Positions 1 through 64,000 of a stretch of DNA of 64,000 nucleotides are shown here, piece after piece. A program made the position numbers and the translations under genes. Source of the stretch: Marinomonas balearica (GTDB lineage Bacteria; Pseudomonadota; Gammaproteobacteria; Pseudomonadales; Marinomonadaceae); the NCBI RefSeq assembly GCF_004362145.1, contig NZ_SNXC01000014.1, positions 62,001 to 126,000 of the forward strand. Reading direction: 5' to 3'. The stretch's first letter is position 1. Every line of letters starts with the position of its first letter. The notes under the pieces were generated by a model. It saw only the letters and a program-made list of their open reading frames with translations, made no database searches and was not told the origin of the DNA.

Positions 1-19
1 GTAAACTAAGTGATCCATA

Positions 20-1657
20 TTAAACTGCGCTTATATCTAAAAATTTAATTTTAATGTGGCGGCAATATTGTTTGATTGATTGGCGTGTTTCGTAGCTAAG
101 TGCCATTGGTATTACGATTGTTTCTTTCTGGCTCGTAATATCATCAGGAGACAAGACCGTTTTATTGAACTTCTGTTGTCCCTTTAATCTACGATCTACC
201 AAGTTAATGTTAGCCTTGCTGAGGATATGTAACGTGTTTGGGTTTCGTTCTATCCAACTGTCAAAATCAGTTCCGATTCCCCAAAGTGTAATATTTATAT
301 CTGGGTTGTTCTTTAGAAAGTTTTCTAGTCGAGAGAAGGTGTTCTTATGTGTGCCTAACGCGACGTTAAGAAAGGCTGTGACATCATTTTCGGGATAATG
401 AGTGCGAAGCAGTTGCTCTAGATGCGCGTCAGAGTCTAACGATTGAATTTTGTTTATCATCGAGCAAAGTAAGTCATTTTTTTCTGCTGCAAAGGTTTGA
501 AACTCTCTTAATATAGGTTCATCTTCTAAATCACTGCGCTCAATTGATACTCTTCCTCGCTCTGGAAAGGACGTAAATGAGAATTCAGATGCGTCGATAT
601 TGGATTTATTAAATGCGAATCCAGCTAAGTTCTTATCCTTGATTTCATATGGTTTACCACTGTCCCAATAATGTTGAATTTGTTTTTGGTACTCATTTTG
701 CCGTTCTGGCACGCAAGGGAAGTCATATCCTAGTCTAGAGAATAGCTCTCCTCCGCCTAGTTCTTCAAAGAGCTTAATATGCTGAGGGATGATGCTGTTC
801 TTCCAATCTCCAACAACGCCTTTGTTGATGCGAAAATTGTGCTGGTGATGAGAGAGTAAGTTCTTATGGTCTCTAGGCTTCCAAATATCTTCCGCTTCCT
901 GAGCCGATACTTCTTGATTAATTAAGGAGCCGATATATTGTATCGTCGATATTGGGTCTAATATTAAGTCTTCCCACCTATAGTGCTTGAAGAATTGGGC
1001 CACAGTGAAGTAACGATTCCAATAATCAATTTGATATTTTATTAGGCCACGGCAAACCTTGGGGTCGGACAATTTACTTAAACCAATTTCTTGACGTATT
1101 GCTTCCTCATTTACATCAGTCATAAATCGGCTAATGTATTCGCTTGTAAGGGCATTAATGGAATGTGCAGCCGAGTTAAACACGTCGATTGGATTTCTGT
1201 AAGAGGTCAACCAATTACGCTGTCGCTCCCCATATGTAGATACCCAAGACTCAGGAGATTTTGTCGAATGCATAATAGGGTAATAGTCGAATAGTGCTTT
1301 TGGATATCGAACAGCGAGAAGAAAATCTCCTTTGTCTTTAATACCAAAGTACTTCCTAACAAAAATATCATCTGGATAGTCTGGGTTAACCCATTTAGGG
1401 CCACCAACAATGAGTTGAAATTCACCATTAAATAGTAGTGATTCCTGCATGTTATATCGACTAAAAAAGCTCACATACTCTCTATTGAGTTGCTGACTCA
1501 AAAACGGTAAGACTTTGTTCAGCCTTGTTTGTGCTACATCATGCGCGACAGGAATATTTTTCAGACGATGAATTTCATTTAGAATAGACAGCATCAGCGA
1601 AAAGCCTGTCCGCTGAAGGCTAACAACTACCGAAGAAGTACTGGCATTCTCGATCAT
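20..1657 (-). CDS. Sulfotransferase-family protein with an extra C-terminal domain
   Basis: Likely transfers sulfate from PAPS to a surface glycan. Near the N-terminus (about residues 11-22) is SLQRTGFSLM, which resembles the 5'-phosphosulfate-binding loop. A 3'-phosphate-binding-like motif, YRNPIDVFNS, lies near residue 150. The protein has 545 residues, longer than a simple sulfotransferase. The last 115 or so contain LWGIGTDFDSW followed by a VDRRLKG stretch and a VIPM segment. That pattern looks like the small Rossmann-like domain often appended to glycan enzymes. It is divergent from the radical SAM gene and shares the locus with an APS kinase (8250-8777), which could supply PAPS. Family confidence is moderate; the acceptor is unknown. 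Confidence 0.7.
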   Translation of the reverse strand: MIENASTSSVVVSLQRTGFSLMLSILNEIHRLKNIPVAHDVAQTRLNKVLPFLSQQLNREYVSFFSRYNMQESLLFNGEFQLIVGGPKWVNPDYPDDIFVRKYFGIKDKGDFLLAVRYPKALFDYYPIMHSTKSPESWVSTYGERQRNWLTSYRNPIDVFNSAAHSINALTSEYISRFMTDVNEEAIRQEIGLSKLSDPKVCRGLIKYQIDYWNRYFTVAQFFKHYRWEDLILDPISTIQYIGSLINQEVSAQEAEDIWKPRDHKNLLSHHQHNFRINKGVVGDWKNSIIPQHIKLFEELGGGELFSRLGYDFPCVPERQNEYQKQIQHYWDSGKPYEIKDKNLAGFAFNKSNIDASEFSFTSFPERGRVSIERSDLEDEPILREFQTFAAEKNDLLCSMINKIQSLDSDAHLEQLLRTHYPENDVTAFLNVALGTHKNTFSRLENFLKNNPDINITLWGIGTDFDSWIERNPNTLHILSKANINLVDRRLKGQQKFNKTVLSPDDITSQKETIVIPMALSYETRQSIKQYCRHIKIKFLDISAV

Positions 1658-2191
1658 TATATTGAACGTTCCTTAAGCTATTTAAACTACATTATGTATT
1701 TACGGCAGTTCGGACAAAACTATGAGTAAAAATGTATATTTTTCATGTTACTGAGCTGTAGGAAAGCGACGAATAAATCCACGGTTTCAGAGTGCGATGA
1801 TCAGCTTTATTTGAGATAAATACCTAATGCTAATGGTAAAAAATTAACAAAAGGCTTAGTTCTCAATGACCAAGTTTAGATGTGTCTTAAATGCGCTCAA
1901 AAGGTGACTATAACTTTTTGTATAGTCGGTTAGGTAGCCACTATCGCTGGTCGTACTGAATTTCGAGAAACGTGTTCATGACTTCTCTAAAGCGTAAATA
2001 GAGTTACATAGTTTTCATATAATTGATACCCTAGATGTCTGATTTTGAAAGAGTTTGTAAGTTGCTTTTGTGTGGGTGAGGTAAAGTTTTGATTTGATCT
2101 GCCGACAAATCTCAAGAAAGCTTGAAAGAGTAACAGAAAGGCCGTTGTATAAACTGGGCTATATGTAAAATTGCTAGGATGATAGTGTGCA
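1658..2191. other. AT-rich divergent intergenic region with one inverted repeat
   Basis: This 534-bp gap separates the divergent sulfotransferase and radical SAM genes and should hold both promoters. The only clear structure is an inverted repeat, GACTATA (1906-1912) and TATAGTC (1921-1927), with an 8-base T-rich loop. A 70-codon open frame on the minus strand (1987-2199) shows no protein-like features and no ribosome-binding site, so I did not call it. Confidence 0.5.
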
Positions 2192-3706
2192 ATGAACAAT
2201 AATCGAGTGCTTGTCGTTAATCCAGGTGGTAGAGAAAAAATCTATCAATCACTTGGTAATAATCTTACTGCAATCGAACCGCCTTTGTGGACACGGTTGA
2301 TAGCGGGTTATCTACTGGACCGAGAGGTGCCGATTAGTATTTTAGATACTGAAGCGGAAGGAATGGGGGCTATACGTGCCGCTGAGCATATTGTGGATGG
2401 CGATTTTAGTCTAGTTATTATGGTTGCCTTTGGGCATCAGCCATCCGCGTCAACCCAAACTATGGTCGGCGCGTCAGCATTAATCGATGAAATTAAGTTG
2501 CGTTCTCCGAATGTACCTATATTGTTGGTAGGTGGTCATGTTTCAGCTCTACCAACAGAAACGTTGGAAAAAACACAAGCGGATTATGTGTGTCAGGGTG
2601 AAGGTACGATTACAAGTTATGAACTTTGGTCTTATCATATTGGTCAGATGCCACTGAATGAGGTTCGTGGCCTCGTATATGTGGACAGTCAGAGATGCGA
2701 GATTGTGTATAATGAAAAAGCACCAATTTCTGAAGATCTAGACAAAGACTTACACGGCAATGTTTGGCATATGTTGCCAATGGAAAATTATCGAGCTCAT
2801 AATTGGCAATGCTTTGGAGACTTGGATTCAAGGCAACCTTATGCGTCTATTTATACTACGCTTGGTTGCCCGTTTAAGTGTGTTTTTTGTTGTATAAACG
2901 CACCTTTTGACACAAATCGCTATAGAACCCGCTCTCCCGACTCTGTCATTGCAGAAGTCGAACATTTGTATACGAATTATGGAATCAAAACATTCAAAAT
3001 TATTGATGAAATGTTTGTTTTGAAAACTCGTCATTATACGGCTATTTGTAAAGGGCTTGCTGCACTGCCATTTGCAGATGAACTAAATATATGGGCGTAT
3101 GCTAGAGTCGATACTGTTAGAGATAACCAGCTCCCGCTGTTGCGTAAAGCGGGAATTCGATGGTTGGCATTAGGAATTGAATCGGGTAGCGAAGTGGTAC
3201 GTGACGGTGCTGATAAATCTTTTTCTCAAGATGATATTCGTTCAATTGTGAGGTCTATTCAAAACGCCGATATTAATGTGATGGGTAACTTCATTTTTGG
3301 GTTGCCTGACGATGATAGTACTGCGATGCAGCAGACATTAGATCTTGCTATTGAGCTACAGTGTGAGTTTATCAATTTTTACTCTGCTATGGCATATCCA
3401 GGTTCCCCTCTATACGTGCAAGCGAAGCGGCAAGGGTGGACCCTTCCAGAAACTTGGTCTGGCTTTTCTCAACACAGTTACGACTGTTTACCTCTACCGA
3501 CAAATCATATCTCTGCTACCGATGTTCTAGCATTTCGTGATGATGCCTTTCATGCCTACTTTGAGAATGAAGAGTACTTAACGTTTATAAAGCGGAAATT
3601 CGGTAGTGAGACAAGTGAGCACATAGAAGAGATGGCGAAGACACGACTTTCGCGAAAACTAATCGATGATAGAAAGTCTCGTATTTCTACTAAGGATATT
3701 TCCTAG
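2192..3706 (+). CDS. B12-binding-domain radical SAM protein
   Basis: The 504-residue protein has an N-terminal cobalamin-binding-like Rossmann region (about residues 1-150, with GGHVSALP). The radical SAM core follows, with its cluster motif at C226, C230 and C233 (CPFKCVFC). Enzymes of this architecture carry out methylations, epimerisations or ring rearrangements. Here it probably modifies a sugar or lipid of a surface glycan, because the next two genes are heptose activation genes. The stop overlaps the GTG start of the nucleotidyltransferase by one base, so the genes are probably co-transcribed. The exact reaction cannot be read from the sequence. Confidence 0.85.
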   Translation: MNNNRVLVVNPGGREKIYQSLGNNLTAIEPPLWTRLIAGYLLDREVPISILDTEAEGMGAIRAAEHIVDGDFSLVIMVAFGHQPSASTQTMVGASALIDEIKLRSPNVPILLVGGHVSALPTETLEKTQADYVCQGEGTITSYELWSYHIGQMPLNEVRGLVYVDSQRCEIVYNEKAPISEDLDKDLHGNVWHMLPMENYRAHNWQCFGDLDSRQPYASIYTTLGCPFKCVFCCINAPFDTNRYRTRSPDSVIAEVEHLYTNYGIKTFKIIDEMFVLKTRHYTAICKGLAALPFADELNIWAYARVDTVRDNQLPLLRKAGIRWLALGIESGSEVVRDGADKSFSQDDIRSIVRSIQNADINVMGNFIFGLPDDDSTAMQQTLDLAIELQCEFINFYSAMAYPGSPLYVQAKRQGWTLPETWSGFSQHSYDCLPLPTNHISATDVLAFRDDAFHAYFENEEYLTFIKRKFGSETSEHIEEMAKTRLSRKLIDDRKSRISTKDIS

Positions 3707-4422
3707 TGAAATCACAAACAATGCCTGTACTTATTGTTCTAGCCGGAGGGCTTGGGACGCGGCTGAAATCAGTGGTTTCGGATCAACCTAAAATACTCGC
3801 ACCGATAGGAGAGCATCCTTACTTGTACCATCTATTGAGTTGGGCTGAGTCAAAAGGAGTTTCTCACGTACACTTATGTCTTGGATACTTAGCGAAGCAG
3901 GTTATTGATTGGGTTCAAGATTTTAATTCAAGTTTAAAGATAACATGGCAGGTAGAGGGTCGTCAGTTAGGCACGGGAGGGGCGGTGCGAGAGGCTCTTT
4001 CGCACTTTGATATCTGCTATTACAATGAAGTGTTGGTTTGTAATGGCGATACTTTTATCGACTTTAATATGCCAGAGTTTCTCCACTTATCTCGCATGTC
4101 TGGTGGGGGAATGCTGACAACTTTAGTTGAGGACTCGGCAAGGTACGGCACTGTAAAAAAGGACGAGTACAATAACTTAAATCAGCTTATCGAGAAAAGC
4201 GGGCTTCATCAGTCGGGAGAAGTTAATGCGGGATGGTACTATTTTTCATTACCGCATATAAATCGATTAAAGAAGTCTAAGGCTGTGTCTTTAGAGAAAG
4301 ACTATCTAATGGATTCAAATACGTTGCCGATAACCTGCGTATGCAAAGGTGAAAACTTTTTAGATTTCGGTACGCCAGATAGTTATAAGGTGGCGCAATC
4401 CTTGTTTAAGGAACATATATGA
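3706..4422 (+). CDS. hddC: HddC-like sugar-phosphate nucleotidyltransferase
   Basis: A 238-residue NTP transferase with the signature LAGGLGTRL followed by QPKILAPI at the N-terminus, and GTGGAVREAL near residue 90. It most resembles D-glycero-D-manno-heptose-1-phosphate guanylyltransferase, which makes GDP-heptose. That fits with the HddA-like kinase directly downstream (4-base overlap). I chose GTG at 3706 because AAGGAT lies 8 bases upstream; an ATG at 3721 is the alternative. The exact sugar and nucleotide are inferred from the pair. GmhA and GmhB, needed for the full route, are not in the window. Confidence 0.72.
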   Translation: MKSQTMPVLIVLAGGLGTRLKSVVSDQPKILAPIGEHPYLYHLLSWAESKGVSHVHLCLGYLAKQVIDWVQDFNSSLKITWQVEGRQLGTGGAVREALSHFDICYYNEVLVCNGDTFIDFNMPEFLHLSRMSGGGMLTTLVEDSARYGTVKKDEYNNLNQLIEKSGLHQSGEVNAGWYYFSLPHINRLKKSKAVSLEKDYLMDSNTLPITCVCKGENFLDFGTPDSYKVAQSLFKEHI

Positions 4423-5411
4423 TTATTACCCGTACTCCTTTTCGTGTCTCACTGTTTGGTGGAGGAACTGATTATCCGGCGTGGTATCTCGAAAATGGAG
4501 GTGCAGTCATTGGAACAACTATAGATAAATATTGTTATTTAAGTATTCGAAAGTTACCGCCTTTCTTCGAGCATAAGCACCGAATAGTGTACTCGAATAT
4601 AGAAAACGTAACAGAGGCCTCTCAGATCGCACATCCAGCTGTTCGCGGTGTCATGACAGAATATCCAACAGACTATGGTATTGAAGTTCATCATTTCAGT
4701 GATCTGCCTGCTCGTTCTGGTTTAGGCTCAAGTTCGGCATTTACCGTTGGTCTTATTAATGCGATCCGAGCATTAGAAGGTAAAATCTCAAGCGCTCAAT
4801 TTCTTGGTAGAGAGGCTATTCGAATAGAGCAAGAGATTATCAAGGAAAAAGTGGGTTCGCAGGATCAGATTTGGGCTGCTCATGGAAATACAAATTTTAT
4901 TAAATTTAATCAAAGTGGTCGAATAGATGTGTCCAAACTGATTATGCGTCATGGCAGCCATAGTTTATTGAATGATCACATTCTTTTGTTTTTTACCGGT
5001 TTTACTCGTATTGCGGAAACGATCGCTGTTAAGCAAATTGAGAATGTTAAGCGTAAGCATCAACAGTTGAAAACATTGTATCAAATGGCATTAGAAGCGC
5101 GTTCGGTATTGCAGTCAAAAGAGCCTGAATTTCATCAAATAGGTTTGATGCTCAATGATGCGTGGCAACTAAAGCGTGAACTCGCTGATGGGATATCGAC
5201 TCCCGAAATAGATGACATCTATGAGGCGGGTATTCGTGCTGGGGCTTTAGGGGGAAAATTACTCGGTGCAGGTGGCGGTGGTTTTATGATGTTCTTCGCT
5301 CCTCCAGAAAACCATAACGCTATTCGTAAGGCTTTGTCTAACTTAATACATGTTAACTGCAATATTGGTAGTGAAGGAAGCAAAGTTGTCACCTATGAGC
5401 CTAGCTCATAG
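4419..5411 (+). CDS. hddA: HddA-like GHMP sugar kinase
   Basis: A 330-residue GHMP-family kinase. It has an N-terminal TRTPFRVSLFGGGTDYP motif, the ATP-binding glycine/serine loop LPARSGLGSSSAF at about residues 95-107, and a C-terminal KLLGAGGGGF motif. This pattern matches D-glycero-D-manno-heptose-7-phosphate kinase. It probably acts just before the HddC-like transferase to give GDP-heptose for capsule, O-antigen or a similar polymer. Its 3' end overlaps the oppositely oriented pseF gene by 19 bases, leaving no room for a separate terminator. Confidence 0.8.
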   Translation: MIITRTPFRVSLFGGGTDYPAWYLENGGAVIGTTIDKYCYLSIRKLPPFFEHKHRIVYSNIENVTEASQIAHPAVRGVMTEYPTDYGIEVHHFSDLPARSGLGSSSAFTVGLINAIRALEGKISSAQFLGREAIRIEQEIIKEKVGSQDQIWAAHGNTNFIKFNQSGRIDVSKLIMRHGSHSLLNDHILLFFTGFTRIAETIAVKQIENVKRKHQQLKTLYQMALEARSVLQSKEPEFHQIGLMLNDAWQLKRELADGISTPEIDDIYEAGIRAGALGGKLLGAGGGGFMMFFAPPENHNAIRKALSNLIHVNCNIGSEGSKVVTYEPSS

Positions 5412-6093
5412 GTGTGCTTTTGTATGAATAGACTTTCTAACCTAGCCCAATCTTCTTCAGTGTCTAAATCTTGTATTCGGTGGCGTGGAAGCATAACTGG
5501 CAACGCCAGCTCAGAGAAAAAATCTGGGTTTTCAAGCCACTGCTCCTTCGTCCCCCAATAAAATTGTCCTGCGTCGTGAATAGGTTCTTCCAAGTCTTGT
5601 GAACGCGATGCAATGTACTCAGGAAACATTGGTTGAAGTTTTCCCCCTTTTCTACTTAATGCTCGTTGAATAGGGAAGTCGTAAGTCGTGGCTGAAAAAC
5701 TTAAAGGGAGGTTTTTTAACGCTTTATAGCCCTCTATTATGTCTTGAGCTTGTAAAAGTGGGCAGGTTGCATATATCAAGCACGCATTTTCAATCGACAT
5801 TGAATTGCCTAATGCGTGTAGTGCATGTTGCATCACCGGAGTGGTCCCTGTGAAATGATCTGATAATGTATTTGGTCTTATAAAAGGAACCTCGGCTCCC
5901 CAATTTTTAGCGACCGTTGCTATCTCTTCATCATCGGTGGAAACGATGACTTTATCAAACAGCTGACTATCTAAGGCAGCTTCAATAGAGTAGGCAACAA
6001 GAGGCTTTCCGTTTAGTTGGCGGATATTCTTACGCGGTATGCGTTGTGAGCCGCCTCGTGCAGGAATGACTGCAATGTTGACACTAGCTGAGC

Positions 6094-6097
<4 letters not shown>
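5393..6097 (-). CDS. pseF: Nonulosonate cytidylyltransferase (CMP-pseudaminate synthetase type)
   Basis: A 234-residue acylneuraminate cytidylyltransferase. The N-terminal IPARGGSQRIPRKNIR motif is the CTP-binding signature of NeuA/PseF enzymes. It activates a nine-carbon acidic sugar as its CMP form. Because pseC and pseB are directly upstream in the same direction (overlapping starts and stops), the sugar is most likely pseudaminic acid. A legionaminic acid product cannot be excluded. The remaining steps (PseH, PseG, PseI) are not in the window. Confidence 0.85.
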
Positions 6098-8777
<2,680 letters not shown>

Positions 8778-8962
8778 AGATGCTGCTTCTCTAATACTTC
8801 TGTCCCAAGAATAATAAAACAGATACATACTTTATAATAAAAATCATCAACTTAGTATATTCAATAGCTTTAAGGTTCGACATAACCCGCTTTAACATTT
8901 CAGCTACTAATGTGCCGTGTTAGACTTGACCAGACTATCACGGATTTTATTGAGTTTCTAAG

Positions 8963-9589
8963 ATGCCAATCAAACGAACATACTTTCAACAAGATGTTGA
9001 AGTTGTAAATGACGAATGTGTTTACGACGGTTTCTTCAAAATGCACAAACAAACCCTTCGCCATAAAAAGTTTAACGGCGAGTGGAGCGAAACCTTTACC
9101 CGTGAAATGATGGTAAGGGATGATGCTGTATGTGTACTGCTGTTTGACCCTATTCAAGATAAAATACTACTTATTGAACAGTTTCGCCCATGCTTGCCAA
9201 AAAGCGATTCGCCATGGTTGATTGAGCTTGTTGCTGGAATGGTCGAAGAAGGAGAGCACGACGAAGAGGTTGCTCGTCGTGAATCTTTCGAAGAAGCAGG
9301 CGTCGAAGTAAAACGTTTAGAGTACATGTTTAAATTCGTTCCCTCTCCTGGTGGGCTAGTTGAATATCTTCGTATGTATGCAGGGGAATTTGATGCCTCA
9401 AAAGTTGATCTTAATCGATCTCATGGACTCGATTCAGAAAATGAAGATATCAAGTTGCACCTGTTTTCCAGTCAGGAGGCCATTGCTTTATTGGACGAAG
9501 ACATTGAAAACGCAAGTACTATAATGGGATTACAGTGGTTCGCTCTTAATAAACATAAACTAAAGAATTTGTGGGTTGATGAAGTTTAG
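8963..9589 (+). CDS. nudF: ADP-ribose pyrophosphatase (Nudix)
   Basis: A 208-residue Nudix hydrolase cleaving ADP-ribose to AMP and ribose 5-phosphate. The Nudix box spans GMVEEGEHDEEVARR-ESFEEAGV at about residues 92-114, with the REx2EExG core intact. VPSPGGLVEYLRMY downstream of the box is typical of NudF. It leads a gene block conserved in gammaproteobacteria (nudF, yqiB, yqiA, parE). Here an acyltransferase is inserted after it and cpdA is missing from its usual place. Confidence 0.93.
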   Translation: MPIKRTYFQQDVEVVNDECVYDGFFKMHKQTLRHKKFNGEWSETFTREMMVRDDAVCVLLFDPIQDKILLIEQFRPCLPKSDSPWLIELVAGMVEEGEHDEEVARRESFEEAGVEVKRLEYMFKFVPSPGGLVEYLRMYAGEFDASKVDLNRSHGLDSENEDIKLHLFSSQEAIALLDEDIENASTIMGLQWFALNKHKLKNLWVDEV

Positions 9590-10562
9590 CTCTATTTTAC
9601 AAAATGTATTGGGTCGCTTCCCGTTTCTGAGGCCTGTTGTAGGCGTCATTTCATTTTTATTTATGTGCTTGAATGTACTGTTTTGGGCCGGTGGCTTGCA
9701 TATTGTTGCGTTGGGTTTTTTGTTCCGCCGCCGTTTTAGTGATTCTCAGGTAAATAGCGCATGTAACCGATTCTTTGCTGGCTGGATTCGTACCAGCTAT
9801 TGGTGGTTTAACACGGTGTTGGGGGTTGAGTGGCAGTTTGATAAAAATATGAAGCACGACCCAGAAAAATGGCATCTGTCTATTGCGAATCATCAAAGTT
9901 GGGTGGATGTCTTTGTTATCTTATCTCAACTTGAAGGGAAAGTGGTGCCGCCGCGAGTGTTTATGAAGCAAGCTTTATTTTGGATACCGCTTGTCGGAAC
10001 AGCGACTAAAATAATGGGGTTTCCTTTTATGAAACGTCACAGCAAGGAAAGGCTAAAAAAGCATCCCAAATTAGTAGGGGAAGATCTAGAAACCACTCGA
10101 CGTTCTTGCAAACGATTCGCCAAAACGCCGAATACCGTACTAAGCTTTGTTGAAGGAACTCGCTATACTGACCGAAAGCATCGCCAACAAAGCTCGCCTT
10201 ACAGCCGTTTATTAAAACCCAAAGCGGGTGGGATTGGCTTTGTTCTACAAGCTATGCCGGGGAAATTTGACGATATCATTGATATTAATGTCGTATACCC
10301 CCATAAAAGAAACAGCTTTTGGGATTTGTTGTGCGGAAGGTTGGAAACTGCAAAAGTGTCTGTTCGCAGCATTGCTATTCCGGATTTTCTAAAAACTTCT
10401 GATATAGATCCGCTAGAGCGTGATAGAGAAGCTTTTTTTAATTGGTTCAACCAATATTGGCATGAGAAAGACCGAAGATTAAATGCAGAAATGGTAGCCT
10501 GGGAGCAGGAATTAGCAGGAGATAAATGCAGCCAAACTAGGGAAAGTTCTGCGGCAAAGTGA
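9579..10562 (+). CDS. PlsC/YihG-type 1-acylglycerol-3-phosphate acyltransferase
   Basis: Membrane acyltransferase with an N-terminal hydrophobic region (about residues 15-50), the catalytic NHQSWVD (HX4D) near residue 107, and an EGTRYT motif near residue 195. It probably acylates lysophosphatidate. The length (327 residues) fits YihG/YihU-like acyltransferases. I chose ATG 9579; a TTG lies one codon upstream. The start overlaps the nudF stop by 11 bases, implying coupling. A hairpin with a short T run follows the stop (10556-10579). Confidence 0.85.
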   Translation: MKFSSILQNVLGRFPFLRPVVGVISFLFMCLNVLFWAGGLHIVALGFLFRRRFSDSQVNSACNRFFAGWIRTSYWWFNTVLGVEWQFDKNMKHDPEKWHLSIANHQSWVDVFVILSQLEGKVVPPRVFMKQALFWIPLVGTATKIMGFPFMKRHSKERLKKHPKLVGEDLETTRRSCKRFAKTPNTVLSFVEGTRYTDRKHRQQSSPYSRLLKPKAGGIGFVLQAMPGKFDDIIDINVVYPHKRNSFWDLLCGRLETAKVSVRSIAIPDFLKTSDIDPLERDREAFFNWFNQYWHEKDRRLNAEMVAWEQELAGDKCSQTRESSAAK

Positions 10563-10579
10563 TGTTTACATCACTTTTT
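10556..10579 (+). terminator. Weak intrinsic terminator or hairpin after the acyltransferase
   Basis: Inverted repeat AAAGTGATG / CATCACTTT with a TTTA loop, followed by a short T run. The left arm overlaps the acyltransferase stop codon. The stem is AT-rich, so it may only partly stop transcription into yqiB. Confidence 0.45.
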
Positions 10580-10610
10580 CATAGTTAGAGACTTTTACAC
10601 TGGATAGGCG

Positions 10611-11069
10611 ATGACAAAACAACACTACGTTCCAAACCTCGCAGAGCTTCAGCTATTGGGCGAATTAAACTATCGTCGAATAGGTAAAGTGCTGCGCACA
10701 AAAGAAGAGGAGCGTGAATGGCACTTCGCCATCGATACGTCTGGTCATCAGCGTAGTTGTCTGAGCTTATATTTGAAACAAGAAAGTCGCTTTACGTCTG
10801 AATTTGTTTTGGCATTTATGCCCGAGACGAAAAGCGACTTAATGTTTGATGCAAAATTAAAAATGATCATTCGCCTTTATCACGATGTTGGGTTGGCTGA
10901 AATTACAGACGGTCATCGGCAATTTAAGGGGAGCTACCCTTACCCTAATGATGAAATGCACCACAAAGATGAAAAATTCCGACTGAATCAGCAGCTCGCT
11001 GACTTGCTTGAATTGTGTTTAAAGCACGGACACCGTTTGGACGATGTGCCTTTCATTCAGATGGCCTAG
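10611..11069 (+). CDS. yqiB: DUF1249 family protein YqiB
   Basis: A 152-residue soluble protein of the YqiB/DUF1249 family, function unknown. The recognisable features are the N-terminal YVPNLAELQLLGELNY start, a central LMFDAKLKMIIRLYHDVGLAE segment (split here as LMFDAKLKM and RLYHDVGLAE), and YPYPNDEMHH followed by KDEKFRLN. It sits between nudF and parE, as in many gammaproteobacteria, which supports orthology. No catalytic motif is visible. Confidence 0.88.
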   Translation: MTKQHYVPNLAELQLLGELNYRRIGKVLRTKEEEREWHFAIDTSGHQRSCLSLYLKQESRFTSEFVLAFMPETKSDLMFDAKLKMIIRLYHDVGLAEITDGHRQFKGSYPYPNDEMHHKDEKFRLNQQLADLLELCLKHGHRLDDVPFIQMA

Positions 11070-11138
11070 TTCAATAATGATGCTAATTGACCTAACGTAA
11101 CTCGCCTAATTTAACCTTAAGATATTTCCTTAACTCCT

Positions 11139-11720
11139 ATGACACTGATTTATGTACATGGTTTCAACAGTTCTGAAAAGTCGTATAAATCACAACTGAC
11201 TAAGCAAGCCATGGCATCGATAGGAAAAGAAGCAGACTTCCTGTGCCCTAGGCTTCACTGGCAACCTAAATTAGCGATTCAGCAATTAGAATCCTTAATA
11301 GAAGATAAGCTGAGCACAAACAGACGTGTGGCGTTAGTCGGCAGTTCTCTAGGAGGCTTTTACAGTTTGTATTTGTCTGAAAAGTACGATCTGAACGCTG
11401 TGCTGGTTAATCCAGCGGTTGAAGCGCCAACGTTGCTGCAAGAGTTGCTTGGTGATCAGAAGAACCCATACACCAATGAGCAATACATTTTGACTCAGCA
11501 GCACATTGAAGAGCTGAAGTCGATTGATGTCGCAGCGCCATCGGGGAAGCGCATTTGGCTTATGCTTCAAGAAGGTGATGAAGTGTTGGATTATCAGGCG
11601 GCATTGAACCGATTTAAAGTGATTGAACGCGTAACTCATGAAAAAGGCGGAGATCACAGCTTTGTTGGTTTTGATCGTTTTCTCAATGCCATTTTAGAAT
11701 TTACCAACGTTTTAGATTGA
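11139..11720 (+). CDS. yqiA: YqiA-family esterase
   Basis: A 193-residue alpha/beta hydrolase of the YqiA/UPF0227 type. It begins LIYVHGFNSS and has the nucleophile elbow VGSSLGGFYS near residue 70. GDEVLDY (about residue 147) and GGDHSF (about residue 170) carry the probable Asp and His of the triad. It is likely a short-chain acyl esterase in the cytoplasm. The gene lies just before parE, as in E. coli. Confidence 0.9.
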   Translation: MTLIYVHGFNSSEKSYKSQLTKQAMASIGKEADFLCPRLHWQPKLAIQQLESLIEDKLSTNRRVALVGSSLGGFYSLYLSEKYDLNAVLVNPAVEAPTLLQELLGDQKNPYTNEQYILTQQHIEELKSIDVAAPSGKRIWLMLQEGDEVLDYQAALNRFKVIERVTHEKGGDHSFVGFDRFLNAILEFTNVLD

Positions 11721-11830
11721 GCGCCGACTTAACGCGTTCATTTTGCTTTCCTAGCGACATTGTCATTTATTCAAAATGACACCTTTGGTAGACTCCCTCC
11801 TAGAAATTTTTTTTGGAAGTAATTAACCGT

Positions 11831-13729
11831 ATGTCAGTAAAAGAATACAACGCAGGATCGATAGAAGTACTAAGCGGGCTGGAACCAGTACAAAAGCGGC
11901 CAGGTATGTATACAGAAACCTCTCGACCAAATCACTTAGGTCAAGAAGTCATTGATAACTCAGTCGACGAAGCACTAGCAGGACATGCGGATAAAATAGA
12001 AGTCGTTTTATACAAAGACGGCTCGTTGAGTGTTGAAGACAATGGTCGAGGCATGCCCGTAGACATTCACCCAGAAGAAGGGGTGTCGGGGGTTGAGCTG
12101 ATATTAACGAAATTGCATGCAGGCGGTAAATTCTCCGGAGACAATTATCAGTTCTCAGGAGGGCTTCACGGTGTGGGTGTGTCCGTTGTTAACGCCTTAT
12201 CCAACCAACTGGATGTTTGGGTTAAGCGTGACGGTAAGCAATACCATATAGCGTTTGCTGATGGATTCAAAACATCAGAACTGGCTGAAATTGGCACGGT
12301 CGGTAAAAAAAATACAGGGACAAAAGTAAAATTTAAGGCGGATCCAAAGTATTTTGATTCTCCTAAATTTTCGCTCTCACGCCTTCGTCACTTATTAAAA
12401 GCAAAGGCGGTATTGTGTTCTGGACTGCACGTCGTATTTGTTGACCAGTCAGGCAGCGAGGAAACTCGCGAAGAATGGTTCTATCAGGACGGCCTAAAAG
12501 ATTATCTCGCGCAAGCGAACAAAGGTTATGAACTGCTACCAGAAGAACCTTTTATTGGATCGTTGATCGAAGCCGCTCAGGGCGTTGATTGGGCTGTGCA
12601 ATGGTTACCTGAAGGTGGCGAATTAGTGACAGAAAGTTATGTTAACTTAATTCCAACAGCGCAGGGCGGTACGCACGTCAATGGTTTGCGTACCGGACTT
12701 TTGGAAGCAATTCGAGAGTTTTGTGATTTCCACAGCCTGCTTCCTCGCGGAGTCAAACTTACTGCAGAGGACGTATGGGAACGTTGTAGCTATGTTCTTT
12801 CCGCTAAGCTACAAGAACCACAGTTTTCTGGCCAAACGAAAGAGCGATTGTCGTCTCGACAAATTGTTCCTTTTATCAGCGCAACAGTAAAAGACGCGTT
12901 CAGCTTATGGCTAAATAAACACGTTGAAGACGCACAAAAAATAGCAGAAACGATTATTTTAAGTGCGCAAAAGCGCCTTCGTGCCAGCAAAAAAGTGGTA
13001 CGTAAAAAAATCACTCAAGGCCCTGCTTTGCCCGGAAAACTGGCCGATTGTGCGGGTCAGGACTCAAGCCGTGGCGAACTTTTCTTAGTGGAAGGGGATT
13101 CTGCAGGTGGCTCAGCAAAACAAGCGCGAGACAAAGAATTTCAGGCCATCATGCCCCTAAGAGGTAAGATCCTAAACTCGTGGGAAGTAGACCAATCACA
13201 AGTACTGGCTTCTCAGGAAATTCACGATATATCTGTCGCGCTCGGTGTTGATCCCGGCCAAGAGGATTTAACCGGTTTACGCTATGGTAAAGTCTGTATT
13301 CTTGCCGATGCAGACTCAGATGGTCTTCATATTGCCACGCTATTGTGTGCGCTTTTTGTGAAGCACTTCCCAGCCTTGGTTAACGCTGGGCATGTCTTTG
13401 TTGCAATGCCACCGTTGTATCGAATAGACATCGGAAAAGAAGTTCACTACGCGTTGGATGACGAAGAGAAAGACATTATCATCCATAAGATCGAGGTAGA
13501 GAAAAAACGCGGTAAGCTGGACGTACAGCGTTTCAAAGGATTGGGTGAAATGAACCCTCCGCAGCTGCGTGAAACCACTATGGCGCCTGATACAAGGCGA
13601 CTGATTCAGCTGACAATGGAAGACCCACTAGAAACGGGCGAAGTATTGGATAAATTACTGTCTAAAAAACGCGCGAGTGACCGAAAAGACTGGCTTGAAA
13701 CATACGGAAACTTAGCCATTGTTGATTAA
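11831..13729 (+). CDS. parE: DNA topoisomerase IV subunit B
   Basis: The ATPase subunit of topoisomerase IV, which separates daughter chromosomes. The GHKL ATP-binding part is visible as EVIDNSVDEALAG (about residue 40) and GLHGVGVSVVNALS (about 110). The TOPRIM part is visible as LVEGDSAGGSAKQARD (about 420) with ADADSDGLHI (about 500), and the conserved C-terminal RFKGLGEMNP is present. I chose ATG 11831 because the protein then starts MSVKEYNAG as expected and a GGAAG lies upstream. Length is 632 residues, normal for ParE. Confidence 0.97.
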   Translation: MSVKEYNAGSIEVLSGLEPVQKRPGMYTETSRPNHLGQEVIDNSVDEALAGHADKIEVVLYKDGSLSVEDNGRGMPVDIHPEEGVSGVELILTKLHAGGKFSGDNYQFSGGLHGVGVSVVNALSNQLDVWVKRDGKQYHIAFADGFKTSELAEIGTVGKKNTGTKVKFKADPKYFDSPKFSLSRLRHLLKAKAVLCSGLHVVFVDQSGSEETREEWFYQDGLKDYLAQANKGYELLPEEPFIGSLIEAAQGVDWAVQWLPEGGELVTESYVNLIPTAQGGTHVNGLRTGLLEAIREFCDFHSLLPRGVKLTAEDVWERCSYVLSAKLQEPQFSGQTKERLSSRQIVPFISATVKDAFSLWLNKHVEDAQKIAETIILSAQKRLRASKKVVRKKITQGPALPGKLADCAGQDSSRGELFLVEGDSAGGSAKQARDKEFQAIMPLRGKILNSWEVDQSQVLASQEIHDISVALGVDPGQEDLTGLRYGKVCILADADSDGLHIATLLCALFVKHFPALVNAGHVFVAMPPLYRIDIGKEVHYALDDEEKDIIIHKIEVEKKRGKLDVQRFKGLGEMNPPQLRETTMAPDTRRLIQLTMEDPLETGEVLDKLLSKKRASDRKDWLETYGNLAIVD

Positions 13730-13851
13730 ATGACACGGGCAATAGCGGGTCCCTACGTAGAAATTGAGTAACGAAAAGCGATTAGCGATACGTATCTCTT
13801 GCTATACTTAACAGTATAAAAGAGTAAACAAGGATTCTTACACGAGTGATT

Positions 13852-14460
13852 ATGTCTGACGAAAGCAACAGCAATGAAAGTGTCGAGGCGCTGTATTCGC
13901 GCCTTGATCATTATCTTTCTACTTTAGGTTCTGATCGATCCATTATGGGGGTGTCTGAGCTGGATGGCTTTTTGACGGCTGTAGGGTGTGCGCCAGATTC
14001 TCATATACCTAATGATTGGCTTTGGGCAATTTGGGGGCCGGAAGACGAGCAGCCTTCTTGGGAATCCAAAGAGCAAGAAGAAGAGTTTCTCGGTCTCGTA
14101 ATGATCATGTACATGGAATCAGTCAATGGCTTAATTCAAGGCGACTTGCACCCCGTGTACCTTGAGCACACTGCGCCCGATGGCAAAGTAAATGTTATGG
14201 TCGAAGATTGGTGTGTAGGGTTTATGCGAGGGGCGCATTTACTCGGCTTAAATTACTCAGCAGATAAAGACTTTATTGACGAAGTAATGGCTAGTGTTCG
14301 CTTATTTGGTACAGAAAAAGGCTGGCAAAAGTTGGAAGGAATGACCGACGAAGAGAGCCAGTTTTGGCGCAGCGCGCTCGAAGAATCTATTATGCGTTTA
14401 GCTCAATTTCATCACCCAGAAATCGAGATCATACCCACCGGTGCTCGTATCGTTCACTGA
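13852..14460 (+). CDS. YecA/YgfB (UPF0149) family protein
   Basis: A 202-residue acidic protein of the UPF0149 family. It has the SELDGFLTAV motif near residue 35 and the WCVGFMRG motif near residue 123, both typical of YecA/YgfB proteins. Function is not established. A GTG two codons upstream (13846) is an alternative start. A short inverted repeat TATACT/AGTATA (13803-13818) precedes it and may mark the promoter. Its 3' end overlaps the convergent rhombosortase gene by 7 bases. Confidence 0.85.
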   Translation: MSDESNSNESVEALYSRLDHYLSTLGSDRSIMGVSELDGFLTAVGCAPDSHIPNDWLWAIWGPEDEQPSWESKEQEEEFLGLVMIMYMESVNGLIQGDLHPVYLEHTAPDGKVNVMVEDWCVGFMRGAHLLGLNYSADKDFIDEVMASVRLFGTEKGWQKLEGMTDEESQFWRSALEESIMRLAQFHHPEIEIIPTGARIVH

Positions 14461-15074
14461 TTACTATTCTTTATCGACTTGGCACGCTTCAATGTTGGAT
14501 TAAATACATGTTGAAGCAAGCCAAGTACTGTTCCCCCTACAAAAGCCACCCAATGTTGTGCCTTTGCTCCTATGTAACCGTTTGCACTCAGATAGTCGGG
14601 CGTTTCTGAAAACAACAGCGCCAAGCCTAAGCAAAAGAGACAGACCGCTTTTATTAACCTCGGGTATGTGGTGAGAACCACTAACCCGAAACTACAAAGG
14701 CCAATGGCCAAACTCGAAGAACCTGAATAAAACCAAATATCGTCGCGTAAATACAATGAGCAATCGATCAGAGTGATAAGGGAAAGAGTTGCAATAGACC
14801 AGAGCCTTAAAGAGATTTGCTTGTGTGAGACGACAAATATGCAGAGCAGCCCAATGCAGTTTGTAAACGCATGCATGTAATTTAAGTGGGTAAAGTGGCC
14901 GCTGATTAGACGCCAAGGTTCTGAGAAAAATGTCTCGCTCGACAATCTCCAGTGATGCTGCCAATCCTCTTCAAAAGGCAACATCACCGTAACCATAACG
15001 GCAAAAGTAGCGTAGAAATAAACCGCGTTCGTTTGGTTATTTACGGTTGGCTGTGTTTTTGACAAAGAGGCCAA
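14454..15074 (-). CDS. rrtA: Rhombosortase (rhomboid-family intramembrane serine protease)
   Basis: A 206-residue polytopic membrane protein of the rhomboid clan. It carries WRLISGHFTHLNYMHAFTN (about residues 55-74), the probable catalytic serine in YSGSSSLAIG (about residue 120) and a histidine in AQHWVAFVGG (about residue 172). Rhombosortases cleave proteins bearing a GlyGly-CTERM-like tail. The gene directly follows a secreted metalloprotease with a Ser/Gly-rich stretch plus transmembrane tail, the expected substrate, and overlaps it by 34 bases. The sequence is diverged but the pairing supports the call. Confidence 0.8.
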   Translation of the reverse strand: MASLSKTQPTVNNQTNAVYFYATFAVMVTVMLPFEEDWQHHWRLSSETFFSEPWRLISGHFTHLNYMHAFTNCIGLLCIFVVSHKQISLRLWSIATLSLITLIDCSLYLRDDIWFYSGSSSLAIGLCSFGLVVLTTYPRLIKAVCLFCLGLALLFSETPDYLSANGYIGAKAQHWVAFVGGTVLGLLQHVFNPTLKRAKSIKNSNQ

Positions 15075-15406
15075 ACCGTTTTATTAAAGCGAATGATGTC
15101 GTTAATCATGTTTTTTCGATCGTTCATTTCAGCGTCTGATCGTATAACATCGCTTAACGATAGATTGATTGTTCCACAAAGCTGTTTTGCTTTTTCAAAC
15201 TCTTCTGCGTTTACCCCCGGTAGGGGTTCTCCGCGCCCACCCTGAGTAATTAAACGATAATCTTCTGTGTCTGTGACTCGTTTAAGTTCTTTCTTAAGCC
15301 ACGTTGAACTCTCTGTCTGAGCATCAACTGTTGTGCAGCCTGTCGATATCACACCAATTAAGGTTCCGATAACGGTAAGTCGAAAAAATTTACTATGCTT
15401 AATCAT
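15041..15406 (-). CDS. Possible separate small lipoprotein by internal start
   Basis: The in-frame ATG at 15406 opens a 121-residue product. It has a typical lipoprotein signal: MIKHSKFFRL, a hydrophobic core and then STGC, with the cysteine encoded at 15335-15337. The mature part contains GRGEPLPGVNAEEF and ends with WPLCQKHSQP. I do not recognise its family. The upstream ribosome-binding site is weak (TAAGA). Whether it is made separately or only as the tail of the metalloprotease cannot be decided from sequence. Confidence 0.35.
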   Translation of the reverse strand: MIKHSKFFRLTVIGTLIGVISTGCTTVDAQTESSTWLKKELKRVTDTEDYRLITQGGRGEPLPGVNAEEFEKAKQLCGTINLSLSDVIRSDAEMNDRKNMINDIIRFNKTVWPLCQKHSQP

Positions 15407-17578
15407 AATTCTTATCAACACTAACAAAATTAATGGTGAATAAAAAAGCATCGAAGTAGATCCTAATAAAAAGGTGCTGCTAGAGCTACTAGAACTAGTT
15501 GAACCACTATTCTGTGCATTATCAGAAATCACTAAAGGAGGTACGCTACGAGGAGTGCAGGACTGACTATTAGTCGCTTCTGCCCCATTTAAAGTAAAGG
15601 TGCATGGAGACAATGCAAAGAAAGCATTGTTACTACAACGGAGCATAATATACCGATTGGTGACGTTAAGGTTAGGTACCAAAATGGTCGCTTGTCCAGT
15701 ATTTTGAATATCTTCAGCGAGCACATGGTCACCTGTTTCGGAGAATGAAGAGTTTCCTTGATCTGCAAGGAGTACATCGACATTCGAACAATTTACAGGA
15801 GACGATGAAGTGTTTGCGACATTCCAGCTTAAGGTAATAGTCTCTCCAGAAGTCGCCTCAACATTAATGTTTGGAGACGAAATGTAAAAGGGGCCTGAGT
15901 TCGAATCCACCGTAACGATTTTATCGTCGTAGTTTGTTCCGATTGGAGAGCTCCCTCCTGAACTTTCTTGTCTCACCGTTAACCTGAAATTTAACGTTCT
16001 GCTTGTATTCGGATAACTCTCTCCAAGCGAGAGCTCTCCATCCACTAAGTCTTCAAGTCTTGGAAGATAACGCGTTGAGCTGTCTACGGCTTCCCAAGAT
16101 CGGAATAATGGTCGTGTTCCGTTATCGACCATGGTGGCAACCGAGCTGGAGGCGCTACCTGTATCCATTTCTTCCCAAATATACGTTAGGTTGTCGTTTT
16201 CTGTATCGGTGGCACTGCCTGTAAGAATAAAAGGTGTGTTGGCTGGGACAGTTATGTCATCACCCGCATCAACAGAGGGTGCAGTATTTGATTGAGAAGT
16301 AAACGTACCGCAGCTTGAGCCTGTCGTGCTGGCTAAATACTGATTAATTTCATTGATGCTGTATGCATGAAAGTGGGGGGTAGAATTATCTTGTAGGTTA
16401 AGAGCCCCACAAATGCCTGCATATGCCATGATAGTCGAGCCACTGCCGGGTTCTACTGCCGAATCTTGATTTCTATTTCCAGAGCAGCTGCCTATTGTAC
16501 CGTTAAAGGTATGTTCGGCACCAAATTGATGGCCAATCTCATGAGCCACGTAGTCGATGAAGAACGCATCGCCTGTAGGGTTGCTTCTTCCAGTAACGCC
16601 TTCTGCTTTGTAGTCGTCATCGCATACGACTCCGAGCTGCGCAAGTCCGCCACCGCCAGTATTAACTACATGCCCTATATCATAGTTGTCGCTGCCTATT
16701 GTTTGGTTCAAAAAAGCTTGATTTACGTCGATGTCGTTACTGTTATTGTTAAAAGGGCCTGCATTAGCACTGCTGACGATTGTGTTCGTACCGGATACCA
16801 GTGTGAAGGTAACACCTAGATCTTTTTCGTACACTTCGTTTAATCGGTTGACCATGGAAGTAATGCCTGCGAACGCCCCTGATTGTCCTCCATAAAAGTT
16901 GGTAAACTCATAGGCTGCAGAGACTGCCAAGCGGTAAGTTTTAAGCGTCGGAGTGTAAGCAGCAGTGCGTTGTAGTGTGGTGTTGCTCTGTGTGTTATTC
17001 CGAAGTGCTGTGTCGTTAAATGTAGGATCTAATCCTTGACTGCTACGCGCATAATAGCTGGCGTAGTCGCTTGTATTTCCGACGTGTGTCGGGTCGAGCG
17101 TAACTTGTCCTTCCAGTGTGTCGAATAGCCCTCGAAACCCCAATAAAGACACGTCAAAACGGCCAGTCAGCTCAGGGTTGTTAACCGCATGGCCTTTGAA
17201 TTGGCGCATGTCTGGGAATTGTTCTGCCACAGTTGAGCTCAAGACAGAATAGGGCGTTAAGATATAATCAATAGACTGACCATCGGGAAGAGGCAGGTCA
17301 ACACGATATTCATTTAAGCTGGTATCTAAAAGGTATTGCTTCAACGCGTTGTTATCGGCATTAAGCGGGCGGAGGCTTTCCGCTTGGACCAATTTACTTG
17401 CAGTGTGGCCAGCCAGTGATCGAGCTACTGAACTTTTTTTAGAAAGACTTCTGTCTTCAAAAAAAGCAGTACTTGGCGAAGCGAGCGCCAGCGTACTTCC
17501 TAGTAGAACAAACGCTCCACATGCTATTTTTAATAAATCGAAAAGTGACTCATTTTTTGTACGCCAAAATGTAAACAC
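15041..17578 (-). CDS. Secreted reprolysin-like zinc metalloprotease, frame continuing into a lipoprotein
   Basis: From the GTG at 17578 (GGAAG just upstream) the protein has 845 residues and a signal peptide. An ATG at 17668 would add 30 unlikely residues. The zinc site HEIGHQFGAEH begins at residue 346, with a Met-turn SGSTIMAYAG about 35 residues later. Ig-like/PKD-like regions follow. At about residues 690-725 is a serine-rich stretch, a transmembrane segment and a basic end, as in rhombosortase substrates. Instead of stopping, the frame continues from M725 into IKHSKFFRL, a hydrophobic run, and a lipobox-like ISTGC with Cys748, then about 97 more residues. The lower part looks like a separate lipoprotein that could start at 15406. 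It lies directly upstream of the rhombosortase gene. Confidence 0.8.
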   Translation of the reverse strand: MFTFWRTKNESLFDLLKIACGAFVLLGSTLALASPSTAFFEDRSLSKKSSVARSLAGHTASKLVQAESLRPLNADNNALKQYLLDTSLNEYRVDLPLPDGQSIDYILTPYSVLSSTVAEQFPDMRQFKGHAVNNPELTGRFDVSLLGFRGLFDTLEGQVTLDPTHVGNTSDYASYYARSSQGLDPTFNDTALRNNTQSNTTLQRTAAYTPTLKTYRLAVSAAYEFTNFYGGQSGAFAGITSMVNRLNEVYEKDLGVTFTLVSGTNTIVSSANAGPFNNNSNDIDVNQAFLNQTIGSDNYDIGHVVNTGGGGLAQLGVVCDDDYKAEGVTGRSNPTGDAFFIDYVAHEIGHQFGAEHTFNGTIGSCSGNRNQDSAVEPGSGSTIMAYAGICGALNLQDNSTPHFHAYSINEINQYLASTTGSSCGTFTSQSNTAPSVDAGDDITVPANTPFILTGSATDTENDNLTYIWEEMDTGSASSSVATMVDNGTRPLFRSWEAVDSSTRYLPRLEDLVDGELSLGESYPNTSRTLNFRLTVRQESSGGSSPIGTNYDDKIVTVDSNSGPFYISSPNINVEATSGETITLSWNVANTSSSPVNCSNVDVLLADQGNSSFSETGDHVLAEDIQNTGQATILVPNLNVTNRYIMLRCSNNAFFALSPCTFTLNGAEATNSQSCTPRSVPPLVISDNAQNSGSTSSSSSSSTFLLGSTSMLFYSPLILLVLIRIMIKHSKFFRLTVIGTLIGVISTGCTTVDAQTESSTWLKKELKRVTDTEDYRLITQGGRGEPLPGVNAEEFEKAKQLCGTINLSLSDVIRSDAEMNDRKNMINDIIRFNKTVWPLCQKHSQP

Positions 17579-17731
17579 ACTGCTTCCTTGAATATTGTAT
17601 GACAGCAGAATAATACGATTTAAGCGGAAGCGGGGCAACAAAGATGCAAGTAAACACTCGAAGCGCATCTTAACCTGAACTCTGGGGATGAATTCAGCAA
17701 CTCGCTACGAGTGTTTATTTATAATGCAGGA

Positions 17732-18928
17732 TTAACCGACGACTTTAGCGATGCTGTCACACAAGTAATCAATGTTTTGATCACTGACCCCGGCAATACT
17801 CATACGGCCAGTATCCGCAATATAAATAGAGTATTCAGAGCGAAGCTGACGTACTTGCTCAAACGTCAAACCTGAGTAAGAAAACATGCCGCGCTGCTGT
17901 TCAATAAAGCTGAAATCTTTACTCACGCCCGACTTAGCCAGTTTTTGAACTAACTGAGAGCGAAGACCGTTAATACGGTCACGCATTTGAGTCACTTCCG
18001 TCTCCCAAAGAGATTTCAGCTCAGGGTTAGACATAATCGTATGAACTAGCGTTGCACCATGCGCAGGAGGCATAGAATAGTTCGCTCGAATCGCTTGGCC
18101 AATGATAGAGAACGCATTCTTCGCTTCTTCACCCGTAGCGGCGATCACACTTAAACCGCCGCAACGATCACGGTAAACACCAAAGTTCTTCGAGAAAGAG
18201 TTAGCAATCAACATGCTTGGCACGCGTTCCGCCATATAGCGAAGCCCTGCCATGTCTTCTTCAAGGCCGTCTCCAAAGCCCTGATACGCCGCATCAACTA
18301 AGGGTAACAAGTTGCGTTTGTTAACCAGCTCCGTTAACGCTTCCCAATGTTCGATTTTCAAGTCAACACCGGTTGGGTTATGGCAGCATGCATGAAGCAG
18401 AAGAACATCGCCTTCTTTCGTTTCTGCTTCCAGCTTGCTCATCATTTCGTCAAAACGAACACCATTGGTCGTTGCGTCGTAATAAGGGTATGCAATGACC
18501 TCGACACCCGCCGAATCAAAGATGGATTGGTGATTCCCCCAAGTTGGGTCGCTTACCCACAAACGTGCGTCGCTAAGGTTCGCACTGATAAAATCAGCCG
18601 CGACTTTAAGCGCTCCCGTACCGCCCGGTGTTTGAGTCGATTGGATACGACCTTGCTTAATCACATCGCTGTCTTTTCCTAACAACAGATCCTGAATAAT
18701 AGGAGAAAATTCCGGTGCACCGTAAACACCCAAATAGCTCTTTGTGACCTCGTTTTCCACCATAAAAGCTTCGGCTTTTTTAACACTCTCCAAAATAGGC
18801 GTGAGTCCCGTGTCATCTTTGTAAACGCCCACACCCAAATCAATTTTTTTAGGGTTAGTATCTTGTTGATGAGCGACAATTAATGCCAAAAGAGGATCGC
18901 CTGGAACAGCCTTCAGATGTTTAAACAT
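17732..18928 (-). CDS. tyrB: Aromatic amino acid aminotransferase
   Basis: A 398-residue class I PLP aminotransferase of the AspC/TyrB group, transferring amino groups between aromatic or acidic amino acids and 2-oxoglutarate. Diagnostic segments are KIDLGVGVYKDDTG near residue 28, HACCHNPTGVD near 185 and the cofactor lysine in NSFSKNFGVYRDR near 245. AspC and TyrB cannot be separated safely by eye. The gene is alone on its strand here, with a 381-bp gap upstream. Confidence 0.88.
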   Translation of the reverse strand: MFKHLKAVPGDPLLALIVAHQQDTNPKKIDLGVGVYKDDTGLTPILESVKKAEAFMVENEVTKSYLGVYGAPEFSPIIQDLLLGKDSDVIKQGRIQSTQTPGGTGALKVAADFISANLSDARLWVSDPTWGNHQSIFDSAGVEVIAYPYYDATTNGVRFDEMMSKLEAETKEGDVLLLHACCHNPTGVDLKIEHWEALTELVNKRNLLPLVDAAYQGFGDGLEEDMAGLRYMAERVPSMLIANSFSKNFGVYRDRCGGLSVIAATGEEAKNAFSIIGQAIRANYSMPPAHGATLVHTIMSNPELKSLWETEVTQMRDRINGLRSQLVQKLAKSGVSKDFSFIEQQRGMFSYSGLTFEQVRQLRSEYSIYIADTGRMSIAGVSDQNIDYLCDSIAKVVG

Positions 18929-19309
18929 GGTTTATCAGATTCCTTATTGTTCGATTTCGCGCAAAGCAATGTTATTAAAAACGACACCTAGGGAAGGTGT
19001 GAACAAGTCCACTGGTTTCAGCGTGTAGAGAACTCTTCTTTATTCAAGGCCAGTCTTTATTCGAGGCCAGTGCCGCCGTCCAATATTGAGCATATTGGCA
19101 AGAAAGTTAACAAAGAATTAAAGAGAGCTTAACCCACGCCCTTTGGGTCTTCCAGAGAAACTCATAGGACTTATTCGTACCTTCCCTAGATTTCAATAGC
19201 AGAAAAGGTTCCGTTATTTTGCCCCAATGACGTTAAAATACAAAACCTTATCTGGTTAAACTGAAATACCGCTGTCTATAATTCTTTACACTGCTACAGG
19301 CTCATAAAC
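18929..19309. other. Divergent promoter region with a 17-bp tandem duplication
   Basis: This 381-bp gap lies between the divergent aminotransferase and methyltransferase genes. It contains two tandem copies of a 17-bp unit (TCTTTATTCAAGGCCAG, 19037-19053, and 19054-19070, one mismatch). A TATAAT at 19277-19282 is a candidate -10 box for the methyltransferase gene. I saw no TyrR-type box and no RNA gene. Confidence 0.5.
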
Positions 19310-20500
19310 GTGTTCACGAAAAACTCGCCATTAACCGAACAATTCCTCACCCTAGATCGATGGCTTACAAAGACACAACCTCTTTGGCAAGTGGCTTCCT
19401 TTGCCTCAATGGATTGGCCGTGGCGAACCGTGTTCCCAGAGCTTACAGCGCATTTAGAAAACAACACCACATTAGGAAGCACGGCTCAATCTATAGAGGC
19501 GACTCTATTAGAAACAGTCCGAGACTTTACGCCAGCACCAAAGATACCGCTTCATGACTTTATCGCCACACAGCAGAGCGAATTGCCCAGCTATTTTAAA
19601 TCCGGCATAAAAGGGCGCAAGTGGACGCAAATTGATCGCTTTTCTAAGCTAGTACCTCAGAGTGATTCAACACTGGAATGGTGCGCAGGCAAAGGTCACC
19701 TTGGTAAAGCCATCGCCTACCGTAACTCGACCAAAGTGGTGAGTTTAGAGTGGCAGCAAGCTCTGTGTGATGCGGGCGAAGACTGCGCGCGTAAATTAAA
19801 CCTCGACCAAACCTTTGTGTGTGCCGATGTCCTAAACAGCGATACGACCCCAACGCTAAAACGAGTGACAAGTGCCGTAGCGCTCCATGCCTGTGGAGAC
19901 CTGCATAGAATCTTAATAGAGCAAGGGTTAGAGTGTGGAATCGGCGCATTTACGGTTTCGCCTTGTTGTTACCACCTAACCCAAGAAGACATCTATACCC
20001 CGCTTTCACAAACGGCGAGGCAATCACACCTGAGCTTGAACAAAAATGACCTCAGGCTTGCCGTAAAAGAAATCGCCACCGCAGGGCAAAGAGAGCAACA
20101 CCATCGGGCGAGAGAGCTTTCTTACCGATTGGGCTTCGATGCATGGCAAAGAGCCTTTCGCAACACAGACGAATACCTTCCGCTATCGAAAGCACCGGAT
20201 GCCATCATGCGCCAAGGGTTCGAAGCGTATTGCCAATGGGCGGCCAAAGAAAAGCAATTGACCCTACCGACCAACGCACAACTAACAGGGTATGAAACGA
20301 TAGGCGAACAACGAAAGAGCAAAGTACTGAAAATAGAAGCCGTAACCCAATACTTTAGAAGACCACTTGAACTCTGGCTCGTACTGGATCGTGCCCTACG
20401 CTTAGAAGAAGCCGGATACACGGTCGAAGTAGGAGAGTTCTGCGATAAAAGCACCACACCGCGCAATCTATTGATTCGAGCGATTGATTCGAACAATTGA
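19310..20500 (+). CDS. SAM-dependent methyltransferase domain protein
   Basis: A 396-residue protein with a methyltransferase core. Visible motifs are WCAGKGHLGKAIA (about residue 122, motif I), VVSLEWQQALCDAG (about 145), FVCADVLNSD (about 168), ALHACGDLH (about 188) and a VSPCCYH motif (about 214). This resembles the PF13679-type methyltransferases, whose bacterial substrate is not known to me. I accept the GTG at 19310; the upstream ribosome-binding site is weak. Confidence 0.75.
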   Translation: MFTKNSPLTEQFLTLDRWLTKTQPLWQVASFASMDWPWRTVFPELTAHLENNTTLGSTAQSIEATLLETVRDFTPAPKIPLHDFIATQQSELPSYFKSGIKGRKWTQIDRFSKLVPQSDSTLEWCAGKGHLGKAIAYRNSTKVVSLEWQQALCDAGEDCARKLNLDQTFVCADVLNSDTTPTLKRVTSAVALHACGDLHRILIEQGLECGIGAFTVSPCCYHLTQEDIYTPLSQTARQSHLSLNKNDLRLAVKEIATAGQREQHHRARELSYRLGFDAWQRAFRNTDEYLPLSKAPDAIMRQGFEAYCQWAAKEKQLTLPTNAQLTGYETIGEQRKSKVLKIEAVTQYFRRPLELWLVLDRALRLEEAGYTVEVGEFCDKSTTPRNLLIRAIDSNN

Positions 20501-20631
20501 TTTGAGCAATAAACGACAACATCGCCCCGTCATTTTACAAAACCGAACTTGAGTTCCATATAACGCATCCTTTACAGTGTACTTGCCTTGAAAATAGCGA
20601 CAAAAAAAAGGGACGGCTAAAAGGAGCGTAA

Positions 20632-21495
20632 ATGGAAGGCAAAGCAGTAGGGCACCTAAAACAGCGTGATGGCCACCAACACAACTGGCTGATCGAGCTG
20701 ATTGTCTTTTGGGAAGGGCAGATCAACGCCACGCGCCTAATTGAAACCTCCCGCATTACTCGTCAAACCGCCAGTGAGTGGATAAAACAATATCAAGACG
20801 ACACCGACAACACACTGAAATACAGCCCCACTGCAAAAGCCAAAGTCATCTCACAAGACTTTACCCCGCGCTATATTAATCAGACCATAGACGAGTACCT
20901 AAACTGGCTTGAGCTTGGAGCCTTACTTTCCGAAGTCTCCAATGAAAGTGAACACTCACATATTTATAGAATAAGACCACCCAACCGGTTTGTCTCACCT
21001 CTCGTAATACGACCTTTGATCAAAGCCATACGCAATAAAACCGCAGTCGATTGCGAATACTTATCCGTTAAAAGCGCTGACCCGATTGGCAGGCTCATCT
21101 ACCCACATTCGTTCGTAAAAGCCGCCAATCGCTGGCACATTCGTGCTTATTGTGAATACCGCAAAAACTACCTCGATTTCGTGCTAAGCCGCTTTCAGAG
21201 CGTCGAATACGATGGAAAAACCGCCCAATATTCTCATCAAAATGACACCCATTGGAATACAGAGATCGAACTGATACTCGCCCCAGATTCACGGCTGAAC
21301 GACAGACAAAAGCGCGTTATTGAGCAAGATTACGGCATGGAAAACGGCCAGCTTGTTATCAAAACACGCGCAGCACTCGTCAAATACACACTCGACGATT
21401 TACAGATAAAAATCAAAATGCTCGAAGCCGACCCACAGGCGCAGCAACTGATATGTGTTAACTACCCTGACATAAAACAATGGCTCTATGACTGA
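20632..21495 (+). CDS. WYL-domain regulator of BrxR/CapW type, upstream of the cas operon
   Basis: A 287-residue predicted transcriptional repressor. The N-terminal winged helix is visible as IELIVFWEGQINATRL followed by RQTASEWIKQYQ (about residues 24-63). The WYL domain is visible as RLIYPHSFVKAANRWHIRAY (about 145-165), DFVLSRFQ follows, and a WCX-like C-terminal region ends the protein. The order and these motifs match the BrxR/CapW regulators of BREX, CBASS and other phage-defence islands. The gene is 127 bp upstream of cas1 on the same strand. Palindromes in that gap are candidate binding sites. The start ATG is preceded by AAAAGGAG. Confidence 0.82.
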   Translation: MEGKAVGHLKQRDGHQHNWLIELIVFWEGQINATRLIETSRITRQTASEWIKQYQDDTDNTLKYSPTAKAKVISQDFTPRYINQTIDEYLNWLELGALLSEVSNESEHSHIYRIRPPNRFVSPLVIRPLIKAIRNKTAVDCEYLSVKSADPIGRLIYPHSFVKAANRWHIRAYCEYRKNYLDFVLSRFQSVEYDGKTAQYSHQNDTHWNTEIELILAPDSRLNDRQKRVIEQDYGMENGQLVIKTRAALVKYTLDDLQIKIKMLEADPQAQQLICVNYPDIKQWLYD

Positions 21496-21519
21496 ATTCA
21501 GGTAAAACAGAATCAGACC

Positions 21520-21536
21520 TGTAAGGTTGCCTTACA
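21520..21536. promoter_or_regulatory. Palindrome upstream of cas1 (candidate operator 1)
   Basis: Perfect inverted repeat TGTAAGG-TTG-CCTTACA between the WYL regulator and cas1. It lies about 90 bp before the cas1 start and two bases from a second palindrome with the same TGTAA ends. A binding site for the WYL regulator is the simplest reading, but it is inference. Confidence 0.5.
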
Positions 21537-21538
21537 TG

Positions 21539-21550
21539 TGTAAATTTACA
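21539..21550. promoter_or_regulatory. Palindrome upstream of cas1 (candidate operator 2)
   Basis: Perfect 12-bp palindrome TGTAAATTTACA. Its right part is included in the 10-mer TTTACAGTGT (21545-21554), which also occurs upstream of the WYL gene at 20571-20580. A shared site before both genes would allow co-regulation and autoregulation. Confidence 0.5.
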
Positions 21551-21622
21551 GTGTTGTGGGAGTGAAGAGCGCGTGAGAGAGTGGATACACGCCATCGAGT
21601 TAAGGATTAAAAGGAGTAGAGA

Positions 21623-22600
21623 ATGGAGCAGTTTTCACCATCGGATATGAAAACCATATTGCACTCAAAGCGAGCCAATATGTACTACCTAGAATACTGT
21701 CGCGTCATGCAAAAAGACGGGCGTCTTCTCTACTTAACTGAAGCAAAAAAAGAAAACCAGTACTACAACATACCGATTGCCAATACGACCGTCCTTCTAT
21801 TAGGGACGGGAACCTCCATTACGCAAGCAGCAATGCGAATGCTGTCACAAGCGGGTGTGCTGGTGGGGTTTTGTGGCGGTGGTGGCACACCGCTTCATAT
21901 GGCCAGTGAGATTGAATGGCTGACACCGCAAAGCGAATATCGACCAACTGAATATCTACATGGTTGGCTGCAATTCTGGTTCGATGACGACAAAAGGCTT
22001 GCAGCAGCCAAATGCTTTCAAAACGCTCGAATCGACTTTTTAGACAAGATCTGGACCAAAGACAAAGATCTAAAAAGCGAAGGCTTTACCACACAAGACA
22101 GCATGTTATCGAAGGCGTTCGAAACCTTTCATCAACGTACCGAAAATGCCAAAAAACAGTCTGACTTATTGCTAACTGAAGCACAGCTTACCAAGGCGCT
22201 TTATAAATTCGCAGCCAATACTATGAAAATAGAAGACTTCACGCGTCAGCATCAATCGACTGACAAAGCCAATGACTTTTTAAATCATGGCAACTATTTG
22301 GCCTATGGACTGGCCGCAAGCTGCCTATGGGTGCTGGGCATTCCACACGGCTTTGCCGTTATGCACGGTAAAACTCGTCGAGGCGCTTTGGTGTTCGATT
22401 TAGCCGACTTAATCAAAGACGCCATTGTGCTACCTTGGGCATTTGTCTGCGCAGCAGAAAACGCTACTGAGCAAGAATTTCGACAACAGATACTACAAAA
22501 ATTCACCGATCATAAAGCAATGGACTTTATGTTCGATACGGTCAAAACCATCGCTCTACAGGGTTACTCCTCAGCGCAAATAGAGGAACAAAACCTATGA
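21623..22600 (+). CDS. cas1: Cas1, type I-F spacer integrase
   Basis: A 325-residue Cas1 of subtype I-F, which with Cas2 inserts new spacers. Typical I-F features are ILHSKRANMYYLEYCRV near the start, LLGTGTSITQAAM with GFCGGGGTPLH (about residues 55-95), and the C-terminal active-site region VMHGKTRRGALVFDLADLIK (about residues 245-265). That region contains the His and Asp metal ligands. The ribosome-binding site AAGGAG is strong. It overlaps the cas2-3 start by 4 bases (ATGA). Confidence 0.96.
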   Translation: MEQFSPSDMKTILHSKRANMYYLEYCRVMQKDGRLLYLTEAKKENQYYNIPIANTTVLLLGTGTSITQAAMRMLSQAGVLVGFCGGGGTPLHMASEIEWLTPQSEYRPTEYLHGWLQFWFDDDKRLAAAKCFQNARIDFLDKIWTKDKDLKSEGFTTQDSMLSKAFETFHQRTENAKKQSDLLLTEAQLTKALYKFAANTMKIEDFTRQHQSTDKANDFLNHGNYLAYGLAASCLWVLGIPHGFAVMHGKTRRGALVFDLADLIKDAIVLPWAFVCAAENATEQEFRQQILQKFTDHKAMDFMFDTVKTIALQGYSSAQIEEQNL

Positions 22601-23727
22601 TGGTGACCTTTGTTTCTCAGTGCGAAAAAAACGCCCTCAAAAAGACACGCCGAGTACTTGATGCCTTCGCCAACCGAATCGGCGACAACACATGGCAAAC
22701 CCTCATCACAGAAGACGGCTTACTCACTGTCAAAAAAATGCTACGCAAAACCGCCAGTAAAAATACCGCCGTGAGTTGTCACTGGATACGGTCAAGATCA
22801 AGAAGCCAGTTACTTTGGGTGGTGGGGAGTCGTAAGAAGTTTAATGAAGAAGGTGTGGTGCCAGTGAATACCACAAGACGAAATCTTCTAAAAAGTGAGA
22901 TAGAAAACGATTGGCATTATCTGCCCTTAATCAAAAGCTTAACTGCCGTCGCTGCCTTGTTGCATGATTGGGGCAAAGCGAGCGCGCTTTTTCAAGAAAA
23001 GTTGACACCCAATAGCAACAACACCTTTAAAGGCGACCCAATACGCCATGAATGGATTTCCGTTTTATTGCTGCATGCTTTAGTAGAAAGCTCAGATGGT
23101 ACAGATGAAGGCTGGCTAACACAGTTAAGTAACGGCAGCCTTAGTGAAAATGAACCGAAACAACCGTTAGCGAATATCACGTCACCACTTGGTTCCTTGC
23201 CTCCTTTAGCTCAATTGGTTGCATGGTTAGTCGTATCGCATCATAGATTACCACTGCCTCCTAATCAAAATGACTATAAAGCGGAAAAGGCAGAAAGCAT
23301 AGAGCAGATGCTCAACCGCATTCAGCAAACATGGGGTTATGAAAATCGCTACGATGAGGCCGAGTACGCTCAGCGTGTTAAAAAGTGTTTTCAGTTTCCC
23401 AAGGGGCGACTAAGTCAATCGAGCCAATGGTTTTCCAAGTTAAAACGCTGGTCAAAGCAGCTTCTCGAAAATCAAGTACAAGCGCAAACCTGTATTGAAA
23501 ATGGCAGCTTTCGACTGGTGCTCACCCATGCCAGATTGTGCCTCATGCTGGGTGATCATTATTATTCGTCACAAGACGCGGCAAAAAATTGGCAAGACAA
23601 AACGGGTCTATTCGCCAATACGGACAGAAAAACCAAAGCGCTAAAGCAAAAACTCGATGAGCATCTCGTGGGTGTAGCACATCATGCGACACAAACAGCG
23701 CATTTATTGCCCGCGTTTGAAAAATAA
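22597..23727 (+). CDS. cas3: Cas2-3 N-terminal part: Cas2 domain and HD nuclease, ends at an in-frame stop
   Basis: The 376-residue product begins with the Cas2-like domain of type I-F Cas2-3 (VSQCEKNALKKTRRVLDAFA, residues 6-25). An HD nuclease domain follows, with LLHDWGKASALF near residue 127, IRHEWISVLLLHAL near 150 and a SHHRLPLP motif near 215. Normal I-F Cas2-3 continues into a helicase. Here TAA at 23725-23727 ends the frame just after LLPAFEK, and the helicase is encoded in the same frame downstream. The stop falls in the linker between the domains. It is either a nonsense mutation or a natural split. Confidence 0.9.
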   Translation: MMVTFVSQCEKNALKKTRRVLDAFANRIGDNTWQTLITEDGLLTVKKMLRKTASKNTAVSCHWIRSRSRSQLLWVVGSRKKFNEEGVVPVNTTRRNLLKSEIENDWHYLPLIKSLTAVAALLHDWGKASALFQEKLTPNSNNTFKGDPIRHEWISVLLLHALVESSDGTDEGWLTQLSNGSLSENEPKQPLANITSPLGSLPPLAQLVAWLVVSHHRLPLPPNQNDYKAEKAESIEQMLNRIQQTWGYENRYDEAEYAQRVKKCFQFPKGRLSQSSQWFSKLKRWSKQLLENQVQAQTCIENGSFRLVLTHARLCLMLGDHYYSSQDAAKNWQDKTGLFANTDRKTKALKQKLDEHLVGVAHHATQTAHLLPAFEK

Positions 23728-23754
23728 CCGCCCGTTGCCGAAGAGGTGCAAAGC

Positions 23755-25992
23755 TTGCGAAAGCCCAGCCCAGTTGGCTTTAAATGGCAGGATAAAGCGG
23801 TTCAGAAAATTCAATCTTGGAATACTGAAAAACAACGAGACAAAAAGCACTGTGGTTTTTTTGCGGTAAACATGGCAAGTACAGGCTGTGGTAAAACCTT
23901 CGCTAATGCCAAAGTCATGCGAGCCTTGTCGAAAGATCAAAAAAGCCTGCGTTTCATTTTGGCGTTAGGGTTGCGTTCTCTCACATTGCAGACTGGTCGC
24001 GAATATCGTGAGCGGGTAGGGTTGGATGAAAGTGAACTTGCGGTACAGATTGGTTCTAGGGCCGTAATGGAACTGGATCAGCGCAACGTACAGACAGACA
24101 AGCCGGACGAAAGCGCCTATGAGATAAGTGGTTCGGAATCACAAGAAACGCTGCTCAGTGGGCATATCGACTATGATTGCGCGATCCCAGAAGAAGGGTT
24201 AGCAACGGTTCTGACGCAAACTCGCGACAAAGCCTTTTTATATTCTCCTGTTCTAGCCTGCACCATTGACCATATTATGGGAGCGACCGAGACCAAGCGA
24301 GGAGGTCGCTATATCCTGCCAACGCTGCGTTTGATGTCGTCGGATTTAGTCATTGATGAAATTGATGATTTCACCTGCGATGACCTCATAGCAATTGGTC
24401 GATTAATTCACCTTGCTGGTATGCTTGGGCGAAAAGTCATGATCTCCTCAGCCACCATTCCGCCTTATATGGCAGAAGGCTATTTCAACTCCTACCGCGA
24501 AGGTTGGAACCTATATTGTCAAACTCGCGATGCCGAACACACCATTGGCTGTGCTTGGATAGACGAGTTTACGACCAAAGTATCGAATATTGCTTCCCAC
24601 GAATTAAAAACTGCCATTCCAGAATACCGTCAACAACATGCGAATTTTATTGATAAGCGCGTAGAGCAACTTAACAAACAGCCTGCTCGGCGCAAAGCCT
24701 CGCTCGTGGAATGCCACGACATTATCGAAAAGCATCAAACCCAGCGCCAACAAGACGCCACAGTAATTGAAAGTAAACAAGACGCTTATTTCAAAGCTGT
24801 ATTTGAGCAAGCTTGGCAATTGCATAAAAATCATTATCTAAAAGACGAGCAAAGCAATCTAAATGTGTCATTTGGCGTGGTTCGAGTGGCGAATATTTCA
24901 CCCTGTGTCGCATTGACCCGCTATTTATTAGAGCAAGATTACCCTGACAATATTCAGGTTCGTGTTATGGCTTACCACAGTCAGCAAGTGATGTTGTTGC
25001 GTTCCGAACAGGAAAAGCACTTAGATGATGTGCTTAAGCGCAAAGAAAAAAGTGGCGACGCGCCAAAAGCGTTTAGCAATGACATTATACGCGCTCACCT
25101 CAAGAGCATTCGTTCCACTCATCCAGAAGCCAAAAATGTCCTATTTATTCTTGTCGCGACACCAGTAGAAGAAGTTGGGCGTGATCACGATTTTGATTGG
25201 GCAGTGGTAGAACCTTCCTCGTATCGCTCGATTATTCAACTAGCAGGGCGGGTAAAACGCCACCGCGAAGGTGAAGTAGAACAACCCAATATTGGTGTAA
25301 TGCAGTATAACCTCAAAGGCTTACGGCATTCGAGCGATCCGGATCAAGTCGTCTTTCATCGTCCAGGATTTGAAAGTGGCAAAGTCTTACTCAAGACCAA
25401 GCGCCTAGACCAACTATTGGATGTGGAAAAAGTACAACAGCGTCTTGATGCGGTGCCAAGAATCCAACAACCAGAGCACATTCACGCAACAATCATCAAT
25501 AATGCAAAAAACACCAATAAAGCAAAAACCGCCAGCAGCCTTTCTGACCTAGAACATATGATGAACTGGCATTGGTTAGCAAACTACAAAGACAACGGAG
25601 CAGGGAAGTTGGGTGGCTGGTTAACACAGCACTGGTTTTTGACCGCCTTGCCTCAAGCATTAACACCTTTTCGTGGTGATGACAGTACCTTAAAAATCTA
25701 CCTTGTATTTGACGGTCGTCATCAACACCTGACATTTTGCGAAAAAGATGATGAAGGCCATCCTGTTAATCGTGAAAGCGTGCTTAATATTCAACATGCT
25801 TCATTGAGTGACGTGGCGCGATCTCGATTATGGCTAACGCGAGATTTTAAAGAGAGCTGTGAACAACTGGCACAGGAAATAGACACAACGCCTTATATCG
25901 CCTCATTGCGATATGGGGAAGTGCGATTTAATTTCGACGAGAAAAAACACTATTTGTACAGCGACCAACTGGGATTGGTGGTTAAACCGTAG
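23755..25992 (+). CDS. cas3: Cas3 helicase part of split Cas2-3
   Basis: About 745 residues of superfamily 2 helicase in the same frame as the Cas2-HD part. It has Walker A STGCGKTFANAK near residue 45, Walker B-type LVIDEIDDF near 200, motif III SSATIPPYM near 240 and motif VI QLAGRVKRHREG near 500. It unwinds and pulls target DNA for the HD nuclease. I favour TTG at 23755, because GAGGTG lies 6 bases upstream; a GTG at 23746 is possible. Restart would follow the TAA by 18-27 bases. If the stop is lethal to the fusion, interference would need reassembly of two chains. Confidence 0.87.
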   Translation: MRKPSPVGFKWQDKAVQKIQSWNTEKQRDKKHCGFFAVNMASTGCGKTFANAKVMRALSKDQKSLRFILALGLRSLTLQTGREYRERVGLDESELAVQIGSRAVMELDQRNVQTDKPDESAYEISGSESQETLLSGHIDYDCAIPEEGLATVLTQTRDKAFLYSPVLACTIDHIMGATETKRGGRYILPTLRLMSSDLVIDEIDDFTCDDLIAIGRLIHLAGMLGRKVMISSATIPPYMAEGYFNSYREGWNLYCQTRDAEHTIGCAWIDEFTTKVSNIASHELKTAIPEYRQQHANFIDKRVEQLNKQPARRKASLVECHDIIEKHQTQRQQDATVIESKQDAYFKAVFEQAWQLHKNHYLKDEQSNLNVSFGVVRVANISPCVALTRYLLEQDYPDNIQVRVMAYHSQQVMLLRSEQEKHLDDVLKRKEKSGDAPKAFSNDIIRAHLKSIRSTHPEAKNVLFILVATPVEEVGRDHDFDWAVVEPSSYRSIIQLAGRVKRHREGEVEQPNIGVMQYNLKGLRHSSDPDQVVFHRPGFESGKVLLKTKRLDQLLDVEKVQQRLDAVPRIQQPEHIHATIINNAKNTNKAKTASSLSDLEHMMNWHWLANYKDNGAGKLGGWLTQHWFLTALPQALTPFRGDDSTLKIYLVFDGRHQHLTFCEKDDEGHPVNRESVLNIQHASLSDVARSRLWLTRDFKESCEQLAQEIDTTPYIASLRYGEVRFNFDEKKHYLYSDQLGLVVKP

Positions 25993-26000
25993 GAGGGAAT

Positions 26001-27281
26001 ATGCAAGATCCGGCGATCAAGGCTTTCTTTGAAGAAAGAAAAGCCGCTTGGTTAAAGAAAAACCTCAAGGCGTCCATGTCTGAGGTTGAGGTCAGGCAAA
26101 CAGAGCAAGAGTGTGATGATGTCTTCGCGCTTAAAAATTGGCTGCCGAATGCCGCAAAACGAGCAGGGCAGATGTCTATTTCAACGCATCCGTGTACTTT
26201 TAGCCACCCTAGTGCTCGAAAGAATAAAAACGGTTACGCCAGCGCGATTATCGCTCACTCAAATCGTGGCGAAGATGGCTTTTTGCGAACGGGCAATATA
26301 GACGTGGAAGCCGATGCGTTAGGGAATGCTGCGGCACTTGATGTATACAAGTTTCTCACGCTCAAGATGGAAGATGGTCAGAGTTTGATACAACATATTG
26401 AGCAAGATTCAGAGCAATCTAAGTCGTTATTGGATTTATCTAATACCGCCGAAGGTGAGACTTACGAGCAGCTTAAGCAAGGCTTTCTTGCAATGACGTC
26501 AGGGGATGACAATGTCATTACCAGCTCGAAAATTAAGCAGGTGTATTTTCCTGTCTCGTCTGATACGACAAACCAAGCGTACCATCAACTGTCTATATTG
26601 ACACCTTCTGGTATTGTTTTTGAAATGCGTAAACGTCTCGATGCAATGCGTTTTGGTGATGAAATCAAAGCCGCAAGAGAAAAACGCAAAAGCAACGAAC
26701 AGCACGAAAACTACCGTGAAATTTACGACCTAACCACGATAGGCTACGGCGGAACTAAACCTCAAAATATCAGCGTATTAAACAACCAAAATGGTGGTAA
26801 AGCACACTTATTAATGAGCTTGCCTCCTCAAATCGAAAAACGCGATATTCACTTCCCAAACACCGACTTTTTTGCTCAGTCCATTAACTATTTCAAATGC
26901 CGCGATACTTTTTTGCGTTTACACAAGCTGTATCAAAGCGATGAAAACAACATGCATGTGCGAGCCGACAGAGATGAAATGTACCAAAATACAGTGGACT
27001 ACATTATCGAAACCATGTGGCAAGTCCGCTCCGTTGCATCCGAGCAATATCTGGAAACCGTGAGTCAGTTAAATCAAACGCAAACCACTTGGTTATGTGC
27101 TCATACTGCTGAGATTCGGGACACCACTGACGACTGGCTAGACGCGATTCTTTCATCGATAACACAATTTGTCTTTCATGGTTATGAGAAAGTCTTAGGT
27201 AAAAAAGCCATTAAGTTAGGTGATGCAGAGAAAAAGCACATGGCTAAGATCGTTGAACAAAACAAGGAGATGCTGCGATGA
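26001..27281 (+). CDS. cas8f: Cas8f (Csy1), type I-F Cascade large subunit
   Basis: A 426-residue Csy1/Cas8f, close to the usual 430. It belongs to the surveillance complex and takes part in PAM recognition together with Cas5f. The N-terminal region with KNWLPNAAKRAGQMSISTHP (about residues 48-67) and CTFSHPSARKN is typical of the subtype. An AGGAGG-like site lies immediately before the ATG, 8 bases after the helicase stop. The end overlaps cas5f by 4 bases. Confidence 0.94.
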   Translation: MQDPAIKAFFEERKAAWLKKNLKASMSEVEVRQTEQECDDVFALKNWLPNAAKRAGQMSISTHPCTFSHPSARKNKNGYASAIIAHSNRGEDGFLRTGNIDVEADALGNAAALDVYKFLTLKMEDGQSLIQHIEQDSEQSKSLLDLSNTAEGETYEQLKQGFLAMTSGDDNVITSSKIKQVYFPVSSDTTNQAYHQLSILTPSGIVFEMRKRLDAMRFGDEIKAAREKRKSNEQHENYREIYDLTTIGYGGTKPQNISVLNNQNGGKAHLLMSLPPQIEKRDIHFPNTDFFAQSINYFKCRDTFLRLHKLYQSDENNMHVRADRDEMYQNTVDYIIETMWQVRSVASEQYLETVSQLNQTQTTWLCAHTAEIRDTTDDWLDAILSSITQFVFHGYEKVLGKKAIKLGDAEKKHMAKIVEQNKEMLR

Positions 27282-28273
27282 GTGATGTGAAAAAGTTGCT
27301 GATGCTCCCACATATCCAAGTGCACAATGCCAACGCTTTATCCAGCCCCTATACCATTGGCTTTCCAGCGATGACGGCATGGCTCGGTGCGGTGCATGCT
27401 TTGCAAAGAAAGCTCAACCAGAATGATATTGGCGTTCGCTTTGAGGCGGTTGGTGTGGTGAGTCACGCTGTCAACTTGCAAACTTACAAAGGTAATAACG
27501 ACTTTGTCTCGTCCATTGTTGGAACAGGGAACCCGCTGGACAAATCTGGGGAGCGCTCATCCTTTATTGAAGAAGCCCGTTGTCACCTAGATGTGTCATT
27601 GGTCATAGAGTGCAGTCATATAGAAATTGAAGATCAAGACCAAGCGCTCTCAGCGATTAGTTATATTTTAAATGGCAGTATGAAGCTGGCAGGTGGCGAT
27701 ATCCAAAAATTCACCCAACCCTATTTTATGGTCGTAGAAGAAGGCGATGATGAAAACATGCGCCGTTTTAAACGTGCTCTTATGCCGGGGTATGCGCTTA
27801 TTGAACGACGCGAACTTATTGTAGAGGCCATGAATGATGGAGCAGACGCACTCGAAGCGCTTATTGACCACCTAGCGATTCACCATACCTGCACTGTATC
27901 TCAAGAAGACCGCGAAGAAAAAAGCGAAGAAGAAAATGCAGCAGGCGGAAGCATTGAAAAGGTTGAATGGAAAACACACCGTAAAACGCAAGATGGTAAG
28001 TCATTGGGGTGGTTAGTACCTATCGCGACAGGCTTTCAAGGCGTCAGTGAATTAGGAGAGGCCAAGAATCAACGAGACCCAGATACACCACATCGTTTTG
28101 CTGAAAGCGTGGTAACACTTGGTGAATTCAAAATGCCTCATCGTTTGAACAGAGTAGAAGAGCTGCTATGGCGCTATCACCAAGAAGGCGACCTCTATCT
28201 ATGTCATCAATCCTCTCATGAGTATTTGTCCTCTTCATTAAATGAAGATCACGAATACTCTGAATTTGAATAG
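27278..28273 (+). CDS. cas5f: Cas5f (Csy2), type I-F Cascade subunit
   Basis: A 331-residue Csy2/Cas5f, which caps the 5' end of the crRNA and forms a heterodimer with Cas8f. The start LMLPHIQVHNANALSSPYTI (residues 8-27) and GFPAMTAWLGAVHAL are characteristic. An acidic insert (EDREEKSEEENAAGG, about residues 210-225) lies before the conserved LGWLVPIATGFQGV segment. It is coupled to cas8f by an ATGA overlap. Confidence 0.94.
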   Translation: MSDVKKLLMLPHIQVHNANALSSPYTIGFPAMTAWLGAVHALQRKLNQNDIGVRFEAVGVVSHAVNLQTYKGNNDFVSSIVGTGNPLDKSGERSSFIEEARCHLDVSLVIECSHIEIEDQDQALSAISYILNGSMKLAGGDIQKFTQPYFMVVEEGDDENMRRFKRALMPGYALIERRELIVEAMNDGADALEALIDHLAIHHTCTVSQEDREEKSEEENAAGGSIEKVEWKTHRKTQDGKSLGWLVPIATGFQGVSELGEAKNQRDPDTPHRFAESVVTLGEFKMPHRLNRVEELLWRYHQEGDLYLCHQSSHEYLSSSLNEDHEYSEFE

Positions 28274-28313
28274 CTGAAACACAAAATTAACGTTTGAAAA
28301 AGGAATATTTAAC

Positions 28314-29357
28314 ATGGCTAAAAAAGACAACAACATCGCATCTGTATTGGCATTTGAAAAGAAACTGGTTCCGAGCGACGGTTATTTATATGGAACAAGC
28401 TGGGAGTCTAGAAAAGACAACAGCCAAGTAAAACCACTTCGCCTTCAAGAAAAATCGGTACGGGGTACGATCTCTAATCGCCTAAAAGCCGCAGTAAAGA
28501 ATGACCCCGCTAAGCTCAATGCAGAAGTAGAAAAAGCAAACCTGCAACGTGTCGATGCATGTTCTTTAGGAACAGATCAAGACACCTTAAATCTACAATT
28601 TACTTTGAAAGTGCTTGGTGGAATTTTTAAGCCTTCTGCCTGTAATAATGCGTTTTTTAAACAAAGTTATGAAACCGCTGCCAAAGCTTATATTGAAACG
28701 CATAACTTCAAAGAACTCGCGAGCCGCTATGCCATTAACCTTGCGAATGGGCGTTTCTTATGGCGCAACCGCGTAGGAGCTGAGCAAATTGAAGTCATCA
28801 TCTCTGCTAGAAATGGGGAAGTGAATGAAGAATTTACGTTTAACGCGTTTGACTTCAGCACGCGCCATTTTGACACGACTTCAGCTGATATTGACGCATT
28901 AGCAGCATTGATCGCAAAAGCCTTAGCCAGCGAAGACGGCTTCTTATTGTTAGACGTGAATTGTTTTGTACAAATGGGTCGAGCTCAAGAAGTGTACCCA
29001 AGCGAAGAGTTGGTGCTTGATAAAGGCAACGATAAAAACAAAAAAAGTAAGATCCTGTACCAATTGGATGGTGTTGCTGCTATGCACTCACAAAAATTGG
29101 GCAATGCGCTTCGCACAATCGACACTTGGTATGCTGAATTCCAAGATTCAGACTTGTCTGTTGGCCCAATCGCCATCGAACCGTACGGCGCTGTTACTAA
29201 TTTAGGCAAGGCCTTCCGTACGCCAAAAGACAAACAGGATTTTTACAGCTTTTTCGATGTTTGGGCGCGTGGTGAGCAACTAAGTCGAGAAGAGGACGAA
29301 CACTATGTGATGGCAACGCTTGTCCGTGGCGGCGTATTTGGCGAAAGTGACAAATAA
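28314..29357 (+). CDS. cas7f: Cas7f (Csy3), type I-F Cascade backbone
   Basis: A 347-residue Csy3/Cas7f, the repeated backbone subunit that binds the crRNA spacer. The conserved VLAFEKKLVPSDGYLYGTSW (residues 12-31), GRFLWRNRVGAE (about 143) and the C-terminal EPYGAVTNLGKAFRTP (about 288) are visible. A strong AAAGGAA site lies upstream. The 40-base spacing from cas5f may allow a separate expression level, as many copies of this subunit are needed. Confidence 0.95.
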   Translation: MAKKDNNIASVLAFEKKLVPSDGYLYGTSWESRKDNSQVKPLRLQEKSVRGTISNRLKAAVKNDPAKLNAEVEKANLQRVDACSLGTDQDTLNLQFTLKVLGGIFKPSACNNAFFKQSYETAAKAYIETHNFKELASRYAINLANGRFLWRNRVGAEQIEVIISARNGEVNEEFTFNAFDFSTRHFDTTSADIDALAALIAKALASEDGFLLLDVNCFVQMGRAQEVYPSEELVLDKGNDKNKKSKILYQLDGVAAMHSQKLGNALRTIDTWYAEFQDSDLSVGPIAIEPYGAVTNLGKAFRTPKDKQDFYSFFDVWARGEQLSREEDEHYVMATLVRGGVFGESDK

Positions 29358-29372
29358 ACACAAGGAAAGGCC

Positions 29373-29978
29373 ATGAACTACTATCAAGACATTACACTTT
29401 TACCCAGTGACGATATCGGCATGCACTTTTTATGGTCTAAAGTCATGATGCAATTACATCTGGCTCTAGTCGAGATACAAGATGCAAACCAGAAAGCGCC
29501 AGTCGCCAGCAGCTTTCCGAACTATCGTGAAGCTGCACAAAATAAACCGGCTTACGTCGGGAATAAGATCCGGCTATTCGCCACAAACAAAACAGACCTA
29601 GAGCGTCTTAATATTCAGAAATGGATGAACCGCCTAGAAGACTACTTGCATATCAAGTCCATCTCAGAAGTAGACCCGAGTAAAGTGCAAGGGTACGAAT
29701 CTTTTAGCCGACGGCATAAACCCGGAAACGTCGAGTACATGATTCGTCGTCGTATGAACGGATTGGACAAAAGCTACGAGGAAGCCACCGAACATTTTAA
29801 AGGCTACAAACTGAGTGAGGACTTTAAACGATTGCCGTTTATACAAATGAAAAGCTTAGTGAAAAACCGAGAGTTTCGTCTGGTGATTAAACGAAAAACC
29901 TTAGAGCAAGCCGTTGAAACAGATTTTGTGTTTAATACTTATGGATTAAACAAAGACGTTGCATTACCTAAGTTTTAA
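29373..29978 (+). CDS. cas6f: Cas6f (Csy4) crRNA-processing endoribonuclease
   Basis: A 201-residue Cas6f, which cuts the CRISPR transcript at the 3' base of the repeat hairpin and stays bound. The catalytic histidine position is retained as H29 (MQLHLAL). An arginine-rich helix is present (SRRHKPGN, then YMIRRRMNG, about residues 105-130). It is the last cas gene, 130 bp before the array. Its RNA target here has a shifted hairpin (see the array), so co-adaptation is expected. Confidence 0.95.
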   Translation: MNYYQDITLLPSDDIGMHFLWSKVMMQLHLALVEIQDANQKAPVASSFPNYREAAQNKPAYVGNKIRLFATNKTDLERLNIQKWMNRLEDYLHIKSISEVDPSKVQGYESFSRRHKPGNVEYMIRRRMNGLDKSYEEATEHFKGYKLSEDFKRLPFIQMKSLVKNREFRLVIKRKTLEQAVETDFVFNTYGLNKDVALPKF

Positions 29979-30108
29979 CCAATAACTGTTGCTCTTTAAA
30001 AATTGATATAGAAAACAACGGGTTACGATATAGGGAAAAAACATAGGTAAAAGTAGATATTTTTACCTAACTCTATATTGTGACTCGTTTTTTTGCTGAT
30101 AAACTATT
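29979..30108 (+). promoter_or_regulatory. CRISPR leader
   Basis: AT-rich 130-bp leader between cas6f and repeat 1. It contains a boxA at 29990-30001 and an inverted repeat TAGGTAAAA (30044-30052) / TTTTACCTA (30061-30069). Because boxA lies only 11 bases after the cas6f stop, the transcript carrying it must start inside cas6f or further upstream. A TTGAAA at 29914-29919 is a weak -35 candidate. Leader side is set by the degenerate last repeat at the other end. Confidence 0.75.
29990..30001 (+). promoter_or_regulatory. boxA antitermination element in the CRISPR leader
   Basis: TGCTCTTTAAAA matches 11 of 12 bases of the E. coli rrn boxA (TGCTCTTTAACA). BoxA RNA is bound by NusB-NusE and recruits the Nus/SuhB complex, which prevents Rho termination on untranslated RNA. 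Such elements are known before CRISPR arrays in other proteobacteria, which fits a 2.7-kb non-coding array. Confidence 0.75.
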
Positions 30109-32837
30109 GTTCGCTGCCGCACACGCAGCTTAGAAAATCAAAGCGTCCCAATTTGGTTTTGGTTTAGAGTTCGCTGCCGCACACGCAGCTTAGAAACACG
30201 CGACAAAATACCGGTTTGCACTGAGCCTGTTCGCTGCCGCACACGCAGCTTAGAAACATAAAGTAACGCCAACCTTCTAAAATAGAAGGTTCGCTGCCGC
30301 ACACGCAGCTTAGAAACCGCGTACACACATTGGTCGGGCGAGAAATTCGTTCGCTGCCGCACACGCAGCTTAGAAATGCAATTACAACACGTTGTGATTT
30401 TTCGATTAGTTCGCTGCCGCACACGCAGCTTAGAAAAGTCGCAGACACAACAGTTGGTTATTAATACATGTTCGCTGCCGCACACGCAGCTTAGAAAACA
30501 TAACGCTATTGAACCAATTAAAACAGTGTGTTCGCTGCCGCACACGCAGCTTAGAAATTTACCTACTATATCGCCAACGTCTTTGTACTGTTCGCTGCCG
30601 CACACGCAGCTTAGAAATCATAGCTAGACTCTTGCTGGTCGTCGAGATTGTTCGCTGCCGCACACGCAGCTTAGAAAACGCTAAAAAAAGGCGGGTTAAC
30701 TCACATGCCGTTCGCTGCCGCACACGCAGCTTAGAAACATGCGAGAGTTAATGCATCGTCGAATTCACCGTTCGCTGCCGCACACGCAGCTTAGAAAGAC
30801 GGAAACGCCACCGCCACCGCTTCTATTCTGTTCGCTGCCGCACACGCAGCTTAGAAAAGGGCGACAGTGAATGAGATATGGGCAGTGTGGTTCGCTGCCG
30901 CACACGCAGCTTAGAAAGCACTCGCGCATACTACCAATACACCCAAGCCGTTCGCTGCCGCACACGCAGCTTAGAAATGTTGTCGTACACAGCGGAAAGG
31001 AACCAATGCGTTCGCTGCCGCACACGCAGCTTAGAAATAGCTGGTATTCTGCAATCATTGCCCGATGTAGTTCGCTGCCGCACACGCAGCTTAGAAAATG
31101 AAACAATTGCGACGTAAAACCACGACCAGGTTCGCTGCCGCACACGCAGCTTAGAAAGCCAGCGCGTGTAATCATATCTGGTCGAGATTGTTCGCTGCCG
31201 CACACGCAGCTTAGAAACGAATAACCCAATCCAACCGCATCAGCGGTTTGTTCGCTGCCGCACACGCAGCTTAGAAAGGACATAAAAATGGGGGGTACTT
31301 GAATAAATTGTTCGCTGCCGCACACGCAGCTTAGAAAGTAAAATATACAGATATCTTCATCGCCGTCTAGTTCGCTGCCGCACACGCAGCTTAGAAAAAG
31401 CGTTGAGTGTTTTCGAGCGGCGTTTTAGCGTTCGCTGCCGCACACGCAGCTTAGAAAAACAAAGAACGAGCGGAACGTTTAGCAACTCGGTTCGCTGCCG
31501 CACACGCAGCTTAGAAAATCATATCGGCATTGCTGGTCACATTCTCAGAGTTCGCTGCCGCACACGCAGCTTAGAAAATTGGCCGAAGCGTTGCGCCGCT
31601 TAGAGCTTGGTTCGCTGCCGCACACGCAGCTTAGAAAATCATGTATGCGATTTTCGGTCTCATATTTGCGTTCGCTGCCGCACACGCAGCTTAGAAACGA
31701 TGTACCTGGTAGTGAAGTGGTGCTTGAATGTTCGCTGCCGCACACGCAGCTTAGAAAATGCATGGGTTTGAGTTACAGCGGAAATTGGCATTCGCTGCCG
31801 CACACGCAGCTTAGAAATAGCGCTAGACCGTCTCTTGATTCTTGGTATGGTTCGCTGCCGCACACGCAGCTTAGAAAACCAGGCGATTACTACTTGAATG
31901 CAGAAGCGAGTTCGCTGCCGCACACGCAGCTTAGAAATAGTTGCGGGCGTTGTTTTACACAAAGCTAAGGTTCGCTGCCGCACACGCAGCTTAGAAATTG
32001 CGTTACTTGTTCGGACGCGCCGTCTTCGAGTTCGCTGCCGCACACGCAGCTTAGAAATAATGTCACCTCAAAGACAATACAATCAATTGGTTCGCTGCCG
32101 CACACGCAGCTTAGAAAATTTACTAAAAAGGAAAATTGGGAATCGTTATGTTCGCTGCCGCACACGCAGCTTAGAAAGCCAGCATCATAAGCTGCAATCA
32201 CTGCCATTCGTTCGCTGCCGCACACGCAGCTTAGAAACAGCAAAAACCGGATCGAAAGCTAACCAAGAAGTTCGCTGCCGCACACGCAGCTTAGAAAGCA
32301 CTGCATTAACTCCAGTCGACGCACTGGGTGTTCGCTGCCGCACACGCAGCTTAGAAATATTGACCATTGATGTAAGGCAACGACGCATGGTTCGCTGCCG
32401 CACACGCAGCTTAGAAATGAATGTCTCCATCCAGCGTGATTACAAAGTGGTTCGCTGCCGCACACGCAGCTTAGAAATTAGCATTTCGCCGCATATTATC
32501 TTCAAGGTCGTTCGCTGCCGCACACGCAGCTTAGAAAAGATAGTAATTGGGATAAAGCAAAGGCTTATTGTTCGCTGCCGCACACGCAGCTTAGAAATGT
32601 TGCATTGTGCCAAAGGTTTTGCATAAGCTGTTCGCTGCCGCACACGCAGCTTAGAAATAACGTGACGTGTCACGTTATAGGAATTCGGAGTTCGCTGCCG
32701 CACACGCAGCTTAGAAATGTTACACGTCCAAATTCGCCTTCAAACAGGTGTTCGCTGCCGCACACGCAGCTTAGAAAAAACTTCGGGAACGAGCATCACG
32801 CCGTCGGCTGTTCGCTGCCGCACACGCAGTTTGGTAT
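30109..32837 (+). CRISPR. Type I-F CRISPR array, 46 repeats and 45 spacers
   Basis: Repeats are 28 bp, start GTTCGCTGCC and end GCTTAGAAA, with a 60-bp period and 32-bp spacers. Spacer 6 (30437-30469) is 33 bp, shifting the phase by one base. All repeats I read are identical except the one at 31790, which begins with A instead of G, and the last (32810-32837), which diverges after position 19. This marks the leader-distal end on the right. The hairpin in each repeat is GCTGC / GCAGC with loop CGCACAC, shifted compared with canonical I-F repeats. The array is transcribed on the plus strand, like the cas genes. Confidence 0.98.
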
Positions 32838-32882
32838 CAATTCGACTTCTTCCTAACGCTCCCCTTGGTAGGAGGACGGTGA

Positions 32883-33581
32883 CTAGGCTAGATCAAATAA
32901 GATGGCTTTGGTGTGCTGGTCTTGGTCATTATGCAAGGTCAGTGTGTCTTCACTTTCGATCATTGCTCCGTCGCCTGAGTTTAGTGTGGTGTTGTCGTTT
33001 AGGGTGAGTGTGCCTTCTATTTGGTGGATGTAGTAGCGGCGCTCGCGGTTAGCGTTGACGGTTTCTGTGTTCCCTTTTTCAAGTATTACTTGCATCAGTT
33101 GCATGTCTTGTTTGATGGCTAGGGTGCCGTGTTCGCCGTTGGGTGTAACGATAGGGGTAATGCCTGTGTTTTCGCCAAAGGCTTTTTGTTGGTAGCTTGG
33201 TTTCCCACCTTGTTTGTTCGGTTGTATCCAGATCTGTAAAAATTTAAGTGTGTCTTTGTCGGAGGCGTTAAATTCGCTGTGGTAGATGCCTGCGCCTGCG
33301 GACATAAGTTGGTATTCGCCTTTGGGCAGTTCTTTTATGTTTCCGGCGCTGTCTTTGTGGGCGATGCGGCCTTGGGTTACGAGGCTGATGATTTCCATGT
33401 CTCGGTGGCCGTGGGTGTCGAATCCTGTATTCGGTGCGACGGTGTCGTCGTTGATGACGCGCAGGTGTGAAAAGCCCATATGAGTAGGGTCGTAGTAGCT
33501 ACCAAACGAGAAGGTGTGGTAGCTGTCTAGCCAGCCAAAGTTTGCGTGTCCTCGTTGGTTTGCTTTACGTACTGTGATCAT
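32883..33581 (-). CDS. Pirin family protein
   Basis: A 232-residue bicupin of the pirin/YhhW type. The metal-binding cupin residues are visible in NTGFDTHGHRDMEIIS (about residues 51-66), and YHSEFNAS appears near residue 100. Some members oxidise quercetin, others have regulatory roles; the substrate is unknown here. It is divergent from a LysR gene with a 155-bp shared region, a common arrangement in which the LysR protein controls pirin. Its stop lies 45 bp past the CRISPR array. Confidence 0.9.
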   Translation of the reverse strand: MITVRKANQRGHANFGWLDSYHTFSFGSYYDPTHMGFSHLRVINDDTVAPNTGFDTHGHRDMEIISLVTQGRIAHKDSAGNIKELPKGEYQLMSAGAGIYHSEFNASDKDTLKFLQIWIQPNKQGGKPSYQQKAFGENTGITPIVTPNGEHGTLAIKQDMQLMQVILEKGNTETVNANRERRYYIHQIEGTLTLNDNTTLNSGDGAMIESEDTLTLHNDQDQHTKAILFDLA

Positions 33582-33677
33582 ATGACGCTCCGGTGATGCG
33601 CACGGTAAGTGCTTGCTGTTACTATTTGAAGAGTATAAAAGCGTGTTCAGAGGGTGAAAAACGGAACATTTTGAGCT

Positions 33678-33708
33678 TTCATTTCAAAAAAATTGAATGT
33701 TAAATGAA
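33678..33708. promoter_or_regulatory. Inverted repeat between pirin and LysR
   Basis: TTCATTT (33678-33684) and AAATGAA (33702-33708) are perfect inverted arms 17 bases apart in the shared pirin/LysR promoter region. A LysR binding site is possible but not shown. Confidence 0.35.
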
Positions 33709-33736
33709 GCGGTATTTTAGTTGGGTAGTGTAGTGC

Positions 33737-34645
33737 ATGCATAATTCTATTACGTTAGAAAATTTACGGGTGTTGGAGGCGATTCGTCAGTCGGGGAGTT
33801 TCGCTGGTGCAGCTCAGATGCTGCATAAGGTGCCGTCGGCGTTAACTTATACCGTAAGTAAGCTGGAAGACGATCTTGGTTTGTTGTTGTTTGAGCGCAG
33901 TAAAAAAGGGGCTCGTTTGACGGCGGCAGGTACGTTGTTGCTTGAACAAGGACGCCCTATTTTGGAGGCTGTTGCTCGGCTGGAGGAGTCTATGCGGGCG
34001 TTTGAGGCGGGTTGGGAGCCGTGTTTACGAATTGCACACGATGTCATTTTATCAACCAAGCCTTTGTTACAGGTTGTCGGTGAGTTTTTGGATAAAGAGT
34101 TGCCGGTAGAGGTCGCTTACGATTCGGTTGCAGTGGGTGGCGGCTGGGACAGTTTGATCTCGGAGCGCTGTGATATTGCAATAGGTGTGTCGGGAGATAT
34201 TCCAAAAGGGGAGTTTGAGGTTCAGGAAATCGGAGGGCTGTCATTTTTGTTTGCGATTGCGCCAACTCATCCGTTGGCGTTGCTGGGGCGTCCGATTTCT
34301 GCGCAAGATTTGCGTGAGTATCCGTCTATTGTGGTTTCAGACAGTTCAAGAATTTTGCCGAAGGTGAGCACGGGGATTTTTGAGAGTAAGCAGACGGTTA
34401 AGGTTCCGGATTTGGCGTCTAAGATTGCGGCGCAATGTATGGGCTTGGGTGTTGGGTACTTACCCACGCATTTGATTCAAGATAAGTTGAAGGATGGTAG
34501 TCTGGTTGAGCGCGAATGTGAGATCCCACGTGCGGATTTAACGCTTTATATTGCTTGGCGTAAGACGAAAAAAGGCAAGGGGCTGCGTTGGTTTGTTGAG
34601 CATTTAGGCGCGGCGGATTGGGGCTTGTCTCGTAACGAAGGTTAA
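33737..34645 (+). CDS. LysR-family transcriptional regulator
   Basis: A 302-residue LysR regulator. The N-terminal helix-turn-helix is visible as LENLRVLEAIRQSGSFAGAA (residues 7-26) and TYTVSKLEDDLGLLLFER (about 37-54). An effector-binding region follows. It is divergent from pirin and 42 bp upstream of an AEC transporter, either of which could be a target. The 33582-33736 region holds an inverted repeat TTCATTT/AAATGAA (33678-33708) as a possible site. Confidence 0.9.
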   Translation: MHNSITLENLRVLEAIRQSGSFAGAAQMLHKVPSALTYTVSKLEDDLGLLLFERSKKGARLTAAGTLLLEQGRPILEAVARLEESMRAFEAGWEPCLRIAHDVILSTKPLLQVVGEFLDKELPVEVAYDSVAVGGGWDSLISERCDIAIGVSGDIPKGEFEVQEIGGLSFLFAIAPTHPLALLGRPISAQDLREYPSIVVSDSSRILPKVSTGIFESKQTVKVPDLASKIAAQCMGLGVGYLPTHLIQDKLKDGSLVERECEIPRADLTLYIAWRKTKKGKGLRWFVEHLGAADWGLSRNEG

Positions 34646-34687
34646 TCTTGTGTCTGTTACAGGCTGTGAACATTAGGGAGTCAGCAG

Positions 34688-35617
34688 TTGGCGATTATTT
34701 TGGCGGTTTTGCCTGTATTTTTGTTGTTGGTTTTGGGTGTGTTTTTGAGACGAATCCGGTTTTTACCGGACGATACGTGGGTTGGGTTCGATCGTCTTGT
34801 TTATTGGGTTTTGTTTCCAGCATTGTTGTTCAATAAAACCAGTCAGATAGATTTGCATAGCCCAATGGTGCCAACGTACGCAACGCTCTTGCTAGGCGCG
34901 TTGGTGGTGACGGCGGCGGTCAGTTTTTTGGGTGGTTTTTTACTGAAGCTTGCGCCTCCGCAGAATTCGTCATTGCTTCAAGCCAGTGTGCGTTATAACA
35001 CGTTTATTACGTTGGCCATTGCTCAGCAGTTGTATGGTTCAGAAGGGTTGGTTCTGGCGACCATTGGTGCGGCGGTGTTGATTCCGACGATCAATGTGTT
35101 TTTGGTGATCAGTATGGTGTTGATGCACGGCAATAAAGAAGCATCGGTTGTTAAGTTGGTTGTTAAAGAGCTGTTTCGTAACCCGTTGGTGTTGTCGATT
35201 GCGTTAGGGCTTAGTGTTAATGCATTGGGTGTATCACCGGTGCTGATCTTAACGGATATGACTCAGATTTTATCGCAGGCCACTTTACCGCTTGTTTTGT
35301 TGGCCGTTGGCGCGAGTGTGCGGTTAGAAGCGGTGAAAGATGTCGGGAAGGCGTTTGTCTGGGGAAGTCTCTCTCGAATGCTGGTGTTCCCTGCGGTGAT
35401 TTTTCTGTTGTGTATTCAATTTGAGGTGAGCGGTTTGCCAGCGGCGATTGTGTTGTTGTTTGGTTTTTCTCCGACGGCAACATCGGCTTATGCGTTGGCT
35501 AGGCAGTTGGGGGGCGATGCTCCGCAGATGGCGGCGCATATTACGCTTCAAACGGGGCTGTGTTTGGTGACGATTCCGTTGAGCATTGCGGTTACGCAGT
35601 GGTGGTTGGCGGGCTAG
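34688..35617 (+). CDS. AEC (auxin efflux carrier) family transporter
   Basis: A 309-residue membrane protein with about 10 hydrophobic segments, starting AIILAVLPVFLLLVLGVFLRR, here split as AIILAVLPVF and LLLVLGVFLRR. It is of the AEC/YfdV type, which exports small carboxylates or similar solutes. The start codon is TTG at 34688, supported by a strong AGGGAG site 7 bases upstream. It is probably co-transcribed with the preceding LysR gene. A bidirectional terminator follows (35635-35668). Confidence 0.88.
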   Translation: MAIILAVLPVFLLLVLGVFLRRIRFLPDDTWVGFDRLVYWVLFPALLFNKTSQIDLHSPMVPTYATLLLGALVVTAAVSFLGGFLLKLAPPQNSSLLQASVRYNTFITLAIAQQLYGSEGLVLATIGAAVLIPTINVFLVISMVLMHGNKEASVVKLVVKELFRNPLVLSIALGLSVNALGVSPVLILTDMTQILSQATLPLVLLAVGASVRLEAVKDVGKAFVWGSLSRMLVFPAVIFLLCIQFEVSGLPAAIVLLFGFSPTATSAYALARQLGGDAPQMAAHITLQTGLCLVTIPLSIAVTQWWLAG

Positions 35618-35634
35618 CTTTGAGGGGTTTTATA

Positions 35635-35668
35635 AAGGCTCTCTCTTTTACAGAGAGAGCCTTGTTTT
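35635..35668. terminator. Bidirectional intrinsic terminator
   Basis: AAGGCTCTCTC / GAGAGAGCCTT perfect 11-bp stem with a 7-base loop and a TTTT run. It lies between the converging AEC transporter and Gfo/Idh genes. Confidence 0.85.
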
Positions 35669-35710
35669 AGTCGTTTTATTGAGTTTTTAAGCCCGATAAT
35701 GGGTATTAGG

Positions 35711-36754
35711 TTAGTGTTTGTGATGATGGTGCTCGTGATGGTGATGTTCTAGCTCATCTGAGTCGATTCCTGTTTCATCATCGTCGTAAACAACGCCCAT
35801 GTCTTGACGAATTTCGTCAAGCGTTGAGAGTAGGTTTAAGGTGTTTTGCCAACTGTGATTCGGGCTTTGTAGCAAACCTTCTTCAAGGCAACGATTCACT
35901 TCTTCTATTTCAAATTGGTAGCCTTCACCTTCATAGTCGAATTCAATGGCGTGTTCGGAATCGTCAGATTTAACCAGTGTTATGGTTTTGGCTTTGTACC
36001 ATTGTGACCCAAACTCAATGTAGCCTTGTGTTCCGGATAATATGGCTCTGTTGGGGGCGGGAGAAAGAATAGACGCTTCGAGTGAGGCCAGTTGTCCGTT
36101 TTCCCATCCCAGCATAATTTGTTCAAAGACATCTACGTCAGTGTCCCCAATTACGGCTTGGTTTTGCACGAAGTCCGGGCGACCTAAGAAGAGTTGAGCA
36201 AGGAAGACGGGGTAAATACCGATGTCCATAAGTGCACCGCCGCCTAAATCGGGATTGAGTAAGCGGTGTTGAGGATCCGTTGGCCCTTTGAAGTTAAAGC
36301 TGGCTTGAATCCCCATTAGGTCGCCAATTTCACCTTCTTCTACCCATTCAATGGCTTGCTCTATCGCCGGTTGGAAACGCGTCCACATGGCTTCCATTAC
36401 GAAGACTTGATGTGTTTCGGCCAGCTCAAAAAGTGTTTTTGCTTGTGCTTCATTGAGGGTAAAGGGTTTTTCACACAGTACGGATTTGCCGGATAAAATC
36501 GCGGCGCGTGCGAGTTCGTAATGAGTGGAGTGTGGGGTGGCGATGTAAACGACGTCTACTTCTTGACTGTTGATCAAGGAGTAATAATCCACCATTGCGA
36601 GTTCGATATCGTGCTCGCTGGCAAACGAATCCGCTGTGTCTTTGTTACGTGAAGCGACGGCGGTTAGTGTTCCTGTTTTCGCATATTGGAAATCTTTTGC
36701 AAAGGTATGGGCGATGTTGCCTGTCCCTAATATTCCCCAGCGTACTTCGTTCAT
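35711..36754 (-). CDS. Gfo/Idh/MocA oxidoreductase with a histidine-rich C-terminus
   Basis: A 347-residue NAD(P)-dependent sugar-type dehydrogenase. The nucleotide-binding motif is WGILGTGNIAHTFA at residues 6-19, and the EKP motif is visible as GKSVLCEKPFTLNEA (about 88-102). The last residues are ELEHHHHEHHHHKH, giving nine histidines in 12 positions after an acidic linker. This tail is unusual for the family and looks like a metal-binding sequence. The ribosome-binding site AGGAG is well placed. Substrate unknown. Confidence 0.88.
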   Translation of the reverse strand: MNEVRWGILGTGNIAHTFAKDFQYAKTGTLTAVASRNKDTADSFASEHDIELAMVDYYSLINSQEVDVVYIATPHSTHYELARAAILSGKSVLCEKPFTLNEAQAKTLFELAETHQVFVMEAMWTRFQPAIEQAIEWVEEGEIGDLMGIQASFNFKGPTDPQHRLLNPDLGGGALMDIGIYPVFLAQLFLGRPDFVQNQAVIGDTDVDVFEQIMLGWENGQLASLEASILSPAPNRAILSGTQGYIEFGSQWYKAKTITLVKSDDSEHAIEFDYEGEGYQFEIEEVNRCLEEGLLQSPNHSWQNTLNLLSTLDEIRQDMGVVYDDDETGIDSDELEHHHHEHHHHKH

Positions 36755-36791
36755 GGGTCGCTCCTAAATCTTACTTAGCTTGTTTCTTAGA

Positions 36792-37481
36792 TTATAGCTG
36801 ATCTGTTTGTTCTAGTGTCTCTAGTCGTTGAGTTAATTCCGCTAATTTTGCTTCCAGTTCGTCAATGCGTTTTATGGCGTCGTTAAGGCTTGGGCGTGTC
36901 GAGCTGTAAGCGGCGTCTGTCGGAGCGTTTGAATTGTCTTCGTCCACTAAGGTGGCGTCTATGGCTTCTCGCTCTAGGCAGAGGGTACTTTGAAAGCGTC
37001 GTTCCCGTTTTCCCGGCTCTCTGGGCAGCATTTCTATAAATGGCCCTCCGGTCATTTCTTTTAGGTTCGCCAGTGCTTGCTCGACTTCTGGCAGGTTGCT
37101 AAAGGAATGCAATCGTCCGCTTCGCGAACGCAGTTCGCCGGGTGTTTGTGCTCCACGTAACAGTTGAAGACATACGATTGCGGTTTCGCCTTCGCTGAAT
37201 TGCAAATCGGAAAACTCGGTGTTGCAGAATCGATGTTGATATTTGGCGACTCGACTGCCAAGGGTGACTTCTGTGATGAGGGCGCGTTCAACCAGTGCAT
37301 CTACGGTGTCTTGAACGTCAAATTCTGAATAATTTACCACGGGTTCGCGGCTCGATTTTTGGTTACAGGCATTTACCAACGCATTTAGGCTGAGTGGATA
37401 TTGTTCGGGTGTGGTGATGGATTTTTCAATTAGGCAGCCAATGATTCGTGCTTCCATCGCATTTAGATCATAGTAAGACAT
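36792..37481 (-). CDS. yceH: YceH family protein (UPF0502/DUF480)
   Basis: A 229-residue protein of the YceH family. It begins with [26 protein letters not shown]-like sequence (residues 6-31) and NQKSSREPV, then a winged-helix-like central part with [18 protein letters not shown] (about 110-127). A C-terminal coiled coil ends the protein ([19 protein letters not shown]). The function is not known. It sits 3 bp downstream of the fatty acid hydroxylase-type gene and is probably co-transcribed with it. Confidence 0.88.
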
Positions 37482-37484
37482 CCG

Positions 37485-38288
37485 TTAATCCTCTTTTACT
37501 TCTTTTGATGTTCTAGATTTTGTCCAAAACGGCATGGTGAAAAGTGAGACGACGCTGTTTGGCTCGTATTGTTTTGTATGTGGCAAGCCAATGGAAAGTT
37601 GATGATCTCCATATTGGGCAGAATGGGTATAGCTTTGAAAGAGCCTATCCCAAAGGCTCAAAAAGAACGCGTAATTGCTGTTTGCTTCTTGATTGTTTCG
37701 GGAGTGATGTATTCGGTGGTGATCGGGTGTCACAATAAAAAGCCGAACCATTTTTTCAATGCGGGCGGGCAGTCGGGCGTTGGTGTGATTAAACAAAGAC
37801 GCTGCATTCAGTAATATATCGAAAATGAGTACAGACAGTGCCGGAATGCCTAAGAGAACAATGGCGAACGATTTGATAATAAGTGAAACCAGAATCTCCA
37901 ATGGGTGAAACCGTAAGGCCGAGCTGATATCCAATTCTGGGTCGGTGTGGTGAACGCGGTGCAGCCGCCAAAAAATAGGAATGGTATGAAAGGCTCTGTG
38001 TTGCCAGTAGATAATGAGATCTAACAGCACGATGCCAATAAGCGTAGCCAGCAGGGACGGAGCTGCGATGTATGTTAAGAGCCCATCATGAAACGAGTAG
38101 GCAACTACGCTCAATAATACGGGCTGAATAATTCGCACAACCAGTATGCCTGAGGTAAACAAGAGTAGGTTGTGTCGCCAACGTGTTTTCCACTTTCGTA
38201 AAGTCGAACGCGGGGAGTATCGCTGCCAAACGATCAGCGCGATAAGAACAGCAAAAAAAACAATGGCGCGTAGGGTGTAATCTGTCAT
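37485..38288 (-). CDS. Sterol desaturase / fatty acid hydroxylase family membrane protein
   Basis: A 267-residue membrane protein with several hydrophobic segments and the histidine clusters of the di-iron family: YWQHRAFHTIPIFWRLHRVHHTD (two blocks, HRAFH and HRVHH, about residues 95-120) and DHHRIHHSRN (about 193-202). It probably hydroxylates or desaturates a lipid. The substrate is unknown; bacteria of this type normally lack sterols. Confidence 0.85.
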   Translation of the reverse strand: MTDYTLRAIVFFAVLIALIVWQRYSPRSTLRKWKTRWRHNLLLFTSGILVVRIIQPVLLSVVAYSFHDGLLTYIAAPSLLATLIGIVLLDLIIYWQHRAFHTIPIFWRLHRVHHTDPELDISSALRFHPLEILVSLIIKSFAIVLLGIPALSVLIFDILLNAASLFNHTNARLPARIEKMVRLFIVTPDHHRIHHSRNNQEANSNYAFFLSLWDRLFQSYTHSAQYGDHQLSIGLPHTKQYEPNSVVSLFTMPFWTKSRTSKEVKED

Positions 38289-38323
38289 TTATTCCCATTT
38301 GAGCGTTATGACAGCCCCTATTT

Positions 38324-38773
38324 TTAATGAATTGATTTTTTTTGCAATGGATATTTTCGCAGAGTGTCGACTTTTAGTTTGCCCAGCATCTCTGCGACCA
38401 CATTTAAATTGCTGTCGTTGAGCTGTTTAAAGGAAATACAGTGGTCGCCGAAGGACGCTTTTTTAAGGCGTTCTTTAAAGCTAAAGCTCTCATCTTGAAT
38501 GTCGAAATCATCGAATATCAGGCTTACATGCTTTTGGCGAGCGATCACGCTAAAGGTCCAGTGTTGTCCCAGATAAAATACTGGGACACCTTGCTCTAGG
38601 TGAAGGGTCGCTTCTGGCGCGATGATCTGAATCAGGTTTATGAGCTGACTTAGATCACCACGTACTTCAGGCGCGGCTTCACTGATGTAGTTTGTTACTT
38701 CGACCACTTCACTCTTTAGGGTGGGAGAGTCGATCGTTTTATTTGCCTCAACCGATGTCGCTTTACCGTGCAT
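38324..38773 (-). CDS. DUF1801 domain protein
   Basis: A 149-residue protein with a DUF1801-like (YdhG) core, seen in APEVRGDLSQLINLIQIIAPEA (about residues 35-55), VFYLGQHWTFSVIARQKHVSL and FGDHCISFKQL. Its function is unknown. I chose ATG 38773 because AGGAGG lies just upstream; GTG 38779 is within the same site. On the mRNA the ribosome-binding site is partly included in a hairpin ACACCT/AGGTGT (38776-38792). Confidence 0.75.
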   Translation of the reverse strand: MHGKATSVEANKTIDSPTLKSEVVEVTNYISEAAPEVRGDLSQLINLIQIIAPEATLHLEQGVPVFYLGQHWTFSVIARQKHVSLIFDDFDIQDESFSFKERLKKASFGDHCISFKQLNDSNLNVVAEMLGKLKVDTLRKYPLQKKSIH

Positions 38774-38832
38774 AAACACCTCCTAAAGGTGTCGGTTGAG
38801 AAAGCGCAACATGCTGTTTTAATGGAGTTTCA

Positions 38833-39978
38833 TTACCTTTTTAAGGTAGATACTGCCTCTGAAATTCGCATCATCGCTTGCTCAAGAGTGGATTTGGTAC
38901 ACCCAAAGTTTAGGCGAATAAACTGAGAGTTGCCAAAGTCTGCCCCCGCAGAAATCCCAACACCGGCTTCGAGGAAGAAGCGGTATGGATCATCCAAATG
39001 CAGCTCTGAGGCGTCTATCCATGCGAGATACGTGGCTTCGGATGAGATCATTTTGAGTGGAGAATTGAGTAAAGATTTTTTTATTATTTCACGATTATTC
39101 CTTAAATAACCGATCAGTCGTTGACGCCATTCTTCGCCATCTTTGTAGGCTGCCTCTGCGGCCGCAAGACCCAATAGATTAGGTTCGGGGATGACGCATT
39201 GTCTGGCATTATTGAATTGCTTGCGAAGTTCATCGTTTGCGATTACTGCAAAAGCGTAACCTAGCCCGGCAACATTGTAGGTTTTGGAGGGCGACATTAG
39301 CGTGATCGTGCGCTGAGCCGCATCAGAATTCAAACTGGCAATGGGCGTGTGCTGTTGGTCGTCTAAAATAAGGTCGCAGTGAATTTCGTCTGATACGATG
39401 ATGAGGTTGTGTTTTTCGGCTAGCGCGTGGATTTTTTCGAGTTCTTCTTTACGGTATACCGTACCGCCTGGGTTATGCGGGTTACACAGCATGATCATTT
39501 TTGCTGTTTTTGAAGCACAAGCGGCTTCCAATTTCGCTTCGTTAATGACCCATCGATCGTTTTCAATTATAAGAGGGATGGACTCTAAATTACGGTCGGC
39601 TAATTCTGGCGCTTTTGTTAGGTGGTAATAAACAGGCCCCGGCACAATGACGGTGTCGTTTTGAGAGGTAAGCGCTCGTACCGCTAGATGCAAGGCGCAA
39701 ACCAATCCAGGAAGGTGAATAAGCTGATTCGCTTGAACGTTCCAGTGATAAGCGTTGTGACAGTGCTGGATGATCGTTTTATTTAAAGATTCTGGAATTT
39801 TTGTGTAACCCAATACGCCTTCTTCAACGCGCTTTTGAATAGCGCTTTTTATGCATGTCGGTGAATCAAAATCCATGTCAGCCACCCACATAGGAATAAC
39901 ATCGCTGGGATAGCGGTTCCATTTGACACTGTTCATTTGTGTACGATCAATGACCTTATCGAATTCGGTGATGTCCAT
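38833..39978 (-). CDS. MalY/PatB-type PLP C-S lyase
   Basis: A 381-residue class I/II aminotransferase-fold enzyme. The start EFDKVIDRTQMNSVKWNRYP, the segment PMWVADMDFDSP (about residue 27) and the cofactor lysine in SPSKTYNVAGLGYA (about 230) match MalY/PatB proteins. These usually act as cystathionine beta-lyases. The start context and a 384-bp upstream gap toward betI suggest its own promoter. A methionine-biosynthetic role is inferred. Confidence 0.87.
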   Translation of the reverse strand: MDITEFDKVIDRTQMNSVKWNRYPSDVIPMWVADMDFDSPTCIKSAIQKRVEEGVLGYTKIPESLNKTIIQHCHNAYHWNVQANQLIHLPGLVCALHLAVRALTSQNDTVIVPGPVYYHLTKAPELADRNLESIPLIIENDRWVINEAKLEAACASKTAKMIMLCNPHNPGGTVYRKEELEKIHALAEKHNLIIVSDEIHCDLILDDQQHTPIASLNSDAAQRTITLMSPSKTYNVAGLGYAFAVIANDELRKQFNNARQCVIPEPNLLGLAAAEAAYKDGEEWRQRLIGYLRNNREIIKKSLLNSPLKMISSEATYLAWIDASELHLDDPYRFFLEAGVGISAGADFGNSQFIRLNFGCTKSTLEQAMMRISEAVSTLKR

Positions 39979-40362
39979 TTATTTTCCTTTCGTATTTCAC
40001 TCTGATGACTAATGTTCTTACTTTGAAATATTGATGAAAGAAACTCAATAGCGAATGACAATTCAAAGATGTAAAAAAAGTATGCAAAAAATTAGTACGT
40101 TTTTCGAACGGCAGTGGGTCGTTTTTGGTGTCAATCACAAAAATCCGTCTGAGTTAGTATTGATTTAGAGGTGAGAAGAGCGATCTGTCGTCAATCTCAT
40201 GTAATGATTTTGAGTGATGAACTTCATATTTAGAAAAAATGTTTTTGGTATACGTGTATGGCACTCATTTGAACTCTAAATATATTGTATAATCGCTTGA
40301 CCGTTACAAAGGAGTCATCCTAGTATAGTTTTTATTGAATAAGTATTTAATAAAGGATGACT
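39979..40362. other. Divergent regulatory region before betI
   Basis: This 384-bp gap between the MalY-like gene and betI contains a consensus TATAAT (40288-40293). Immediately before betI it carries a 24-bp near-perfect palindrome (40331-40354). Apart from these I see no gene or RNA. Confidence 0.5.
40331..40354. promoter_or_regulatory. Palindrome overlapping the betI 5' region (candidate BetI operator)
   Basis: TTTATTGAATA-AG-TATTTAATAAA is a 24-bp palindrome with a single mismatched pair. It ends at the ribosome-binding site of betI. It has an ATTGAA-type half like described BetI sites, so autoregulation in response to choline is a reasonable inference. Confidence 0.5.
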
Positions 40363-40944
40363 ATGCCAAAAGTCGGAATGCCAGCGATACGAAAGCCTCA
40401 ACTAGTCAGAGCTGCGATACAAGTTATTGATGAATATGGTTTTTCTGGCGCTACGGTTGGGGTGATAAGTAAGAGGGCTGGGGTATCTCCCGCCATCATT
40501 AATCACTATTTTGGTGGGAAAAACGGTCTCTTTGAAGAAACAATGAAAACCTTAATCAGAGAGTTTTTTGAGTTTCTTAATCAGGAAAGAGACCTCGTAA
40601 AAAATTCGACAACGAAAGAAAAAGTAATGTCCGTTGTTCGAGCCAGTATCAATCAGGCACAATCAAAGCCTGAAATAGTTAAGGTGTGGATGGGGTTTTG
40701 GGCATCATCAATGCATAGCCCATCTTTGTTTCGTTTACAAAATGTGTATGCGCGACGGTTACAGACTACTCTGGTAATTGTATTAAAAGAGACGTTTGAT
40801 GATGAGAAGGCCAGAGACATCGCGACAACCGTTGCCGCAATGATTGATGGTATGTGGTTACGCGGCTCTCTCGCTGGAGATCTTGATTGCGATACCGCGG
40901 CAAGACACATTAGAGATTATTTAGATTTAGTTTTTGAGCGTTAG
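40363..40944 (+). CDS. betI: BetI choline-responsive repressor
   Basis: A 193-residue TetR-family repressor of the BetI type. It starts MPKVGMPAIRKPQLVRAAI, the usual BetI beginning, and the helix-turn-helix SKRAGVSPAIINHYFGGKNGL lies at about residues 33-53. BetI represses choline uptake and glycine betaine synthesis genes when choline is absent. I prefer ATG 40363 over ATG 40357 because AAAGGA fits it best. It precedes choX by 65 bp on the same strand. Confidence 0.92.
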   Translation: MPKVGMPAIRKPQLVRAAIQVIDEYGFSGATVGVISKRAGVSPAIINHYFGGKNGLFEETMKTLIREFFEFLNQERDLVKNSTTKEKVMSVVRASINQAQSKPEIVKVWMGFWASSMHSPSLFRLQNVYARRLQTTLVIVLKETFDDEKARDIATTVAAMIDGMWLRGSLAGDLDCDTAARHIRDYLDLVFER

Positions 40945-41009
40945 TAAAAACGATGGCTCAAAAACTACATTTGAGAGTACTTGTTCTACTAAAAAGAAGA
41001 GGAAATATC

Positions 41010-41942
41010 ATGTTGAAGAGAATTACTAAAACTGCGCTTGCTGTCACGCTGGCAGGTTCTGCATCTCTGTCTATGGCAGATTGTTCCACTGTTCGTTTTT
41101 CCGATGTTGGCTGGACTGATATTACGGCTACGACTGCCGTTACATCTGCGGTTCTAGAAGGTTTGGGTTACAAGACAAAAACTCAGCTACTTTCCGTTCC
41201 TGTTACATACAGCTCTCTAGCAAACAAAGATATCGATGTTTTCTTAGGTAACTGGATGCCGACTATGACGGCGGACATCACACCTTACTTAGAAGCTGGC
41301 ACGGTAGAAGACCTTGGACCAAACCTTACGGGCGCGAAATACACATTAGCGGTTAACAAAGCGGCTTATGATGCAGGCGTAACGGATTTTGCTGATCTGG
41401 CTGAAAACCGTCGTAAATTCTCTGGTCGTATTTACGGTATCGAGCCGGGTAACGATGGTAACCGTTTAATTCAGGACATGATTGACTCAAATGCATTCGA
41501 ACTGAAGGATTTTCAGTTAGTTGAGTCCAGTGAAGCGGGTATGTTGTCTCAGGTGAGCCGAAGCGTACGTCGTAACAAGTGGATTGCGTTTTTAGGTTGG
41601 GCTCCGCACCCAATGAACGCGAACTTCGAGATGGAATACTTATCAGGTGGTGACGATTACTTTGGTCCTAACTTTGGTGGGTCTTCTGTACACACAAACG
41701 TTCGTAAAGGTTATGTTCAAGAGTGTTCAAACGTAGGTTCTTTATTAACGAATCTTAAGTTCACCTTAGACATGGAAAATGAAATCATGGGCGCTATTTT
41801 GGACAACGGGGAAAATCCAGAAGCGGCTGCAAAGAACTGGCTTAAAGCAAACCCTGGTGCGCTTGATTCTTGGTTAGAAGGTGTTAGCACGCTTTCTGGT
41901 GGTGAAGGTTTGCCAGCTGTTAAATCTCATTTAGGTCTTTAA
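41010..41942 (+). CDS. choX: Choline-binding periplasmic protein of the ChoXWV ABC transporter
   Basis: A 310-residue secreted solute-binding protein with a signal peptide (LKRITKTALAVTLAGSASLSMA, cut after SMA). The mature part starts DCSTVRFSDVGWTD. Tryptophans in VGWTD, GNWMP and LGWAPHP are placed like the aromatic box that holds the quaternary amine of choline or betaine. I chose ATG 41010, preceded by AAGAGGA, because an earlier ATG at 40953 would spoil the signal peptide. Confidence 0.92.
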   Translation: MLKRITKTALAVTLAGSASLSMADCSTVRFSDVGWTDITATTAVTSAVLEGLGYKTKTQLLSVPVTYSSLANKDIDVFLGNWMPTMTADITPYLEAGTVEDLGPNLTGAKYTLAVNKAAYDAGVTDFADLAENRRKFSGRIYGIEPGNDGNRLIQDMIDSNAFELKDFQLVESSEAGMLSQVSRSVRRNKWIAFLGWAPHPMNANFEMEYLSGGDDYFGPNFGGSSVHTNVRKGYVQECSNVGSLLTNLKFTLDMENEIMGAILDNGENPEAAAKNWLKANPGALDSWLEGVSTLSGGEGLPAVKSHLGL

Positions 41943-41999
41943 GGCTTGATGAGTGACGCGGTGATGATTAAACATCATTACTGCTGCTAGAATGACTCC

Positions 42000-42052
42000 G
42001 AAGGTTTCAGTGGGCTGTAGTTATGCATTTTTTAGCCTGCTGAAACACCTTC
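42000..42052 (+). repeat. Long imperfect hairpin between choX and choW
   Basis: GAAGGTTTCAGTGGGCT (42000-42016) can pair with AGCCTGCTGAAACACCTTC (42034-42052), with small bulges. The loop has a T run, but no T run follows the right arm. It may protect the choX mRNA 3' end or partly stop transcription, giving more binding protein than permease. Confidence 0.5.
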
Positions 42053-42182
42053 CTGAATATCATTAATGTACTTGCAGCGTTTTTTAAAAGTCGCTTTTTT
42101 GCTTTCATTTCAGTTATTGTTGATGTTGAAAGTGCTCGACTGAAGCTGTTTATTCTCTCTACACGAACAATCTGGAGATATT

Positions 42183-43028
42183 ATGGATTGGCTAACGGAT
42201 AATAAAATCCCTCTTGGCGATTTAATGGAAACCTTTGTTAACTGGTTGGTGGACGCAGCCGCGGTTTTTTTCGATTTTATTGCGATCACCCTTGAAACCA
42301 TCATTATGGCATTGGTAGACGTATTTGAGTGGATTCCTCCGCTAGCACTGATTGCGATGATCGCTACGGGTGCCTGGTTTTTACATCGAAGTGTCGGGCT
42401 GGTTTTGTTTATCGTAGCGGCTCTATTGCTCATTATAAACTTGGGCTATTGGCTTGAGACGATTCAAACGCTTGTTTTGGTTGTTTCTGCGACATTTGTA
42501 AGCGTACTTTTTGGTGTGCCAATCGGTATTGCTGCTGCACACCGACCTTGGTTGTATACGGTACTCAGGCCGATATTAGACTTAATGCAAACCATTCCAA
42601 CGTTTGTGTATTTGATTCCGACTCTGATTCTTTTTGGTCTTGGTTATGTGCCAGGTCTTATCTCTACCATTATTTTTGCGATTGCCGCTCCGATTCGTCT
42701 AACGTATCTTGGTGTGAGCAAGGTGCCTAGTGAGTTGCTTGAGGCAGGATTGGCGTTTGGTTGTACTAAATCCAAATTACTTTACCGCGTAGAGCTGCCT
42801 GCTGCTATGCCGAGCATCATGGCGGGTGTAACGCAATGTATTATGTTGTCGCTGTCTATGGTGGTTATCGCGGCGCTTGTTGGAGCCGATGGCTTAGGTA
42901 AGCCTGTGGTTCGTGCTTTGAATACCGTAAACATCTCTCAAGGATTCGAAGCGGGCGTAGCAATTGTATTGGTGGCGATTATTCTTGATCGTATTTGTAA
43001 AACTCCATCTTCCAAAAACGAGGGCTAA
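42183..43028 (+). CDS. choW: Choline ABC transporter permease
   Basis: A 281-residue permease of the ProW/ChoW group with about six to seven membrane segments. The permease signature EAGLAFGCTKSKLLYRVELPAAMPSI (two parts around residues 185-210) is clear. It forms the membrane channel with ChoX and ChoV. The 240-bp gap from choX contains a hairpin; choV follows after 3 bp. Confidence 0.92.
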   Translation: MDWLTDNKIPLGDLMETFVNWLVDAAAVFFDFIAITLETIIMALVDVFEWIPPLALIAMIATGAWFLHRSVGLVLFIVAALLLIINLGYWLETIQTLVLVVSATFVSVLFGVPIGIAAAHRPWLYTVLRPILDLMQTIPTFVYLIPTLILFGLGYVPGLISTIIFAIAAPIRLTYLGVSKVPSELLEAGLAFGCTKSKLLYRVELPAAMPSIMAGVTQCIMLSLSMVVIAALVGADGLGKPVVRALNTVNISQGFEAGVAIVLVAIILDRICKTPSSKNEG

Positions 43029-43031
43029 GAC

Positions 43032-44228
43032 ATGTCTGCAGTGGTTCAAATTGAAAATATTGACATCGTTTTTGGTAATAACTCAAATAAAACTCTTGAG
43101 TTGATGGACGCAGGTGGAACACGAGATAACATTCTTTCGCAAACCGGAGATGTTGTCGGGGTACATGATGCTAATCTTCAGGTTAATGAAGGTGAAATCT
43201 GTGTTCTTATGGGGTTGTCTGGCTCTGGTAAGTCGACGTTATTGCGAGCGGTGAATGGCTTAAACAAAATTACTCGTGGTAAATGCTTAGTTCGCGATGG
43301 CGAGCGCATGGTAGACATGGGCGATTGCGATGAAGCGACGTTGCGTCATATGCGTACTCACCGAGTTTCGATGGTGTTCCAAAGCTTTGCGCTTATGCCT
43401 TGGTTAACCGTTTTGGAAAACGTGACCTTTGGCCTTGAAATGCAAGGCATGAGTAAAAAAGAGCGAACTGAAAAAGCGACTCAGCAGCTTAAAATGGTTG
43501 GCCTTGATAAATGGGCGGATAAGAAGCCTGATGAACTTTCTGGCGGTATGCGTCAACGTGTGGGTCTGGCTCGTGCATTTGCGATGGATACCGACGTGTT
43601 GTTGATGGATGAACCTTTTTCAGCGCTTGATCCGCTAATTCGATCTCAATTACAGGATGAGTTGATTGAGCTTCAAGAACGTTTGAAAAAAACCATCATC
43701 TTTGTAAGTCATGATTTGGACGAAGCGCTTAAAATTGGCTCGAAAATCGTCATTATGGAGTCAGCTAAGATTATTCAGGAAGATGTTCCTGAGCAAATCG
43801 TATTGAACCCAGCGACGGAATACGTTGAGAAGTTTGTAGCGCATACTAATCCATTGAATGTGCTCCGTGGTAACTCTCTAATGACGCCTGTGGCTGAATT
43901 AGAGGTTCGCGATGGCCTGCATATTGCAGGTGATGGCGTATCACTGAAGTTGAACGGTACTATTCTGGACAAAGCGTTTGTTGATGGCAATGAAGTATCT
44001 GTTTTGAAATGGGATACGAACGTTAACATTGATACGTTACCAAAAGATGTGGTTCTGTTGGTTCCGCTTGATATATCCATGCGTGATGCGGTTGAGATTC
44101 GTTACCATTCTAATCACTTAATGGTATTGGAAAAAGGCGGTGAATGTTACGGTATTTTAGGGGATCATCATCTGTATCATGCGTTGCTAGGTAAGCATTT
44201 TGGCAACGATGAAGATGCGGCGGCCTAA
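43032..44228 (+). CDS. choV: Choline ABC transporter ATP-binding protein
   Basis: A 398-residue ATPase of the ProV/ChoV group. Walker A is MGLSGSGKSTLLRA (about residue 63), the signature is LSGGMRQRVGLARA (about 172) and Walker B is VLLMDEPFSALDPL (about 192). The extra C-terminal 110 residues are of the CBS-like regulatory kind seen in betaine/choline transporters. It ends the operon; a strong terminator follows. Confidence 0.93.
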   Translation: MSAVVQIENIDIVFGNNSNKTLELMDAGGTRDNILSQTGDVVGVHDANLQVNEGEICVLMGLSGSGKSTLLRAVNGLNKITRGKCLVRDGERMVDMGDCDEATLRHMRTHRVSMVFQSFALMPWLTVLENVTFGLEMQGMSKKERTEKATQQLKMVGLDKWADKKPDELSGGMRQRVGLARAFAMDTDVLLMDEPFSALDPLIRSQLQDELIELQERLKKTIIFVSHDLDEALKIGSKIVIMESAKIIQEDVPEQIVLNPATEYVEKFVAHTNPLNVLRGNSLMTPVAELEVRDGLHIAGDGVSLKLNGTILDKAFVDGNEVSVLKWDTNVNIDTLPKDVVLLVPLDISMRDAVEIRYHSNHLMVLEKGGECYGILGDHHLYHALLGKHFGNDEDAAA

Positions 44229-44250
44229 ATTTATTTCGTTATACCTCTAA

Positions 44251-44294
44251 CAAATAAAAACGGGGAGTCAGTGATGGCTCCCCGTTTTTATTTG
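44251..44294. terminator. Bidirectional intrinsic terminator after choV
   Basis: Perfect 17-bp stem CAAATAAAAACGGGGAG and its complement around a 10-base loop, with T/A runs on both sides. Confidence 0.93.
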
Positions 44295-44476
44295 TATTAT
44301 GTTATTTGAACTCTAAAGTTTACGATCATGTCGAGAAATTGCGCTAAATTTAGTGATTGCAACCTTGTGTTTGGTGAGTATATTAGCGCCAAATAAGCCA
44401 TCTTGATGTACTTCAAGCTGGGCGATCAAGCCTTTATGTGGTTCGTACTTTATGTTTATTACTGTTGGAGTAAGAC

Positions 44477-45763
44477 GTGTTTAAACAAACATTGTTGCCT
44501 ATTTGGAGTCTTTTATTCGGAATAGCATTGCTTACCGGAGCGAGTGCATTACAGAGCTCGTTAATCGGTATACGTGCGTCCATCGAGAGCTTTGATACGA
44601 CAGCAACTGGTTTAATCATGTCTTCTTACTATATCGGCTTTATTGTCGGATCTCTTGTTGTACCTGATTGGGTGAAGAACGTTGGTCATATAAGGGTCTT
44701 TGCCGCAGTTGCTTCTCTGGCATCTATTACTATCTTAATGCAATCTGTGGTGGTAAATCCTTGGTTCTGGATGTTGATGAGAATGGGAACTGGCATATGT
44801 TATGCCGCGTTGTTTATTGTCACGGAGAGTTGGCTAAATGCCATTTCAACAAACACAACACGAGGTCGCCTATTTTCTGTTTACATCATCGAAGTGTGGG
44901 CGAGTCAGACGCTGGGGCAGTTTCTTTTGAATGTGGGATCTCCGAGTGGATTTGAGCTATTCATTCTCACATCTGTATTGATTTCATTTGCCCTTGTGCC
45001 ATTGTTGTTGGTTAGAACGCCGTCACCAACGATTAGTATTCCAGAAAAACTCAATATGTTAGGGCTCGTCAAAAGTGCTCCGCTCGGAGCGACTGGTGTA
45101 TTAATAGCAGGAGTCACGTCTGGTTCTTTATTAGGCTTGGGGGCTTTGTATGCGAAGTCGATTGGTCTAAATGTCGCGGAAATATCTTTGTTTATTGGAG
45201 CGAGTTACCTTGGAGGCATGTTGCTGCAGTGGCCAATAGGCAAGCTCTCAGATCGTCAAGATAGACGATTTACCTTAATGTGGGTTGCGTTGATCGCGAC
45301 GGGCGTTTCTTTACTTGTTCCATTTGGAAATCAAAACAACGAATTGATGGTGCTACTCGCTGGAATGTTTTGTATTGGCGCATTTAATTTCCCTCTTTAT
45401 TCTTTAGCATCGTCGCATATAAACGACCAATTGCGGCCAGAGCAAATATTGTCTGCCAGTAGCGGCATCATTCTATTAAATGGCGCCGGCGGTGCAATGG
45501 GGCCGTTAATTGCTGCGGCGCTAATGGATGTATTTGAGATCGATGCGTTATTTTGGTTTTTAGCAGCAATGAATTTAGTGGTGTTTGTCGTTGCTGGGTA
45601 TCGAATTAAAGTTCAGCCTCCAATGGTCATTGAAGAGCAAAGTGATCAAATCCCCGTTGGTATCGCAGTCAGTTCTGTTGCGACCGCAGAAATGTTGGTA
45701 GAGGCAGATACAACGAACGTCACGGTCACTGAAGAAGCGAATGAGGTCGAAATAAAATTATAG
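44477..45763 (+). CDS. MFS transporter (YcaD-like)
   Basis: A 428-residue protein with about 12 membrane segments of the major facilitator family. The inter-helix motif GKLSDRQDRR (about residue 254) and MRMGTGICYAALFIVTESWLN (two pieces around 98-118) are typical of the YcaD subgroup. A hydrophilic tail of about 45 residues follows the last helix. The start is GTG at 44477 with GGAG 6 bases upstream. Substrate unknown. Confidence 0.85.
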   Translation: MFKQTLLPIWSLLFGIALLTGASALQSSLIGIRASIESFDTTATGLIMSSYYIGFIVGSLVVPDWVKNVGHIRVFAAVASLASITILMQSVVVNPWFWMLMRMGTGICYAALFIVTESWLNAISTNTTRGRLFSVYIIEVWASQTLGQFLLNVGSPSGFELFILTSVLISFALVPLLLVRTPSPTISIPEKLNMLGLVKSAPLGATGVLIAGVTSGSLLGLGALYAKSIGLNVAEISLFIGASYLGGMLLQWPIGKLSDRQDRRFTLMWVALIATGVSLLVPFGNQNNELMVLLAGMFCIGAFNFPLYSLASSHINDQLRPEQILSASSGIILLNGAGGAMGPLIAAALMDVFEIDALFWFLAAMNLVVFVVAGYRIKVQPPMVIEEQSDQIPVGIAVSSVATAEMLVEADTTNVTVTEEANEVEIKL

Positions 45764-45884
45764 GCTAATAAGTGCACTAAAAATGTGCGGTTTCGATTTC
45801 TTTACATATATTGTTATTATGTACTAAATATATTCTCTGTTGTTTTTATATGATTTAAATATTGTGTTTCCAGATAGCCAAGTG

Positions 45885-45906
45885 CTTATCCCTAGGGTAG
45901 GATAAG
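45885..45906. repeat. Inverted repeat upstream of galU
   Basis: CTTATCC and GGATAAG separated by 8 bases, about 120 bp before galU. It could be an operator or leader hairpin; nothing else in the 260-bp gap stands out. Confidence 0.3.
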
Positions 45907-46023
45907 TTTACAACTTTTGGATGTGTTCATTTGAAATGAGCCCAATGATGTTATTTTATTTACAGCCAGCTGGCACATCATTTGTATAAAGGCACTAAGG
46001 TTTAAGAAAATTAAGGAATATCT

Positions 46024-46854
46024 ATGATTCGTAAATGTTTGTTTCCTGTTGCTGGTTATGGCACTCGTTTTTTACCAGCGACCAAGTCTATGCCTAAAGA
46101 AATGCTACCCATCGTGAATAAGCCTTTAGTGCAATATGGAGTAGAAGAAGCTGCTGAAGCAGGTTTAGATAATGTTGTATTTGTAACGGGGCGCGGAAAG
46201 CGCGCAATTGCAGATCATTTTGATATTAGCTATGAGTTAGAGCATCAAATATCGGGTACAAGTAAAGAGCAGTACTTAGAAGGGATACGTCATCTTATAA
46301 ACAATGTGAATTTTTCATTCACTCGTCAGAATAACATGTTGGGATTAGGGCACGCTATTTTAACAGGAGAGCCTCTTGTTGGAGATGAAGCGTTTGGTGT
46401 AGTGCTTGCAGATGATTTGTGCATGGGTCTTGAAAATGACGGTGTTATGGCGCAAATGACTAAGCTGTATAAACAGTTCCGTTGTTCGATCGTTGCCATC
46501 GAAGAAGTGCCTGAAGATGAAGTTCATAAATACGGTGTTATCGAAGGCGAATTAATGACGGATGGCTTGTATCGAGTAACGGATATGGTCGAAAAACCAC
46601 CGAAAGAAGAGGCGCCTTCTAACCTCGCGATTATTGGCCGATACATTCTGACTCCTGATATCTTTGATAAGATCAGAAACACGCCTCCGGGAAAGAATGG
46701 AGAAGTGCAAATTACAGACGCCATTCTTCAGCAAGCTAAAGAAGGTTGTGTTCTAGCCTATAAGTTTAAGGGTAGACGTTTTGACTGTGGTAGCGTTGAC
46801 GGCTTCGTTGAAGCGACGAACTACTGTTACGAAAACATATATAAAAAAGGTTAA
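46024..46854 (+). CDS. galU: UTP-glucose-1-phosphate uridylyltransferase
   Basis: A 276-residue GalU that makes UDP-glucose for glycans and osmoprotectants. The signature VAGYGTRFLPATKSMPKEML occupies residues 9-28. VEKPPKEEAPSNLAIIGRY (about 188-206) and FKGRRFDCGS (about 250) are also typical. The length is slightly short but usual for marine gammaproteobacteria. A bidirectional terminator separates it from suhB. Confidence 0.95.
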   Translation: MIRKCLFPVAGYGTRFLPATKSMPKEMLPIVNKPLVQYGVEEAAEAGLDNVVFVTGRGKRAIADHFDISYELEHQISGTSKEQYLEGIRHLINNVNFSFTRQNNMLGLGHAILTGEPLVGDEAFGVVLADDLCMGLENDGVMAQMTKLYKQFRCSIVAIEEVPEDEVHKYGVIEGELMTDGLYRVTDMVEKPPKEEAPSNLAIIGRYILTPDIFDKIRNTPPGKNGEVQITDAILQQAKEGCVLAYKFKGRRFDCGSVDGFVEATNYCYENIYKKG

Positions 46855-46890
46855 GTAATCCCATAAATTCTATCGGATTACGTATTAAAA

Positions 46891-46928
46891 TAAAAAAAGC
46901 CGAAGCTTATTAAGCTTCGGCTTTTTTT
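46891..46928. terminator. Bidirectional intrinsic terminator galU/suhB
   Basis: GCCGAAGCTTA / TAAGCTTCGGC stem flanked by A7 and T7 runs, between converging galU and suhB. Confidence 0.93.
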
Positions 46929-46956
46929 GTTATGACTCAACTCAAATAATAATTTT

Positions 46957-47745
46957 TTAGTTGAAGTGCTTATTTAGCAACGGTAATAAGTTTTTGATCA
47001 TTCTTGGGTTTGCACACATAACATGACCAGATGTCACACTTGGAGCGCCATCAAAACCTGAAGCAATACAGCCTGATTCTTTTGCAATGAAGATACCTGC
47101 TTGCATTTCCCATTCATGAAGCTCCAATCCCCACGCAGCATCAACGCGACCTGCGGCAACGTTAGCAAAAGTAAGCGCTGGTGCATCTTGCATTACGGCA
47201 CGGCCGCCTTTTTCTGCGATTTCTTGCAATGCTGCTAGCTGGCTTGCTATGTGAGGTTGAGTCGCTGAAGTGCCTGGGAACTGAGTCGAAACAGTCGCCT
47301 TTTCTACTAAACGTTCTTGGCTGGTTCTAATGCGGGAATTGTTGAGGTAAGCGCCTCGCCCTTTAGAGGCGTAAAATTCGTCACGCGTTTTTGGATTAAC
47401 AATAACGGCGTGCTCTACTTTGTCTGCAACAACATAAGTTATCGTGGTAACAAATCCGCATAGACCAAGTGTAAAAATGTGTTGGCCTTGTATAGCATCA
47501 ACAATCCATTCGCCTTCTTCACCATTTTGTACAGTGCCTTGTAAGCGAGTGGTAATAGAATCGGTAGGGTATGCTTTTTCTAAAATTTGAACGATCGTGC
47601 GTTCAGCATTCATACAAATATTGTTGTAGATCTCAGCAGCCTGTTGACCTTGTTCTTTATCAAACAAGACTTTCTCTTGTGCGTGTTGAATAAAATCAGA
47701 TGCGGCGCGCGCAGCTTTTAAAGCGACATTAATTTTGGGTTGCAT
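46957..47745 (-). CDS. suhB: SuhB homologue with degenerate inositol-monophosphatase active site
   Basis: A 262-residue protein of the inositol monophosphatase fold. It is divergent from trmJ, the usual place of suhB in gammaproteobacteria. The catalytic motif expected as WxxDPxDGTxNF reads WIVDAIQGQHIF (D83 kept, Q86 in place of the second Asp). The distal WDxAAG motif reads WEMQAG (E213), and the expected GEE glutamate region reads TTRLQG. Three of four metal ligands are therefore changed, and phosphatase activity is unlikely. E. coli SuhB also works in the Nus antitermination complex, a role that does not need catalysis. A boxA lies in this gene's own leader (47817-47828). Confidence 0.88.
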   Translation of the reverse strand: MQPKINVALKAARAASDFIQHAQEKVLFDKEQGQQAAEIYNNICMNAERTIVQILEKAYPTDSITTRLQGTVQNGEEGEWIVDAIQGQHIFTLGLCGFVTTITYVVADKVEHAVIVNPKTRDEFYASKGRGAYLNNSRIRTSQERLVEKATVSTQFPGTSATQPHIASQLAALQEIAEKGGRAVMQDAPALTFANVAAGRVDAAWGLELHEWEMQAGIFIAKESGCIASGFDGAPSVTSGHVMCANPRMIKNLLPLLNKHFN

Positions 47746-47816
47746 TGAAATACCGTAATAATTGATTCAATAAGTATATGCAGATATCGTCTTTTGAACG
47801 ACATGTTGCGACAAAG

Positions 47817-47828
47817 TGTTAAAGAGCG
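47817..47828 (-). promoter_or_regulatory. boxA in the suhB 5' leader
   Basis: On the minus strand this reads CGCTCTTTAACA, identical to the E. coli rrn boxA except the first base. It lies about 71 bases before the suhB start. In E. coli suhB is reported to be autoregulated by the Nus complex through such a leader element, so the same control is likely here. Confidence 0.75.
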
Positions 47829-47890
47829 TGTATTTGCTCATTAAATAAAGGCCAAAATGAAGGTAAACCTCTATCGAAAAGCGAATACTA

Positions 47891-47922
47891 GTAAGAGCAA
47901 TATTAAAATAGTTTGCTCTTAC
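47891..47922. repeat. Perfect inverted repeat in the suhB-trmJ region
   Basis: GTAAGAGCAA (47891-47900) and TTGCTCTTAC (47913-47922) with a 12-base AT loop. There is no T run, so it is not a terminator. It could be an operator or an RNA hairpin in the suhB leader. Confidence 0.5.
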
Positions 47923-48149
47923 CTGTTAGAAGTGAGAGTTCATCTAGTCTTTTTTAGCTAAAGCGTACCCGTTTGCTAAAAATGTAGGCGTGTCTCAGGC
48001 TTCCGAAATTTGGGTGTGGATTGTAGCCGAGAACAGTCGGTTATACCAGTGAAAACTTGGTTGAAATTTGATCTTATTCGCAGGTGTTTTATCAATCTGC
48101 TAGTATGCGCAGAATAATTAACTCAACTCATTTAAGAATCTAGCTTTTC

Positions 48150-48869
48150 ATGACAGAAAATATTCGAATAGTATTAGTCAATACATCGCATCCGGGGAAC
48201 ATTGGTGGTGCCGCGCGTGCGATGAAAAACATGGGACTGTCTAAATTAGTGTTGGTAGCCCCAAAAGTATTTCCAAGTGATGAGGCAATAAGTAGAGCGT
48301 CGGGGGCGTCAGACCTTCTAGAAAACGCAATTGTTGTCGATACGCTGGAAGAGGCCATTTCTGACTGTCAGTTGGTGATTGGTACAAGTGCTCGCGAGCG
48401 ACATATTCCATGGCCTCTTTTAGATCCCAGAGAATCTGCGGAACTCACGTATAAAGAAGGCCTTGAAACTGCGTTTGTGTTTGGGCGTGAAGATCGCGGC
48501 CTGACAAACGAAGAGCTTCAACGTTGTCATTATCATGTTCATATCCCTTCCGTTGAGTCATTCAGCTCGCTGAACCTTGCAACCGCTGTTCAAGTTATTG
48601 CTTATGAATTACGTATGAAGCATTTATCGTTGGGCGAAGAGCCTATTGTCAGCTCTAAATGGGATCTACCTGCTGCGACAAGTCAGCAAATGGATCATAT
48701 GCTTGAGCATCTTGAGAAAGTTTTGGGTGATATTGAATTCCTAGATCCAAAAGCACCACGACAAGTAATGACCCGCTTTAGAAGGCTTTATCAAAGAGCG
48801 CAATTAGATCAGCAAGAAATGGGAATGCTACGAGGTGTGCTAACTGCAATCGAGAAGCAGTATCGATAG
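48150..48869 (+). CDS. trmJ: tRNA (cytidine/uridine-2'-O-)-methyltransferase TrmJ
   Basis: A 239-residue SPOUT methyltransferase that methylates the ribose at tRNA position 32. The start VLVNTSHPGNIGGAARAMKNMG (split VLVNTSHPGNIG / GAARAMKNMG), the FVFGREDRGLTNEE motif (about residue 110) and IPSVESFSSLNLATAVQVIA (about 131-150) are diagnostic. The iscR gene that usually follows is absent; a terminator ends the unit. Confidence 0.95.
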   Translation: MTENIRIVLVNTSHPGNIGGAARAMKNMGLSKLVLVAPKVFPSDEAISRASGASDLLENAIVVDTLEEAISDCQLVIGTSARERHIPWPLLDPRESAELTYKEGLETAFVFGREDRGLTNEELQRCHYHVHIPSVESFSSLNLATAVQVIAYELRMKHLSLGEEPIVSSKWDLPAATSQQMDHMLEHLEKVLGDIEFLDPKAPRQVMTRFRRLYQRAQLDQQEMGMLRGVLTAIEKQYR

Positions 48870-48877
48870 GTTTATAT

Positions 48878-48917
48878 AAAAACTAAAAAGCGGGTGTTTA
48901 CCCGCTTTTTAGTTTTT
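48878..48917. terminator. Bidirectional intrinsic terminator trmJ/gnd
   Basis: Perfect 18-bp stem (AAAAACTAAAAAGCGGGT and complement) with a GTTT loop, between converging trmJ and gnd. Confidence 0.95.
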
Positions 48918-48963
48918 AGGATCGTTCTATGAATAAGATAACGGTATTAGCAGTTTAGCGTGC

Positions 48964-50487
48964 CTAAACTTTTCTTTCTGGACGGCCTTCTTCTTGCCAA
49001 TGAGTATGAAACTTCTCACCACGAGGACTGTCCACACGCTCATAGGAGTGTGCTCCAAAATAGTCTCTTTGGGCTTGCAGTAAGTTCGCTGGCAATACCT
49101 CTGAACGGTAGCCATCAAAGTACGCAAGAGCAGAAAAGAATGAAGGAGTAGGAATTCCTGATTGTGCCGCTAGCACAACTGCTTTGCGTAAGCTTTTTTG
49201 TTTTGTTGCCAGTGCGTTCGCAAAGTAGTCATCTAATAAAAGGTTTTCTAAGTTTGCGTTTTCATCGAATGCTATGGCGATTTTTTGTAAAAAGGACGCT
49301 CGAATAATACAACCACCACGCCAAATTTTGGCAATACTGCTGAAGTTAAGTGTCCAGTCGTATTCTGCTTGAGCTGCTTTCATAATCTGAAAACCTTGCG
49401 CGTAAGCGCAAATTTTCGCGCAGTAAAGTGCTTCTTCAATCGCGTTTTCTACTTCGGTAGCGTCAAGCTCGCCAAATTCTGTTTCTCCGATCAGAGTTTG
49501 AGCGGCCATTTCTCGCTCTTCTGTCAGTGTACTCAGTGCGCGAGCATAGACAGATTCGCTGATGATTCCTGCAGGAACACCGAGTTGGGTTGCACTGATG
49601 GATGTCCAACGGCCTGTACCTTTTTGCCCAGCGCTGTCGAGGATAAGGTCAACTAACGGTGCACCCGTCTTAGCGTCGTATTGTTGAAGAATATCGGCAG
49701 TGATTTCTACTAAATAGCTGTTTAAGACGCCTTTATTCCAACGTTCGAATAGCTTGCCAATTTCTTCTGGTTCATAGCCCAGAAGAGAACGGATAAGATG
49801 ATATGCTTCACAGATAAGTTGCATATCAGCGTATTCAATTCCGTTGTGTACCATTTTAACGTAGTGGCCGGCTCCGTTTGGCCCTAAGTAAGCAGTACAA
49901 GGCTCGCCTTCGGTAATAGGCGCGCCAGGCGTGTTTGATTCTATTGGCTGTCCATCAGTATCTACTTTTGCTGATACGGCTTCCCACATAGGTTGCAAAT
50001 ATTTCCATGAATCTGCATCACCTCCAGGCATAAGCGATGGCCCGAAGCGTGCGCCAACTTCTCCCCCAGATACTGCGGTTCCAAAGAATTTGAGTTTGTC
50101 TTTGTATTCCGCTTCACGGCGAATAGTGTCGGTCCATTGACTGTTGCCACAATCTACAACAATGTCGTCTGGTTCCAAACCGGCTTCAATTAGACTTTTA
50201 CAGACGGCATCGACAGGGTCTCCTGCTGGTACAAGAAGCACAATCACTCGGGGTTTTACGAGTTTGCCTAGCATGTTGGACATGCTGTCACAGCCTAAAA
50301 TTCGTGGCGTTGTCTGGTCATTTGAACGCTCATGTTCTTCTGTATCAAGAACATCTTTAATTTTTGAAGCGTCCAGATCAAAACCTGCGACTTTATAACC
50401 ATGATCAGCCAGATTCAGCGCTAAGTTTTTGCCCATGACGCCTAAGCCGACAAAACCAATGTCGCAGCTCTGATTCGTATTTTGCAT
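48964..50487 (-). CDS. gnd: 6-phosphogluconate dehydrogenase, decarboxylating
   Basis: A 507-residue pentose-phosphate pathway enzyme making ribulose 5-phosphate, CO2 and NADPH. The dinucleotide motif GLGVMGKNLALNLADHG is at residues 13-29. The segment DCGNSQWTDTIRRE (about 112) and the KMVHNGIEYADMQLICEAYH region (about 212-231) are conserved. The C-terminal tail with GEKFHTHWQEEG is typical. It is somewhat longer than the usual 470-480 residues because of an N-terminal domain insert. Confidence 0.94.
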   Translation of the reverse strand: MQNTNQSCDIGFVGLGVMGKNLALNLADHGYKVAGFDLDASKIKDVLDTEEHERSNDQTTPRILGCDSMSNMLGKLVKPRVIVLLVPAGDPVDAVCKSLIEAGLEPDDIVVDCGNSQWTDTIRREAEYKDKLKFFGTAVSGGEVGARFGPSLMPGGDADSWKYLQPMWEAVSAKVDTDGQPIESNTPGAPITEGEPCTAYLGPNGAGHYVKMVHNGIEYADMQLICEAYHLIRSLLGYEPEEIGKLFERWNKGVLNSYLVEITADILQQYDAKTGAPLVDLILDSAGQKGTGRWTSISATQLGVPAGIISESVYARALSTLTEEREMAAQTLIGETEFGELDATEVENAIEEALYCAKICAYAQGFQIMKAAQAEYDWTLNFSSIAKIWRGGCIIRASFLQKIAIAFDENANLENLLLDDYFANALATKQKSLRKAVVLAAQSGIPTPSFFSALAYFDGYRSEVLPANLLQAQRDYFGAHSYERVDSPRGEKFHTHWQEEGRPERKV

Positions 50488-50932
50488 AGCTTTCGATCAA
50501 CCTTAATGTGTTGGGGGGTTCGAGAGAAGATAATACCATGATCAACGCAAAAAACGCGGCACTTTAAGTTTCAATTCTGCAAAAAGTAACAAAATATAAA
50601 TGATAATGGTTATTGATAACGTTGTTTTTCGTGTCTTTTCGAGAAATAAAATTACATATTTGAAAAAAATAAACGGTAATTTTAGTGTATGGTGTGAAAA
50701 ATTGAGAATAATTTGTTCAAAATTTAGGTTGTGAGCGAGGGTGTTTTTTTAAGATTATGATATATAACGTTTTTTTGTTGTTTTTCATTTTCAAAAAAGA
50801 AATAAAATAACATGTGGTTATAACAATATTTTTTTTTAGAAGCTTTTGTTACTATTTGAATAACTTTTTAAGAACGCCAACAATAACAATAATTATAAAA
50901 CCGAACCCTTTAGTCCAGAGGATAAGCAGAAC
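50488..50932. other. AT-rich divergent gnd/pckA promoter region
   Basis: This 445-bp, strongly AT-rich gap should hold both promoters. A weakly Fur-box-like sequence GATAATGGTTATTGATAAC (50602-50620, 13 of 19 matches by eye) is present. I saw no RNA gene or transposon trace. Confidence 0.4.
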
Positions 50933-52489
50933 ATGAACCAAAGATCAGATGATGCCATCATTCTTAGAAACCAGACAACCCCGCAACTAGTAGAGTATGC
51001 GCTTGAAAATGGTGAAGGGCAGCTCTCAGATAACGGTGCGCTTGTAGTAGAAACCGGTGCTCGCACAGGTCGTTCCCCTATGGATCGATTTATTGTTGAA
51101 GAATCTTCAACAAAGGATGTCATTCACTGGGGGCCTGTAAATAGAGCATTCCCAGAAGAAAAGTTTGCTCCGTTGTGGGATCGTGTAGCCGCTTATTTGG
51201 ATACTAAAACATCGTTTGTATCCGATATTCATGTTGGTGCGGGAGACGTTCATTATCTTCCTGTTATTATGCGCACAGAAACCGCATGGCATCACTTGTT
51301 TGGTCGCAATTTGTTTATCCGTCCTGACACTTATAATTCGCAAGACAAAGCAGAGTGGCAAATCTTGAACGCTCCGGGTTTTGAATGTGATCCTGAGCGA
51401 GATGGAACAAATTCAGACGGTTGCGTCATTTTGAACTTTGCTGAGCGTAAAGTTCTGATCGCGGGCATGCGTTATGCTGGCGAAATGAAGAAAGCAATGT
51501 TCTCAGTTCAAAACTTCTTACTACCTGAAAAAGAAGTGTTGCCAATGCACTGTGCTGCGAACGTGGGCAGTGACAGCGATGTTACTTTGTTCTTTGGGCT
51601 TTCTGGTACAGGTAAAACAACCCTTTCAGCTGATCCAGAGCGCTTCCTGATTGGTGATGATGAGCATGGTTGGGGTAAAGATACTGTATTTAACATCGAA
51701 GGCGGTTGTTACGCGAAGACCATTGATTTGTCGCAAAAAAATGAGCCTGTTATTTGGAATGCGATCAAATTTGGAACGATTGTAGAGAACGTTGTTTTGG
51801 ATTCTGAATCACGCGTTGCTGATTACACTGACACCTCGTTAACTCAGAATGGTCGTGCTGGATACCCTCGTGAGCATATCGAAAAACGTGCAGAAGAGAA
51901 TCGTGCAGGCGAGCCAAATGCGATTATCTTTTTAACGTGTGATTTGACTGGCGTTCTTCCTCCTGTATCGATTTTGAGCAAAGAAGCTGCGGCATATCAT
52001 TTCCTTAGCGGTTACACTGCGCTTGTAGGTTCAACAGAGATGGGGGCTGGTTCTGGTATTAAATCTACGTTCTCAACGTGCTTTGGTGCTCCTTTCTTCC
52101 CGCGTTCTGCTGATGTTTATGCTGATCTTTTGATTAAGCGTATTGAAGAATTTGGCAGTAAAGTATACTTAGTGAATACTGGTTGGACTGGCGGTGCGCA
52201 TGGTAAAGGCGGTAAACGCTTTAGCATCCCAACGACTCGTGCTGTCATCTCTGCAATCCAATCAGGTGCTTTGATCGATGCTGAAACTGAGTTCCTTGAA
52301 AAGCTAAATTTGTCTGTTCCTTTGAGTGTTGATGGTGTTGACACAGTGCTGTTAAACCCTCGTAATACATGGGAAAGTGCGGCAGATTACGATGCACAGG
52401 CTGAAAACTTAATTGGCCAGTTTGTTGAGAACTTTAAGAAGTTCGAATCTGTGTCTGAAGATATTGTTAAAGCTGGGCCGTCACTTTAA
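50933..52489 (+). CDS. pckA: Phosphoenolpyruvate carboxykinase (ATP)
   Basis: A 518-residue gluconeogenic enzyme turning oxaloacetate and ATP into PEP. It has the P-loop [16 protein letters not shown] (about residue 222), the metal-binding [14 protein letters not shown] (about 250) and the substrate-binding [16 protein letters not shown] (about 42). The length is normal. Single gene with its own terminator. Confidence 0.96.
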
Positions 52490-52550
52490 GTGGGTATGGC
52501 AATGATCTCTAACTATTGAGGTCGTGAATGACTACTTGCTTGTAGTTTGA

Positions 52551-52587
52551 AAAAAAAACCGCACATTTAATCATGTGCGGTTTTTTT
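52551..52587 (+). terminator. Intrinsic terminator after pckA
   Basis: AACCGCACAT / ATGTGCGGTT stem with a short AT loop, flanked by A8 and T7 runs. Confidence 0.93.
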
Positions 52588-52652
52588 GTATGTGGCGTAA
52601 GCTAAGGTCAAATCGTCTACAACATGTTTACTAAATTGGGTATTCTATTCGC

Positions 52653-53420
52653 ATGATAGACAGTCATTGCCACTTAGATTTCAATCAATTCGACTCTGAT
52701 CGCGAACAAATTCTAAATACATGCTTGTCGCTGGGCGTCGAAGGTGTACTTATCCCTTCAACAACGTTGCAGAGCTTTTCAAAAGTGTTGGACTTGGCGC
52801 AATGCTACCCCATGATTCGTTCTGCACTGGGGTTGCACCCCTACTTTTTGAAGGGTAAGGTTGATATAGAAACGTCGCTTAGAGAACTTGAGCGATTACT
52901 TACCTTGAGAAGTGTTGTTGCCGTGGGTGAGATCGGGTTGGATCTATGGCCGGGTTGTTGCGATATTGATAAACAGGTAGAAATCTTTGAGCGACAATTG
53001 ATGCTTGCTAAGTCGTTTGATTTGCCTGTGATTTTGCACGCTCGCAAAAGTGAGGATCTGCTGCTTCGATCCATTAAGAAGTTAAAGTTTTGCGGTGGTG
53101 GAGTGGTGCATGCATTCAATGGTAGCCAGGCGCAGGCTAATCGCTTTTTAGATTTTGGTTTCGTTCTTGGCATCGGTGGTACCGTTACCTATGAACGCGC
53201 AAAGAAAGCTCGTCGGGTACTGGCGTCGCTTCCTGACAGTGCATATGTATTGGAAACAGACTCACCTGATATGCCATTATCAGGCTTTCAGGGTGAAGCA
53301 AATATGCCTTATCGTGTTTTGGATGTTGCCAGATGTGTGTCGGAAATACGCAACCAGTCTCTTGATGAAATCGCTGTAATAACAACACAGAATTTGATAA
53401 GAACCTTACCTAATTGGTAG
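52653..53420 (+). CDS. TatD-family metal-dependent hydrolase
   Basis: A 255-residue TatD-type nuclease (YjjV-like). The metal-binding start MIDSHCHLDF, the EIGLDLW motif (about residue 93), ILHARKSEDLL (about 127), HAFNGS (about 152) and ETDSPDMPL (about 203) follow the family order. It probably acts in DNA repair or RNA turnover. The next gene follows after 13 bp. Confidence 0.9.
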   Translation: MIDSHCHLDFNQFDSDREQILNTCLSLGVEGVLIPSTTLQSFSKVLDLAQCYPMIRSALGLHPYFLKGKVDIETSLRELERLLTLRSVVAVGEIGLDLWPGCCDIDKQVEIFERQLMLAKSFDLPVILHARKSEDLLLRSIKKLKFCGGGVVHAFNGSQAQANRFLDFGFVLGIGGTVTYERAKKARRVLASLPDSAYVLETDSPDMPLSGFQGEANMPYRVLDVARCVSEIRNQSLDEIAVITTQNLIRTLPNW

Positions 53421-53433
53421 AAGGTAAGAACAC

Positions 53434-54312
53434 TTGAGTAGTTTGGATAATATGGTAATTAATAAGCCAATTAGAATTTTGCTGCTGGGCTCTGATACAG
53501 AGTTAGGCGAAGCGATTCGTGATTATAAGCAAGTTGAAAATGAGTTTCAGTGGTTTGAGTGCGCTACTAAAGATGTGGTTCGTTTGTTAGCGAATGATGA
53601 TCTAGAGAGTAACGTTGATTTTGTGGTAGATGCATACAGTCTGCGCCATGCTCCAGAGAATACATATGAAGAATTTACGCAGCTTGTTCAGGATAAGTTA
53701 GTAAATTTAAATGTTCCAATCTTTATGATGAGCAGTGTTCGTGTTTTTTCTGGTGAGCAGAATGCTGCATATACTGAAAATGACATTCCTGATTCTGATT
53801 CGCATTATGAAAATGCGCTGATGTCTATGGAAAACATATTGCTGAATAATGAGCGAAATGTCGTTCTACGAACAGGTTGGTTATTCAGTGGTATGCATGA
53901 TGATTTTGTGTCGAGTACGATAGGGTTGGTGCAAAGTGGCGTAAACCTTGCTTACCAAGATAATGTGATAGGCTGCCCTACGCCCGTAACCGACGTTGCT
54001 CGAGTTACCCATTCGATGATTAAGCAAAGCTACAATGGTGCTGAAAATTGGGGAGTATATCATTACTGCTGTGCTGAAGAGGTCAGTTGGCTGGGCCTTG
54101 TTGAGGCTATTTTGGCAACGGCAAGTCAGTTTGATCCAAAGGCTCAAAGCGAAATGGACAGCATTAATGATTCTTTGGCAAATGAAGAAGGTGGGCTCTC
54201 TATTCAGCGCCAGTCACTCTCATGTCGGAAAATATTTAATCATTATGGTATAAAGCAAAGGTCTTGGCGACCAACATTACGGAAGCTTATCAAAGACCTG
54301 TATCAAAGGTAG
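53434..54312 (+). CDS. RmlD-like sugar-nucleotide-binding protein
   Basis: A 292-residue protein of the extended SDR, RmlD-like type. The nucleotide-binding part is IRILLLGSDTELGEAI (about residues 13-28). The VVLRTGWLFSG motif (about 146) and GCPTPVTDVARVT (about 178) are typical of dTDP-4-dehydrorhamnose reductase relatives. The catalytic tyrosine region (ENALMSMENILL) lacks the YxxxK triad, so activity is doubtful. The start is TTG at 53434 with AAGGTAAG upstream; ATG 53452 is an alternative. Confidence 0.7.
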   Translation: MSSLDNMVINKPIRILLLGSDTELGEAIRDYKQVENEFQWFECATKDVVRLLANDDLESNVDFVVDAYSLRHAPENTYEEFTQLVQDKLVNLNVPIFMMSSVRVFSGEQNAAYTENDIPDSDSHYENALMSMENILLNNERNVVLRTGWLFSGMHDDFVSSTIGLVQSGVNLAYQDNVIGCPTPVTDVARVTHSMIKQSYNGAENWGVYHYCCAEEVSWLGLVEAILATASQFDPKAQSEMDSINDSLANEEGGLSIQRQSLSCRKIFNHYGIKQRSWRPTLRKLIKDLYQR

Positions 54313-54351
54313 ACTACTTTAGTTTGTCAGAAAAGGGACGGAAGCGTCAGC

Positions 54352-54768
54352 ATGCAAAAAATTAATCATAAAGCTGTATTTTTAATTTTTATTTTGGAAA
54401 TGGTGTTTGGTTTTCTTTGGTATTCTGCCGCACCTGCCTCTCTGTTAAATGCTACACATTCGTCTCTTGCCTTATCGGATATGGGATACTTTTTATTAGT
54501 AAGTTTCACATTGGCGTGTTTACTTCTCACTTACTTTTCAGCTTGGTTGCTAAACAAGTTTTCGGTTGCCAGTTGGTCTGATCGTTTTCTTGCTCTTGTT
54601 GGTATTTGGATGTTTTGTGTCCTACCAAACTTTATATTTATCAGTGTTTATTTTGATATTGAAAAAGTAAATATTGTTTATATGTTGGCATTCGGATTTT
54701 TCTGTACGTCGTTAAATGCATTGATTCTGCCGCTATGGCGCTCTTCTCGTTCGATTTTTAAGAGTTGA
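54352..54768 (+). CDS. Small membrane protein, possibly DUF1761-like
   Basis: A 138-residue protein with four predicted membrane helices, at about residues 7-27, 44-66, 79-100 and 108-128. The WYSAAPASLL segment near the first loop is reminiscent of DUF1761 proteins, but I am not sure of the family. It follows the RmlD-like gene by 39 bp and precedes a terminator, so it probably ends that operon. No function can be given. Confidence 0.65.
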   Translation: MQKINHKAVFLIFILEMVFGFLWYSAAPASLLNATHSSLALSDMGYFLLVSFTLACLLLTYFSAWLLNKFSVASWSDRFLALVGIWMFCVLPNFIFISVYFDIEKVNIVYMLAFGFFCTSLNALILPLWRSSRSIFKS

Positions 54769-54782
54769 GGAATTTGATATTC

Positions 54783-54814
54783 AAAAAAAGCAGCCATTAA
54801 ATGGCTGCTTTTTT
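54783..54814. terminator. Bidirectional intrinsic terminator
   Basis: AGCAGCCATT / AATGGCTGCT stem flanked by A and T runs, between the small membrane protein gene and the oppositely oriented membrane protein at 54909. Confidence 0.92.
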
Positions 54815-54908
54815 GTTTGCGTTCTTGGACTGAACTCTTATCTTAACCGCCTTGTTTGTACTTAAAAAGTATCGTTACTTTTTGGGTGCAAGGCTAGGTT
54901 GATAATGA

Positions 54909-55757
54909 TTAGTACAAAGAGCTTTCCGGCCATACTTGCCACAGACACACCCCTGCGACAACGCCTGCACAAATCACGTTCGGTAGAGCCCCGATAATCA
55001 ATGATTTAATGCTGCTGTCTTGCTCGCAAATGCGCGAACCTATTAGAGACGCTATCGGTGTAAGCCCCAATGCAACAATGACCCAAAGAGGCAGATCTGC
55101 TAATACGTGAGACTGAGTTAACAGCCCTCCGAGAACAAATAGTGATGGAATCACCCCTTTAGAGCTATCTGTTTTTGTGAAAAAGCAAATGGCTAAATAG
55201 CCAAAGCCTGCAGCAGCAACAGCACCGAGAAGTTGGCCAATTAATAGGCTTCCCCCAATGGACATCACAGGTGAAGATGCAGCGGATGCTATTACGATAG
55301 AAAGCATAGGCAAGTGATTGGTTTTGCCGTAATTCTTATGCGTAATCAGCGTGCAAATAACAACGGTTGCGAAGCCAGACAAGATTGCCCATGCAATGCT
55401 GGTTGTTGTTCCTTGATGCTTTAATACAGGGTTTAGAAGTAAGTAATAACTTACTATCAATAAAGCAAATGTCGCTATTATTTTAAGTTTATCGGTTTCT
55501 AATTTATAGGCCGCTACAATAGCAACGAGTCCTAATAACGCCGATATAACAAGAAAATCCATTGCTCTTTCAGGCGGGAAGTGCAATCCAGTATGGATTA
55601 CGATTAACCCTGCTAAGAAACCGACAACAAAACCAAGCGGTGTCACGCAAGGTTTCCACTTTGTGGTTAACCAGGTAGCCACTAAAGCAGCGAGGATGGG
55701 GTAAACTGCAGTGTGTAGCAGCATAATTAAATTTGCATTGCCGGTTTCTTCGTACAT
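54909..55757 (-). CDS. Polytopic membrane protein of unknown function
   Basis: A 282-residue protein with about eight to nine hydrophobic segments and few charged residues. I do not recognise the family. Segments such as GLIVIHTGLHFPPERAMDF (about 50-69) and GGLLTQSHVLADLPLW (about 215) are the most distinctive. It lies 9 bp downstream of yceI and is probably co-transcribed with it. A transport or sensing role is only a guess. Confidence 0.6.
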   Translation of the reverse strand: MYEETGNANLIMLLHTAVYPILAALVATWLTTKWKPCVTPLGFVVGFLAGLIVIHTGLHFPPERAMDFLVISALLGLVAIVAAYKLETDKLKIIATFALLIVSYYLLLNPVLKHQGTTTSIAWAILSGFATVVICTLITHKNYGKTNHLPMLSIVIASAASSPVMSIGGSLLIGQLLGAVAAAGFGYLAICFFTKTDSSKGVIPSLFVLGGLLTQSHVLADLPLWVIVALGLTPIASLIGSRICEQDSSIKSLIIGALPNVICAGVVAGVCLWQVWPESSLY

Positions 55758-55766
55758 ATCTTTGCC

Positions 55767-56303
55767 TTACTTACGGATGCCTTCGATGAACACTTCTAGG
55801 TCGGTTTCGTCAGTAACACCTGGAATAAAGTAAGTTACACCAAAGTCACTGCGTTTGATGGTTGTTTTAGCTTCGAATCCTGCACGGTAACCGCCCCATG
55901 GATCTTTACCTTCACCCACTTTTTCAACATCAAATTCAACGGTTTTTGTTACACCGTGAAGTGTGATTTCACCCTTAAGTTCCTCGCCATCAAAGCTTGT
56001 GCTTTTAAATGTAATGGTTGGGAATTGTTTTACGTCTAGGAAATCTGGGCTGCGTAAATGCTTATCGCGCGCTTCGTGGTTTGTATCAACGCTCGCTGCT
56101 TGAATTGTAAGTTCAGCAGAACCAGAGTTGTCGTCGTTATATGTGAAGTTACCCGCAATATCATTAAAACGACCAGCCGTTTTACTTACACCAAGGTGGC
56201 CAATTTCAAAGGTTACAAAAGAATGGCCTGGATCGATTTTGTACTCAGCAGCATTTGCTGCGCCTGCAGCTAGAACAAGAGAGGCAATTACAAGGTGTTT
56301 CAT
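55767..56303 (-). CDS. yceI: YceI-family periplasmic protein
   Basis: A 178-residue lipocalin-like YceI protein with a signal peptide (MKHLVIASLVLAAGAANA) and a mature start EYKIDPGHSFVTFEIGHLGVS. Members bind isoprenoid lipids such as polyprenyl quinone precursors. I chose ATG 56303 because GGAG lies 8 bases upstream and the signal peptide starts there. It is divergent from a LysR gene, whose product may control it. Confidence 0.92.
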   Translation of the reverse strand: MKHLVIASLVLAAGAANAAEYKIDPGHSFVTFEIGHLGVSKTAGRFNDIAGNFTYNDDNSGSAELTIQAASVDTNHEARDKHLRSPDFLDVKQFPTITFKSTSFDGEELKGEITLHGVTKTVEFDVEKVGEGKDPWGGYRAGFEAKTTIKRSDFGVTYFIPGVTDETDLEVFIEGIRK

Positions 56304-56389
56304 AGGGTGTCTCCGATTATGTGAATAAGTTGTGCTCATAGTATAGATTTATTATTATTTATTCATAATCCTTTAATTTACAATTCAAT

Positions 56390-56406
56390 ATTTCATTATA
56401 TGAAAT
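56390..56406. promoter_or_regulatory. Palindrome in the yceI-LysR divergent region
   Basis: ATTTCAT-TAT-ATGAAAT is a perfect 7-bp-arm inverted repeat, about 40 bp before the LysR start. A LysR site or promoter-associated element is plausible. Confidence 0.4.
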
Positions 56407-56445
56407 AAAAATAATGAAACTTTTTGCAATAAGTGAGAATGAACA

Positions 56446-57336
56446 GTGGATAAATTTCAGGCGATGAAGGTGTTTTGTCGCGTATATGAAGCAGAGAGTT
56501 TTAAGAGCGCCAGTGAGACATTAGGGATATCGAGACCTATGGTGACTCGATATATTAATACGCTGGAAGAAGCGTTGGGGGTAAAGTTACTTCAGCGCAA
56601 TACGCGTAATATCAGTATTACACATGCGGGAACTTTATACTATAAACACGGCATAGCAATTTTAGAAGCGTTAGAAGAAGCGGAAAACGAGTTAAATGAC
56701 TTATCTAACTCTCCAAAAGGGCGCCTTAAGGTAAGTGTCCCAATGGATTTTGGCTTGTCTTATATGGTTCCAATATTTAATGAATTTCAAAAGCTTTACC
56801 CTGATATCAAAATTGATGTGGATTTTAATGACAGGCGGGTGGATCTAACGGAATCGGGTGTCGATATAGCGGTACGAGGCGGTGCTTTAGGTGGAGATCA
56901 GTTTGTTGCCCGTCCGTTAACGGAATTTAAAGGTTATGTGTGCGCCTCACCAGAATATTTAAGTACATTTGGTGAGCCTAAAACACCACATGATCTTATA
57001 GATCACAATTGTTTACGGTATAGTTTGGCGCCTTCTCCAAATCAATGGTCTTTTATGGATGGAAAGCATGGGGAAATGAATGTACCAGTATCCGGTTCTT
57101 TTGAAGCAAATAACGGCGGAGCTCTGACAAGAATGGCTGTTGAAGGCGTTGGAATTATCTATCAACCAGGTTTTTTAGTTGATCGATATGTGCAATCAGG
57201 ACAGTTGGTTCCGATTTTGACCAACTTTTGCGGGTATGTTGGGAAGTTTCATGCGGTTTACACGCAAAGGCGATTGCTGCCTAAACCAACGAGATTATTG
57301 CTGGAATTTATGATTGAAAAGTTGAGAGCGGTGTAG
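56446..57336 (+). CDS. LysR-family transcriptional regulator
   Basis: A 296-residue LysR protein. The N-terminal helix-turn-helix is FQAMKVFCRVYEAESFKSAS (residues 4-23) and SRPMVTRYINTLEEALGVKLL (about 29-49). It starts with GTG at 56446. It is divergent from yceI and is the likely regulator of yceI and the downstream membrane protein. Its stop codon lies in the loop of a terminator hairpin. Confidence 0.9.
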   Translation: MDKFQAMKVFCRVYEAESFKSASETLGISRPMVTRYINTLEEALGVKLLQRNTRNISITHAGTLYYKHGIAILEALEEAENELNDLSNSPKGRLKVSVPMDFGLSYMVPIFNEFQKLYPDIKIDVDFNDRRVDLTESGVDIAVRGGALGGDQFVARPLTEFKGYVCASPEYLSTFGEPKTPHDLIDHNCLRYSLAPSPNQWSFMDGKHGEMNVPVSGSFEANNGGALTRMAVEGVGIIYQPGFLVDRYVQSGQLVPILTNFCGYVGKFHAVYTQRRLLPKPTRLLLEFMIEKLRAV

Positions 57337-57350
57337 GCTCTCAACTTTTC
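57316..57350. terminator. Bidirectional terminator overlapping the LysR gene end
   Basis: Perfect 14-bp stem (GAAAAGTTGAGAGC and complement) with a 7-base loop that contains the TAG stop of the LysR gene. It separates the converging LysR and fabY genes. Confidence 0.88.
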
Positions 57351-57387
57351 AAAAAGAGTGTTTTGATGGCGAGTTCGTTAGAAATGT

Positions 57388-59304
57388 TTAAGACAGGTCG
57401 CCATATTCGCTTTCAACATTGAGATCCACTTCCATTTTGTAACCGGGTAAACGGATGTGAGAATCACTTATTTCAAGTTGATCGCCTCCTAATACATCGA
57501 GACCAAATCGATAAATAGGTTTGGTCTCCCCTCTAATCGCGGATTGGTTGTACTCTTCCGCTACGTTTTTGTTCTTTTCCAATTGCTTAGTATAGCGCTC
57601 AAGTACTTCATTACCGTAGCGATTCTTAAGCAATGCGTATGCTTTGTGGGGCGAGATCAATACTGCAGTCGAGTTATTACCTCCAAACCCTTTCGAATTC
57701 AAAAGCGCTGCTTCGAAATGCTCTACACCGTAATGTTGATGCTCTAACTGAAAATGCAAGCCTTTGGTATACACATCATCTGCAATGGCTTCAGATGTGG
57801 TTATTCCGGGTAAAATACCGTCTTTCCAGACGCCTAAAGAAAGATGCAACTGATCTCCACCTGCAGTACCTTGTGAATGTCCAAGGAATGCTTTCATGGC
57901 AGTTACTGGGATGCCAGAAGCGCCAAAGCTGGTTGCAGCTTCGCTTAATACATGGCTTTCAGTTACGCGGTTTTGAGGTGTACTGGTGCCGTGGGCTTGT
58001 ATAAATGTTTTGTTTTTCAGTGATTCTTCACCAAGCAAGGATCTTAAGTAGGCCATTGCTTTGTTCATGGTTAAGTAATTACCAATGCCTGGAGCGGAAA
58101 TCGATTTTTTGTGTCCATCAGCATAGGAAAATACCGCAGGAAGAGCGCCGTGGATTTCTGCCCCAAGTTCGATGGCCAACTCGTCATCCATTATGAGCGT
58201 CCATTGACTGGATTCGCCAATAGTAAAACCACAGTTTTGAGCAAAAGGTCTACATGTGCGAGTGTGATCCGGCTCTTTTTGATTTGCTAACTGATCCAGT
58301 GCCAAGAGAGCAGAGTCTTCTGCCAGTGCGCCCATCGTACGGAAGCCTTCTATAATCTCGGGTGTTATTGGTGCATCACTGCCGCCAACCATCGCTACAC
58401 GAAATTTTCCAGATTTGATGCCATCAACCGCTTTTTCTAAATTGAAAAAGTAAGTTGCGCAGGCGCCGATGGAAGTACCAACGGTTCCGGTTGAACCCAT
58501 TATATAAGCGTTAACAAAGTCTGCTGGCATTTGAGCATAGCCAAGAGGTAGATGCTTAGACGTGGTTCTTTTACCCAGCAATGCAGACTTTAACATGCCT
58601 CCAAAACCGAGGTCGTCCATTTGGCCAATAGAGTTCGCAGCAAAGACAGCCACTTGATCAGGGCGCACACTATCACGAATGGTTTCCCAATCGATTCCGG
58701 TGCTGCGAATAGCGTCGGACGCGCCATAAACGGTCATTTGTAAACCACGGGGATGGTTGCGACTTTGATAGAGTTTTGATGGATCAAAGCCAGTAGGGAG
58801 CTGACCCGCAGCTTTAACTGAAAGTTCTTTTGTGTCCTTAAAAAACGTGTCTAATCCGCCGTCAACCGTTACCTTTACTAGGTTGGAATCGATTTCCTGA
58901 ATTTGCCAGTTTGCGGGCGTATTGTTAGGCAATGATTTTGCTTTTATGGAAAAACTGAGTTTCTCGTTTTTGTCTGCAGAGTCTAGAGAAGTCGCTTTAT
59001 GGACGGTTACGTTGTCAACATCAAAAAGGTTCGGGTGTATTCTTCTGATAAGTGTTTTTGCTAGCAGTTCTTCGCCGATGGATTCGATCAGCGTATTGGC
59101 ATCCAATTGTTCGCCATCTTGCGTAAGCCACATACCATTTTTGTGTTCTGCCATATTGGTCAGTGTAGCGAGATCTAATAGTACTTCCTGCTGGGTGTCA
59201 CTTGGTAATAAGTCGAAAACAATACGACGGTAAGCGTGATGAAATGATGTACGTCCAGCTGAATTGATTCCGCCAAAGCCAACGATAACAGGTAAACGGG
59301 TCAA
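57388..59304 (-). CDS. fabY: Beta-ketoacyl-ACP synthase FabY
   Basis: A 638-residue ketosynthase that starts MTRLPVIVGFGGINSAGR, the beginning of Pseudomonas FabY, the initiating condensing enzyme of fatty acid synthesis. The active-site cysteine is in SIGACATYFF (about residue 280), with histidines in QAHGTST (about 445) and AFLGHSQGTAGGDQ (about 485). The length matches FabY and is longer than FabB/FabF. It appears as a single gene. Confidence 0.92.
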   Translation of the reverse strand: MTRLPVIVGFGGINSAGRTSFHHAYRRIVFDLLPSDTQQEVLLDLATLTNMAEHKNGMWLTQDGEQLDANTLIESIGEELLAKTLIRRIHPNLFDVDNVTVHKATSLDSADKNEKLSFSIKAKSLPNNTPANWQIQEIDSNLVKVTVDGGLDTFFKDTKELSVKAAGQLPTGFDPSKLYQSRNHPRGLQMTVYGASDAIRSTGIDWETIRDSVRPDQVAVFAANSIGQMDDLGFGGMLKSALLGKRTTSKHLPLGYAQMPADFVNAYIMGSTGTVGTSIGACATYFFNLEKAVDGIKSGKFRVAMVGGSDAPITPEIIEGFRTMGALAEDSALLALDQLANQKEPDHTRTCRPFAQNCGFTIGESSQWTLIMDDELAIELGAEIHGALPAVFSYADGHKKSISAPGIGNYLTMNKAMAYLRSLLGEESLKNKTFIQAHGTSTPQNRVTESHVLSEAATSFGASGIPVTAMKAFLGHSQGTAGGDQLHLSLGVWKDGILPGITTSEAIADDVYTKGLHFQLEHQHYGVEHFEAALLNSKGFGGNNSTAVLISPHKAYALLKNRYGNEVLERYTKQLEKNKNVAEEYNQSAIRGETKPIYRFGLDVLGGDQLEISDSHIRLPGYKMEVDLNVESEYGDLS

Positions 59305-59482
59305 TGGAACCTTCCTCGTTTTGTCAAAATAAATAAATTCGCGTCATTGTAAATGATGAGGTTGCATGACTGCCACCCCGAAGATAAGGAAATCCTGAGC
59401 AAGTTGTCAAAACTGCTGCTTTTATTAGTGTGATATAACAATATTGAGCTTATAGATTCTGAATGTTGTCTCTAGTGATATA

Positions 59483-60535
59483 TCAGTTGTTTGACGCAGT
59501 ACTTACGTAGCCGTCAATTTCTCTGTTGAAGCGCCATAGGCGATTGTATTGAATTAAACCTTCTATCTCGTCAACATAGGCTTGTCCTCGTTGAGAGTAG
59601 CGTATTAGTCCAGCGGCGAGCGTTTTTCCGGATATATTTTGATGGGTCGATCTTAAATTTGCTCGAATAGCTCTTAATTCTTTATAAGCGGCATTTGAAT
59701 TCAAGTTATCGATATAAGCGAAAACAGACTGACGAGCATCCGTGAATTTTCGAACTTCATGCGCTGCGTCATCAGCTCTTGAGCTGGGTACAAGACCGCA
59801 TCCTTTTCTAAAGCACCATTGTCCGAAGTAGTTGTTTCCTTTTAGCGCGAATCTTGATGTGCCCCATGCAGATTCGTTGGCGGCTTGAGCCAAAACAAGG
59901 GATGCTGGAATAATATCGAGCTTAATTAAAAGCGTCTCAATATGATGCTTTTCAAGTTTGTCAGTGGAAACAAGCCTGTGTAATTTTCGTTGTTTGTTGA
60001 TCCAACTAATATCTGTAGATGATAGGTTGTTTAAGTCGTCAAGTAAGTGCTTTAAATGGCTTCGGTCCGCTAGCAATAAAGTATTCTTTTCTCTAATGAA
60101 GGGAGTAAGGTAATCGAAAAACGCTTCTTTGCGCGTTTTTACGTCGCTTATTGCCGCAAAGTCAGGCTTATCTTGATTAATTGGGTGAGTATCAAAGTAG
60201 GCTTTTTCGTCGTCACTGCTTCCAGGAAGAGGCGCGTCACTTAGTTCGCCTGCATTTGGTTTTGATGTATTTTTGCTATCGTCTTTTTTTGATATAACGG
60301 TGTCCTTCGTTTCTGAAGGTGTATTGGTTACTTCTCCGGTGGATTTTTCTGCCAAGGTTTTTGTTTGCACGTTTTCTGCACGCGGTTCGTTTTTTCGAGC
60401 TTCAGTGTCAGAAGGTTGAGGTGCATTTTCAGACAAAGTTTTTGTCTTTGAGGATTCTGTGGCTGACGGATCGATTTTTACCCAAAGTACGAAAATAAGG
60501 GCAAAGGAGATGATCCAAAGAATTTTTCTTTCCAT
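59483..60535 (-). CDS. Bax-like membrane-anchored glucosaminidase
   Basis: A 350-residue protein with an N-terminal membrane anchor (residues 5-20), a low-complexity linker rich in Ser, Thr, Lys and Glu (to about 120), and a glucosaminidase domain. The catalytic glutamate is probably in AQAANESAWGTSRFA (about residue 218), followed by NNYFGQWCF. It should cut peptidoglycan in the periplasm, like E. coli Bax. The linker probably spans toward the cell wall. Confidence 0.85.
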   Translation of the reverse strand: MERKILWIISFALIFVLWVKIDPSATESSKTKTLSENAPQPSDTEARKNEPRAENVQTKTLAEKSTGEVTNTPSETKDTVISKKDDSKNTSKPNAGELSDAPLPGSSDDEKAYFDTHPINQDKPDFAAISDVKTRKEAFFDYLTPFIREKNTLLLADRSHLKHLLDDLNNLSSTDISWINKQRKLHRLVSTDKLEKHHIETLLIKLDIIPASLVLAQAANESAWGTSRFALKGNNYFGQWCFRKGCGLVPSSRADDAAHEVRKFTDARQSVFAYIDNLNSNAAYKELRAIRANLRSTHQNISGKTLAAGLIRYSQRGQAYVDEIEGLIQYNRLWRFNREIDGYVSTASNN

Positions 60536-60701
60536 AAGGACTGCAAAGTATAATATCGTTAAAAATGATGGCAGAGAAGTGCTTAGTCTGCACAGAACGT
60601 TTTTTGATTATCTCAAAAAAAAATGTATTTTTACAGTTTTTGCGTAATTGGAAAAGCCATCCAGCTAAATAACGAGTATAAGCTTGCTCTTTAGTAATTG
60701 A

Positions 60702-60739
60702 TTTTAATAGAGAATGTGTAAAAGCATTCTCTATTAAAA
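60702..60739. repeat. 15-bp perfect hairpin between Bax-like and glutathionyl-hydroquinone reductase genes
   Basis: TTTTAATAGAGAATG (60702-60716) and its exact complement (60725-60739) with an 8-base loop. The terminal T run inside the stem resembles a terminator for the reductase gene on the minus strand, but no separate T tract follows. Confidence 0.5.
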
Positions 60740-60783
60740 GTAGAGGTTTATAATTGTTGAAAATAGCAGTTTGGTGTTAATAA

Positions 60784-61767
60784 TTATAAATAAACGCCTT
60801 TAAATAGCTGAGTAGGGCCTAAAGGGACAACTCTGCTTGGGTTAATCATATCGTGGCTATAATAATAATGGCGCTTAATGTGAGACAGGTTTACAGTGCC
60901 GCTTATTCCATTTATATCATAAAGGCGTTGTAGATAATTATTGATATTTGGATAGTCGATGATTCGTTTTAGATTGCATTTAAAATGTCCGTGGTAAACC
61001 GCGTCGAATCGAATCAATGTCGTGAACAGACGCCAGTCAGCTTCTGTTAAAGAGTCATTTACTAAATATTTTTGCTGGCTTAATAATGTTTCGATACCTT
61101 CTAAGGCGTCGAACAAAGGCATTACAGCCTCTTCATAAGCTTCTTGAGTTGTTGCAAACCCGGATTTATAAACACCATTGTTAACCGTATGGTAAATCTT
61201 CTCATTTATTTGATCTATATCGGTTTGCAGTGCTTCGGGATAAAAATCAAGGGTGTTGCCTGTCAGTGTGTTAAAGGCGCCATTCAGCATGCGTATAATT
61301 TCGGATGATTCGTTTGATACGATTGTTTGTGCCTTTTTATCCCATAGAATGGGAACCGTTACTCGACCACTGTATTGAGAATCCGCTCTGGTGTAGATTT
61401 CATATGCAAATTTGGATTGATAAAGAGGGTCTCCTGCTTCCACCTCGCTGTCTAAGAAATGTGAATCTTTTTTGAACTCCCATCCATTTGATAGCATATC
61501 TGGGTGAACGCACGATACACTAATAACGTCTTCAAGAGATTTTAATTTGCGAAAAATTAGCGTCCTATGCGCCCATGGACATGCCAGCGAAACATACAGA
61601 TGGTAGCGATCGGCTTCTGCGGGAAAATACTTAGGGTTGTTTTTGTCATATAATGAATTTGGTACAATCCAATTGCGAAACTGAGCTTCACTTCGAACAA
61701 ATTTGCCCTTGTTTGCTTTTGTGTCATACCACTGATCGTGCCATTTTCCGTCGATGAGTAAACCCAT
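60784..61767 (-). CDS. Glutathionyl-hydroquinone reductase (YqjG type)
   Basis: A 327-residue Xi-class glutathione transferase that reduces glutathionyl-hydroquinones. The active-site cysteine motif SLACPWAHRTLIFRKLK lies near residue 60, and VPILWDKKAQTIVSNESSEI (about 135-155) is the glutathione-binding part. I chose ATG 61767 because AGAGG lies upstream and the family starts MGLLIDGKW. A longer frame to 61830 adds unlikely residues. Confidence 0.9.
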   Translation of the reverse strand: MGLLIDGKWHDQWYDTKANKGKFVRSEAQFRNWIVPNSLYDKNNPKYFPAEADRYHLYVSLACPWAHRTLIFRKLKSLEDVISVSCVHPDMLSNGWEFKKDSHFLDSEVEAGDPLYQSKFAYEIYTRADSQYSGRVTVPILWDKKAQTIVSNESSEIIRMLNGAFNTLTGNTLDFYPEALQTDIDQINEKIYHTVNNGVYKSGFATTQEAYEEAVMPLFDALEGIETLLSQQKYLVNDSLTEADWRLFTTLIRFDAVYHGHFKCNLKRIIDYPNINNYLQRLYDINGISGTVNLSHIKRHYYYSHDMINPSRVVPLGPTQLFKGVYL

Positions 61768-61888
61768 AGTGACCTCTGAACTAATTTGAATAGCGATAAT
61801 GTTAATGAAATTTAAATGTTTTGGGGGCAATATATTGGCTGTATATCATCGAAGTTCTCGATCTATTGAATAAATATCTTGGATAATC

Positions 61889-63058
61889 ATGCCCGACGTG
61901 ATCAAAGTATTACTCCTTCCTTTTGTGTTTCTTCTCATCGGCGTGTTGGCGAGCGCGCAAATGAATATCATTCCTCCTGTTTGGCAGCAAACCTTGCCAG
62001 TTGTATTGCTGTCTACTTTTTTAGTTCTATTTGGATTGGCGTGGCGCTTTAATAAAGGACGACTGATCCTCGTTGTATTTGCGTTATGTTATCCGTTGCT
62101 TATGGTAAAACAGTTCCCTAATCACAGTATTTCTGATTTTGTGACTGTCTCACTTATTGCTCTGTTTATTGCTGGATTAGTAAGTGAAAAAGGGTTCGCC
62201 AACCGCTTTTCATTTAACCGTTTGTTATTTATTGGCATGCTCGTGTTGTGGAATATGGCTGAAATTCGGGAATGGGTTTCGTTTGATAAATTGGATCAAA
62301 TGGATGTGCCTATTGTTGAAAAATCAATTCGATCAAGCCTGCTAATGGTTATTGAGGTTGTTGTACTAGGAGTCATATGCACACGGGCGATACTGCAAAA
62401 TGATCGATTTTCAGCAAGCGTTCTAGTCAGTGCTGTTGCATTGATTGTTATGCATTACCTACCTCTCGATGTAAATCAAATACAGCTTATCCTTGTGACT
62501 CAGGGCGCTCTTTGGTGTTGGTTTTTACTTGTTGAAAGTCATCGAATGGCGTATCGCGATGAGCTTACTGGGCTTCCATCTCGTAGATCGTTAAATGAAG
62601 ACTTTATGGCGCTGCCGAAATCTTACGCAATAGCGATGGTGGATGTAGATCATTTTAAAAAGTTCAACGATACCTACGGTCATGATATGGGCGATGAAGT
62701 GTTAAGACGCGTCTCCAGTATTTTGGCTGATGAATGTCATTACGGATCTGTTTACCGATACGGTGGTGAAGAATTTACTGTGTTATATCGAGGAAAAAAG
62801 GTAGAAAAAGCCGAAGAAGAGTTAGATCACATTCGAAGCTGGATTGAAGATGAGCAAATTGAAGTTGTTCATCGTGATAGTAAGAAGCGTGTTTCTGTTA
62901 CGGCAAGCTTTGGACTTGCCTTGGGAGGCGGTCAAGATGAAGGGTATGAAACTTTAAAGAAAGCAGATGAGTCGCTTTATCAGGCAAAAAAGAAAGGAAG
63001 AAACCGTCTGGTTGTATACGGAAAACGTGGAAAAAGCGCAACAAAAGAAAAAACCTGA
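61889..63058 (+). CDS. Membrane diguanylate cyclase (GGEEF)
   Basis: A 389-residue protein with seven or so N-terminal membrane segments (to about residue 215) and a C-terminal GGDEF domain. The catalytic motif is RYGGEEF, preceded by LTGLPSRRSLNEDF, and MVDVDHFKKFNDTYGHDMGDEVL carries the metal residues (split MVDVDHFKKFND / TYGHDMGDEVL). It should make cyclic di-GMP. The position of the inhibitory RxxD site reads ECHY, so product inhibition through an I-site is not expected. Confidence 0.9.
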   Translation: MPDVIKVLLLPFVFLLIGVLASAQMNIIPPVWQQTLPVVLLSTFLVLFGLAWRFNKGRLILVVFALCYPLLMVKQFPNHSISDFVTVSLIALFIAGLVSEKGFANRFSFNRLLFIGMLVLWNMAEIREWVSFDKLDQMDVPIVEKSIRSSLLMVIEVVVLGVICTRAILQNDRFSASVLVSAVALIVMHYLPLDVNQIQLILVTQGALWCWFLLVESHRMAYRDELTGLPSRRSLNEDFMALPKSYAIAMVDVDHFKKFNDTYGHDMGDEVLRRVSSILADECHYGSVYRYGGEEFTVLYRGKKVEKAEEELDHIRSWIEDEQIEVVHRDSKKRVSVTASFGLALGGGQDEGYETLKKADESLYQAKKKGRNRLVVYGKRGKSATKEKT

Positions 63059-63070
63059 ACGATCGGTCAG
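63055..63070. promoter_or_regulatory. Palindrome at the end of the diguanylate cyclase gene, RutR-box-like
   Basis: CTGAACGATCGGTCAG is a 16-bp palindrome with one mismatched pair. It overlaps the cyclase stop codon. It agrees with 10 of 14 defined positions of the E. coli RutR box (TTGACCA-NN-TGGTCAA). The next gene encodes a RutR-like TetR protein, so it is a candidate autoregulatory site. Confidence 0.4.
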
Positions 63071-63125
63071 AAAAATGTTGCGTTCAAACATTGATCGTTA
63101 TAGTCTTTATTGTGCCAATGTGGTG

Positions 63126-63170
63126 CAGCGGTTTGTAATTTAGCGATTGCCTACGCTAAATTTACTGCTG
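63126..63170 (+). repeat. Imperfect hairpin upstream of the intrinsic terminator
   Basis: CAGCGGT...TTTAGCG pairs with CGCTAAATTTACTGCTG (63154-63170) with bulges. With the terminator directly after it, this could be the 3' part of a small RNA or of the cyclase mRNA. Confidence 0.35.
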
Positions 63171-63181
63171 TGAGGGGAATG

Positions 63182-63207
63182 GGGGAGCAAAAAGCTCCCC
63201 TTTTTTT
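63182..63207 (+). terminator. Intrinsic terminator
   Basis: GGGGAGC / GCTCCCC stem with an AAAAA loop followed by T7, downstream of the cyclase gene and before the TetR gene. Confidence 0.93.
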
Positions 63208-63319
63208 ATTTTGGCGTTAAAATACCTACCTTACTAGTAGAGTGATTCTGAATGAAACCTATCGAATCATCATCTATCCTTGCAGGATGCTTCTTCCCAT
63301 TAATAAAATAACTTAGTGA

Positions 63320-63970
63320 GTGGCTATTTTGTCTGAAGAAAAACGTGCGAAAGATCAGCTTAAAGCTCATATTAGAGCTCAAAATGAAAAACTAATTTTA
63401 GAGGCTGCTGAACGAGTATTTGCTCGTCAGGGACTGACAAAAACAACAACGCAAATGATTGCAGATGAAGCAGGCTTACCGAAAGCAAATATTCATTATT
63501 ACTTCCGATCAAAGAAAGACCTTTTAGAAGCCGTTTTAGGGCGGATTCTTGCGCTTTGGCTCAATTCTGTAAGTCAGTTTAAATACGAAGATGGCCCTAA
63601 GGCATGTCTGACTCGTTATATTAGCGAAAAAATCGAACAATCACAGAATCACGTCAATGCTTCGAAAGTCTTTGCAATGGCATTGATTGGCGAAGAGCCT
63701 TATGTTCTTGAATACTTGCGAGAATATTTTGTCGGAGAGCTTAAAAAAGAAAGTGAGACGATAGAGCGTTGGGTTGAAGATGGTTTAATGAAGCCGGTAC
63801 CTGTCGAACATTTGTTTATTAGTCTTTGGGCTATGACGCAGACGTATGCAGATTTTGATGCTCAGGTGAAAATTCTTTTACGTACTCCAGAGCTTGACGA
63901 TGAAATGTACGATGATGCAAAAAGTTTCATTAAACGAATGGTTTTTGCCGTCTGTGGAATCGACGATTAA
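63320..63970 (+). CDS. TetR-family regulator, RutR-like
   Basis: A 216-residue TetR protein. The helix-turn-helix is TTTQMIADEAGLPKANIHYY with FRSKKDLL (about residues 42-69). The C-terminal ligand region (NASKVFAMALIGEEPYV, about 110; SLWAMTQTYADFDAQ, about 174) is of the RutR/YcdC type, whose founding member senses pyrimidines. The rut operon is not in the window. The start GTG at 63320 has a weak ribosome-binding site; TTG 63329 is another option. Confidence 0.8.
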   Translation: MAILSEEKRAKDQLKAHIRAQNEKLILEAAERVFARQGLTKTTTQMIADEAGLPKANIHYYFRSKKDLLEAVLGRILALWLNSVSQFKYEDGPKACLTRYISEKIEQSQNHVNASKVFAMALIGEEPYVLEYLREYFVGELKKESETIERWVEDGLMKPVPVEHLFISLWAMTQTYADFDAQVKILLRTPELDDEMYDDAKSFIKRMVFAVCGIDD

Positions 63971-64000
63971 GCAATAGAAAAAACTTGGAGTAAGAATGAC

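Follow-up and report, generated by a model that had tools for sequence, protein, structure and literature searches.

In most relatives SuhB both cleaves sugar phosphates and assists the transcription of ribosomal RNA. The suhB gene of Marinomonas balearica encodes a protein that resembles an inositol-phosphate phosphatase most of whose metal ligands have been replaced, which raises the question of what selection still keeps in it. The gene was analysed in a window of 64,000 nucleotides, by which we mean the whole stretch of DNA under study, where it is arranged with its neighbours as follows.

46957..47745, minus strand: suhB orthologue, 262 amino acids, ATG start; IMPase fold with R67, L68, Q86 and E213, D83 being kept (open reading frame, profiles and predicted structure)
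48150..48869, plus strand: trmJ, the divergently oriented gene used as synteny marker for suhB (open reading frame and synteny)
46892..46928, minus strand: terminator-like stem and T run directly 3' of suhB (one found versus 1.3 expected in shuffles)

The protein scored 93.4 bits against Pfam PF00459 (Inositol_P), passing the cut-off of 27. Its best NCBIfam match, NF008027/PRK10757, gave 129.3 bits over positions 1-258 of 267 and did not reach the cut-off of 332, whereas intact reference SuhB copies (n = 30) scored 298-339 bits. None of 48 Marinomonas genomes passed this cut-off, which alone is a weak test because only 17 of 391 genomes of the order pass it and many intact copies fall below. 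The gene lies divergent to trmJ in 47 of 47 Marinomonas orthologues, as does E. coli suhB, identifying it as the SuhB orthologue by position. The top PDB sequence matches were P. aeruginosa SuhB (9j90 and 8wdq), followed by other SuhB/IMPase entries. An AlphaFold model built on a 79-sequence alignment had a mean pLDDT of 94.7 (a model from 12 sequences, with a pLDDT of 51.2, was set aside); it was closest to the SuhB structures of P. aeruginosa and E. coli (Z 35-37, rmsd 1.8-2.4 Å over 250-261 residues), and one of its best structural matches was a SuhB chain from 6tqn, an rrn anti-termination complex. Full length, synteny and best PDB matches thus agree with an earlier sequence-only reading of this DNA, which had assigned the gene to SuhB through the suhB/trmJ pair. 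Scanning for sigma-70 promoters gave none on the strand that encodes suhB.

The active site has changed at most of its key positions. We take Glu67, Asp84, Asp87 and Asp212 (E. coli numbering) to be the metal ligands, as in IMPase structures. In the window protein, GEE has given way to R67-L68, the DPxDG motif reads DAIQG (D83 kept, Q86, Q88), and WDxAAG reads WEMQAG (W212-E213); in E. coli numbering, the replacements are D44C, E67R, E68L, D87Q, T89Q and D212E, with D84 kept. The alignment bore out Q86, E213 and the absence of GEE, the residues on which the sequence-only reading had been built. Among the 47 suhB genes obtained from 48 Marinomonas genomes (G041, 77% complete, yielded one weak match only, E 9e-15), all 47 carry R, D, Q and E at positions 67, 84, 87 and 212, and none therefore retains the ligand set of an active IMPase. 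C44, R67, L68, D84, Q87, Q89 and E212 are all fixed in the 47. Because this tetrad and the leader boxA described below are both fixed across 47 genomes, chance or artefact was ruled out as their source.

We then searched 391 genomes of the order with the SuhB model. Across families f1, f6, f7, f15, f20, f36, f37 and f38, no match in the genomes sampled was stronger than 4e-71, and certain genera of f39 and f44 had weak matches as well. A weak score alone does not prove loss, since intact members of f44 and f35 had best E values as weak as 1e-67 to 1e-72 and, in otherwise intact families, three genomes (G174, G239 and G346) lacked a good match and two (G152 and G153) lacked any. The genes adjoining trmJ were therefore fetched and aligned to score the ligands. 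Sixty-five genomes were searched by trmJ and 63 were examined with upstream DNA, of which 59 had SuhB there; it was not found beside trmJ in G187, G114, G222 and G275, and for G081 and G167 the adjacency was taken from coordinates. Five paralogue rows (L126, L135, L136, L137 and L139) were dropped before counting.

This yielded 103 trmJ-adjoining SuhB sequences with lost ligands in the order, compared with 101 others retaining E-D-D-D, 58 of which came from named genomes, many of them Pseudomonas. Three ligands are missing in 85 of the lost sequences, two in 11 and all four in 7. Loss is complete in f1 (47/47), f6 (11/11), f7 (2/2), f15 (3/3, very degenerate), f20 (5/5), f36 (9/9), f37 (9/9) and f38 (9/9), and partial in f39 (3/9, all from genus g77), f44 (4/8, genera g44 and g63) and f8 (1/2, the lost ORF being truncated by the contig end). 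The inactivity of f37 is less sure because E67 is kept in 5/9 and D87 in 9/9. Replacements differ among families: position 84 is F in f20, and position 87 is V, I, A or L in f44. R184 is absent from every lost sequence and T89 from all but one. Arginine occupies position 67 in all lost sequences of f1 (47), f36 (9), f38 (9) and f44 (4) and in one of f8, as well as in 1/9 of f37 and 1/11 of f6; it occurs in none of f7, f15, f20 and f39. Named genomes with lost ligands, counted outside the 103 although some are the same genomes again, belong to Marinomonas, Nitrincola, Marinobacterium, Neptunomonas, Amphritea, Thalassolituus and Salinicola, and metagenome-assembled genomes (MAGs) with lost ligands to Oceanospirillaceae, Saccharospirillaceae and Oleiphilaceae. 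Judged by shared residue patterns, which provide the link from family numbers to names, the lost families would be Halomonadaceae-, Nitrincola-, Thalassolituus- and Saccharospirillaceae-like, among others. The proposal had been to look for the loss throughout the genus and its neighbours; by these alignments it is wider than first guessed, taking in all 47 Marinomonas sequences and every sequence examined from seven further families.

Several sequences are recorded here in their own right. Outside the order, Photobacterium sanguinicancri (Vibrionaceae, locus L254) has a trmJ-adjoining SuhB with E67A and D212E and an intact DPxDGT, a partial loss. The f15 ORFs L209, L210 and L228 adjoin trmJ and are hardly recognisable as SuhB (38 bits in two), possibly representing an end stage of SuhB decay; one f15 genome, G061, has an intact IMPase elsewhere. 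Suh­B-trmJ pairs of gammaproteobacterial type were found on contigs labelled as Verrucomicrobiaceae, Desulfobulbaceae and Flavobacteriaceae MAGs (L272, L282 and L292), where an error of labelling or binning is possible; in L282, ligands are gone too (K67, N212).

The number of independent losses was estimated from two trees. The RpoB tree comprised 71 rows (rpoB was sought in 77 genomes, matched in 72 and used from 70, G283 and G072 being partial) and placed the lost members of f44, f39 and f8 amid intact relatives. When all 40 lost genomes were constrained to a single clade, the log-likelihood fell by 371 (p-AU 0.00021), and a single origin for all the losses was rejected. A clade joining f44 to the deep group was likewise rejected (148 lower, p-AU 0.00014). 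The deep group itself, 32 genomes of f1, f6, f7, f15, f20, f36, f37 and f38 that was named after the RpoB tree had been inspected, was not rejected as one clade (p-AU 0.73). In the first RpoB tree these families formed a grade at the root, implying up to seven losses; we counted them as one because a tree constrained to keep them together surpassed the free quick search by 19.3 log-likelihood units. For the SuhB tree we masked 15 columns of the active site and omitted f15 and 39 of the 47 f1 rows; the 53 deep lost rows then formed a single clade (SH-aLRT 98). This tree grouped the lost rows of f44, f39 and f8 with their own families' intact copies (SH-aLRT 99, 98 and 93, respectively), which gives no support to the horizontal acquisition of a dead suhB by these families. 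Since the RpoB and masked SuhB trees agree, these phylogenies indicate that ligand loss arose separately at least four times within the order.

Retention across the lost families indicates what has been given up and what has been held. Means were taken over nine lost families, f15 and f8 being left out. Active-site positions 44, 68 and 89 were retained at 0.08 on average versus 0.63 for the 56 positions invariant in intact SuhB, and only 0.025% of randomly drawn triples fell that low (0.02% when the order genomes alone served as reference); these three positions play no part in the definition of the lost set but were chosen after the alignment had been seen. The corresponding test on the four ligands (0.26 versus 0.67, 0.011) is partly circular because the same residues define the lost set. 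Several of the decayed positions are non-ligands. By contrast with the active-site triple, P3, W81, R139, R141, E222 and G224 were retained at 1.0 after rounding. K251 and L254, which form the NusA-AR2 interface of SuhB (PMC6614801), are invariant in 47/47 Marinomonas sequences, and across the lost families their family-weighted retention was 0.79 and 0.42, respectively. In 11 pairs of Marinomonas suhB genes dN/dS was 0.009-0.042, with dS above 1 in two, values that place the gene under strong purifying selection as judged by codon comparison. The window genome also encodes NusB, and its NusA carries two C-terminal repeats.

The suhB leader carries two further features.

47817..47827, minus strand: boxA GCTCTTTAACA, 71 nt upstream of the suhB start codon, with C before it at 47828 (motif scan and genus conservation)
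47780..47809, minus strand: leader hairpin with a 7-bp stem and a GC...GC base, between boxA and the start codon (pairable in most of the 47 leaders)

The motif GYTCTTTAANA matches the window three times versus 0.63 expected, and 3 of 100 shuffles reach three, so the matches in the window alone are not compelling. Conservation in the genus is what establishes the suhB boxA as real: the exact 11-mer GCTCTTTAACA is present in 45/47 Marinomonas leaders and GYTCTTTAANA in 47/47, always 63-80 nt from the start, whereas shuffled leaders would give 0.6/47 even with one mismatch allowed. What had been described from the letters as a near-perfect boxA is hence a perfect one, conserved genus-wide. Exact boxA sites also occur in the leaders of f36 (9/9) and f38 (7/9), and sites within one mismatch in f6 (7/11) and f7 (2/2); with up to one mismatch, the counts are 0/5 in f20, 2/9 in f37, 1/4 in f44, 0/3 in f39 and 0/3 in f15. 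Leaders of intact members of the order had an exact boxA in 0/30 and one with a single mismatch in 6/30. Being absent from several lost lineages and rare in intact ones, boxA does not track ligand loss. On contig 14 the GCTCTTTAACA 11-mer recurs in the stretch that separates the 16S gene from the 23S gene (L019). Four more sites in the window genome (L013, L014, L015 and L016) had no rRNA family match within 1.5 kb, and some or all may be chance, as a reversed-pattern control gave three sites in the genome. A further match, in the window at 35161-35171 (minus strand), falls inside an open frame of 315 codons that runs in the opposite direction (34670-35614, plus) and is probably chance.

The hairpin was chosen from the same 47 leaders on which it was then tested, and RNAalifold predicted no pairs in them. 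Its cells were paired in 85% of cases versus 26-46% with the partner slid, and its covariation score was 0.36 versus 0.08-0.17. Doubly changed cells did not discriminate (32, versus 33 for the +1 slide), and its seven doubly changed pairs were reached by 58 of 500 shuffles. We regard the hairpin as likely but not proved; if formed, it would bring boxA closer to the start codon. According to the excerpted text of PMC5725501, boxA-bound Nus factors repress suhB in E. coli, and by analogy Marinomonas suhB is probably boxA-autoregulated as well.

A second boxA precedes a CRISPR array in the same window, as the sequence-only reading had pointed out.

29991..30001, plus strand: second boxA GCTCTTTAAAA, about 105 nt before the first repeat of the CRISPR array (motif scan)
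About 30107..32829, plus strand: CRISPR array in which the repeat core GTTCGCTGCCGCACACGCAG occurs 45 times in exact form (repeat count)

The CRISPR leader is a possible client of the Nus complex; boxA ahead of CRISPR arrays has been published (Stringer et al. 2020, as cited in the part of PMC7862264 drawn upon).

Collectively, the sequences argue for a protein whose ligands are gone, which is under purifying selection beside trmJ behind a genus-wide leader boxA, and whose fold is predicted to be kept. We consider it likely that this SuhB is no longer an inositol-phosphate phosphatase and persists as a pseudoenzyme, a structural transcription factor of the Nus complex that is probably boxA-autoregulated. 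The idea that SuhB is kept only as a Nus factor, advanced in the sequence-only reading, is thereby supported: it fits K251, the boxA leader, the C-terminal repeats of NusA, NusB and the E. coli literature (PMC4807359, in excerpt). SuhB would join NusA, NusB/E and NusG on RNA polymerase at boxA RNA, for which the rRNA operons, the suhB leader and the CRISPR leader are candidates, and the complex on suhB's own boxA would limit suhB expression as in E. coli. The loss of ligands in the genus and several related families suggests that selection keeps the transcription role only. If catalysis is indeed dispensable for the Nus role, repeated loss is what would be expected.

The pocket might instead have been remodelled, giving an enzyme with altered metal or substrate, or a ligand binder that does not cut, with or without the Nus role. 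The fixation of the replaced residues in 47/47 Marinomonas sequences speaks for this, since it is unlike plain decay and implies that the pocket is under constraint. Fixation is also expected, however, if the residues merely pack or salt-bridge the old site; moreover, the lost families differ at these positions, some carrying hydrophobic residues, with no common new ligand set, and the near-universal disappearance of R184 and T89 fits remodelling poorly. We judge it unlikely. Alternatively, the Nus role may have been lost together with catalysis, leaving SuhB with an unrelated function, as the missing leader boxA in f20, f39 and f15 and the barely scoring f15 copies could suggest. Against this stand the boxA leaders kept in f1, f36 and f38, the conservation of K251 and other non-active-site positions across families, and the NusA repeats and NusB of the window genome, and we find this reading quite improbable.

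A paralogue could also have taken over the Nus role, the window suhB being a relic. Six genes of the IMPase family are present in the window genome; one is CysQ (254.7 bits, cut-off 228.8), and none of the six exceeds the SuhB or HisN cut-offs. A profile search of this genome thus found no second intact SuhB, whose presence had been named in advance as telling against a Nus-only SuhB. The best candidate, G000:C7:319168-319953, has intact motifs and scores higher against PRK10757 than the window protein (157 versus 129 bits), but it lacks the trmJ synteny, its alignment covers only 7-232 of 267 and so leaves out the C-terminal NusA-binding part, and the codon at which it probably starts overlaps the stop of the ORF before it on that strand, leaving it no leader of its own. 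In a survey of 17 genomes, picked mostly for having few matches, Marinomonas G037, G035 and G042 had only CysQ besides SuhB, and in G095, G243 and G340 (99-100% complete) the dead SuhB was the sole IMPase-family gene detected; the dead protein is therefore not tolerated merely through a live twin. As relics do not show dN/dS of 0.01-0.04 either, takeover by a paralogue is hardly credible, and we return to a Nus-only SuhB as the preferred reading.

That growth and catalysis are separable in E. coli is already in print (PMC4807359), as is boxA autoregulation of suhB (PMC5725501), both consulted in excerpt. In the former, the cold sensitivity of E. coli suhB was not associated with IMPase-defective mutants, and the excerpted text of this 2016 study left open the link between the enzyme and rRNA-transcription roles. 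Natural, recurrent loss of SuhB ligands is new so far as our literature search shows: in open-licence papers, supplements excluded, we found no report, by title and abstract, of SuhB ligand loss, and none of a SuhB pseudoenzyme or of Marinomonas SuhB, though earlier reports may exist, and an open-licence search for SuhB with Halomonas returned only matches that appear unrelated from their listing. That the active site has been lost repeatedly in nature, while the protein, the NusA contact and in several families the boxA leader were kept, offers an evolutionary answer to that question, namely that catalysis is dispensable and selection holds the Nus role. The dead SuhBs, and the live and dead pairs within single families (f44, f39 and f8), provide ready-made tools for testing it. 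For such proteins, annotation as inositol-1-monophosphatase on similarity alone would mislead.

Of the four independent losses that we count within the order, three show a change of E67 to R, and Arg67 in the deep clade, f44 and f8 suggests, as a hypothesis from sequence comparison, an exchange of arginine for metal. More speculatively, and with considerable doubt on our part, a large marine Pseudomonadales clade and at least three further lineages may have a Nus complex that works with metal-free SuhB, where arginine often replaces Glu67, the guanidinium group standing in for the metal and locking a Nus-competent state, so that antitermination would be independent of Mg2+ and inositol phosphate.

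Compared with known systems, the closest counterparts are the SuhB proteins of E. coli and P. aeruginosa, which act as Nus factor and IMPase (PDB 6ib7, 6ib8, 6tqn, 8wip and 8wdq). The window protein shares their length, a predicted fold alike over the whole chain and Lys251 and Leu254 of the NusA-AR2 interface, at 27-34% identity; Marinomonas suhB further shares with E. coli the trmJ neighbour and a leader boxA (PMC5725501, in excerpt). It differs in that the ligands E67, D87 and D212 are R, Q and E, with D44, E68 and T89 also replaced, and in that boxA lies 71 nt from the start with an intervening hairpin. In the excerpted account of Baniulyte et al. 2017 (PMC5725501), 34 of the 55 genera had a boxA within 50 bp of suhB, and in one genus it lay at 82 bp. 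Marinomonas has the same GYTCTTTAANA upstream of suhB, at 63-80 nt and thus outside that 50-bp filter. The boxA before the CRISPR array resembles that of Stringer et al. 2020, as relayed in the cited part of PMC7862264, in lying about 105 nt ahead of a long array, with no notable difference. Unlike the suhB described in the excerpts of PMC5725501, the Marinomonas boxA is mostly followed by a hairpin and the gene product lacks the ligands, and autoregulation here is a prediction.
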